A DNA stretch of 38,669 bases from Granulosicoccus sp. (GTDB taxonomy: Bacteria > Pseudomonadota > Gammaproteobacteria > Granulosicoccales > Granulosicoccaceae), in assembly GCA_020627685.1 (NCBI GenBank), contig JAHDGK010000045.1, forward strand, positions 1 through 38,669, read 5' to 3'. The notes under the pieces were generated by a model, which worked only from the letters and a program-made list of their open reading frames with translations, was not told the origin of the DNA and ran no database searches. Both the position numbers and the translations under genes were made by a program. How positions within the stretch are numbered: position 1 is the stretch's first letter; every line of letters begins with the position of its first letter. This document shows, piece after piece, positions 1 to 38,669 of this stretch.

Positions 1-23
1 CTCTCTCTCCGCCACTACCTAAA

Positions 24-728
24 CTAATAGTGGTAGTTGAAATGGGAGTTAGGGCCGCTTTCCCTGACTACGATGAATACATCATCTTTTGCACCGAGGA
101 TGCGGGTGCTCTCGATGGGCTTGCCGGCAAAATTCGGCCCCCAATGAATCTCTTTGAATCGGGCAAGATAAAGGTCTTCTTTATAACGAGTAATGAATTG
201 TTCTCGTTTTTCAGCGGTATCCAGTTCTGCTCCGTGTATCTCCAGAATTCTATTTCGAATGGGTGGAACGTGCGCGCGAAGTCCGGTATCGGCTAGGTAA
301 TGGTTTAGGCGATGTTCTGTGAATAATCGCGCTCGAATAAAAAAGTATCGTTGCTTCTTCTCTAACGTTGTCGCGAAACGATGGACCATCTCCTCTTGCT
401 CAGCTGTCTCGGATACGCTCATTGCCCGTTGCAACGTTTTAGCAAAGTGACCCAGTTCGGTAACGCCTGCGGCGAATCGTAACTCTGACTCCGTAACGTC
501 TTCTGAAAATTCGGGAGAAGGCCACTTTTCTAGTTTGGTCAAGTTGTGCTGGAATTGGCCGAAAAACTCTGCCTTTTTGATAGTGCGCTCATTGCGTTCT
601 TTAACCCACGGGGAGCGCTCCCAGTTAGTGATTCCCGTCAGTTCGAATACCGCTATTAATCCTGCGAAGAAGAGCGCCGCTAATACCCCGTACTTGAAGA
701 GATCCCTAAAAAAGTTATCGGCCACCAT
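24..728 (-). CDS. Unrecognised single-span membrane protein (paralogue A)
   Basis: 234 residues. I do not recognise the family. A short N-terminal segment is followed by one hydrophobic helix (about residues 12-30), so the protein is probably anchored in the inner membrane with the remainder in the periplasm. The soluble part has recognisable blocks: VTESELRFAAGVTELGHFAK, then LQRAM, VHRFAT, a KKQRYFF..RARLF stretch, HRLNHYL, PPIRN and ILEIHG. The first half of this region looks alpha-helical and rich in charged residues. The same blocks occur in the same order in the next gene upstream on this strand (881-1600), so the two arose by tandem duplication. The ATG at 728 has GAGAGAATGCC just before it as a ribosome site. 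No catalytic motif or lipobox is visible and no function is assigned. Confidence 0.75.
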   Translation of the reverse strand: MVADNFFRDLFKYGVLAALFFAGLIAVFELTGITNWERSPWVKERNERTIKKAEFFGQFQHNLTKLEKWPSPEFSEDVTESELRFAAGVTELGHFAKTLQRAMSVSETAEQEEMVHRFATTLEKKQRYFFIRARLFTEHRLNHYLADTGLRAHVPPIRNRILEIHGAELDTAEKREQFITRYKEDLYLARFKEIHWGPNFAGKPIESTRILGAKDDVFIVVRESGPNSHFNYHY

Positions 729-880
729 GGCATTCTCTCGCTACTACAGGGGTGAAAGGAAATCTCTGCAAACAAAATGCAGTGGGTTTATTACGTTGGG
801 GCACTGAATTTCAAAGCACCTGATACTTCTTGAATAAAAATTTGTTGATTCACGTGAGGCCAGCAAAGGCGGACAAAGCA

Positions 881-1600
881 CTAATTGTGATAATCAAAGA
901 CAGTGTTCGCAGCGGGGCTACGATCAATAATGAACATCTCGTCTCCGAAGCTGTTCATTCGTGTTTTCTCAATGTGTTTTCCGTCCGCGCTCGGTTTCCA
1001 AACAATCTGCTTGAACCTCGCTAGGTATAGCTCTGCTCGATAGCGTCCAATAATGTTTTGTCTGTTATCCGCTGTATCTAAATTGGGGCCATGTATTTCA
1101 AGTATCGAGTTTCGCATAGGGGGGACGTATGCTCGAACGTCGCTAGCACTTAGGTAATGGTTTAAGCGGCGTTCCATGAACAGGCGTGCGGAAGTTAAGA
1201 ACGAGCGTTGTTTCTTTCCTAACTCGGTGGCAAACCGATGAACCCTATCTTTTTGTTCTTGAGTTTCGGATGTGTACATGGCCCGCTGGAGTATTTCCGC
1301 AAAGCCGCTTAATTCTGATAAACCGATGGAGAAACCTATTTCAGATTCAGTAATGTCATCCGTAAATTTGATGGGTGACCATTCGTCAAGCTTCAACTGA
1401 CTGTAGTGAAACTGTTCAAAATATTTAGCCTTTTTTCGACTCTTTTCGGTACTTGATTCCTGTTGCGTCTGTTCTTCAGCTGCAGCTAGTAACGATGTAT
1501 TTGAATTACCCACCATTAGTGTAAGTGCGATAAACGTTAGAAGGTAAAGAGCACTCAAGAAACTGTACTTAAGTACGTATATAGACAATCGACTGGTCAA
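881..1600 (-). CDS. Unrecognised single-span membrane protein (paralogue B)
   Basis: About 239 residues from the TTG at 1600, which has GGAGAAG five bases upstream. From this start the N terminus aligns with paralogue A without a gap. The open frame extends to a TTG at 1645, but the added residues have no counterpart in A. One membrane helix (about residues 10-30) is followed by a soluble region sharing DITESE, LQRAM, HRFAT, GKKQRSF, RRLNHYL, PPMRN, LEIHG and LYLARFKQI with A; roughly half the positions look identical by eye. It has a longer Glu/Gln/Ser-rich linker after the helix (AAEEQTQQESSTEKS). A 152-bp gap separates it from A and both run the same way, so they may be cotranscribed. Function unknown. 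Confidence 0.75.
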   Translation of the reverse strand: MTSRLSIYVLKYSFLSALYLLTFIALTLMVGNSNTSLLAAAEEQTQQESSTEKSRKKAKYFEQFHYSQLKLDEWSPIKFTDDITESEIGFSIGLSELSGFAEILQRAMYTSETQEQKDRVHRFATELGKKQRSFLTSARLFMERRLNHYLSASDVRAYVPPMRNSILEIHGPNLDTADNRQNIIGRYRAELYLARFKQIVWKPSADGKHIEKTRMNSFGDEMFIIDRSPAANTVFDYHN

Positions 1601-1645
1601 AGCGACTTCTCCACGAAAAGCACCGGTAAAAGAGCAATCCAGCAA

Positions 1646-1777
1646 ATAGAGTGCCGTGGATTGATTTGCTGAGGAGTTAACATGGACTCCTGTCAGGCCC
1701 AGGAAGGGATTTCCGTAAACGGAGGCGTCCGAAGAGCTTCGGCTGGAGAGACTTACAGTTACAGTTGCTAAGTTACT
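1646..1777. other. Intergenic stretch with small hairpins
   Basis: Between the LysR gene and paralogue B (both minus). Read on the minus strand it can form CCGAA-GCTC-TTCGG (about 1733-1746) and TCCG-TTTA-CGGA (about 1717-1728), separated by a few bases. No uridine tract follows either one, so neither is a convincing intrinsic terminator. I do not recognise a riboswitch class. Confidence 0.3.
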
Positions 1778-2731
1778 TCACTCTACTGAAGGTGCCTTTG
1801 CCAGGATACTTATATGCTTGCGCAAGCATTTATCCCATTCAGGATACCCACTAAAGCGATCCACAAGAAAATCGATAAAAACTCGGCAGCGATGAGGTAG
1901 GTGCGTGGTATTCGGGTAGATTGCAAAAAGTTCGGATTTCCCCCAATTGATGTTTAATAAAGCGGGTTGTAAAGAGCCTTCTTCAATCGCCTGGTTGACG
2001 ATAAAGGTAGGTAATCTAACAACTCCTAAGCCGCGAATAGCAGCTTCCACTAAAGCATCACCGTTGCTAGCACGGTAGCGTGTCTCCAATGTGATTTTTC
2101 CGCGTGTACCTTTGGCGTTTGACCACGCCCAAATATGTGGCGACGCAATGTTTGAATAGCATAAGGCCGGTAAGCCCTCGAGTTTCGCCGGACTGCGCGG
2201 TAAACCATGCTCTTCCCAGAAAGAGGGTGCTGCGGCGACGACCATATGGATTGGTGCTAGTCGCCTTGCTTTTAAGCTGGAGTCTTTGAGCGTGCCAATT
2301 CGAATAGCAAGGTCAATCCGGTTCTCAATGAGATTGATAGCATTGTCAGAGAAATCAGCATCCACTTTGACATCCGGGTGCTGCAACATGAAATCACTTA
2401 CCGCTGGTGCCAAATGAGCCAGGCCGAAACTCAATGGCATCGTCAACCGAAGTTCACCACTGACTGTCAGCGCATCTGCTGAAACGCGGGTTTCTGATTC
2501 CTCTAGATCATCCAGGATCCTTCTCGAATCATTGTAGAAGCGTTCCCCGGCTCCGGTTAAAGAGATATTCCGGGTAGTACGCGTGAGCAACTGAACTTGC
2601 AAACGTTCTTCAAGATCTTTGACCCGTCGACTGACCGCGGACGGGGCTCGCCCTAGTACTTTGGCGGCCTTACGAATACTTCTTAGTTCCGCCACCAGCG
2701 CGAATGTAGTCAGATCATCAAAGCGATCCAT
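1778..2731 (-). CDS. LysR-family transcriptional regulator
   Basis: 317 residues, normal for the family. The N-terminal winged helix-turn-helix is clear: MDRFDDLTTFALVAELRSIR is followed by KAAKVLGRAPSAVSRRVKDLE and LLTRTTR (residues 1-60). The rest is the periplasmic-binding-like effector domain, with VSGELRLTMPLSFG near residue 90 and an IDLAIRIG block near residue 140. The LERLQVQLLTRTTRNISLTGAGE region and the effector domain resemble the CrgA/AaeR-type subgroup. GGAG lies about six bases before the ATG. The gene is divergent from the pirin cluster, and the shared 113-bp gap carries a 10-bp inverted repeat. The likely role, by the usual LysR arrangement, is control of that cluster and of itself. 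The inducer is unknown. Confidence 0.92.
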   Translation of the reverse strand: MDRFDDLTTFALVAELRSIRKAAKVLGRAPSAVSRRVKDLEERLQVQLLTRTTRNISLTGAGERFYNDSRRILDDLEESETRVSADALTVSGELRLTMPLSFGLAHLAPAVSDFMLQHPDVKVDADFSDNAINLIENRIDLAIRIGTLKDSSLKARRLAPIHMVVAAAPSFWEEHGLPRSPAKLEGLPALCYSNIASPHIWAWSNAKGTRGKITLETRYRASNGDALVEAAIRGLGVVRLPTFIVNQAIEEGSLQPALLNINWGKSELFAIYPNTTHLPHRCRVFIDFLVDRFSGYPEWDKCLRKHISILAKAPSVE

Positions 2732-2746
2732 GCTGTTCTCCAGGTA

Positions 2747-2780
2747 AGAACAAAGAATTCACAAAAGAGGTCTTTGTTCT
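2747..2780. promoter_or_regulatory. Inverted repeat, candidate LysR operator
   Basis: AGAACAAAGA (2747-2756), 14 bases, then TCTTTGTTCT (2771-2780): a perfect 10-bp dyad in the divergent gap between the LysR gene and the first pirin gene. It is followed directly by two more TTTGTG runs (about 2782-2793). On the plus strand, TTGTTC (about 2775) and TACATT (16 bases later) give a loose -35/-10 pair, so a bound regulator would touch the promoter. Assignment to this LysR protein is inference. Confidence 0.5.
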
Positions 2781-2844
2781 CTTTGTGTTTGTGCGTACAT
2801 TATAGGGAAAGCAAACTTACCTGCAATATTTCGGAGGCAAATTC

Positions 2845-3558
2845 ATGAACTCTCAACAGACTTTAACGCTACGCGCAGCCGCTGATCGTGGAAAGGCAGA
2901 TTTCGGTTGGCTTAAAAGCGCGCACACTTTCAGCTTTGGGAATTACCATGATCCTAACCATATGCAGTTTGGTGTTTTACGGGTAATCAATGACGATGTA
3001 GTTTCAGGCGGTGGCGGTTTTCCATCGCATCCCCATCGCGATGCTGAAATTTTCTCTTATGTGCTTCAGGGCGCTCTTCAACACAAGGACTCCATGGGCA
3101 ACGGAAGTACGGTGTCCGAGGGCGGTGTGCAATTCATGAGTGCTGGTAGCGGTGTGACTCACAGTGAGTTCAACCCTTCTCAAACAGAGCCTATGCGATT
3201 TTTGCAGGTCTGGTTGATACCGGAGACATCGGGTGGGGAGCCGCGATACGAAACACTTTCTATCGATGACTCAGAAAAGCAAGGCCAAATGAAATTGTTC
3301 TTGTCGTCTGACGGTCGTGATGGTTCGATTCAGACCCGTGCGAAAGCTAATGTCTATGCTGCGGCACTTAACGGTGATGAGGTTGTCGAGCATGATTTGG
3401 GCACAGTACCAAAAGCGTGGTTACAAGTTGCGCGAGGAAAAGTTTCCTTAAACAACGAACCTCTGGTTGCAGGTGATGGTGTGGCAATTGAAGGTGGAGG
3501 CATGCTGGTGTTAAGTGACGGCGTTGATGCTGAAGTGATGTTGTTCGAAATGCCATAA
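2845..3558 (+). CDS. Pirin family protein, YhaK-like
   Basis: 237 residues, bicupin fold expected. The N-terminal cupin shows the pirin signature: FGVLRVINDD, then GGGFPSHPHRDAEIFSYVL (metal-ligand histidines in HPHRD), LQHKDSMGN, and FMSAGSGVTHSE with the last His-Ser-Glu ligand group. The length and the HTFSFGNYHDPNHMQFG start resemble the small YhaK/YhhW class rather than eukaryotic pirin. Members of this class bind a single metal and some have quercetin dioxygenase activity; the substrate here cannot be read from sequence. GGAGGC precedes the ATG. It is the first gene of the cluster 2845-5885 with a nitroreductase, a second pirin and a GST, a set suggesting a response to electrophiles or aromatic and quinone compounds. 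Confidence 0.9.
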   Translation: MNSQQTLTLRAAADRGKADFGWLKSAHTFSFGNYHDPNHMQFGVLRVINDDVVSGGGGFPSHPHRDAEIFSYVLQGALQHKDSMGNGSTVSEGGVQFMSAGSGVTHSEFNPSQTEPMRFLQVWLIPETSGGEPRYETLSIDDSEKQGQMKLFLSSDGRDGSIQTRAKANVYAAALNGDEVVEHDLGTVPKAWLQVARGKVSLNNEPLVAGDGVAIEGGGMLVLSDGVDAEVMLFEMP

Positions 3559-3622
3559 CACGAAGTGTATTAACACGATTGTTAGTATCAAAATACTCTT
3601 GATCTAAACGGATATAAAACGA

Positions 3623-4201
3623 ATGAAAAACCTATCTGAACATTCAATACAGCCGCTACTTCAGGCACGGTGGAGTCCCTATGCGTTTGACAGTGGTAAA
3701 ACCGTAGATGCGGAAGACTTAAGTAGTCTGTTCGAAGCGGCGCGTTGGGCAATGTCTGCGTATAACGATCAACCGTGGAGATACATAGTAGCCAACCGAA
3801 AGACGGACTCGGTGCTGTGGGAAAAAATTCTTGCATCATTGGTTGAAGGAAATCGCTCCTGGGCACAATACGCTCCCGTATTAGCACTGGGTCTGGTCTC
3901 ACCGGAGTTTGAAAAAACGGGCAAGCCGAATGCCACTGCAATGCATGACTTAGGTGCTGCCTCCGCTTTTTTAACGATTGAGGCAACGGCGCGAGGATTA
4001 GCTGTTCATCAGATGTCTGGAATTTTGCCAGACGTCATTCGTACCACCTTTCCCGCTGCAGGTTCGCTGCAACCGGTAACGGCATTAGCCATTGGTTATG
4101 CAGGTGCAAACGGTGAGCTTGATGAGGATATTGCGATGCGCGATAAGCGTGATCGTATTCGTAAACCCTTGAGTGAAATTCTTATTCACTCAAGCCTATA
4201 G
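3623..4201 (+). CDS. Nitroreductase family protein
   Basis: 192 residues, the usual size for the FMN-dependent nitroreductase fold. Visible landmarks: LQARWSPYAFD at the N terminus (family R-S-x-R/Y-x-F-type block), LFEAARWAMSAYNDQPWRYI (FMN-contacting Asn-x-Gln-Pro-Trp-Arg), DLGAASAFLTIEATARGLAV, and ALAIGYAG near the C terminus. Family members reduce nitroaromatics, quinones or enones with NAD(P)H; the substrate here is unknown. The gene lies between two pirin genes on the same strand, 64 bp after the first and 36 bp before the second, so it probably shares their transcript and LysR control. Confidence 0.88.
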   Translation: MKNLSEHSIQPLLQARWSPYAFDSGKTVDAEDLSSLFEAARWAMSAYNDQPWRYIVANRKTDSVLWEKILASLVEGNRSWAQYAPVLALGLVSPEFEKTGKPNATAMHDLGAASAFLTIEATARGLAVHQMSGILPDVIRTTFPAAGSLQPVTALAIGYAGANGELDEDIAMRDKRDRIRKPLSEILIHSSL

Positions 4202-4237
4202 ATAACAGCGTAACTCCACTTTTGAAGGAGATTTGAA

Positions 4238-5191
4238 ATGAGCTTTAGTCCCAGTCCCGATCCAACGTTAGGTGACCGCAACAGCTGTGATGCGATAGAT
4301 CTGGTTATTGTGCCAAGAGCCGTAGATCTTGGAGAAATGACGGTTCGCCGTGCACTGCCTTCTATAGAAAGACAAATGGTGGGTCCTTTCATATTTTTTG
4401 ATCAAATGGGGCCAGCAGAATTTCTAACTAACCAAGGTATTGACGTTCGACCTCATCCACACATCAACCTTGCCACGCTAACGTATTTGCTGACCGGTGA
4501 AATTGTTCACAAGGATAGTTTGGGCACAGATATGACTATTCGCCCAGGTGAAGTGAATCTGATGAGCGCGGGCAAGGGAATAGTTCATTCAGAGCGAACC
4601 AGCGATCACCTTAAGCAAAGCGGGCAAACACTTTTCGGTCTTCAAACATGGATGGCGTTGCCTGAGGATCAAGAGGAAGGAGCTCCAGCGTTTACACATT
4701 TGGGTAGAACTGAGTTGCCCGTGATTGACGTTGAAGGTATACATGCCAGGCTGATCGCAGGTAGCGCACTGGGTATCAGTTCTCCGTTGAAAACAGCATC
4801 ACCAACGCTCTATGCGGATGTCACACTCTCTGCAGGTGCTCAGCTACCTGTGCCCGCAGAGTACATTGAGCGCGCTATCTATTTACTCGCAGGTGAAATA
4901 ACCATTGACGGTAATCGCTTTTCAGCAGGGCAACTGGTGATACTCAAACGCAATCAACACATTGTCATTAAAGCGTCTGAGGCTGCTCAATTCATGCTGT
5001 TTGGTGGGGAACCCATGGAGGGGCCTCGGTATATCTGGTGGAACTTTGTCTCTTCACGGCTAGAACGTATTGAAGCTGCTAAAGAAGAGTGGTCTAAAGG
5101 GATGTTCGATACCGTACCCGGCGATGAAGAAGAATTTATACCACTACCGACTGACAAAACACGCCCTCGCTTAGCGAAGGGGTCTGACTGA
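4238..5191 (+). CDS. Pirin family protein (second, longer)
   Basis: 317 residues, of the longer pirin type with a C-terminal extension. The core shows MVGPFIFFDQMGPAEF, RPHPHINLATLTYLLTGEI (metal His pair), IVHKDSLGTDMTIRPGEVN, MSAGKGIVHSERT, and FGLQTWMALPE. The second cupin ends with QFMLFGGEPMEGPRYIWWNF, and a charged tail follows. It differs enough from the first pirin gene (2845-3558) to be a separate subfamily, not a recent duplicate. GAAGGAGA sits seven bases before the ATG. It likely acts in the same stress or aromatic-compound pathway as its neighbours. The reaction is not assignable. Confidence 0.9.
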   Translation: MSFSPSPDPTLGDRNSCDAIDLVIVPRAVDLGEMTVRRALPSIERQMVGPFIFFDQMGPAEFLTNQGIDVRPHPHINLATLTYLLTGEIVHKDSLGTDMTIRPGEVNLMSAGKGIVHSERTSDHLKQSGQTLFGLQTWMALPEDQEEGAPAFTHLGRTELPVIDVEGIHARLIAGSALGISSPLKTASPTLYADVTLSAGAQLPVPAEYIERAIYLLAGEITIDGNRFSAGQLVILKRNQHIVIKASEAAQFMLFGGEPMEGPRYIWWNFVSSRLERIEAAKEEWSKGMFDTVPGDEEEFIPLPTDKTRPRLAKGSD

Positions 5192-5279
5192 GTCTCTGTC
5201 ATTTCAGCTCACACGGGCACGCATCTTAGATGACAAAGCTGTATTGTCTATCACCTTCATAAGGTGCTTTAATATCGAG

Positions 5280-5885
5280 ATGAAACTTTACTCCTCTCAG
5301 TTGTCGCCTTTTGCGCGCAAAGTTCGCATATTGATCCTTGAAAAGTCCCTTCAAGATCAAATCACCATCATCGATTCCAATCCCTATGAAGCCACAGATG
5401 AGCACCTGCGAGCCAATCCGTTAAGTAAAGTTCCCACATTGGTGGCGGCAAACGGAGAGTGTATTTACGATAGTTATGTTATCTGTGAGTATTTAGACGC
5501 GCTTTCAGGTGAGCATTTGATGCCTCAAAGTGGAGAAGAACGTCTTTTGGCTTTAAGGCAGTTGGCACTTACTGACGGGATGCTTCAACAGACATTTAAC
5601 ATAGCGGTTGAACTCAATCGCCGCGAAGAACACGAACGTTCCATGAAATGGGTAAAACGATGGGCGGAATCTCTCGTGCGGGGTGTTGACGCATTGGCCG
5701 ATTCGCTGCCCGGATACGAAGGCACGTTATCCCTGCCGCATATCGGATTGGTTTGCACACTTGATTATCTAGACCTCAGAGCCTCCGATCAACTAGATTG
5801 GCGAGCCCAGCAACCTGCTTTGAAGGCTTGGTACGATGACTTCGGTCAGCGCCCCGCAATGCAGCAAACAAGGCCTGTTTCTTGA
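5280..5885 (+). CDS. Glutathione S-transferase family protein
   Basis: 201 residues from the ATG at 5280 (GAG just upstream). The frame stays open to a TTG at 5244, but MKLYSSQLSPFARKVRI is the canonical start of the thioredoxin-like GST domain. The N-terminal domain shows the S-P-F-A-R-K-V-R active-site loop, NPLSKVPTLV with the cis-proline, and DSYVICEYLD (the glutathione-binding Glu/Asp-Ser turn corresponds to YDSYVI). The helical C-terminal domain contains HIGLVCTLDYLDLR. Length and sequence suit a bacterial GST of the YibF/GstB-like kind. It closes the pirin-nitroreductase cluster and fits detoxification of electrophiles by glutathione conjugation. Confidence 0.88.
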   Translation: MKLYSSQLSPFARKVRILILEKSLQDQITIIDSNPYEATDEHLRANPLSKVPTLVAANGECIYDSYVICEYLDALSGEHLMPQSGEERLLALRQLALTDGMLQQTFNIAVELNRREEHERSMKWVKRWAESLVRGVDALADSLPGYEGTLSLPHIGLVCTLDYLDLRASDQLDWRAQQPALKAWYDDFGQRPAMQQTRPVS

Positions 5886-5932
5886 CAACTAATCGATGCT
5901 AAGCGAGTTGTAGAGCTATGAGAGAGAGCCAA

Positions 5933-6988
5933 ATGAGTCAGGGTAAGCGACACGTGAGTGCGTGTTTGTTGCTTGCTGCCTTAGCGTCAGCACCACAAAT
6001 GAGTGCTGTGGCCGATGATACGAACGGTATTGACACCATCGCCAGAATCATCGGCGGTCGCGATGCAGACGCGAACAGCTGGCCTTCTTTAGTCGCATTG
6101 GTTCGTAGCGGCACCTTTACATTAAAAGACCGATTCTTTTGTGGGGCGACCGTTGTAGCTGAACGTTGGGCGATGACGGCAGCCCATTGCGTTTACGATG
6201 CTTTCGGGAGGATAGTCCAACCTTCTTCGCTACGGGTGGTCGCCGGTGTGCGTAACCTTGAAAGCGATGTGCCTACTGAGGAGACGATTGTTTCCAACAT
6301 CATTGTTCACCCTGACTATGACAACACGAACAATCTGCCCCCCAATGATATCGCGTTGCTAGAGCTTGCCACGGCAATTGATGCACCTGTGGTTAATTTG
6401 TTTCCCGGCGAAACTGAGAATTACGACAACATGGATAGTTATATAGCGGGTTGGGGGGCTACTCGGTTTGCTAACGTGAATGACGCGGACTATCCAGATC
6501 AATTGCAGGAGGCCGTTGTACCGTTGGTGCCGTTGGCAAGGTGTAACTCCATAGTCTCCTACCAAGGACTGGTCACCGAGAGACAGGTATGTGCAGGCTT
6601 TATTGAAGGGGGCACAGATTCCTGCGCTGGCGATAGTGGTGGGCCGCTGTTCATCATCGAGAACGGTGAAATCATTCAAATGGGCATTACCAGCTTTGGC
6701 AACGATTGCGCTTTACCCAATTTCTATGGAATTTATACCAGCGTCAGCCATTTCCTACCTTGGCTGAGTAATTACATCGATGTGCCTTTCCAAGATCCGG
6801 ATTTAATAGCGCGACGACAATCGGGAGGAGGAGCTGGAGACGGTGGAGGAAGCAGCAGTAGTAGCAGTGGAGGTTTATTCGGAGCCGTCCACCCAATTTC
6901 TGTATTAATTTTGCTGGCATATATACTTAATCGCAGGCGCGGTTGGGTATGCATTATTTCCCGAAAAATCAAAGGCCGTTCAAACTAA
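5933..6988 (+). CDS. Secreted trypsin-like protease with GlyGly-CTERM-type tail
   Basis: 351 residues from the ATG at 5933, which has GAGAGAG just before it; an in-frame ATG at 5918 would add five residues. A signal peptide (MSQGKRH, hydrophobic core, cleavage near SAVA) leads into a short propeptide and the activation site R38-IIGG. The S1 catalytic triad is H85 (TAAHC), D139 (NDIALLE) and S235 (GDSGGPL). An Asp six residues before the serine predicts cleavage after Arg/Lys. After the protease domain comes a Gly/Ser-rich linker, a hydrophobic helix (about 319-332) and an RRR stop. This is the tripartite layout of GlyGly-CTERM proteins, which rhombosortase processes for surface anchoring. A further 15 residues follow the Arg cluster. 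The next gene encodes a close paralogue. Confidence 0.9.
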   Translation: MSQGKRHVSACLLLAALASAPQMSAVADDTNGIDTIARIIGGRDADANSWPSLVALVRSGTFTLKDRFFCGATVVAERWAMTAAHCVYDAFGRIVQPSSLRVVAGVRNLESDVPTEETIVSNIIVHPDYDNTNNLPPNDIALLELATAIDAPVVNLFPGETENYDNMDSYIAGWGATRFANVNDADYPDQLQEAVVPLVPLARCNSIVSYQGLVTERQVCAGFIEGGTDSCAGDSGGPLFIIENGEIIQMGITSFGNDCALPNFYGIYTSVSHFLPWLSNYIDVPFQDPDLIARRQSGGGAGDGGGSSSSSSGGLFGAVHPISVLILLAYILNRRRGWVCIISRKIKGRSN

Positions 6989-7093
6989 CTGCCAAAAAGA
7001 GCTTGCTTACGTCACATTCGATGTCCTCACCAATGCGTGAATAACCTGGACTGCCGTTATCAAAATTGAAACGGAACTCAGGATTTCACTCAG

Positions 7094-8908
7094 ATGTGGC
7101 GAGTAGGATTATCACGTAGGTTGGGGCTTTTCTCAGCCTTCGAAAGGCAGGAAAAAACCTTGATTCAACGACCGCAGGCTATTGCACTTGCGCTGTTAGT
7201 GTCGATGGGTGCTATTAACGCTAACACTCATGCTCAAGGTGTAGAGGGGCCGTCTGCCGGTGCTGAGCCTGATGCCATAGTGAACAATCTATCGCTCACA
7301 GCGCGAATCCTCGGTGGTGGAAACGCTGAAGTGGGTGAATGGCCATCAATGGTGGGCATTGTAATCGCAGGAAATTTTCCGCTGGAAGATCGCTTCTTCT
7401 GCGGTGGCACAGTGGTGGCAGACCGTTGGATCATGACCGCCGCGCATTGTATGTTCGATCCGTTTGGAGCACCGACTCAGCCGGATAGAATTCGCGTGGT
7501 TGCGGGCACCAATGATCTACAGGATCCTAACGCGGTTGAAACGCTCGTAACCAACATCATTGTTCACCCTGACTACGACAGCAACGGTAGTACCTTGCAA
7601 AATGATATTGCCTTGCTTGAACTGGGCGCATCGCTAAGTGCAACGCCAACTCAATTGTTCAGTGGTGAGCCTGAAACCTACAACGGCACGATGGCATTTA
7701 TAGCTGGGTGGGGGGCGACGACAACAGATTCGAGCAGTAACTCGCAGTATCCTACGTTGCTACAAGATGCTTCAGTGCCACTGGTGTCATTGGCGCAGTG
7801 CAACTTGCCGGAATCCTATCAAGGCACTATCACTGAGACCCAGGTATGCGCAGGTTTTCGTCAAGGTGGAATCGATTCTTGTGTGGGCGATAGTGGTGGA
7901 CCGCTTTACATTTTAAATAACGGACAACAGGTGCAAGTGGGTATCACCAGTTTTGGTAATGGCTGCGGATTACCTAATTTCTATGGCGTCTACACAAATG
8001 TATCTGCATTCTTGCCTTGGATGAGTAACTACATTGATGTATCTGGAAACGACGATCAGGACGCTAACACTGGTAACGGATCTGGAACAGGAGCTGCTGG
8101 TTCGGGGGATGGGACTACCTCTAATACGGACGGCGGTGTTACCGTGGGTGGTCGGCGCAAGGGTGGGTCAGTCACTATGGCGGGTTTGCTTGTATTAGGT
8201 CTGTTTACAGTCATGACTCGATCACTAAGCGGGCGACGCAAACATCCTTTGAGCGATATAAGATCGTCTAAAGCCATACTGGCAGCTGGAGCACTAGTGG
8301 TGGTGTCTGGTTGTGCGGCAAACCCGACGCCCGTCATTGGTAGTGATGGAGACACTGTCCAGACAGTTGCAGGAAACGATGTGAAAAAATCGGTAGAGAA
8401 TCAATCTAATGCAAATGTGCTAAACCTCGCCAGCCTGGCGGGTAAGCCTGGTATTAATGAGTTGCTCCTCGGCACCGAGAGAGCTGAGGTCAATCAGCGC
8501 TTACTGGAGGCGGAGTTTTCTGAGCCGACTTGCAGGGCGGAAAAAACCGCTTTGGAAGGCACCGGGCGTTTATTCTTGCGGGAATACTGCGATGCCAAAC
8601 CACGTTCTTATGCCTCGTTGGAAGGCTTGCAAGTGCATAAGCTGTCATTGCAGTTTATTGACAATCAGCTGGTACGGATAGATGCGCACATGGCAAGCGG
8701 TGCAGCCATGGCACTGTCTAAGCAACTGGATATGCAATACGAGCATATGCCCACCGCATCGAGACCCTTTGAATGGCGCTTAGGTGCTAATCATATTCGC
8801 GTGGTGTCAGGTGCCAGCACGCAAAGTGATGAAGCTAGTGGTGTTCTATTGCAAATGATAGACGGGCGCTTAAGCGATAAGCTACCTGCCTTGTTTGCTT
8901 ACCTGTAA
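7094..8908 (+). CDS. Trypsin-like protease fused to lipobox-bearing C-terminal domain
   Basis: 604 residues from the ATG at 7094. A TTG at 7160 with GGCAGGA upstream would give a cleaner signal peptide (IQRPQAIALALLVSMGA, cleavage near THA). The protease domain parallels the previous gene: activation site R71-ILGG, triad H118/D171/S267, and specificity Asp at 261. A Gly/Ser/Thr linker, a GG-rich patch (about 347-358), a helix (362-374) and an RR cluster form a GlyGly-CTERM-like tail. The frame does not stop there. It runs through SSKAILAAGALVVVSGCAAN, a signal-peptidase-II-like lipobox with Cys407, and a further 197-residue domain I cannot name. That domain has LLLGTERAEVNQRL and a LSLQFIDNQLVRIDAHM strand pair, loosely recalling small BamE-like lipoproteins. 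In-frame TTG at 8249 or ATG at 8213 could start the lipoprotein separately, but neither has a clear ribosome site. Confidence 0.85.
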   Translation: MWRVGLSRRLGLFSAFERQEKTLIQRPQAIALALLVSMGAINANTHAQGVEGPSAGAEPDAIVNNLSLTARILGGGNAEVGEWPSMVGIVIAGNFPLEDRFFCGGTVVADRWIMTAAHCMFDPFGAPTQPDRIRVVAGTNDLQDPNAVETLVTNIIVHPDYDSNGSTLQNDIALLELGASLSATPTQLFSGEPETYNGTMAFIAGWGATTTDSSSNSQYPTLLQDASVPLVSLAQCNLPESYQGTITETQVCAGFRQGGIDSCVGDSGGPLYILNNGQQVQVGITSFGNGCGLPNFYGVYTNVSAFLPWMSNYIDVSGNDDQDANTGNGSGTGAAGSGDGTTSNTDGGVTVGGRRKGGSVTMAGLLVLGLFTVMTRSLSGRRKHPLSDIRSSKAILAAGALVVVSGCAANPTPVIGSDGDTVQTVAGNDVKKSVENQSNANVLNLASLAGKPGINELLLGTERAEVNQRLLEAEFSEPTCRAEKTALEGTGRLFLREYCDAKPRSYASLEGLQVHKLSLQFIDNQLVRIDAHMASGAAMALSKQLDMQYEHMPTASRPFEWRLGANHIRVVSGASTQSDEASGVLLQMIDGRLSDKLPALFAYL

Positions 8909-8916
8909 CTCACAAA

Positions 8917-8934
8917 GGTTAAAGCGTATTAACC
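8917..8934. terminator. Weak hairpin between convergent genes
   Basis: GGTTAA-AGCGTA-TTAACC lies in the 35-bp gap between the protease fusion (plus) and phoU (minus). The stem is only 6 bp and the T run on either side is short (three T on the minus side), so it is at best a weak bidirectional terminator. Confidence 0.3.
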
Positions 8935-8943
8935 GTAAAAAGG

Positions 8944-9660
8944 TTAATCCATAATCTCAGAACGAACCTGATCCATGTTGGTATGGCGAATGTCACGACC
9001 CTTAACCAGGTAGACGACATACTCACAAATATTCACTGAGTGATCGCCAACACGTTCCAGTGCCCGCGCACACCAAGTAACCTTAAACAGTTTAGAAGCC
9101 TGTCTAGGATCTTCCACAAGGTGTGTAGAGAGCAATCTTTCCAGCGTTTCATATTCTCTATTGACGTCTTCGTCGCGTTGAGCGATTCGCAGTGCTGCTT
9201 CAACATCCAATCGGGCGAAAGCATCCAGTGAATCGCGAAGCATCGACTTAACAAGTTCGCCTAAGTGACGTAGTTCTTTTCGGTAACTGGGTGTTTCTTT
9301 AGAGATCTTAGTGAGATCACGTGAGAAGCGCCCAAGCTTCTCAGCTTCGTCACCAATACGCTCTAGGTCTGTAATGACCTTGATGACCGTAACGATGAGG
9401 CGTAAATCGCTAGCAGCTGGCTGGCGTCTGGCCAATACCTGAGTGCATTCTTCGTCAATCTCAACTTCCAGTTTATTGACTTCGAAGTCACGTTCAGAGA
9501 CTTGAGCGGCTAAATCGTTATCAGCCTCTAGTAGTGCAGTCAGACCATTGGTGACTTGTTGTTCAACAAGGCCACCCATAGTGAGTACCTTGTTGCGAAT
9601 ATCTTCCAGCTCTTTGTTGAACTGATGTGAGATATGTTGATCAAGGTGCAGCTTGTCCAT
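8944..9660 (-). CDS. phoU: PhoU phosphate signalling regulator
   Basis: 238 residues, full length for PhoU, built of two three-helix bundles. Family landmarks are HISHQFNKELEDIRNKVLTMGG at the N terminus, DLRLIVTVIKVITDLERIGDEAE (first metal-binding E/D-rich repeat), and the matching second repeat CARALERVGDHSVNICEYVVYLV. PhoU is a cytoplasmic peripheral protein. It links the PstSCAB transporter to the PhoR kinase and keeps the Pho regulon off when phosphate is ample. It is the last gene of the pst operon, 15 bp after pstB. The order pstB-phoU is the usual one. Confidence 0.97.
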   Translation of the reverse strand: MDKLHLDQHISHQFNKELEDIRNKVLTMGGLVEQQVTNGLTALLEADNDLAAQVSERDFEVNKLEVEIDEECTQVLARRQPAASDLRLIVTVIKVITDLERIGDEAEKLGRFSRDLTKISKETPSYRKELRHLGELVKSMLRDSLDAFARLDVEAALRIAQRDEDVNREYETLERLLSTHLVEDPRQASKLFKVTWCARALERVGDHSVNICEYVVYLVKGRDIRHTNMDQVRSEIMD

Positions 9661-9675
9661 GATGGTTACTCTAAG

Positions 9676-10554
9676 TTAGCCGAAACGGCCGGTGATGTAG
9701 TTTTCAGTAAGCTCGTGCTGTGGGTTGGTAAACACCGCATTGGTGTCGTCAACCTCAACGAGTTTGCCTAGGTGAAAGTAGGCTGTTCTTTGTGATACTC
9801 GAGCGGCTTGTTGCATTGAATGAGTCACTATTGCGATGGCAAAGTTCTCACGAAGTTCATCAATAAGCTCTTCAATACGAGCCGTCGCAATAGGGTCCAA
9901 GGCAGAGCAAGGCTCATCCATTAAAATAACTTCCGGACTCACTGCGATAGTTCTGGCGATACACAACCGTTGCTGTTGTCCGCCAGACAGACTGGTGCCT
10001 GGGGCATCAATTCTGTCTTTCACTTCGTCGTATAAACCGGCTTTTCGTAAGCTATCGACGACAATGTCATCGAGTTCTGCACGGTTGCTTGCCAGGCCGT
10101 GTATGCGAGGACCATACGCAACGTTGTCATAGATCGACTTTGCAAACGGGTTGGGTTTTTGGAAAACCATACCTACCCGGGCTCGGAGTAGCACGGGGTC
10201 TAGATCTGCACCATAGAGATCTTCGCCGTCTAGTGACATCTGACCCGTGACCCGGCAGGTGGGGATAGTGTCGTTCATACGGTTTAAACACCGCAGGAAC
10301 GTGGATTTTCCGCAACCGGAGGGGCCGATCATGGCGATGACTTCGTTTTGACCGATATCGAGGTCAACATCGAAGATGGCCTGTTTCTCACCGTAAAACA
10401 CATTGACGTTGCGCGTCTGCATTTTAGGGTTTTCAACGGTGGGCGTGCCCACTGTTTCGGTGAGTTTGTCGAAAGCTTCCTGAGCTGTGTCTGGCACGGA
10501 CGTAACCTTATCAGTGGGTTTATTGAGTATATCGCTTGCTGCTAGAGTATTCAT
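9676..10554 (-). CDS. pstB: Phosphate ABC transporter ATPase PstB
   Basis: 292 residues from the ATG at 10554. A perfect AGGAG, lying directly after the pstA stop codon (TAGGAG), decides this start over an in-frame TTG at 10572. Walker A is GPSGCGKST, the Q-loop is FQKPNPF, the ABC signature is LSGGQQQR, Walker B is [12 protein letters not shown] and the switch His is in IVTHSMQQA. About 45 residues precede the ABC core ([16 protein letters not shown]), a longer leader than E. coli PstB has. It energises phosphate uptake through PstC/PstA at the inner-membrane inner face. Coupled to pstA by start/stop proximity. Confidence 0.97.
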
Positions 10555-10565
10555 AGTTATCGCTC

Positions 10566-11870
10566 CTACCAACGACGTTCGAACCGTTTTCTAAGCAAAA
10601 CGGCAATGGCGTTCATGAGGATCAGAAACACGAGTAAGACCATGATTGCTGCAGAGGTTTTTTCCATAAATGCGCGTTCAGGGCTATCGGCCCAGAGGAA
10701 CACTTGAACTGGCAGTACGGTTGCTGCATCGGTAACAGATGCGGGAATATCGACAATGAACGCCACCATCCCGATCATCAGAAGCGGGGCGGTTTCACCC
10801 AAAGCCTGAGCTAGACCGATAATAGTACCGGTGAGAATGCCTGGCATGGCCAAGGGTAGAACGTGGTGAGTGACTACCTGTAAAGGAGAGGCTCCCAAAC
10901 CTCGGGCGGCTTCTCTTATTGACGGTGGTACCGCTTTTAAGGCTGCCCGGCTTGAAATAATGATAGTTGGCAGTGTCATAAGGCTTAACACAATACCCCC
11001 CACGACTGGCGCGGATCTAGGTAGGTGAAAAAAGTTTATAAACACCGCTAAGCCCAATAAACCGAAAACGATCGAGGGCACTGCGGCCAAATTATTGATG
11101 TTGACTTCGACGATATCAGTCCAGCGGTTTTGCGGCGCGAACTCTTCAAGGTATATGGCAGCGGCTACCGCAATAGGGAAGGACAACGCAAAGGTAATGA
11201 GTAGGGTAAACGCGGAACCCATGAGTGCTGCGCGTATACCGGCTAGCTCTGGTTCGCGTGAATCGCCGTTTTCGAAAAACGTGCTGTTGAAGCGTACGTC
11301 AAACTCTCCAGCATCTTGCATATCTTTGGCCCAGGCAATTTGATTATCACTAAGGCGAGTAACAAGGCTGTCAGGATTAGTTAAGTCTGCTTTGGACTTG
11401 ATGACGGCGCTCAATTCATCATCGGCCATGAACCACATGCTCACGTCTGTGCCGATAACGGCCGGGTTTTCAATCAAAAGGTCAAATAAGTCGTATTGAG
11501 CCCCTGTACTGATGAGGCCGTAGAGTTCTTTCTTCTCTTTACGTTTTTTAACGTCCGGAAAGCGCTCTCTCATTGAAGACTTGATAACGCCTGAGAAATT
11601 TGCCTTTCTAAGTTCATCCCGCGTTGCATTTTCAGGAATACCCAAAGCATCAGCGGTCAAGGATACGTCTAATTTGACATAGGTTTGGGTGAACGCTGGA
11701 AGCCCTTTGCTGACGATACTGGCCAGCAATATAAATAAGAAAGCAATGCTGGCACTGATGGCAAATATGCCGTAGAACTTAAACCGTTTCTCCGCAGCGT
11801 AACGCTTTGTTAGAGACGCTTTTACACGTTCAGTGGTCGCAGAGGACGATGTCTTTTCAAGCGCGCTCAT
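10566..11870 (-). CDS. pstA: Phosphate ABC transporter permease PstA (long form)
   Basis: 434 residues, against about 296 for E. coli PstA. The extra length is N-terminal. After a first helix (about residues 35-55) comes a roughly 140-residue extracytoplasmic domain, the kind of extension known as DUF3333 in PstA proteins. The canonical permease core starts near residue 210, with further helices and the [20 protein letters not shown] coupling loop (EAA motif) that contacts PstB. The C terminus has [20 protein letters not shown]. Its ATG overlaps the pstC stop by four bases (ATGA), implying translational coupling. It forms the membrane channel for phosphate with PstC. Confidence 0.95.
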
Positions 11871-13255
11871 TCGTATTGCTCCCGGTATTTACGCACCACA
11901 TGCAAGGCTATAACGTTCAGGCAGAGTGTCACGACAAACAGCATTAATCCGAGAGCAAATGCTGCTAACGTTTTCGCACTGTCGAATTCCTGGTCACCGG
12001 TAAGTAGAGTGACTATTTGCACGGTGACCGTGGTGACAGCCTCTAGCGGATTCGCGGTCATGTTGGCAGCGAGTCCTGCAGCCATCACAACAATCATGGT
12101 CTCCCCGATAGCGCGGGATACCGCGAGTAGCACACCACCCACAATGCCCGGCAGTGCTGCGGGTATGACAACTTTACGTACCGTTTCTGATTTGGTTGCA
12201 CCTAGTCCGAACGAGCCGTCTCTCATGGCCTGCGGTACGGCAGTAATGACATCATCGGATAAGGATGAGACAAACGGAATAATCATGATTCCCATGACAG
12301 CACCCGCTGCCAGCGCACTTTCTGAAGAGACGCTTAGCCCAATGGATTCGCCTAGGCGTCTAAGTGCCGGTGCAACGGTAAGTGCTGCAAAAAAACCGTA
12401 AACAACCGTTGGAATACCGGCCAGTATTTCCAATAAGGGCTTTGCAATATTTCTAACTCGTCGGGAGGCATACTCGGCAAGGTAAATGGCCGACATAAGT
12501 CCAAAGGGCACAGCCACTAACATGGCGATAAACGATATGAGCAATGTTCCTAAAAATAAGGGCACTGCGCCGAATGAACCGGAGGCGCCGACCTGATCTG
12601 CTCGGATGGCGGTTTGCGGGCTCCATTTAGTACCGAATATAAAGTCTAAAAAGCCCACTTGTTGAAAAAAACGTGCAGATTCAAACAACACAGAAAACAC
12701 AATGCCGACGGTCGTTAGAATCGCAAGTGATGCACAGCTGACTAAAAAGAAATTAACGATTCTTTCAACTTTATGACGTGCACGTGTTTGAGGATGTATT
12801 TTTTTCAATGCAATGACGGCACCGATAATGGCGACGACCAATGCGAGAACGAATAAGGCAAGAGAGCTTGTGCTGCGAAGATTAGTCAGTCGCTCTGCTG
12901 CAATCTTTTTCTCGGCGTCAGTGACGGCTGAAAGCTTATCGCTATCAACAATATTTCCGATATCGTTTTTATAGAGTTCAACAGCTTTCTCACCACCGTC
13001 TAAAACGGTTTGTGGAATAGCCGTGTCCAGCATGTTGCTGATTAATGAAGGTTCTAATAATTTCCAGCCGATGATGACGGCTAAGGCAGGTAATGCACAC
13101 CAAAGTGCCACCATCATGCCGTAGTGGCTGGGAAGAGAGTGCAGTGTTTTAACTCCGCCGTTACCTTTGGCTATCGCGTACGCGCGGCTTCTACCATAGA
13201 CAAAGGATGCGAGTCCTAGTCCTATAGTGAGTAGAAATAGCGTGGTCGTTGACAT
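11867..13255 (-). CDS. pstC: Phosphate ABC transporter permease PstC (long form)
   Basis: 462 residues, about 140 more than E. coli PstC. The N-terminal third has a helix at 1-20, a second near 50-65, an extracytoplasmic stretch and a third helix (ALFVLALVVAIIGAVIALKK). The permease core follows: GTLLISFIAMLVAVPFGL, IYLAEYASRRVRN, the LEILAGIPTVVYGFFA block typical of PstC, and the coupling loop MRDGSFGLGATKSETVRKV. The paired enlargement of PstC and PstA suggests that their extra domains work together, perhaps at the periplasmic face docking PstS; this is inference. It lies downstream of pstS across a terminator hairpin, so it is probably made at a lower level than PstS. Confidence 0.95.
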   Translation of the reverse strand: MSTTTLFLLTIGLGLASFVYGRSRAYAIAKGNGGVKTLHSLPSHYGMMVALWCALPALAVIIGWKLLEPSLISNMLDTAIPQTVLDGGEKAVELYKNDIGNIVDSDKLSAVTDAEKKIAAERLTNLRSTSSLALFVLALVVAIIGAVIALKKIHPQTRARHKVERIVNFFLVSCASLAILTTVGIVFSVLFESARFFQQVGFLDFIFGTKWSPQTAIRADQVGASGSFGAVPLFLGTLLISFIAMLVAVPFGLMSAIYLAEYASRRVRNIAKPLLEILAGIPTVVYGFFAALTVAPALRRLGESIGLSVSSESALAAGAVMGIMIIPFVSSLSDDVITAVPQAMRDGSFGLGATKSETVRKVVIPAALPGIVGGVLLAVSRAIGETMIVVMAAGLAANMTANPLEAVTTVTVQIVTLLTGDQEFDSAKTLAAFALGLMLFVVTLCLNVIALHVVRKYREQYE

Positions 13256-13288
13256 AGTTGTGTTGCCTAGCTCTGCCTAAAACATACG

Positions 13289-13325
13289 AAAAAGGGTCCT
13301 GCTTCAATTTATGAAGCAGGACCCT
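13289..13325 (-). terminator. Intercistronic terminator between pstS and pstC
   Basis: A perfect 14-bp stem (13293-13306 with 13312-13325) with a 5-nt loop. On the minus strand it is followed by TTTTT, which makes it a strong intrinsic terminator. It sits after pstS but inside the pst operon, so read-through must be partial. The usual outcome is much more PstS binding protein than permease. Confidence 0.9.
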
Positions 13326-13351
13326 GTTCCGGCCGAATTGAATCCTAGTTT

Positions 13352-14386
13352 TTACTGAAGATTCAATTTTTCCAGATTGCTAACTGCTGTGCCGATCTCT
13401 GAGCGCAAATCATCATCTAAAGGAATCATACCTTTGTCCGCCAGATAACCGTCTTCGCCCCATGCTTGCTCGTTGGTGAACTCAGCCAAGTATTCCTCGA
13501 TACCCGGTACCGTGCCCACGTGCTGAGCTTTAACATAGAAGTATAACGGACGCGAGATGATGTAGTCGCCATCGGCAATAGCATCGAAGTCAGCCGTGTA
13601 GCCATCTATGATTGAGCTTTGTACTTTATCTGAGTTTTGCTCTAGGAAGCTGAAACCGAAAATACCTAAGGCATTAGGGTTAGCTTCTAATTTCTGAACA
13701 ATCAGATTGTCGTTTTCACCGGCTTCCACATAAGCGCCATCTTCACGCATGGTGTGGCAAACCGATTTGAATTCGTTTTTATCCAACGCTTTTACTGAAG
13801 GAAACTGCTCGCAACCGCCTTCCATCGCCAGCTCTACAAACGCGTCTCGAGTACCCGATGTTGGAGGAGGGCCAAGCACTTCGATATCCACTGCCGGAAG
13901 CGCAGGGTTAATCTCGGACCATAGTTTGTAAGGATTCTCGATAAGCTCGTCTGCGTTGGCAGGATTGGGTACTGTTTTAGCAAGAGCCAGATACAGATCT
14001 TTAACACCCATATCGTATTGCGTTGAATTAACTGAATTGGCGACTGCGATGCCGTCGAATCCGATTAGGACTTCCACGATGTCAGTAACACCGTTTGCCT
14101 GGCAAGATTCAAATTCACTGACTTTCATTCTTCGAGAAGCATTCGTTACGTCAGGTGTCTGCACGCCAATGCCTGAGCAGAATAATTTAAAGCCACCACC
14201 AGAACCTGTTGATTCAATTTTTGGCGTGCTGAAATCTGTGGTTTTACCGAATCGCTCTGCAACAACAGTTGCGAAAGGATAAACGGTTGAAGACCCGACG
14301 ATGCTGATACTGTCGCGGGCAAAGGCTGCTGACGAGAATGCACTTGCCAGAACAGCTGAACTCAATACTAAAGTAGTCTTATTCAT
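13352..14386 (-). CDS. pstS: Periplasmic phosphate-binding protein PstS
   Basis: 344 residues with a clear Sec signal peptide (MNKTTLVLSSAVLASAFSSA, cleavage after AFA). The mature start RDSISIVGSSTVYPFATVVA carries the phosphate-binding Ser/Thr loop. A second ligand loop is STGSGGGFKLFC and a third is VLGPPPTSGTRDAF. It resembles the long PstS type that several marine bacteria use, with Cys pairs (C70-region FCSGIG, CQANG). It captures periplasmic phosphate and hands it to PstCA. It is the first gene of the pst operon, preceded by a Pho box (14444-14461) and followed by an intercistronic terminator. Confidence 0.96.
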   Translation of the reverse strand: MNKTTLVLSSAVLASAFSSAAFARDSISIVGSSTVYPFATVVAERFGKTTDFSTPKIESTGSGGGFKLFCSGIGVQTPDVTNASRRMKVSEFESCQANGVTDIVEVLIGFDGIAVANSVNSTQYDMGVKDLYLALAKTVPNPANADELIENPYKLWSEINPALPAVDIEVLGPPPTSGTRDAFVELAMEGGCEQFPSVKALDKNEFKSVCHTMREDGAYVEAGENDNLIVQKLEANPNALGIFGFSFLEQNSDKVQSSIIDGYTADFDAIADGDYIISRPLYFYVKAQHVGTVPGIEEYLAEFTNEQAWGEDGYLADKGMIPLDDDLRSEIGTAVSNLEKLNLQ

Positions 14387-14427
14387 GATCAGTTTTTGCT
14401 AAATGAGGCGTTTGAATTGACAGGCGC

Positions 14428-14461
14428 AGTATCGGGTTCGTATGTGACGCGAATATGACAA
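14428..14461 (-). promoter_or_regulatory. Pho box and -10 of pstS
   Basis: On the minus strand TTGTCAT (14461-14455), four bases, then GCGTCAC (14450-14444) match the PhoB site of two 7-mers (consensus CTGTCAT) spaced by four. Ten bases further is GATACT (14433-14428), a fair -10. The Pho box thus replaces the -35, the standard geometry of PhoB-activated promoters. It lies 58-75 bp before the pstS ATG. Confidence 0.8.
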
Positions 14462-14534
14462 AACCGTCTTATTCGTACCGAAGTGTGAATTGATGCGATT
14501 TTTCCTTGCGCTCTCCTTTAAGAAAGCGTCTAAG

Positions 14535-15854
14535 TTACTGATTTGCAGCGGAATCGTAAGTAACAGACCGAGAGGCGGGAAAGGTAATAGTGAATACAGA
14601 ACCCGTTCCGGGGGTACTGCTTATGTTGAGTACACCACCATGGCGCTGCGCAGCATGTTTCACAATCGCGAGCCCTAAACCGGTACCGCCGGCATCGCGT
14701 GACCGGCTTGCATCAACCCGGTAGAACCGCTCGCTAAGTCTGGACAAGTGACGCGCTTCAATGCCCGGGCCGTTGTCAGATACGGAATATCGGGGAGAGC
14801 CTTCATGATCGGTATCCCAGACCACCTGTATTTTGGTGCCGGGATCGGTATAGCGAACTGCATTGGTAAGCAGGTTATTGAACGCACTGTAAAGTTCAGA
14901 TTCAGAGCCCATCAGCTGTAATGAGGGGTCAACTTGAATCGTTATTTGATGATCGGCAGATATCTCGTTTAACGGAGCAATCATGGATTCGATCATGTTT
15001 GAGACATTCACAACAGTCCCTTCGCTTTTGCCGAGCAAATTGCCTTCGAGTTTTGAAAGCTGAAGAAGGTCTTCCACAATGCCGCGCATACGGTCTGACT
15101 GGACCGTGATTTGGTCAAGAGAGTTCAACGTCTCTTCATCCATGTTGGAATCATCGCGCAGCATTTCTAAGTAGCCGCGAATAACGGTTAAAGGCGTCCG
15201 GAGCTCGTGAGAAACATCTGCGACAAACACCTTGCGCATCTCACGCACTTGAACTCGTTGGGTGATGTCGGCGGCAATCAAGACTTTCATGTGCTTGCCG
15301 GTGCGAACTTTTCTTACCGCAAGTACTTTTTCGTGCGCCACAGGTCCGGGTATTTCAAGTTCTTCAGCGCCTTCCTCGGAATGCAGGAACTCTCGAAACT
15401 CAGGTATCCGGATCAGGTTGTCTATGCGCTGACCTTTGTCTCTGTCTGGATGGATATTTAGAAGATTGAGAGCCGCCGCATTAGACCATCGAATTTCATG
15501 ATCCTCCGATAGGACCACTGTCGCATCAGGCAGATCAGAGGCCAGCGAATTGAACTGTGCCAGGGTGCTGCGATAACGGTTCTTTTGCTTGCGACTGTAT
15601 TTTTTTTCCCGGTGAACCAGCTGCACAATCTCGTCGCTGAGGCCGGTGGTCGGCGGAGCTTCAGAGGGTTTGGCACCGGCGCTGAGCCAGCTGACCAGCG
15701 CGTTCATGCGTAAAAGCAGCCATGCCACGTAGCAAGCCAAGTAAATCACCACGCCGATTGCCGGGGCGCCGAGCGCGAAGCCTATGAGTAAAACGCCAAT
15801 GAACCCGGCGACCACCCAGCTAATCTCGCTTCGGAGGCTAGGTGACAACTTCAT
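14535..15854 (-). CDS. phoR: Phosphate regulon sensor kinase PhoR
   Basis: 439 residues. Two close N-terminal helices (about 13-30 and 32-48) with almost no periplasmic loop, as is usual for PhoR. A PAS-like region follows (LPDATVVLSEDHEIRWSNAA, about 110-190). The HisKA box FVADVSHELRTPLTVIRGYL has the phosphorylated His216. The ATPase domain has the N box NNLLTNAVRYTDPG, the G1 box DNGPGI, the F box ERFYRVD and the G2 box GGTGLGLAIVKH. It phosphorylates PhoB when phosphate is short, under control of Pst/PhoU. It lies 111 bp after phoB on the same strand and just before pstS. Confidence 0.96.
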   Translation of the reverse strand: MKLSPSLRSEISWVVAGFIGVLLIGFALGAPAIGVVIYLACYVAWLLLRMNALVSWLSAGAKPSEAPPTTGLSDEIVQLVHREKKYSRKQKNRYRSTLAQFNSLASDLPDATVVLSEDHEIRWSNAAALNLLNIHPDRDKGQRIDNLIRIPEFREFLHSEEGAEELEIPGPVAHEKVLAVRKVRTGKHMKVLIAADITQRVQVREMRKVFVADVSHELRTPLTVIRGYLEMLRDDSNMDEETLNSLDQITVQSDRMRGIVEDLLQLSKLEGNLLGKSEGTVVNVSNMIESMIAPLNEISADHQITIQVDPSLQLMGSESELYSAFNNLLTNAVRYTDPGTKIQVVWDTDHEGSPRYSVSDNGPGIEARHLSRLSERFYRVDASRSRDAGGTGLGLAIVKHAAQRHGGVLNISSTPGTGSVFTITFPASRSVTYDSAANQ

Positions 15855-15965
15855 CTTATAGGGGAGTAGGCCAGCATGCGTGCATCATACCGATTCCAGT
15901 TGGAAATCGGGGCAGGCTAGAGGCGAATATGGGCTAAGGACTCTCGTTTATTAGGAAAAGCGGAA

Positions 15966-16682
15966 CTAGCTCGCCGTGGCGGGCACCAGCCGATATCCGG
16001 CACCACGCACCGTGTCGAGCATGGCATCGGCAGAGTACGGCTTCAAGCTCTTGCGCAGGCGCAAAATGTGAACATCTACTGTCCTTTCCTCAATGAAGGT
16101 ACCCGTGCCCCAGACGTGATCTAACAGCTGGGATCGGCTGAAAACCCGGTTCGGGTTGTTCATCAGGAATGAGATGAGCTTGAATTCGGTATGTCCCATA
16201 GACACATCGGCGCCGTTCGCTGTGAGCCTGTGAGCTGCTGCGTCGAGCTCCAAGGGGCCCAGGGTAATATTTGAATCGGTCTGAAAATCTGCACTGCGTC
16301 GTAGCAGGGCCTTAATACGCGACTGTAGCTCTCTCGGGGAAAAGGGTTTGGTGATGTAGTCGTCGGCACCGGCATCTAGGCCTGCGGTGATATCGTGCTC
16401 CTCGGTGCGGGCGGTGACCATGATGACGGGTAAATTACGGTAGAGCGAGTCTTTACGTAGCGAACGAACAAACTCCAAACCGCTGCCACCGGGCAACATC
16501 CAATCGACCAGGCATAAATGCATTTGGGTGGCAGCCATGAGTGTTCTGGCATCGGCAACCGTTTCTGCGTCGTGCACGGTATGGCCTTGCTTCTCCAAAG
16601 CCATGCGCAGCATGTCTCTGATGGATTTTTCATCCTCTACGATGAGTATATCTGCAGGCATATCAGGAGTTGTCGACCGCAT
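15966..16682 (-). CDS. phoB: Phosphate regulon response regulator PhoB
   Basis: 238 residues, OmpR/PhoB class. Receiver domain: DILIVEDEKSIRDML with the acidic pocket, phospho-acceptor Asp60 in LVDWMLPG, conserved Thr in VMVTART and Lys in DDYITKPFSPREL. The C-terminal winged helix (about 135-235) includes GHTEFKLISFLMNNPNRVFS, SQLLDHVWG and ERTVDVHILRLRKSL. Met8 (MPADILIVEDE) is a possible shorter start; no strong ribosome site favours either. PhoB binds Pho boxes and recruits sigma-70 to Pho promoters. Its own gene has a very good Pho box upstream (16740-16757), so it is autoregulated. Confidence 0.97.
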   Translation of the reverse strand: MRSTTPDMPADILIVEDEKSIRDMLRMALEKQGHTVHDAETVADARTLMAATQMHLCLVDWMLPGGSGLEFVRSLRKDSLYRNLPVIMVTARTEEHDITAGLDAGADDYITKPFSPRELQSRIKALLRRSADFQTDSNITLGPLELDAAAHRLTANGADVSMGHTEFKLISFLMNNPNRVFSRSQLLDHVWGTGTFIEERTVDVHILRLRKSLKPYSADAMLDTVRGAGYRLVPATAS

Positions 16683-16739
16683 AATCGTTCAGGAATCTTA
16701 ACGCGCATTTGAAGATGAGCGGCAGTCTGGTGGGGAAAT

Positions 16740-16757
16740 ATGACACGAAGATGACCG
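16740..16757 (-). promoter_or_regulatory. Pho box upstream of phoB
   Basis: On the minus strand CGGTCAT (16757-16751), four bases (CTTC), then GTGTCAT (16746-16740): each half matches CTGTCAT at six of seven positions. Ten bases downstream is CAGACT, a weak -10. The position 58-75 bp before phoB mirrors the pstS arrangement. This supports PhoB autoregulation. Confidence 0.82.
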
Positions 16758-16829
16758 ACCTCCAGTGAGACAAACGGGTTCATTGATCGGGGCTAATCAT
16801 TAACAGTGTATGAGATTTTCAGATGGTGC

Positions 16830-16858
16830 TTGCACACTGAGCCTTCAAGCCCCAGAAT
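16830..16858 (+). promoter_or_regulatory. Promoter of the 4.5S RNA gene
   Basis: TTGCAC (16830-16835), a 17-bp spacer, then CAGAAT (16853-16858). The RNA's first paired base (about 16870) lies 12 bases past the -10, with a GC-rich discriminator between. Spacing and position are right for sigma-70. The match to consensus is moderate. Confidence 0.55.
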
Positions 16859-16869
16859 AGTCGGGCTAT

Positions 16870-16981
16870 GGTGTTCCGTATCGGCACTCTCGCGGCGATA
16901 AACTGTTAACCCCGTCAGGCCCGGAAGGGAGCAGCGGCAGCAGTGGATTCGGGCGCCGAGATGTTGCTGGTGCGGAATGCC
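16870..16981 (+). ncRNA. ffs: 4.5S signal recognition particle RNA
   Basis: The diagnostic apical hairpin GTCAGGCCCGGAAGGGAGCA (16914-16933) contains the GGAA tetraloop and the AGCAGC internal-loop strand that bind Ffh. The ends pair as GGTGTTCCG (16870-16878) with CGGAATGCC (16973-16981), nine pairs including two G-U wobbles, and an inner ATCGGC pairs with GCCGAGAT. The total of about 112 nt equals the small bacterial SRP RNA. It guides ribosomes making membrane proteins to FtsY/SecYEG. The position just upstream of dnaX is common in gammaproteobacteria. Exact ends are estimated from the pairing. Confidence 0.94.
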
Positions 16982-17015
16982 GCCTTCTTAATATCGCGGC
17001 GCATCACCGACCTCA

Positions 17016-18875
17016 ATGAGCTACAAGGTACTTGCGCGCAAATGGCGGCCGCAGCACTTTCGGGACATGATTGGCCAAGAGTCAGTCTTGCGTGCGCTCG
17101 TCAATGCGCTAGATACAAACAGATTGCATCATGCTTATCTGTTCACGGGCATGCGTGGCGTCGGCAAGACGACCATCGCGCGTATCTTCGCTAAATGCCT
17201 AAACTGCGAAACCAACGGTATCAGCGCCAGTCCTTGTGGTGAGTGCAGCTCCTGCAAGGATATCGAAGCGGGCCGATTTTTCGACCTGATCGAGGTCGAT
17301 GCTGCATCCCGCACCAAGGTTGAAGAGACACGGGAGCTACTCGAGAACGTGCCTTACGCGCCTTCAAGTGGACGCTACAAGGTGTACTTGATCGATGAAG
17401 TGCACATGTTCTCCAACCACAGTTTTAACGCCTTGCTTAAAACGTTGGAAGAACCGCCGGAGCACGTCAAGTTCCTGCTAGCCACGACCGATCCGCAAAA
17501 AGTGCCGGTAACCGTCCTGTCGCGCTGCTTGCAGTTCAATCTCAAGCGTATGGCGCCTGGTGTTTTGGTGGACTACCTCAGCAAGATTCTTAGCGAAGAA
17601 TCCATAGAACATGAAAAGCCGGCCTTAGACCTTATTGCCAGAGCCTCCGAAGGCAGTGTGCGCGATTCATTAAGTCTTGTGGAGCAGGCGGCAGCGTTTG
17701 GTGAGGGTGCAGTTAAAGAAAGTGATGTTGAGTCGATGCTCGGTAGAGCGTCGGTCGATCGATTATTGGGCTTGATTGAGTCAATTGGTGCGGGTGATCT
17801 TGCTCAGTTGTTTGAACGGGTTGAAACCTTATCGGAGTACGCGCCAGATTTTGCGGAACTGATGGGTGAAATACTAAGCTTGCTACACAAGATAGCCATG
17901 CTGCAGTCTGTTCCGGGCAGTGTTGATGAGAACTCGGCAGGCATCGAACGAATGACTAGCCTGGCTAAGTCTTTGGCTTCCGATGAAGTACAGCTGTTTT
18001 ATCAAATAGGCACGCACGCCCGTCGCGACTTACCGTTCGCACCGGATCCACGCGAAGCGTTCGACATGGCGCTGCTGCGCATGAGTGCGTTCAAGCCTCA
18101 AGGCGATTTACTATCTGTGCAGAGCTCAGGTGATAGGGGCGCTGCACGCAGTCAATCGGCACCCGCAACTCAGGTCCCTGCAGCGGCTCCCGCGTCAACA
18201 GCATCTGCTTCTGCCAGCTCAGACGCACCGGCGCCAACCATCCCCGTTCGCGGAGAAGTGTCTGCCGGTGGGTCACTGCGCGCTGCCGCGCTGGCTGCGG
18301 CGTTAGGGGAAACTCCGCCAGCGGCTACACCCAGCCCCACTACTGTGCAGCCGACTAAACAGCCACCTGCTGCACCTGCTGCACCTGCTGCACCTGCTGC
18401 ACCTGCTGCACCTGCTGCACCTGCTGCACCTGCAAAAGCGTCTGAACCCGCAGCGGTCTCAAGCCCTGCGATTGATAAGTCGGCTATCAAGCCATCCGAC
18501 TGGCATCAAATTGTGTCCGAGCTGGATATCTCCGGCATGCCGCGCCAGTTAGCTAGTCATACGCAGTGGATGTCCTTAGATAACAACCGGCTTCAGTTGC
18601 AGTTAGAGGCAAGTTCTGAGCATCTGAATACACCTCGATTTGCAGAGCGCGTCAATGCGGCGCTTAATGCATGGATGGGGCAAGAGCTTAAAGTTGAAAT
18701 TACACTGGTGGACGGTGAACTCAACACGCCTGCAAGGATTGATGAAAAAATTAAAGTCGATGAAATGAATGCGGCTCACGTTTCTATCAACGAAGATCCA
18801 GTGGTTAAACAATTGATCGATCGTGTCGATGCGGCGGTTGATCCGGCCAGCATCCAGCCAATCGGTGAACACTGA
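17016..18875 (+). CDS. dnaX: DNA polymerase III subunit tau (DnaX)
   Basis: 619 residues. Starts MSYKVLARKWRPQHFRDMIG, a universal DnaX opening. The AAA+ domain has Walker A G45-MRGVGKT, a Cys4 zinc module (C..C..C..C in CETNGISASPCGECSSC), Walker B LIDEVHMFS, the NALLKTLEEPP strand and sensor LSRCLQFNL with the SRC Arg finger. Oligomerisation domain to about residue 360, then a Pro/Ala/Ser linker with seven perfect PAA repeats, and a C-terminal polymerase-binding domain. It loads the beta clamp and bridges the polymerase cores at the fork. No convincing A-AAA-AAG slippery site was found, so I do not predict a frameshifted gamma product. First gene of dnaX-ybaB-recR. Confidence 0.97.
   Translation: MSYKVLARKWRPQHFRDMIGQESVLRALVNALDTNRLHHAYLFTGMRGVGKTTIARIFAKCLNCETNGISASPCGECSSCKDIEAGRFFDLIEVDAASRTKVEETRELLENVPYAPSSGRYKVYLIDEVHMFSNHSFNALLKTLEEPPEHVKFLLATTDPQKVPVTVLSRCLQFNLKRMAPGVLVDYLSKILSEESIEHEKPALDLIARASEGSVRDSLSLVEQAAAFGEGAVKESDVESMLGRASVDRLLGLIESIGAGDLAQLFERVETLSEYAPDFAELMGEILSLLHKIAMLQSVPGSVDENSAGIERMTSLAKSLASDEVQLFYQIGTHARRDLPFAPDPREAFDMALLRMSAFKPQGDLLSVQSSGDRGAARSQSAPATQVPAAAPASTASASASSDAPAPTIPVRGEVSAGGSLRAAALAAALGETPPAATPSPTTVQPTKQPPAAPAAPAAPAAPAAPAAPAAPAKASEPAAVSSPAIDKSAIKPSDWHQIVSELDISGMPRQLASHTQWMSLDNNRLQLQLEASSEHLNTPRFAERVNAALNAWMGQELKVEITLVDGELNTPARIDEKIKVDEMNAAHVSINEDPVVKQLIDRVDAAVDPASIQPIGEH
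18366..18434 (+). repeat. 9-bp tandem repeat inside dnaX
   Basis: Seven exact copies of CCTGCTGCA (18366-18428) plus CCTGCA (18429-18434), each full copy coding Pro-Ala-Ala in the linker before the DnaX C-terminal domain. The copies are identical at every base, which points to recent expansion by slippage. The number may vary between strains without changing the frame. Confidence 0.95.
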
Positions 18876-18931
18876 TCGGCTACGTTGTCGCTGACGTATC
18901 CTTAATTTAAATTTACCGAAAAGAGAATATT

Positions 18932-19255
18932 ATGAAAGGCGGTATTGGCAATTTAATGAAGCAAGCGCAGAAAATGCAGGAAGATATGCAGCGCGCTCAA
19001 GAAGAGATTGCAAACATGGAAATCGAAGGCCAGAGTGGTGGTGGTCTGGTGTCTGTGGTCATGAACGGGCAACACGAACTGCGCAAAGTCTCCATTGACG
19101 ACTCCCTGGTCGGCGATGACAAAGACATGCTTGAAGACTTAGTAGCAGCAGCTGTTAACGATGCGACTCACAAACTTGCCAGCGCTTCGCAGTCCAAGCT
19201 CAGCGGGCTAACCAGTGGCATGGAATTACCACCCGGTATGAAGCTTCCGTTTTAA
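18932..19255 (+). CDS. ybaB: YbaB/EbfC family nucleoid-associated protein
   Basis: 107 residues, typical for the family. Starts [20 protein letters not shown], the conserved helix ([11 protein letters not shown]). It continues through the [20 protein letters not shown] beta strands, [12 protein letters not shown] and the closing [12 protein letters not shown], which is nearly invariant. It forms a tweezer-like dimer that binds DNA. It sits between dnaX and recR, 56 bp after the first and 28 bp before the second, as in most bacteria, and likely shares their transcript and roles in DNA maintenance. Confidence 0.96.
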
Positions 19256-19283
19256 ACCACTTGTTGAGGGTAGTTAAAACAGT

Positions 19284-19886
19284 ATGGCCACGAGTGGACT
19301 ACTCGAAGACTTAATAGAATCGTTGCGCTGTTTGCCGGGCGTAGGTCCGAAGTCCGCCCAACGTATGGCCTTGCATCTGTTGCGTAGAGACAGAGCCGCT
19401 GCTACGCAGTTAGGCGAAACGCTCATCAAAGCGATGGATAAAATTAATCATTGCGAGCAATGCCGTATTTTTACAGAACAATCGTTATGCCGCTGGTGCT
19501 CCGACCCGGGCAGGCTCTCATCGCAGTTGTGTATCGTTGAAAACCAGGCTGATGTCTTAGCTATTGACCGAGCTACGCAATATCGAGGTAAGTATTTTCT
19601 ATTGCTGGGTCATCTATCCCCACTCGATGGCGTGGGTCCCAAAGATTTGGGTTTGGATAAGTTAGAAGCTCGTTTAGCTGACGGCGGTGTTGACGAAATA
19701 ACCTTAGCAACCAATCCAACCGTTGAAGGGCAGGCTACCGCCCGATACATCGGTGATATTGCCGCAAAGTATGAAGTGCCAGTGTTGCAGATCGCGCGTG
19801 GTGTTCCTGTGGGCAGCGAATTGGAATTTGCTGATGGGGGCACGCTGTCTGTGGCTTTTGCTCAGCGCACCCCGCTTAGCAGATAG
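19284..19886 (+). CDS. recR: Recombination mediator RecR
   Basis: 200 residues, full length. The N-terminal helix-hairpin-helix shows LRCLPGVGPKSAQRMALHLL, followed by a C4 zinc finger (CEQCRIFTEQSLCRWCSD). The Toprim domain carries LCIVENQADVLAIDRATQY and the family GKYFLLLGHLSPLDGVGP block, and the C terminus has TNPTVEGQATARYI and ARGVPVGSELEFADGGTL. With RecF/RecO it loads RecA onto SSB-covered gaps. Last gene of the dnaX group, convergent with the regulator at 19917; the two stop codons are only 30 bp apart. Confidence 0.97.
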   Translation: MATSGLLEDLIESLRCLPGVGPKSAQRMALHLLRRDRAAATQLGETLIKAMDKINHCEQCRIFTEQSLCRWCSDPGRLSSQLCIVENQADVLAIDRATQYRGKYFLLLGHLSPLDGVGPKDLGLDKLEARLADGGVDEITLATNPTVEGQATARYIGDIAAKYEVPVLQIARGVPVGSELEFADGGTLSVAFAQRTPLSR

Positions 19887-19905
19887 CGACGATTCGCAAT
19901 CGTTG
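19887..19905. terminator. Hairpin between recR and the convergent regulator
   Basis: CGACGATT-CGC-AATCGTTG begins right after the recR stop codon. The stem is 8 bp with one G-T pair and a 3-nt loop. No clear T run follows on either strand, so it is a possible bidirectional terminator at best. Confidence 0.35.
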
Positions 19906-19916
19906 TATCGCTGAAT

Positions 19917-21443
19917 TTACATACCGGACATGTCGGTGTGGCAGCTAGGTGAACGAGGGCAGGCGCCACTTCTCGGGCAAATCAAACGCGCTTCTTTTTC
20001 AATTCCGCGGCCTAGCCAGGCAATATTTAATAGCTTGGCTATTTGACGCAATTCGTTTTTGATGTCCTCAGGGATAGCCACTGATCCGCCACCGGCTATA
20101 CACGCATCTTTCAAAGATTGCGCTACCTGTGAAGCATCGACACCTTGAGCTGTGAGTGCGGGATTGACATCGATGCCTGCGCATAATACATGTCCGGCCC
20201 CTGACATGTCGCTGACTTTAACTGATTCGCAGCAATAGATGCGTGGTTCTGTTCCAACATCCAATACCGAAATTTGAGCAGAGCTTGCGTTTGAATCGGT
20301 ATTGATCATTCTGAATACCGCCCAGTGTTGACAAGGGTCTTGAACTAGACGCATGTTTCCCCAGGGTAAAGGGATGCCATTGCCTCTATATACAGCGTGT
20401 AAGCGACCCGGCGGGTATGCATCAAAGTAATGCCAGTGAGGGTATGACGATACTACGGTCATACGTCTCATCACTGTAGAGGTTGTAACACCAACCATCT
20501 CGGCCACGCTGATGTCATGCGCTTTTTGTTCTAACAGCCTGCGAAAAGGCACCTTAGGGCAGAGCAGAGCACCTGCGAAAAAACTGCATTCGAAATCGCG
20601 CCAGGCATGAACGATATCCTGCGCATTCAATGCACTACTGGCATCCAAACCCAACGAAAAATCACTAACAGTTTCTTCAGCCTTAGGGCCTGTTGTCATT
20701 AAGCTTTTTACACCGTCACCTTCGTGCAACACCTTATGACCTATGTATAAAGCTAAGTCATACTTTAAGCGTTCGGGTTGTTGCTGCATGACTTTGTTCA
20801 CGTAAATAGTTGCAGGTGCATCGAAGTAAGAACGCACGATGCCTGAATCTCTTACGGTCATTTTTGACTGTGCCGCTTTTGGCAATCGGGTAAACCATTT
20901 AATTTTTAAACCCATGTTTGCGCAAATATCCATTAAGGCTTCAACGCTTAATGGCATCTGTTTTTTACCGACGTTTTCTGCAGCGCGTTCGAGTTCAGGA
21001 AAATGGTTTTGATTGTTTTCCTGATGAGCACGAATTAACAGGTGGGCAAACTGACGTCCGGAAACACCGGTTTGCGAAAGCATTTCCGGGATGGCGTTTT
21101 GTAAAATTTCTTTGGAAAATAAGAAGCCCGGCTCCAACGTCATACCGGTTACACCGCCCTTATTACCTTTAACCGGGGCAATTGCTGATTCTTCAGGCAC
21201 GTTATCTAAGAACCAGCCCACATCTTTCTGAAAAACCTCCGCAATAACCCGGAGCATATGTTCGCTCGGGTGCCTTTTACCCCGTTCAATCATTGATAAA
21301 TAGGACACAGAAGGCGCAGATTCCGCGTCCAATTTTACACAACGCGATGAGAGGTCATCCATCGTCAGATTGTTGCGCTTTCGTAAGTTCCTGATTTTAG
21401 TACCTAAAAAATGGGCATTACGTATGGATGAGGCTTTTGACAT
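19917..21443 (-). CDS. RamB/ScfR-like XRE regulator of acyl/glyoxylate metabolism
   Basis: 508 residues. N-terminal XRE helix-turn-helix (about 14-75: LGTKIRNLRKRNNLTMDDLS, then SYLSMIERGKRHPSEHMLRV). A middle domain of the IrrE/ImmA-like type (DUF955 region) contains YDLALYIGHKVLHEG; the usual HExxH zinc motif is not intact, reading GHKVLH. The C-terminal DUF2083-type domain ends in a Cys cluster (CPRSGACPRSPSCHTD). This architecture is shared by RamB, which controls isocitrate lyase in actinobacteria, and by short-chain fatty acyl-responsive regulators. Here the gene is divergent from aceA, which fits the same job: sensing acetate or acyl-CoA status and controlling the shunt. Specific effector and sign of control are unknown. 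Confidence 0.85.
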   Translation of the reverse strand: MSKASSIRNAHFLGTKIRNLRKRNNLTMDDLSSRCVKLDAESAPSVSYLSMIERGKRHPSEHMLRVIAEVFQKDVGWFLDNVPEESAIAPVKGNKGGVTGMTLEPGFLFSKEILQNAIPEMLSQTGVSGRQFAHLLIRAHQENNQNHFPELERAAENVGKKQMPLSVEALMDICANMGLKIKWFTRLPKAAQSKMTVRDSGIVRSYFDAPATIYVNKVMQQQPERLKYDLALYIGHKVLHEGDGVKSLMTTGPKAEETVSDFSLGLDASSALNAQDIVHAWRDFECSFFAGALLCPKVPFRRLLEQKAHDISVAEMVGVTTSTVMRRMTVVSSYPHWHYFDAYPPGRLHAVYRGNGIPLPWGNMRLVQDPCQHWAVFRMINTDSNASSAQISVLDVGTEPRIYCCESVKVSDMSGAGHVLCAGIDVNPALTAQGVDASQVAQSLKDACIAGGGSVAIPEDIKNELRQIAKLLNIAWLGRGIEKEARLICPRSGACPRSPSCHTDMSGM

Positions 21444-21459
21444 GCTTCAATCTTCTTTT

Positions 21460-21498
21460 TTGTAAAATTCACAGTGTGTAATTTCTATTGTCAAATTC
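21460..21498. promoter_or_regulatory. Direct repeat, candidate operator of the aceA locus
   Basis: TTGTAAAATTC (21460-21470) and TTGTCAAATTC (21488-21498) are 11-mers differing at one base with starts 28 bp apart. A related TGTGTAATTT lies between them (21475-21484). They occupy the 151-bp gap between the RamB-like gene and the divergent operon. The TTGYAAA-like core recalls the TTTGCAAA core of known RamB sites. Assignment is inference. Confidence 0.4.
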
Positions 21499-21594
21499 TA
21501 GTTCATTTTTAATTAGACTGCCGTTAAGCCTTAGGACAGGCGAGTTTCCACAGCGAGTGGAGTCATTTCGTCAGTTTAACGTTGGAGCAAGAAC

Positions 21595-21927
21595 ATGGGC
21601 ATGAATCAACACTTCAGAACATCAGCAAATTGGGACCAGGCAATTAATTTCCTGGACCAGAGTTTCCCCTTGGCAGAAGGCTCGCATGCCGCAGCAACTG
21701 CTTACTTGGTGTACTTCGATCACTTGTTGGTTATCCGTGCCGACGGATCAACAACTGGATTATCCAGTCCTTCACAGTTTGTTGAAGCTGGTGGTAACGA
21801 GGAGTCTCCTCAGTCCATCTTGCTGGAGAACAACGGCCTACAGGTTGAAATAGAACCTGATCAAGCAGGCGCAAAGCGTTCAGGTGTCATGCCGAACCAT
21901 CGCATGCAATTACTCACTCAAATTTAA
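21595..21927 (+). CDS. Stand-alone malate synthase G insertion-domain-like protein
   Basis: 110 residues, with GGAG seven bases before the ATG and a clean TAA. From residues 14 to about 92 it reads like the alpha/beta insertion domain of malate synthase G: AINFLDQSFPLAEGSHAAAT corresponds to the family's FLD-x-x-x-PLA-x-GS block, ADGSTTGLSSPSQFVEAGG to DGSTTGL-x-x-x-x-QF, and SPQSILLENNGLQVEIEPD to the SP-x-x-x-LL-x-x-x-GLHIEI strand pair. The TIM barrel that carries catalysis is absent, so it cannot be an active malate synthase. The comparison is from memory of the family. The gene lies 55 bp before aceA on the same strand; a small hairpin AGGCC-CGAC-GGCCT (21929-21942) lies between. Possible roles include metabolite or partner binding near the isocitrate node; none is shown. 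Confidence 0.7.
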   Translation: MGMNQHFRTSANWDQAINFLDQSFPLAEGSHAAATAYLVYFDHLLVIRADGSTTGLSSPSQFVEAGGNEESPQSILLENNGLQVEIEPDQAGAKRSGVMPNHRMQLLTQI

Positions 21928-21982
21928 TAGGCCCGACGGCCTCTTAACTCTATTTACTCCATATTTCAGGAAAGCCTTAGTA

Positions 21983-23581
21983 ATGAACCAGTACCGCACT
22001 TTAGTCTCTGAAGCCGCTGACAAAATCGCGTCAAACGGTAGTAGCTGGGATGCTATCAATGCAGAGAATGTTGCACGGATGCAGCTTCAAAATCGTTTCC
22101 GTACAGGTCTTGATATCGCCCGTTACACCGCAGGCATCATGCGTGAAGACATGGCAGCTTACGATAAAGATCCTGCTCAATACACTCAATCTTTAGGTTG
22201 CTGGCACGGGTTTATCGGACAACAGAAACTGATTTCTATCAAGAAGCACTTTGGTTCCACAAAGGGGCGCTACTTGTATTTATCCGGTTGGATGATTGCA
22301 GCGCTTCGTTCGGAGTTTGGTCCGCTACCTGATCAATCTATCCATGAAAAAACATCAGTGCCAGAGCTTATTGCAGAGCTTTATACCTTCCTAAAGCAAG
22401 CTGACGCTCGTGAATTACGTCATTTGTTCACTGAGCTTGATCAAGCTCGAGCAGATAATAACCAGATCGCAGAAAAAGCTGCGATGGACAAAATTGATAA
22501 TTTCCAAACACACGTTGTGCCCATCATTGCAGACATAGACGCAGGTTTCGGGAACGAAGAGGCCACGTATCTGCTGGCTAAAAAGATGATCGAAGCCGGA
22601 GCGTGTGCTTTGCAAATCGAAAATCAAGTCTCTGATGTTAAGCAATGTGGTCATCAAGACGGAAAAGTCACTGTGCCGCACGAAGATTTCGTCGCAAAAA
22701 TTAATGCGCTGCGTTATGCCTTCCTAGAGATGGGCGTGGAAGACGGAATTATTGTGGCTCGTACCGATTCTCTGGGTGCAGGCCTTACACAGAAAATTCC
22801 AGTGTCTCGTACACCGGGTGATTTGGGCGATCAGTACAATGCCTTCCTCGAAGGTGAAGAAGTGTCTTCGCTTTCCGATATCAACCCGGGCGATGTCGTT
22901 ATTCAGCAAGGTGGCAAGACCATCAAAACGTCACGACTACCCAATGGCCTCATGCAGTTTCGTAAAGGCACCGGCGAAGATCGTTGCGTATTAGATTGCA
23001 TTACCTCGCTAAGAAATGGTGCTGATCTACTGTGGATTGAAACTGAAAAGCCGCACGTAGGCCAAATTGCTGGCATGGTGAATCGAATTCGCGAAGTCAT
23101 TCCGAATGCAAAATTGGTTTACAACAACAGCCCTTCATTTAACTGGACGCTTAACTTTCGTCAGCAGGTTTTCGATGCCTGGCAGGAAGAAGGCAAGTCA
23201 ACCGATGATTACAACCGTGATGATCTGATGAATGAGAAGTACGATTCATCAGAGTTGGCTGCAGAGGCTGACGTTCGTATTCAGGCCTTCCAGTCTGATG
23301 CATCCGCCAATGCAGGCATATTCCATCACCTGATTACACTGCCGACTTATCACACGGCGGCTCAGTCGACTGATGCCTTGGCCAAAAATTACTTTGGTGA
23401 AGAAGGCATGCTGGCCTATGTTCGAGATGTTCAACGCCGCGAGATCCGTGACGGATTGGCCTGCGTCAAGCACCAGGACATGTCCGGTTCCAATATCGGT
23501 GATGACCATAAAGAGTACTTCTCAGGTGCTCAGGCTCTGAAGGCTTCGGGAAAAGACAACACGATGAACCAATTTGGTTAA
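21983..23581 (+). CDS. aceA: Isocitrate lyase
   Basis: 532 residues from the ATG at 21983, with AGGA upstream. The frame stays open 33 codons further 5', into the previous gene's end, without homology. The length and the active-site sequence SDVKQCGHQDGKVTVPHEDF (Cys222; KQCGH rather than the KKCGH of E. coli) mark the subfamily found in Pseudomonas and Acinetobacter. Other landmarks are PIIADIDAGFGNEEATYLLA (metal-binding Asp), IIVARTDSLGA, LVYNNSPSFNW and the late FHHLITLPTYHTAA. It splits isocitrate into glyoxylate and succinate, the first step of the glyoxylate shunt, for growth on acetate or fatty acids. A strong terminator follows (23594-23631), separating it from the isocitrate dehydrogenase gene. 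Confidence 0.97.
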   Translation: MNQYRTLVSEAADKIASNGSSWDAINAENVARMQLQNRFRTGLDIARYTAGIMREDMAAYDKDPAQYTQSLGCWHGFIGQQKLISIKKHFGSTKGRYLYLSGWMIAALRSEFGPLPDQSIHEKTSVPELIAELYTFLKQADARELRHLFTELDQARADNNQIAEKAAMDKIDNFQTHVVPIIADIDAGFGNEEATYLLAKKMIEAGACALQIENQVSDVKQCGHQDGKVTVPHEDFVAKINALRYAFLEMGVEDGIIVARTDSLGAGLTQKIPVSRTPGDLGDQYNAFLEGEEVSSLSDINPGDVVIQQGGKTIKTSRLPNGLMQFRKGTGEDRCVLDCITSLRNGADLLWIETEKPHVGQIAGMVNRIREVIPNAKLVYNNSPSFNWTLNFRQQVFDAWQEEGKSTDDYNRDDLMNEKYDSSELAAEADVRIQAFQSDASANAGIFHHLITLPTYHTAAQSTDALAKNYFGEEGMLAYVRDVQRREIRDGLACVKHQDMSGSNIGDDHKEYFSGAQALKASGKDNTMNQFG

Positions 23582-23593
23582 GTGTTAGACCCC

Positions 23594-23631
23594 ATGGCGC
23601 CACCGGTTTCCGGAGGCGCCATCGGCTTTTT
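23594..23631 (+). terminator. Intrinsic terminator after aceA
   Basis: ATGGCGCC (23594-23601) pairs with GGCGCCAT (23615-23622). Inside, CCGG-TTT-CCGG extends the stem beyond an A-A mismatch. CGGC and then TTTTT (23627-23631) follow. A good rho-independent terminator that separates aceA from icd. Confidence 0.85.
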
Positions 23632-23683
23632 AGCCGCCCGGTTGAAAGGCTTTCCGAGGCGGGTCACTTGATTTTGTGCGCTT

Positions 23684-23718
23684 TTAGGCAGAAACTTGTC
23701 GGTTTCTCAACAGCCTAA
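23684..23718 (+). promoter_or_regulatory. Structured leader before isocitrate dehydrogenase
   Basis: TTAGGC (23684-23689) pairs with GCCTAA (23713-23718). Nested within it, AGAAAC (23690-23695) pairs with GTTTCT (23702-23707) around a 6-nt loop. The fold ends 9 bases before the icd ATG, where a ribosome site would be; no strong one is visible. It may limit translation start or may be chance. Confidence 0.35.
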
Positions 23719-23727
23719 GACGCACCT

Positions 23728-25956
23728 ATGACCGATCGTACCCCGACAGTTATCTATACGTTGACCGACGAAGCCCCCGCGCTGGCCACATACTCCCTGT
23801 TGCCCATCGTCCAAACGTTCACTCGTGCTGCGGGAATTGCTGTAGAAACACGAGATATTTCTCTGTCAGCGCGTATCCTCTCGCAATTTAACGATCAGTT
23901 AAGTAGCGACCAACAAACCCACGATGCATTGGCCGAGCTCGGTACGCTTGCGGTAAAACCTGAGGCTAATATCGTTAAGCTGCCAAATATCAGCGCCTCG
24001 ATTCCGCAGCTAAAGGCCACTATTGCAGAGCTTCAGGCCCAGGGTTTTGGCATTCCCGACTACCCGGACGAGCCAAGCAGTGATGCTGAAACCGAAGCAA
24101 AGGCCCGATACGATCGAGTCAAAGGCAGTGCGGTAAATCCCGTATTAAGAGAAGGAAACTCGGACCGACGAGCCCCGGCCGCTGTAAAAAGCTATGCGCG
24201 GGCTAATCCACATGCAATGGGCGCCTGGACGGCAGATTCTAAATCCCATGTTGCCAGCATGGATGCGGGTGATTTTTTCTCCAATGAACAGTCAGTGACA
24301 ATGGCCACCGATACCACGGTTCGTATTGAGCACGTGGCTGAAGACGGTGCCGTTACCGTGATGAAGCCCGATTTTGGTGTTCTGGCTGGTGAGATCGTCG
24401 ATTCCACGTTCATGAGTAAAAATGCGCTGACCCAATTCTTAGCCGAGCAAATCACCGACGCAAAAGCTCAAGGCGTACTCTTCTCTGTACATTTAAAAGC
24501 CACCATGATGAAGGTCTCAGACCCGATCTTGTTCGGCCATGTTGTGAAAGCCTATTTTGCAGATCTCTTTGCCGAGCACGGAGACGCACTGGAATCTGCG
24601 GGTGGAAATCCAAACAACGGTGTCGGCAGTTTGCTTAACGCCATCGAGGGTATGCCTGCAGATCAGCGTGCACAGGTGGAAAAAGCGATGGAAGACGCGT
24701 ATGCCAACGGTCCTGGCATTGCGATGGTCAATTCCGACAAAGGTATTACCAACTTGCATGTGCCAAGCGATGTCATCGTTGATGCGTCTATGCCAGCCAT
24801 GATCAGAACATCGGGCAAAATGTGGAACGCTGCGGGCCAACTTCAGGATACCAAGGCCGTTATCCCGGATAGTTGCTATGCAGCTGTCTATCAGGAAACA
24901 ATCTCTTTTTGCCAGGAACATGGAGCGTTTGATCCGACAACTATGGGAACCGTACCTAATGTGGGTCTTATGGCGCAAAAGGCTGAAGAGTACGGATCAC
25001 ACGATAAAACCTTTGAAGTACCTGCAAACGGCACTATGCGGGTTATCGATGGTTCCGGTAATGAGCTCATGAGTCATAGCGTTGAAGCGGGTGATATCTG
25101 GCGCATGTGCAACGTTAAAGATGCACCAGTCAGAGATTGGGTCCGTCTTGCAGTATCCCGGGCGAAAGCGACCGGTAGCCCGGCTGTTTTCTGGCTGAAT
25201 GCGGCAAGAGCTCATGACGCGCAGCTCATTACTAAAGTGAATGAGTACCTCGCAGACCATGATACGAGTGGTCTGGATATCAGCATCATGACCCCGGCTG
25301 AAGCGACGCGCTTCTCCATGCTTCGCTTAAAAGATGGCAAGGACACGATATCAGTAACGGGTAATGTTCTTAGAGATTACCTCACAGACCTGTTTCCTAT
25401 TCTGGAATTAGGCACTAGCGCCAAGATGCTCTCCATCGTTCCGCTGATGAACGGAGGTGGTTTGTTCGAAACCGGTGCCGGTGGCTCAGCGCCTAAGCAC
25501 GTAGAACAGCTTGTAGAAGAAAACCATTTACGTTGGGATTCCTTAGGGGAATTCCTAGCGATAGCGGTCTCGCTGGAACACTTTGCCGAAACGGAAAACA
25601 TTGCACGCGCTCAGGTGCTGGCAACCACACTCGATTTGGCGACCAGTAAGCTCTTACTGGAAGGTAAATCGCCCTCCAGGCGTGTCAAGGAGCTGGACAA
25701 CCGCGGTAGTCATTTCTACCTGGCTATGTATTGGGCAGAAGCATTGAGCCAACAGGACGACGATGCTGAATTGAAAGCGCAGTTTGCAGGTCTGGCTGAT
25801 GCCTTGATGCAAAACGAAGCCACTATCGTTGCTGAGTTGAACGAAGTGCAGGGCAAGCCTGTTGATATCGGCGGATATTATCGCCCTAACATCGAAAAAT
25901 GTGAGCAGATCATGCGACCAAGCTCCACGTTTAACGCGCTCTTAGCAGCTGTCTGA
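23728..25956 (+). CDS. icd: Monomeric NADP-dependent isocitrate dehydrogenase
   Basis: 742 residues, the size of the monomeric IDH of Azotobacter and Vibrio and unrelated in sequence to the E. coli dimer enzyme. The start [19 protein letters not shown] and [19 protein letters not shown] are nearly invariant in the family. The substrate loop [14 protein letters not shown] (about 133-146), followed by HPHAMGAW-type residues ([17 protein letters not shown]), binds isocitrate. Later blocks include [55 protein letters not shown] and [15 protein letters not shown]. It converts isocitrate to 2-oxoglutarate and makes NADPH. It competes with the aceA product for the same substrate. It has its own leader after the aceA terminator. 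Confidence 0.97.
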
Positions 25957-25971
25957 TTCCCACCTGTTCAA

Positions 25972-26001
25972 CATCACCTCCGCTTAAATGCGGAGGTGAT
26001 G
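25972..26001 (+). terminator. Hairpin after icd
   Basis: CATCACCTCCGC (25972-25983) and GCGGAGGTGATG (25990-26001) form a perfect 12-bp GC-rich stem with a 6-nt loop, 16 bases past the icd stop codon. No T run follows, so it is either a weak terminator or a 3'-end stabiliser. Confidence 0.55.
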
Positions 26002-26110
26002 CGCATCCCTCAAATACCTCGCCTGACAACGCGCACATACGTGTCAAAAAAGCAGAAAATTGACGCTTTAGGATAGGCACTAATTCGTAACCACTTTTTC
26101 TTGACGGAAG

Positions 26111-26331
26111 TTATGCACGTTATCCACAAAATCTGTGGATAAGGTTGTGGATGAAACGCGAATTGAAGGACCAAACCCACGTCCTGTAACACTTTTGTTA
26201 GATTGTTTATAAATTGAACAAACCCTATAAACTTAACAATATCATAAGGTTACGATGCATTCTTAAAGTAAGCGGGCGTTCACATACAACATAATTTGAA
26301 CTGCATCAACTTTTATTTTACCTGTGCATAA
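26111..26331. other. Cluster of DnaA boxes, candidate replication origin
   Basis: The 495-bp stretch 25957-26451 has no gene. Within it are DnaA-box 9-mers: TTATGCACG (26111-26119, one mismatch to TTATNCACA), TTATCCACA (26120-26128, exact), TGTGGATAA (26134-26142, exact, reverse), TGTGGATGA (26146-26154, reverse, one mismatch) and TGTGCATAA (26323-26331, exact, reverse). Boxes two and three form an inverted pair five bases apart. The 26170-26420 part is AT-rich and could act as an unwinding element. Against oriC: no GATC sites are seen in the gap, and the neighbours (icd, orn) are not the usual oriC neighbours. It could instead be a DnaA-titration or DnaA-regulated site. Confidence 0.5.
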
Positions 26332-26451
26332 CGGCGCGTTTTTTCGCTCCCGTCAAGCCTTAAAAGCATAAAAATCGGCCTGAAAATTCGTTTTTTTCGC
26401 TAAATTTTCTAAGAATCCGGCAGCTTACTGACACTTGCGTATTTTCATGCG

Positions 26452-26997
26452 CTAAATGGTAAAAATTTGCTCTCGGTAGTAGCGAAGTTCGGCGATGCTT
26501 TCGCGAATATCATCCAACGCCAAATGAGTATTCTCTTTTGAAAAACCGTCACTGATTGAGGGCTGCCAGCGCTTGACAAGTTCTTTGATGGAGCTGACGT
26601 CGACATTCCGGTAATGAAAAAACGCCTCAAGGGTGGGCATGTACTTGACCATGAACCGTCGATCCTGCCCGATGCTGTTTCCACACATGGGGCTTTTGCC
26701 GGCGCCTACCCAGTTCTTCAGAAAATCAATGGTCTCTGCGCTGGCTGCATCTAAGGTGTATTCGCTTGCCCGCACACGATCCACCAAGCCGGAGGCGGTG
26801 TGATGCTCCGTGTTCCAATCGTCCATAGCCAGCAAGCGTTCATCGTCAACGTGGATCGCGATGACTGGGCCTTCAGCCAGAGTGTTAAGCTGTGGATCAG
26901 TCACTATGGAGGCAATCTCTATAATGGTGTCGACGTCGGGCTCGAGTCCGGTCATTTCCAAATCGACCCAAATGAGATTGTCGTTGTTCATTGACAT
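26452..26997 (-). CDS. orn: Oligoribonuclease
   Basis: 181 residues from the ATG at 26997 (AGAGA upstream); a start at the ATG at 26991 ([16 protein letters not shown]) is equally close to the family. DEDDh exonuclease: Asp and Glu in WVDLEMTGL, the second Asp in the [11 protein letters not shown] block, and His/Asp in the final [12 protein letters not shown]. It degrades 2-5 nt RNAs to mononucleotides, including pGpG from cyclic-di-GMP breakdown. It is essential in many gammaproteobacteria. Divergent from rsgA, which is its frequent neighbour in this class. Confidence 0.97.
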
Positions 26998-27209
26998 CAA
27001 ATTGTCTCTTTTTATATTTTTCGCAACTAACGAGTATTGTCGATCGCAGCGTTATTGCCAGCATTGTTTGCTCAGCAACGCTAAATGACGTGTCAGGTGA
27101 GAATAGCTAAGCCATTGAATAGCATTAATTCTATCAAGCATACATCGTGCAACTACCTTGTCGACAGTTTCTCATCTAATGCCTTCATTCGTGGTGTCAG
27201 CTCAATATT

Positions 27210-28082
27210 GTGACTATCTCAGCTCGCGTCATCGCGAATTTTAAGAAAACGGTAGCGGTGCAGGTAGATGGAGAGGCCGCCATTGAACAGGCTTATCCGC
27301 TGCGAAGCGTGCCTCTCATGGTGGCAGGCGACAGAATTGAGTGCTTCAGAGATGACGGTCGGCTGCGTGTTCAGACTTTAATACCGCGCCAAACGGTTCT
27401 CGAACGAGCAGACCGACATTGGGTGAAGCCGCTGGCGGCCAATTTGACGCATTTGGGAATCGTCTCGGCCAGTCCGCCCGGAATAGATACCTTGCTTATT
27501 GATCAGTTTTGTTTGGCGGCTCACCAAGCTGATGTCAATGCCCTCATTATTTTTAATAAGGCTGATCGCATGACCAGCGAAGAGCGGGATGAGGCCGAAA
27601 AGCTTATAGCAACCTACAGACAGGTGGGTTACAAAGCGGTGCTCATCGATGCGAAAACGGACAAAGGCATTCAGCCCTTACTCGATGAACTCGACGGTTG
27701 TACGTTTACATTGGTAGGTGCAAGTGGCGTCGGTAAGTCGTCCATTATTCAGCGCCTCTTACCTGATAGGGATCTGGTTGTGGGTGCCGTATCAGAAGCG
27801 ACAGGGCTCGGCTCACATACAACATCAGTCACGTTTTGGTACGACCTGCCCGGTAGTGGCGCCATCATAGATTCCCCGGGTGTCAGGCAATACTCGGTTT
27901 CTCATTTCGCAAAGCAAACACTGCGACAGGGTTTCCATGAGCTGGCTCGAGCCGCCGAATCGTGTCGATTCGGCGACTGTTCGCATACGGTTGAACCTGC
28001 TTGTGGTGTGCAAGAGGGATTACGCAATGGCGAGATAGCGTCCTGGCGTTACGACAACTATCGAAAGCTTGCCGACATCTGA
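27210..28082 (+). CDS. rsgA: Ribosome small subunit-dependent GTPase RsgA
   Basis: 290 residues from a GTG; an in-frame stop at 27177 rules out an earlier start. It lacks the roughly 40-residue basic N-terminal tail of E. coli RsgA and begins at the OB fold (ISARVIANFKKTVAVQVDG). The circularly permuted GTPase order is visible: G4 IFNKADR, then G1 GASGVGKSS, then G3 DSPGVRQY. The C-terminal zinc site is CRFGDCSHTVEPACG. It assists late 30S subunit assembly. Divergent from orn with a 212-bp gap in which I see no further gene. Confidence 0.96.
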   Translation: MTISARVIANFKKTVAVQVDGEAAIEQAYPLRSVPLMVAGDRIECFRDDGRLRVQTLIPRQTVLERADRHWVKPLAANLTHLGIVSASPPGIDTLLIDQFCLAAHQADVNALIIFNKADRMTSEERDEAEKLIATYRQVGYKAVLIDAKTDKGIQPLLDELDGCTFTLVGASGVGKSSIIQRLLPDRDLVVGAVSEATGLGSHTTSVTFWYDLPGSGAIIDSPGVRQYSVSHFAKQTLRQGFHELARAAESCRFGDCSHTVEPACGVQEGLRNGEIASWRYDNYRKLADI

Positions 28083-28089
28083 CATATGC

Positions 28090-28923
28090 CTAAGTTTCGA
28101 TGGGCGTATCGGTTCGATTGCCCCAATTAGACCATGCACCATCGAGCGCTCTGACATCGCTAAACCCCAGGTTTTTTAACGCCACATACGTCACTGCTGA
28201 TCGCTGATGAGTCTGGCAATACACAATGACGGTGTCGTCTCGTTTAATACCGGCTTTTTCGAGTTGCGCTTCCAGAATTTCGTCGGGCAACAGGCGACCC
28301 TTTTCATCCAGTTGTGAGGTCCACTCAATATGATTGGCGCCGGGAACGTGTCCGCCTCGCGCACTACGGACATCCGTACCGGCAAATTCTCCGGGCGTTC
28401 GCACATCCAGAATTTTTACTGAATCTTCATCCAACACTTGCATAAGCTGGTCGGCAGAAATGACGTTATCGCCAATAGGGGACAACACTAAATCGCCGGG
28501 AGATACCTCAATTGACTCTGTCGTGACGGGTAGGCCCTGAGACTGCCAATCGTTAAACCCGCCACTTAGCCAACTGCCCACTTCGTATCCGTAGGCGTCC
28601 AGAACCCAAACGAGCCGGGCAGCTGCCGTTTCTTTGCCGCCGTCATAGGCAATAATCTGATCGCCCAGGTTGGCCCCGATTTGCGCCAGTAGAGTGTTAA
28701 CCGCATCGGGTTCCGGCATTAGCCCCCCCATGGGAGGCTCTGCTCGATTCAACAGCGCGGCGTTGCCGCGCACAGCGCCTGGAATGTGGCCGGCCGCATA
28801 AGCCTCAGAAGAGCGCAAATCAACGAGACAAATGCGCGCGTCACGCAAAGTAGCCCCTGTTGCGAGCGATTGATTAAGAAGTTCGGCGAGTTCCGAAGCG
28901 TTTGTGACAACTGAAAGAGACAT
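28090..28923 (-). CDS. rhdA: Thiosulfate sulfurtransferase, RhdA-like
   Basis: 277 residues from the ATG at 28923 (MSLSVVTNASELAELL); an ATG at 28938 is a possible longer start. Two rhodanese domains: an inactive N-terminal one (ARICLVDLRSSEAYAAGHIP) and an active C-terminal one (VKILDVRTPGEFAG). The active loop is CQTHQRS with Cys236. This matches the CQTHHRS loop of Azotobacter RhdA more closely than the CGSGVTA loop of mercaptopyruvate sulfurtransferases. It transfers sulfane sulfur from thiosulfate or another donor to a thiophilic acceptor. It ends 7 bp from the convergent rsgA stop codon and is divergent from rpoE. Confidence 0.9.
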   Translation of the reverse strand: MSLSVVTNASELAELLNQSLATGATLRDARICLVDLRSSEAYAAGHIPGAVRGNAALLNRAEPPMGGLMPEPDAVNTLLAQIGANLGDQIIAYDGGKETAAARLVWVLDAYGYEVGSWLSGGFNDWQSQGLPVTTESIEVSPGDLVLSPIGDNVISADQLMQVLDEDSVKILDVRTPGEFAGTDVRSARGGHVPGANHIEWTSQLDEKGRLLPDEILEAQLEKAGIKRDDTVIVYCQTHQRSAVTYVALKNLGFSDVRALDGAWSNWGNRTDTPIET

Positions 28924-28984
28924 GACGAATTTTTCCATCCAATACGATTTTGAGGGATACGCAACATTTTCATAGCGTCAGGCG

Positions 28985-29011
28985 TGAACTATACCGAGAA
29001 TTGTTGTCATA
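28985..29011 (+). promoter_or_regulatory. Candidate sigma-E promoter of rpoE operon
   Basis: TGAACTA (28985-28991), 14 bases, then GTCATA (29006-29011) resembles the sigma-E pattern GGAACTT ... GTCNAA, with a spacer at the short end. It predicts transcription from near 29018. This excludes the upstream GTG at 29015 as a start and fits the TTG at 29117. Autoregulation is the rule for rpoE. Confidence 0.5.
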
Positions 29012-29116
29012 GAAGTGACTAGCCCAGTGGGCGCAGCCGGATACATAACTGATATGATTCTCTCTTCGAATACGGTGCCACTTGCAGCACCTCGAATCGC
29101 TCGGGGAGCGAAAGCA

Positions 29117-29704
29117 TTGAGTGACAAAGAAATAGATCTGGCGCTCGTACAACGGGTTCAGCGTGGGGACAAGTCGGCCTTCGACCTGTTGGTGCTCAAG
29201 TACCAGCATAAGATCGGTCACTTGGTCACACGTTATGTGCACGACGTGCATGAATCTCAGGACGTAACCCAGGAAGCGTTTATAAAAGCTTACCGCGGGT
29301 TGAAAAACTTCCGGGGTGACAGCGCGTTCTACACTTGGCTTTATCGCATAGCCATTAATACGGCTAAAAATCACCTGGTTACTCGCAGCCGTAAAATCAG
29401 CGACAGCGGAATTGATGCAGCTGATGCAGAACAATTCGAAAGCGGTGTTGCGCTTCGCGAGAACGCCAGTCCGGATCGGGTCATGGCCACTGAGGAAATT
29501 GCACGCGTTGTGCAAGAAACCATAGAACTGTTACCTGAAGATTTACGAACGGCCATCACGCTTCGCGAGTTCGACGGTATGTCCTACGAAGAAATTGCCG
29601 AAGCTATGGATTGTCCGATAGGAACAGTTCGATCCCGGATATTCCGGGCCCGAGAAGCAATTGATACTAATCTCGAGCCATTGCTCGATGAAAAACGCAG
29701 GTAA
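29117..29704 (+). CDS. rpoE: ECF sigma factor RpoE (sigma-E / AlgU)
   Basis: 195 residues from the TTG at 29117, with GGGGAG eight bases upstream. E. coli RpoE is 191. The frame is open further 5' but that part has no family resemblance and would start before the likely promoter. Region 2: LVQRVQRGDKSAFDLLVLKY, HESQDVTQEAFIKAYRGL and FYTWLYRIAINTAKN. Region 4: LPEDLRTAITLREFDGMSYE and EAMDCPIGTVRSRIFRARE. It directs RNA polymerase to envelope-stress promoters and is held by RseA until misfolded outer-membrane proteins trigger proteolysis. First gene of rpoE-rseA-rseB-rseC-degQ. Confidence 0.97.
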   Translation: MSDKEIDLALVQRVQRGDKSAFDLLVLKYQHKIGHLVTRYVHDVHESQDVTQEAFIKAYRGLKNFRGDSAFYTWLYRIAINTAKNHLVTRSRKISDSGIDAADAEQFESGVALRENASPDRVMATEEIARVVQETIELLPEDLRTAITLREFDGMSYEEIAEAMDCPIGTVRSRIFRAREAIDTNLEPLLDEKRR

Positions 29705-29707
29705 GGT

Positions 29708-30466
29708 ATGACTAATTCAAATCTTCCACCGATGAACGAAGAAAAACTGTCGCAGTTAATGGACGGCGAGTGGGACGGCTTAAATCCGTCCGATTGTGTC
29801 GCCGGAATTTGTGACGATGATGCATTGCGAAGCAAATGGGCTCGTTACCATTTAATTCGTGACGTGATTAACTCAGAACCTGTAGAGGTCGACGACAAAC
29901 TCGTCTCTAGCATTTGTGCCGCCATCGCTGATGAGCCCACATACAGCAACATAACCCCTTTCGCTGCCTCTGCTGAACAGGCGTCAGCTGATTCTGTCTC
30001 CCTTGAAGAATCATCTGCTGCCACTAACGACACCGTTACCGATATCAGTCAAGCCAGAGACAAGTCGCAGGCTGTAAAGAAATCATCCTCTTTCGGAACG
30101 GGGCTTACCGGTTTCGCTCTTGCAGCCAGTGTTGCCTTGGTAACCGTTGTTGGTATGAATGTTTATCAGGGGCAGGAATCTCTAGAGTCTGGCAACGTGT
30201 CAGTCGCTGTTAATACGCCAGCGCCAGTGGATGCTGTCGATGTATTTTCGCAGCAGGTTGAAGGTGCGCCATTGCCCGAAGTCGAGTTCGTATCCAACAC
30301 CGGTTCATACTGGGTATCTCCACAAACGTCCGAACGTGTGACTGATGAAAAACGTCTGAACATGTTCTTATCACAGCACCTGGAAAATTCTCCTACAGCT
30401 GGCCGGGAAGGAATGTTGTCCTATTCTCGTCTAGTAGGGTATGACGATCGTGCAGAGGAGCAGTAG
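29708..30466 (+). CDS. rseA: Anti-sigma-E factor RseA (MucA)
   Basis: 252 residues, three bases after rpoE. The N-terminal cytoplasmic domain has EEKLSQLMDGEWDGL and the W-x-R-YHLIRDVI motif shared by RseA and MucA. A Ser/Ala/Glu-rich linker, one membrane helix (about 135-153, FALAASVALVTVVGMNVY) and a periplasmic tail follow. The tail holds the expected cleavage site region for DegS-type proteolysis and ends ...YDDRAEEQ; it differs from the E. coli tail and no final YxF signal is obvious. It is longer than E. coli RseA (216) because of the linker. It sequesters sigma-E at the membrane. Confidence 0.93.
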   Translation: MTNSNLPPMNEEKLSQLMDGEWDGLNPSDCVAGICDDDALRSKWARYHLIRDVINSEPVEVDDKLVSSICAAIADEPTYSNITPFAASAEQASADSVSLEESSAATNDTVTDISQARDKSQAVKKSSSFGTGLTGFALAASVALVTVVGMNVYQGQESLESGNVSVAVNTPAPVDAVDVFSQQVEGAPLPEVEFVSNTGSYWVSPQTSERVTDEKRLNMFLSQHLENSPTAGREGMLSYSRLVGYDDRAEEQ

Positions 30467-30471
30467 GAGCA

Positions 30472-31521
30472 ATGAAGTTGCTAGCCGTTAAGCCTGACGC
30501 ATTACTACGTGCATCCGTCCTAGTGGCCGGGTGTGCGATTGTCAGTGCCTTGCCGATTAGTCAAATTGCATATGCGTCTGATAAAGCCGCTTCGCAATCT
30601 CAAGTTATGGATCCGGCGGGCCTGGTCAATGACATGACCATGGCGCTAAAGACTCTCAACTACGAAGGCACCTTTGTACACGTGCAGGGCGGTCATATCA
30701 CCTCAATGCATATTCTTCATTCCAGCGATGAGCTGGGTGAGCTCGAACGATTGAGCTCGCTGGACGGTGAGGCGAGGGAAGTGATTCGCAACAATGCGTT
30801 AGTTACGTGTATCTGGCCAGGCACCCAGTCCGTTGTGGTCAGCAAATCTAAGCCGCGCGATCTACTTCCCAAATTGGATGATTCGCTAACGAGCAGCATG
30901 CGTTATGAATTCATGATGGGGAAACCAGATCGTGTCGCAGGCGTCGCCACCCACGTGGTTCATGTAAAACCCACAGATAAGCATCGCTACGGCTACAAGT
31001 TTTGGATCGATCAAGACACGAAAATGTTGCTGCGATCCATGCTAATGGATGGCCCTAACACTGTGGTCGAACAAGTCATGTTTACCCAAATTGAATACCC
31101 TGATGCCATATCTGCCGACCGGTTTGACGCGTTACCGACAGGGGCGCAGCTGAGCTGGCTAGAACCGACGCGGGCAAAAGCAACCTCAGGTTTACCTAAA
31201 GGCTTGGCCGATCAGGAAGACAGAGTTGAATTTGGCAAGTTGCCAATGGGTTATCAGGAAGTCTCAGAAACGTTTACTCCTATGCTCGACGAGGAGAACC
31301 CGCTGACTCACGTGATGCTCACCGACGGTATGGCGTCAGTGTCCGTCTATGTTGAGTACTTAAGTAAAGATGAGCACAAAGAATCGTCGAAAGGCCTTTC
31401 GAACATGGGTGCTATGAATGCCTATGGCATGAGCCTGGGTCAGGCTTTTGTGACGGCGGTAGGCGAGGTTCCGAGCGAGACAGTCATGGCTATCGCGAAG
31501 GCCGTAAAAATTCGTCAGTGA
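30472..31521 (+). CDS. rseB: Sigma-E regulatory protein RseB (MucB)
   Basis: 349 residues, with AGGAG directly before the start. Signal peptide about residues 1-35 (hydrophobic core ASVLVAGCAIVSALPI, cleavage near AYA). The LolA-like N-terminal domain starts LVNDMTMALKTLNYEGTFVH, with GGHITSMHILHSSDELGELE and GEAREVIRNN. The C-terminal domain includes LPMGYQEVSETFTPM and VSVYVEYLS. It binds the RseA periplasmic part and blocks its cleavage until lipopolysaccharide intermediates release it. It overlaps rseC by four bases. Confidence 0.95.
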   Translation: MKLLAVKPDALLRASVLVAGCAIVSALPISQIAYASDKAASQSQVMDPAGLVNDMTMALKTLNYEGTFVHVQGGHITSMHILHSSDELGELERLSSLDGEAREVIRNNALVTCIWPGTQSVVVSKSKPRDLLPKLDDSLTSSMRYEFMMGKPDRVAGVATHVVHVKPTDKHRYGYKFWIDQDTKMLLRSMLMDGPNTVVEQVMFTQIEYPDAISADRFDALPTGAQLSWLEPTRAKATSGLPKGLADQEDRVEFGKLPMGYQEVSETFTPMLDEENPLTHVMLTDGMASVSVYVEYLSKDEHKESSKGLSNMGAMNAYGMSLGQAFVTAVGEVPSETVMAIAKAVKIRQ

Positions 31522-32048
31522 GACGAAAGGCCCGCGTCATTTCCAACGCAGTTGCCTCCGGGCAAGTGCTGGTTGAGGTAGAGGGCGTTAGTGCCTGCCA
31601 ACGTTGTGCTAATGGACAGGGGTGCGGTGCCGGTATATTCAATCACGGTATTCAAGCCGCTCAAATTGAGTGCCAAACGCCTATTTCGCTAAGCGAAAAC
31701 CAGCAGGTTGAAATCGAAATTGACGACAGTGGCTCGCAGTGGCTTTGGCTAGTGGCAGGTGCATACGGTCTGCCGTTACTCGGGTTTCTGGGGCTTAGTC
31801 TGCTGACATGGTTGAGTGTTAAAGATATCGCTCAACCCACGCTCTTTAGTTTCTCCCTAAGTACAGATGCGCTTGTCGCGCTGGCGGCTTTTGTGGGCCT
31901 GTGTGGTGGACTTATTGCATGGCGCACCCTATCTCCGCATGTGTTACCCCGATTCGAAACGGGTCTGTGCATGCAATCTGCACGTATAGTGACTAAGAAG
32001 TCTTCCTCTGATGTTACATCTATAAAGGAAAGTCCTGATGATTCTTGA
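31518..32048 (+). CDS. rseC: RseC (MucC) family inner-membrane protein
   Basis: 176 residues from a GTG whose last two bases are in the rseB stop codon (GTGA), so translation is coupled. The N-terminal Cys cluster CQRCANGQGCGAGIF is the RseC/MucC signature. Two membrane helices follow (about 75-98 and 114-136). The C terminus is charged. RseC helps the SoxR-reducing Rsx complex and affects sigma-E activity in some species; the exact role is unsettled. Position between rseB and the DegQ/MucD gene is standard for the MucABCD arrangement. Confidence 0.93.
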   Translation: MRRKARVISNAVASGQVLVEVEGVSACQRCANGQGCGAGIFNHGIQAAQIECQTPISLSENQQVEIEIDDSGSQWLWLVAGAYGLPLLGFLGLSLLTWLSVKDIAQPTLFSFSLSTDALVALAAFVGLCGGLIAWRTLSPHVLPRFETGLCMQSARIVTKKSSSDVTSIKESPDDS

Positions 32049-33468
32049 GCGTACCCATAGAGTATCGATGTTGAGTGTTTCTAAGCTGGTCGTAGCGACG
32101 CTATTTCTGATGTCGGGATTGGCTCAGGCACAAAGCTCGTTGCCTGACTTTACAAAGCTGGTCAAGAAGAACCATGAGGCGGTGGTCAACATCAGTATTT
32201 CTCAGTCGCCCATACAACGCTCTAGACCGGAAATTCCCGGTACTACTGAAGACTCCATAGTCGAGGATCTCATCAAGCGTTTTGAGGAAGAGCGCGCACC
32301 TAGCGGACCGGACGAAGGACGCACACAAGGTTCCGGGTTCATCATTTCTGAAGATGGATTTATCCTGACCAACAATCATGTGGTTGAAAATGCTGACAGA
32401 GTGACAGTGCGCATGCATGACCGCAGACAACTTAACGCTATCGTTATTGGAACTGATCCGCGTTCAGACGTCGCTCTGCTCAAAGTTGATGCCGTTGATC
32501 TACCCGTGGTCAGTATCGGAGACAGCGACAAACTGGAAGTCGGTGAATGGGTACTGGCGATAGGGTCACCCTTTGGTTTTGATTTTTCTGTCACAGCTGG
32601 AATCGTCAGTGCGACAGGACGCGCACTACCCAATGAAAGCTACGTACCGTTTATACAAACCGATGTAGCCATCAACCCGGGTAATTCAGGTGGGCCGCTA
32701 TTTAATTTAGACGGCGACGTCATTGGTATTAACAGCCAGATATACAGCCGAACCGGAAGCTTCATGGGATTGTCTTTTGCCATTCCTATCGAAATGGCAA
32801 TTGATGTTGCCGAGCAATTGCGCGACACCGGCAAAGTTAGCCGTGGCTGGCTTGGCGTCATTATTCAAGAAGTGACGTTAGAACTGTCAAAGTCGTTTGG
32901 TATGGATCGCGCCTATGGTGCGGTGGTCTCAAGAATCCTTCCTAATAGCCCAGCCTCGAATTCAGAGCTGAGAGTTGGTGATGTCATTACACATTTTGAT
33001 GGTCGCAAGGTTGAGCGATCGTCTTCGCTGCCTCCATTGGTCGGCCGGGTTCGCGCTAATGAAGACGCAACCGTCACAGTGGTGCGTGAAGGAAAGACCG
33101 TCGACTTGACCGTGAACATCGGGATGTTGCCTTCCAACGAAGAATTGCGCAGCGGGGCTCCTCGAAAAATTATCAAGCCGATATTCAAGCAGCTTAAATT
33201 TTCGGTTAAACCTTTAGATGACAAAACCCGCGAAGAGCTGGGAATCGATAAAGGCGGCGTTCTGGTTGATGAGGTGGAAAAAGATAGCTCTGCCGAAAAA
33301 GCCGGTATCCGTATTAATGATGTTATCTCCATGATCGACAACAAGCCTGTCGATTCTGAGAGCGATGTGCAGAAGGTTCTAGACGAGTTGGATGGTCGAG
33401 ATTCGGTGGCTGTATTGGTCCATCGGCCTGAGGGGCCAGTCTTTCTGGCGCTTAAAATCGACCAGTGA
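32038..33468 (+). CDS. mucD: Periplasmic serine protease DegQ/MucD (HtrA family)
   Basis: 476 residues. GGAAAG lies seven bases before the ATG, inside the end of rseC (11-bp overlap). Signal peptide to about residue 33 (LVVATLFLMSGLAQA). Protease triad H114 (NNHVVENAD), D144 (PRSDVALLK), S217 (GNSGGPL). Two PDZ domains follow: one starting SRGWLGVIIQEV and one with ELGIDKGGVLVDEVEKDSSA. It degrades or refolds misfolded envelope proteins and is a sigma-E target. In Pseudomonas the same gene place is mucD. Its stop overlaps the next start (GTGA). Confidence 0.96.
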   Translation: MILERTHRVSMLSVSKLVVATLFLMSGLAQAQSSLPDFTKLVKKNHEAVVNISISQSPIQRSRPEIPGTTEDSIVEDLIKRFEEERAPSGPDEGRTQGSGFIISEDGFILTNNHVVENADRVTVRMHDRRQLNAIVIGTDPRSDVALLKVDAVDLPVVSIGDSDKLEVGEWVLAIGSPFGFDFSVTAGIVSATGRALPNESYVPFIQTDVAINPGNSGGPLFNLDGDVIGINSQIYSRTGSFMGLSFAIPIEMAIDVAEQLRDTGKVSRGWLGVIIQEVTLELSKSFGMDRAYGAVVSRILPNSPASNSELRVGDVITHFDGRKVERSSSLPPLVGRVRANEDATVTVVREGKTVDLTVNIGMLPSNEELRSGAPRKIIKPIFKQLKFSVKPLDDKTREELGIDKGGVLVDEVEKDSSAEKAGIRINDVISMIDNKPVDSESDVQKVLDELDGRDSVAVLVHRPEGPVFLALKIDQ

Positions 33469-33731
33469 GTACTCAGGCGGTACCGCTAACGTTGCATTAT
33501 CGTGACGGCTGTCACCTTTGCGAGGATATGGAACAGCAGCTCTTAGAGCTGCTGGAACCGGGTAGTTTTTCGCTGACTCGCATCGATATTGACGACGATC
33601 CGGCATTACAAGCTGCTTACAATGTCCGTGTTCCGGTCCTTTCTTGTGGAGAAATAGAGCTCTGTGAACACTTTTTGGATCTGGAGGCCGTGAAAGAGGC
33701 GCTTGCAAGCTACAATAGGGGGTCACCGTAA
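33465..33731 (+). CDS. Glutaredoxin-like protein (DUF836 type)
   Basis: 88 residues from a GTG overlapping the mucD stop by four bases. Thioredoxin-fold start LTLHYRDGCHLCEDMEQQLL with a CHLC redox motif; RVPVLSCGEIEL contains the cis-Pro, and LDLEAVKEAL closes the fold. It matches the small glutaredoxin-like family often found next to lepA. Its redox partner is unknown. The lack of the classical CPYC motif sets it apart from true glutaredoxins. Confidence 0.88.
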   Translation: MSTQAVPLTLHYRDGCHLCEDMEQQLLELLEPGSFSLTRIDIDDDPALQAAYNVRVPVLSCGEIELCEHFLDLEAVKEALASYNRGSP

Positions 33732-33780
33732 GTGAGCTGATGGATTGCCATCGAGCTCCAGTCCCGCCGAACCCGAACGC

Positions 33781-35577
33781 ATGCAGCAAAACATAAGAAA
33801 TTTTTCGATTATCGCTCACATCGATCATGGTAAATCCACGATTGCAGATCGATTCATCCAAGTGTGCGGTGGCCTGACCGATCGTGAGATGTCCTCGCAG
33901 GTTTTGGACTCCATGGATATCGAGCAGGAGCGTGGAATCACCATCAAGGCTCAGGCTGTATCGTTGGACTATAAGGCCCGCGATGGTGAAACCTACCACC
34001 TCAATTTCATCGATACACCCGGGCATGTGGATTTCTCCTACGAGGTCTCCCGTTCTCTCTCTGCGTGTGAAGGCGCTTTGTTGGTGGTCGATGCCTCTCA
34101 GGGTGTAGAAGCACAGAGTGTGGCTAACTGCTACACCGCCATCGAGCAAGACTTGGAAGTGCTGCCTGTACTGAATAAAATCGATTTGCCGGCGGCAGAC
34201 CCCGACAGAGTAGTGGATGAAATCGAAGAGATCATCGGCATTGATGCACACGATGCCATCCACGTCAGCGCTAAGACAGGCGTCGGCATCGAAGATTTAC
34301 TCGAGCAGTTGGTACAGCAAGTGCCCCCGCCAACGGGTGACTACGATGCACCACCTAAGGCGCTTATCATCGATTCCTGGTTCGATTCCTACGTGGGCGT
34401 TGTTACGCTTGTACGTGTCATTGAAGGCACCATAGAGCGACGCTCGAAAATTCAGATCATGTCGACTGGGCGCACCTTCCAGGCGGACGATGTCGGCATC
34501 TTCACGCCAAAGCGCAAAACTACCGACCGCTTGGCCGCTGGCGAAGTAGGTTTCATCATTGCCGGTATAAAAGAAATTGAAGCAGCTCGAGTGGGTGACA
34601 CAATCACTCTGGCAAACCGGCCGGCCGCAGAGCCGCTACCCGGATTTAAAGAAGTACAGCCGCGAGTATTCGCAGGCTTGTTTCCGATTGAAAGCGATGA
34701 CTACGAAAGCTTTCGAGAAGCGTTATCAAAGCTACGTCTTAACGATGCAGCCCTGCATTTTGAGCCTGAATCTTCTAGCGCCTTGGGTTTTGGTTTTCGG
34801 TGTGGATTTCTGGGCATGCTGCATATGGAAATCGTTCAGGAGCGTTTAGAGCGTGAATACAATCTTGATCTGATCTCCACCGCACCAACCGTGGTGTACG
34901 AAATTCTCGATACAAAGGGTGATTTAACGTACATCCACAATCCGTCGGAGCTCCCGATGGTCAACGTGATCGCGGAAATCCGCGAGCCGATCATCAAGGC
35001 AAACCTGCTGTTGCCACAGGATTACGTCGGAGACGTCATCAAGTTATGTGTGGAGAAACGCGGCGTTCAGGTGAGCATGCAGTACCTTGGTCGCCAAGTG
35101 CAAATGACCTACGAGCTGCCCTTGTCTGAAGTTGTATTGGATTTCTTCGACAGGCTTAAGTCGGTCAGTAAGGGGTATGCCTCTTTCGATTACGAATTCA
35201 AATGTTTTCAGCAAGCCGATTTGGTGAAGGTCGATATCTTAATTAACGGTGACAAGGTCGATGCACTGGCCTCCATTATTCACAGAGATCGTTCGCAAAG
35301 CCGTGGTCGTGAACTGGCAGAGCGTATGAAAGAAATTATCCCTCGCCAGATGTTTGAAATAGCCGTACAGGCGGCGATCGGGTCGCATATCATCGCGCGA
35401 TCATCTATAAAGGCCTTACGTAAAAACGTCACAGCCAAATGTTATGGCGGTGATGTATCGCGTAAAAGAAAACTGTTGGAAAAGCAGAAAGCGGGTAAGC
35501 GCCGCATGAAGCAGGTGGGTAAGGTCGAGATCCCACAGGAAGCATTCTTGGCCGTCTTACAAGTGGACCGTAACTAA
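33781..35577 (+). CDS. lepA: Elongation factor 4 (LepA)
   Basis: 598 residues from the ATG at 33781 ([20 protein letters not shown]); E. coli LepA is 599. A TTG at 33745 has a somewhat better ribosome site and would add 12 residues. GTPase motifs: G1 [10 protein letters not shown]2 region [11 protein letters not shown]3 DTPGHVD, G4 NKIDLP. Domain II follows, then the LepA-only C-terminal domain with [20 protein letters not shown]. It acts on the ribosome, where it back-translocates or aids initiation and 30S assembly. Shares its last base with the lepB start codon (TAATG). Confidence 0.97.
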
Positions 35578-36374
35578 TGCCTTCAAATTGGGCAGACAAG
35601 ATCAACTTCCCGCTGTTACTGGTAGTCGCGACTGCGGTCACCGGACTCATCTGGCTGATTGATAGCTTGCTGTTTGCGCCCAAGCGCAAAGCCTCAGTCC
35701 GTTCCGAGAATGGTGAACTCCCTATTCTTGTGGAATACGTGCAGTCGTTTTTTCCAGTGCTGCTTTTTGTTCTAGTGCTGCGCTCGTTTCTGTTTGAGCC
35801 GTTCAAAATTCCGTCTGGTTCTATGATCCCGACCTTGTTAGTCGGTGACTTTATTCTGGTCAGCAAGTTTAGTTATGGTGTCCGCTTGCCCGTTGTTCAC
35901 ACCAAAATACTGGATACCGGTTCGCCGGAAAGAGGGGACGTAGCTGTATTTCGCTTCCCACAAGATCCCAGGCTCGACTACATCAAACGCGTTATCGGAT
36001 TACCTGGTGATACGGTCACGTATGAAAACCGGCAGTTCACCGTTAATGGCGAACTCATGGTCACCAATGATCCTCGGCGGTATGTCAGCCCGATTGATGA
36101 GCGTGAAGTAACCGGATCGGTTCAACGCACCGAATCTATCAATGGCGCTGAACATGAGATTCTTGAGTTCCCTAATGAGTTTCCTAAACGCTCGGGTACG
36201 ATAGTGGTCCCAGAGGGGCACTATTTTATGGTAGGTGATAACCGCGATCGAAGTAACGACAGCCGCTTTTGGGGATTTGTCCCTGAAGAAAACCTGGTCG
36301 GTGAAGCCAAATACATTTGGATGCACTGGAACGGTGGCGTACTGTGGAGCCGTCTGGCCACGGCTATTAAGTAA
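35577..36374 (+). CDS. lepB: Signal peptidase I
   Basis: 265 residues. Two N-terminal helices (about 11-33 and 58-72) place the catalytic domain in the periplasm. Catalytic Ser82 in PSGSMIPTL and general base Lys137 in DYIKRVIGLPGD; box E is GDNRDRSNDSRFWG. It removes Sec and Tat signal peptides at the outer face of the inner membrane; the proteases and PstS in this window are typical substrates. Start overlaps lepA by one base. A 185-bp gap follows. Confidence 0.96.
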   Translation: MPSNWADKINFPLLLVVATAVTGLIWLIDSLLFAPKRKASVRSENGELPILVEYVQSFFPVLLFVLVLRSFLFEPFKIPSGSMIPTLLVGDFILVSKFSYGVRLPVVHTKILDTGSPERGDVAVFRFPQDPRLDYIKRVIGLPGDTVTYENRQFTVNGELMVTNDPRRYVSPIDEREVTGSVQRTESINGAEHEILEFPNEFPKRSGTIVVPEGHYFMVGDNRDRSNDSRFWGFVPEENLVGEAKYIWMHWNGGVLWSRLATAIK

Positions 36375-36435
36375 ATTACAGCTAACAGTAATTTAAGAGA
36401 TCGATCACAGGTTCGACATTTCCTTCAAGTCGTGA

Positions 36436-36493
36436 AGCGTTGTAGCTCAGCGTGCGTGGATTTTAGACTCAGGTCTGAGCCGCATCTGACGCT
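36436..36493 (+). other. Possible RNA hairpin between lepB and the DUF4845 gene
   Basis: AGCGT (36436-36440) pairs with ACGCT (36489-36493), and inside that GCTCAG (36445-36450) pairs with CTGAGC (36475-36480), with unpaired bases between. Further on, ACGGG-CAG-CCCGT (about 36506-36518) is followed by TTGTT, a weak terminator-like hairpin. The role is unknown; it may process or attenuate the lepA-rnc transcript. Confidence 0.25.
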
Positions 36494-36559
36494 GTAATAG
36501 CTGTACGGGCAGCCCGTTTGTTAGCTGACCGTGAAATTCATAGACTTGGGTGGGAGATC

Positions 36560-36970
36560 ATGACAACACGAAAATTCAACAGACCTCAGCGCCAGCGCGG
36601 AATCGGCATGGTCAGCGTATTCGTGATGTTATCCATTGGCCTGTTTCTCGGATTATTTGCGCTGAAGATTGTTCCCGAGTACATGGAGAACTGGACGGTT
36701 GAGCAGATTGCAGAGGATACTCAGGCTAATCCTGAAATTCTGCAGCAGACGAAGGCCAAGATTTATGATCATATTAATCGAGCCTATCGTCAGAACAACT
36801 TGTGGGATCTTACCGCTGAAGACACTATCGTTTTAGAGAAGCAAGGTCGAGGCAAAGGCTACTCCTTGCAAGTGAAGTATGAAAAACGCGTACCGTTTGT
36901 CCATAACATTCACCTGATCGCCTCATTCGATAGCTCTGATGGTGAAGAAGTCCCTGCACCGGCAGAGTAG
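36560..36970 (+). CDS. DUF4845 membrane protein
   Basis: 136 residues from the ATG at 36560 with GGGAGA upstream; the frame is open to 36518 without added family sequence. The N-terminal cytoplasmic tail is basic (RKFNRPQRQRGIG), then one helix (about 16-36, VFVMLSIGLFLGLFALKIV), then PEYMENWTVEQIAE and a small soluble domain ending in KYEKRVPFVHNIHLIASFD. The motif order is characteristic of DUF4845 proteins, which lie between lepB and rnc in many gammaproteobacteria. Looks pilin-like at the start (GIGMVSVFVMLS) but no function is established. Confidence 0.85.
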   Translation: MTTRKFNRPQRQRGIGMVSVFVMLSIGLFLGLFALKIVPEYMENWTVEQIAEDTQANPEILQQTKAKIYDHINRAYRQNNLWDLTAEDTIVLEKQGRGKGYSLQVKYEKRVPFVHNIHLIASFDSSDGEEVPAPAE

Positions 36971-37016
36971 TTCTTCAAAGAAACACTTAGCTTGCTCACG
37001 CTGGTAAAGTGTGGGC

Positions 37017-37715
37017 ATGGCAAACCTAAGCACCCTTTGCGAAAAGCTTGATTATCGATTTAACGATGAGGCTCTGCTCATTGAGGCTTTATCGCATCGT
37101 TCCAGCGGTGCTGTTAATTACGAACGACTCGAATACCTAGGCGATAGTTTTCTCAACTTCACGATCGCTACTGAGGTATTCCACCACCGTCCCGATGACG
37201 ATGAAGGTGCACTAAGCCGACTCAGGGCAAGTCTGGTTCGTCAAAGCACTCTGGCTGAAATCGCCCGCGAACTTCAATTAGGTGATTACCTGAACATGGG
37301 GGTGGGCGAGCTGCGTAGTGGTGGCTTCAAACGCGATTCCATTCTCTCTGACGTCGTCGAATCCATTATCGGCGCTGTGTTCCTCGATTCAGGCTTTGAG
37401 GCCGCCAGGAAGCTGGTATTGCGCCTCTATGGCAATCGAGTGGTCGAGTTGCCGCCATCTGCAGAGCTTAAGGATCCCAAGACTCGCCTGCAGGAATGGC
37501 TGCAAGCACAAAGCCTTGACCGACCTGAATACGAAGTCGTTGAAGCAACGGGTAAATCGCACGATATGCGATTTACCGTGGTGTGCTCGCTTAATGCCCT
37601 GAACCTGTCTGTGAAATCCACATCCACCAGTCGGCGAAAAGCCGAGCAGGCTGCGGCCGCTTCCATGCTCGAGCGGATCGAGCGGCAAGAGTCGCAGGCA
37701 TCCGGCTGTGAGTAG
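37017..37715 (+). CDS. rnc: Ribonuclease III
   Basis: 232 residues from the ATG at 37017; a GTG at 37011 is an alternative. The catalytic domain shows HRSSGAVNYERLEYLGDSF (signature; acidic metal ligands in ERLEYLGD) and DVVESIIGAVFLD with the second acidic pair. The double-stranded-RNA-binding domain is DPKTRLQEWLQAQSLDRPEY followed by STSRRKAEQAAAASML. It cleaves long double-stranded RNA, including 30S pre-rRNA. Precedes era, as usual. Confidence 0.96.
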   Translation: MANLSTLCEKLDYRFNDEALLIEALSHRSSGAVNYERLEYLGDSFLNFTIATEVFHHRPDDDEGALSRLRASLVRQSTLAEIARELQLGDYLNMGVGELRSGGFKRDSILSDVVESIIGAVFLDSGFEAARKLVLRLYGNRVVELPPSAELKDPKTRLQEWLQAQSLDRPEYEVVEATGKSHDMRFTVVCSLNALNLSVKSTSTSRRKAEQAAAASMLERIERQESQASGCE

Positions 37716-37815
37716 TCTCGCTGGGCGCATTACTTCACAGTGATGTGCATTTGAGCGTAACAGCCGGCGTAGAAGCGGGTAGACTTCACGCTATATAACG
37801 AATTCAGGCGTATTG

Positions 37816-38669
37816 ATGACTTTTTGCGGTGTGGTATCCATAGCTGGGCGGCCCAATGTGGGTAAGTCCACTTTGCTTAATAATCTTATCGGGCAGAAGC
37901 TGAGTATTACGGCGCATAAGCCTCAGACAACGCGGCATAGTATTCACGGCATACAGACTGATGGCGAGCACCAGATTATCTACGTCGATACGCCGGGTAT
38001 TCACGTCACGGGTACCCAAAAACTCAATCAGGTGTTGAACCGTACAGCGTCGTCGTCTTTGCACGATGTTGATGTGGTTATCCTGCTTTTACAAGCCATG
38101 GTTTGGAACGATGATGATCAGCGTGCTTATGACATGGTGAGCCAATCAGGCGTCCCGTTCTTTATTGCTGTTAATAAAATTGACACGATTAAACATAAGC
38201 AAGAGCTTCTTCCATTCTTAACTAAAATTCCTCAACATGAACGGTTGCAAGACGTTATGTTGATATCGGCGAGGAAGGGAGCTGGTGTAGATGCTCTGGT
38301 TAAGGGTGTAACTAAACTTATTCCCGAGGCGCCCTGGCAGTTCGGTGAAGATGAACTCACCGATCGTTCATCCCGTTTTCTAGCCTCTGAAGCTGTCCGC
38401 GAGCAACTAACGCGATTACTATCTGCCGAGTTGCCTTACGCTTTGAGTGTAGAAATTGAAACCTTTGAAGAGAGCCCGGATTTGTTGCGTATAGGTGCGG
38501 TTATCTGGGTCGATAAAGCCAGCCAAAAAGGTATCGTCATTGGTAAAGGTGGTGCGCAACTTAAAGAGGTTGGAACGCGATCGCGATCCACATTGGAAAC
38601 CTTATTCGGCACTAAAGTATTTCTGAAGCTTTGGGTGCGGGTTAAGGAAGGCTGGGCCGATGATGAGCG
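37816..38669 (+). CDS. era: GTPase Era (3' end outside window)
   Basis: 284 complete codons are visible and the frame is still open at the edge; by E. coli Era only about a dozen residues are missing. Start MTFCGVVSIAGRPNVGKST. G1 GRPNVGKST, G2 TAHKPQTTRH, G3 DTPGIH, G4 NKID, G5-type ISARKG. The KH domain has GIVIGKGGAQLKEVGTRSRS and LWVRVKEGWADDE. It binds the 3' end of 16S rRNA and assists 30S maturation. No ribosome site stands out. Follows rnc by 100 bp. Confidence 0.96.
   Translation, partial: MTFCGVVSIAGRPNVGKSTLLNNLIGQKLSITAHKPQTTRHSIHGIQTDGEHQIIYVDTPGIHVTGTQKLNQVLNRTASSSLHDVDVVILLLQAMVWNDDDQRAYDMVSQSGVPFFIAVNKIDTIKHKQELLPFLTKIPQHERLQDVMLISARKGAGVDALVKGVTKLIPEAPWQFGEDELTDRSSRFLASEAVREQLTRLLSAELPYALSVEIETFEESPDLLRIGAVIWVDKASQKGIVIGKGGAQLKEVGTRSRSTLETLFGTKVFLKLWVRVKEGWADDE

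Follow-up and report, generated by a model that had tools for sequence, protein, structure and literature searches.

The window analysed here, a 38,669-nucleotide stretch of a Granulosicoccus genome, carries a very small gene between a divergently transcribed regulator, here called REG, and the isocitrate lyase gene aceA. The features of this locus are as follows.

19917-21443, reverse strand: REG, the divergent regulator, 508 aa, with HTH_3 (residues 17-78), an IrrE-like Peptidase_M78 (204-328) and DUF3612 (329-503), as assigned by Pfam
21461-21497, forward strand: operator-like element of three TGTnnAATT repeats at a 14-bp period, common to REG and the slot promoter
21513-21530, forward strand: conserved promoter-like block, TTAGACT then CCGTTAAGCC, recognized by eye in the upstream stretches, its promoter role being presumed
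21584-21587, forward strand: GGAG, likely ribosome binding site, 7 bases 5' of the ATG, read from the sequence
21595-21927, forward strand: stand-alone malate synthase G insertion-domain gene, 110 aa, ATG start and TAA stop
21983-23581, forward strand: aceA, isocitrate lyase of the PRK06498 type, 532 aa (NF005074, 1012.9 bits against a cut-off of 446)
23728-25956, forward strand: monomeric NADP isocitrate dehydrogenase, 742 aa, the gene after aceA (PF03971, 1286 bits)

A first-pass annotation of this DNA had described the small gene as a complete frame of 110 residues with its own ribosome site and stop, 55 bp upstream of aceA, and had recognized in it the small alpha/beta insertion domain of malate synthase G (MSG) with the catalytic barrel missing and no remnant of it nearby. 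These readings hold. As only 55 bp separate the stop codon from the aceA start at 21983, no room is left for a barrel, and in the whole genome a single malate synthase TIM barrel was found, in a full MSG on another contig. The profile search that had been proposed as a check finds PF20658 (MSG_insertion) at residues 15-79, with 70.3 bits against a cut-off of 24.8 (E 1.6e-19); a sequence search of the PDB returns 11 distinct MSG sequences at E 3.7e-6 or better. PF20658 is the sole Pfam domain of the protein: the TIM barrel (PF01274) and the C-terminal domain (PF20659) are absent, and the catalytic and metal-site motifs were not found in it. The only other match to the protein in its genome lies within a full 761-aa frame on contig C97.

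Structure prediction of the protein alone, likewise proposed at first pass, agrees with the profile. Modelled on 73 related sequences, an alignment that included MSG segments, the protein reaches a mean pLDDT of 74.2 and a pTM of 0.64, with residues 1-10 and 91-99 under pLDDT 50 (an earlier model, from 18 rows, had a mean of 68.5). The predicted fold aligns over 105 residues with residues 132-266 of MSG 6asu (Z 14.4, rmsd 2.6), and in the model it is that of the MSG alpha/beta insertion domain. Judged by its sequence, the window gene encodes the MSG insertion domain whole and detached, and it has conserved relatives.

Nor does the gene owe its presence to chance, since 18 stand-alone genes of about 110 aa occur in 14 of the 57 genomes searched, its own among them, and all are in the window's genus. 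Thirteen of the 18 adjoin REG divergently. In four genomes (G012, G018, G023 and G024) the gene is doubled, with one copy preceding aceA and the other set between REG and the isocitrate dehydrogenase gene; the large-genome Granulosicoccus species have a split locus (L047, L048, L049 and L051 against L050, L055, L056 and L052). The same slot is filled differently in the sister genera g4 and g5, where, in ten genomes, a protein of 362-474 aa is encoded between REG and aceA (in G030 aceA is off the contig, and the aceA side of the slot was not seen there). They are truncated malate synthases that retain the N-terminal part and the insertion domain along with some, or little, of the barrel. Slot genes are 334-474 aa long in some lineages and about 110 aa in Granulosicoccus. 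In five genomes outside the family (L148-L152) a full-length MSG of 724-760 aa sits between REG and aceA, and this order, REG // full glcB - aceA, is the ancestral one.

Farther afield the short form was sought with the NCBIfam model NF006511. In a sample of 398 genomes of the phylum, 149 match it, 12 of them over the cut-off, and weaker short forms may be missing from this count; among the matches listed, stand-alone genes of 150-209 aa occur in four further gammaproteobacterial families, one of which includes relatives of Vibrio sp. THAF191d. Wide occurrence of the short form in the Gammaproteobacteria was considered and rejected: the model matches in 75 of 369 genomes of the class, with short frames only in the Granulosicoccus rows G000 and G017. 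DUF3612 was found in 21 of the 398 genomes, and the divergent neighbour is MSG-derived in 21 of 21: five full, one truncated and 15 short. Outside the window's family the first stand-alone copy lies divergent beside REG in 15 of 15 cases, with no aceA after it in those examined. Six second copies sit away from REG, and at the four such loci tested no constant neighbour was found, the genes alongside coding for TRAP and BCCT transporters, ProV, a GGDEF protein, PDH E1 alpha and an ISL3 transposase; the last, an ISL3-family gene at L139 8041-9234, adjoins the second stand-alone copy of G637. Seven genomes (G496, G745, G725, G604, G723, G683 and G755) have REG and the stand-alone domain; in none of the seven was an isocitrate lyase of the PRK06498 type found, and each has a single NF006511 match, so that no full-length MSG match is left to any of them.

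A tree of the domain was built from 101 columns with 39 stand-alone, 11 truncated and six full REG-linked sequences and 18 unlinked MSG, the clade groups being set in the script before the tree was viewed; the alignment is short and its branches are long, and the topology is to be read with caution. The 56 REG-linked domains form one clade against the 18 unlinked MSG (support 99/91). One of the six linked full enzymes, that of G290, is on a contig that begins 84 bp upstream of the gene, with REG and operator beyond view; it is counted as linked because it has the order glcB-aceA and falls inside the linked clade. Within the clade, the stand-alone sequences of Granulosicoccus join the truncated ones from the same family (support 96/65), and stand-alone sequences from other families fall beside linked full enzymes (90/76). 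A tree that brings all stand-alone forms together is rejected (AU p 0.0286). A single origin of the stand-alone state was tried as a candidate and set aside on that value, obtained from 101 columns with long branches; an earlier tree of 51 rows, with no members from outside the family, had one stand-alone clade (93/76). Because the stand-alone forms are not one clade, MSG appears to have been reduced to its insertion domain at least twice.

The course of the reduction can be followed in the proteins themselves. GFLDRTGDE-, MEDRATLR- and GIMDEERR-like motifs, chosen from MSG alignments as its catalytic and metal-site motifs, are present in six of six linked full MSG and in none of the 50 shortened proteins. 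In the alignment, a hairpin with the signature YxVY[YF]xHL is present in four linked full enzymes (G741, G538, G553 and G622), less clear in two (G733 and G290) and absent from the 18 unlinked MSG; the truncated forms of g4 and g5 have N (or D) at its H position. In nine truncated proteins of g4, mean pairwise identity is 63.2% in the insertion domain, 28.0% before it and 23.4% after it, and the domain is the most conserved part in 36 of 36 pairs. In the 18 unlinked full MSG identity averages 49.1% in the domain and 66.5% in the part that follows, with the domain the lower of the two in 153 of 153 pairs; in the six linked full MSG the figures are 58.0% and 68.1%. By comparison with full MSG, then, constraint in the truncated forms has shifted onto the insertion domain.

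Selection on the stand-alone gene points the same way. In Granulosicoccus, of 19 pairs compared, seven with dS under 1.5 have a whole-gene dN/dS of 0.097-0.264; four further pairs have saturated dS, and eight are saturated without a value; dN/dS is below 1 in all 11 computable pairs. Outside the family it is 0.013-0.028 for the domain in the four computable of six pairs. The values for aceA (0.029-0.052 in four pairs) place the Granulosicoccus stand-alone copies as the faster evolving. On these ratios the stand-alone domain is under purifying selection. It had been allowed at first pass that the gene might prove to be a frameshifted remnant of a full glcB in close relatives. Full and truncated forms of glcB do occupy the slot in relatives, but the shortened forms are conserved, so the slot gene is not a frameshifted, decaying leftover; for the window gene itself this account is rejected because all 18 copies conserve the reading frame and each of the 11 computable pairs has a dN/dS below 1. 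Sequence, phylogeny and gene order together show that the slot gene descends from a REG-linked MSG, of which the barrel and the C-terminal part were lost and one domain was kept, under purifying selection, in at least two lineages.

The tie between regulator and domain is not a fixed one. In a sample of the taxonomic order to which the window belongs, REG is present in 37 of 48 genomes, and 24 of the 37 have a slot gene. In eight of them (G015, G020, G059, G028, G035, G027, G010 and G022) REG lies directly beside aceA with no slot gene; in G026, G008 and G019 REG and aceA are apart and a slot gene was not found; G014 has a decayed slot-gene remnant and a REG fragment only (this tally leaves out G032). 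As REG genomes with no slot gene exist in the sample, REG does not require the domain. Four close relatives with aceA and a full MSG have either no stand-alone gene or a decayed remnant. The remnant in G014 (L104) lies upstream of aceA: 39 residues match at 54% identity, and an early stop follows. The operator-like site there is intact despite the decay of the stand-alone gene.

That element is the second thread that ties the locus together. In the window it matches the three-repeat pattern with 0 mismatches and is the only site in the genome at up to 3 mismatches. At the same threshold all 34 genomes with REG (in G014, a REG fragment) have it and none of the five without REG does; a reversed pattern, as control, found 0 sites across the 39 genomes. 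When the stretch searched runs from 400 bp before the called start to 250 bp beyond it, the element precedes all 39 stand-alone genes, all 11 truncated genes and five of six linked full genes (for the sixth, the contig ends 84 bp away), and none of the 18 unlinked glcB genes. Second stand-alone copies carry their own element. The element also precedes aceA where there is no slot gene (L104-L107, L111, L112, L120, L121 and L217-L220), and none was found before aceA in L122, from a genome without REG. Clusters of aceA or glcB not linked to REG (L158-L162 and L128) yielded no two-repeat site before either of these genes; in L128 the only two-repeat sites sit before the stand-alone gene. In the seven genomes named above, the sole element found lies between REG and the domain. 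REG presumably binds the three-repeat element. Extra elements in G029, G065 and G015 precede a gene for 353-371 aa (L214 3563-4678, L215 3819-4880 and L216 4202-5287), whose product looks, by eye, like an NAD(P)-binding protein of the Rossmann type; for the one from L214, NCBIfam gives no match at E<=1e-3. This gene is possibly a further REG target in this family.

What might the domain do? Several bacterial groups kept it beside one regulator, and it therefore probably does something useful alone. The likeliest way to understand its persistence, to which we give a probability of about 0.43, is that the MSG-derived domain is a non-catalytic partner of REG, giving feedback on expression of the glyoxylate shunt. 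That is, REG, an IrrE-like and ScfR-like protein, would bind the three-repeat element and control the domain together with aceA; it would read the acyl-CoA state, controlling itself, the domain and, where present, aceA; the insertion domain may already have been a regulatory part of the REG-linked full MSG, since the altered hairpin is present in linked full enzymes; and the domain would now act alone, binding REG or the effector of REG and so feeding back on it. In outline, this would be a trigger enzyme stripped to its regulatory part. The wider proposition, that the domain serves DUF3612 regulators as a dedicated co-regulator or effector, in a role predating the loss of catalysis, with MSG reduced at least twice, we place slightly short of even. 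Against the feedback reading stand the relatives that have REG without the domain, the faster evolution of the Granulosicoccus copies than of aceA, and the six copies off REG. Moreover, where the element lies only between REG and the domain, a domain that modulates REG would give a loop without visible output.

This last point leads to the main rival, in which the domain is the output of REG, and acts on isocitrate lyase, isocitrate dehydrogenase or another malate synthase, or binds a metabolite; we regard this as possible, at lower odds than feedback. The sole element in the seven genomes favours it somewhat, as do the clusters away from REG that have no site before aceA or glcB while in L128 the stand-alone gene has them, and the Granulosicoccus copies precede aceA or isocitrate dehydrogenase, two enzymes of the isocitrate branch point. 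But outside the window's family the domain has no constant enzyme neighbour, the operator pattern may miss REG targets (the three extra sites in G029, G065 and G015 bear on this), and the altered hairpin arose in a REG-linked full enzyme, which favours a tie to REG. The first-pass annotation had offered isocitrate lyase or the cell's full malate synthase as partners for a detached and repurposed domain; detachment, conservation under purifying selection and the place upstream of aceA are borne out, but the partnership is unsupported as stated, and the recurrent partner is the divergent REG. A docking subunit of either enzyme, for substrate channelling or allostery, accordingly looks improbable to us: the gene does lie directly upstream of aceA in the window and in most Granulosicoccaceae, and the window's genome does have a full MSG, but the 15 first copies beside REG outside the family speak against isocitrate lyase, the seven genomes that have the domain with neither the PRK06498-type lyase nor a full-length MSG match weaken the idea for both enzymes, and the four close relatives keep aceA and a full MSG with the gene absent or decayed. 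Least probable is a relic kept by chance, or kept since its 5' part overlaps regulatory DNA or couples translation to aceA. Loss or decay in some relatives, as in the G014 remnant, is what a relic would lead one to expect; dN/dS well below 1 largely refutes it, and the same domain was retained in separate reductions, conservation in the truncated forms is concentrated on it, and it is conserved even where no aceA comes after.

An alpha/beta insertion sets MSG apart from the shorter isoforms, and to our knowledge the function of this insertion has not been established. Here it occurs as a separate gene under selection, linked to a single regulator and a single operator-like site; the question of its function therefore becomes directly testable. 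The analysis also links an uncharacterised DUF3612 regulator to a likely target and corrects an annotation: the proteins that PRK08951 names 'malate synthase' have no catalytic parts and do not belong among the glyoxylate-shunt enzymes. In the open-licence PMC literature the name DUF3612 was not found, nor any publication on a stand-alone MSG insertion-domain family. Already known is the existence of the stand-alone form, as an unstudied name in NCBIfam; new are where it came from, the finding that reduction was repeated, its association with DUF3612 and the operator-like element common to REG and the slot gene.

Among known systems the nearest in concept are the trigger enzymes, metabolic enzymes with a second role in controlling a regulator. 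Like them, REG-linked MSG is an enzyme gene tied to its own regulator; unlike them, the stand-alone domain has lost its catalytic part, and its regulatory act is suggested by genomic association. The nearest in descent is MSG itself (GlcB; TIGR01345, PRK02999), which the window protein resembles in sequence and predicted fold over residues of about 131-266. It differs in having no N-terminal clasp, TIM barrel, C-terminal part or catalytic motifs, and in carrying the REG-linked hairpin. NF006511/PRK08951 'malate synthase' (190 positions) likewise comprises stand-alone MSG insertion-domain proteins, and is named for an enzyme activity of which, by the MSG mechanism, these proteins are incapable. 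A protein of Vibrio sp. THAF191d (L147), divergent beside REG, scores 287.2 bits to this model against a cut-off of 173; the window protein reaches 88 bits, which is below that value, and differs from the members in its 110-aa length, its aceA operon and its apparently separate reduction. In a prophage-gene mutant of Vibrio parahaemolyticus, a gene labelled simply 'malate synthase' is reported to be up 25.6-fold and, separately, malate synthase A 5.6-fold (PMC8783578). The former may be the stand-alone protein, called by its NCBIfam name.

REG invites comparison with the ScfR regulators. At first pass the small gene was said to face a RamB-like regulator; a divergent regulator does lie at 19917-21443 on the reverse strand, but 'RamB-like' was loose, as the RamB model NF038139 gives 18.4 bits against a cut-off of 700. 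HTH_3 and Peptidase_M78 are above the Pfam cut-off in REG; the window REG has no ScfR match in Pfam at E<=1, the C-terminal domain included, and in a PDB search it returned HTH matches only, with no PrpR chain. The likeness is one of architecture: RamB and PrpR, like REG, join an HTH and an IrrE-like part to a C-terminal domain of unknown function, which is DUF3612 in REG where ScfR has DUF2083. The element differs too, with three boxes at 14 bp against the two boxes and 18-bp spacer of ScfR. Nine cysteines of REG do not vary among the 26 homologues compared, and three of the nine (489, 495 and 501) lie in a C-x5-C-x5-C tail, which suggests a metal or iron-sulfur site. MtPrpR uses acyl-CoA and an iron-sulfur cluster, whose cysteines are comparable to the three C-terminal ones of REG, with a different spacing (PMC6765138). 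Finally, the order REG // glcB - aceA has a parallel in Paracoccus, where the RamB gene immediately precedes those for malate synthase and icl and is read in the opposite direction (PMC10370305).
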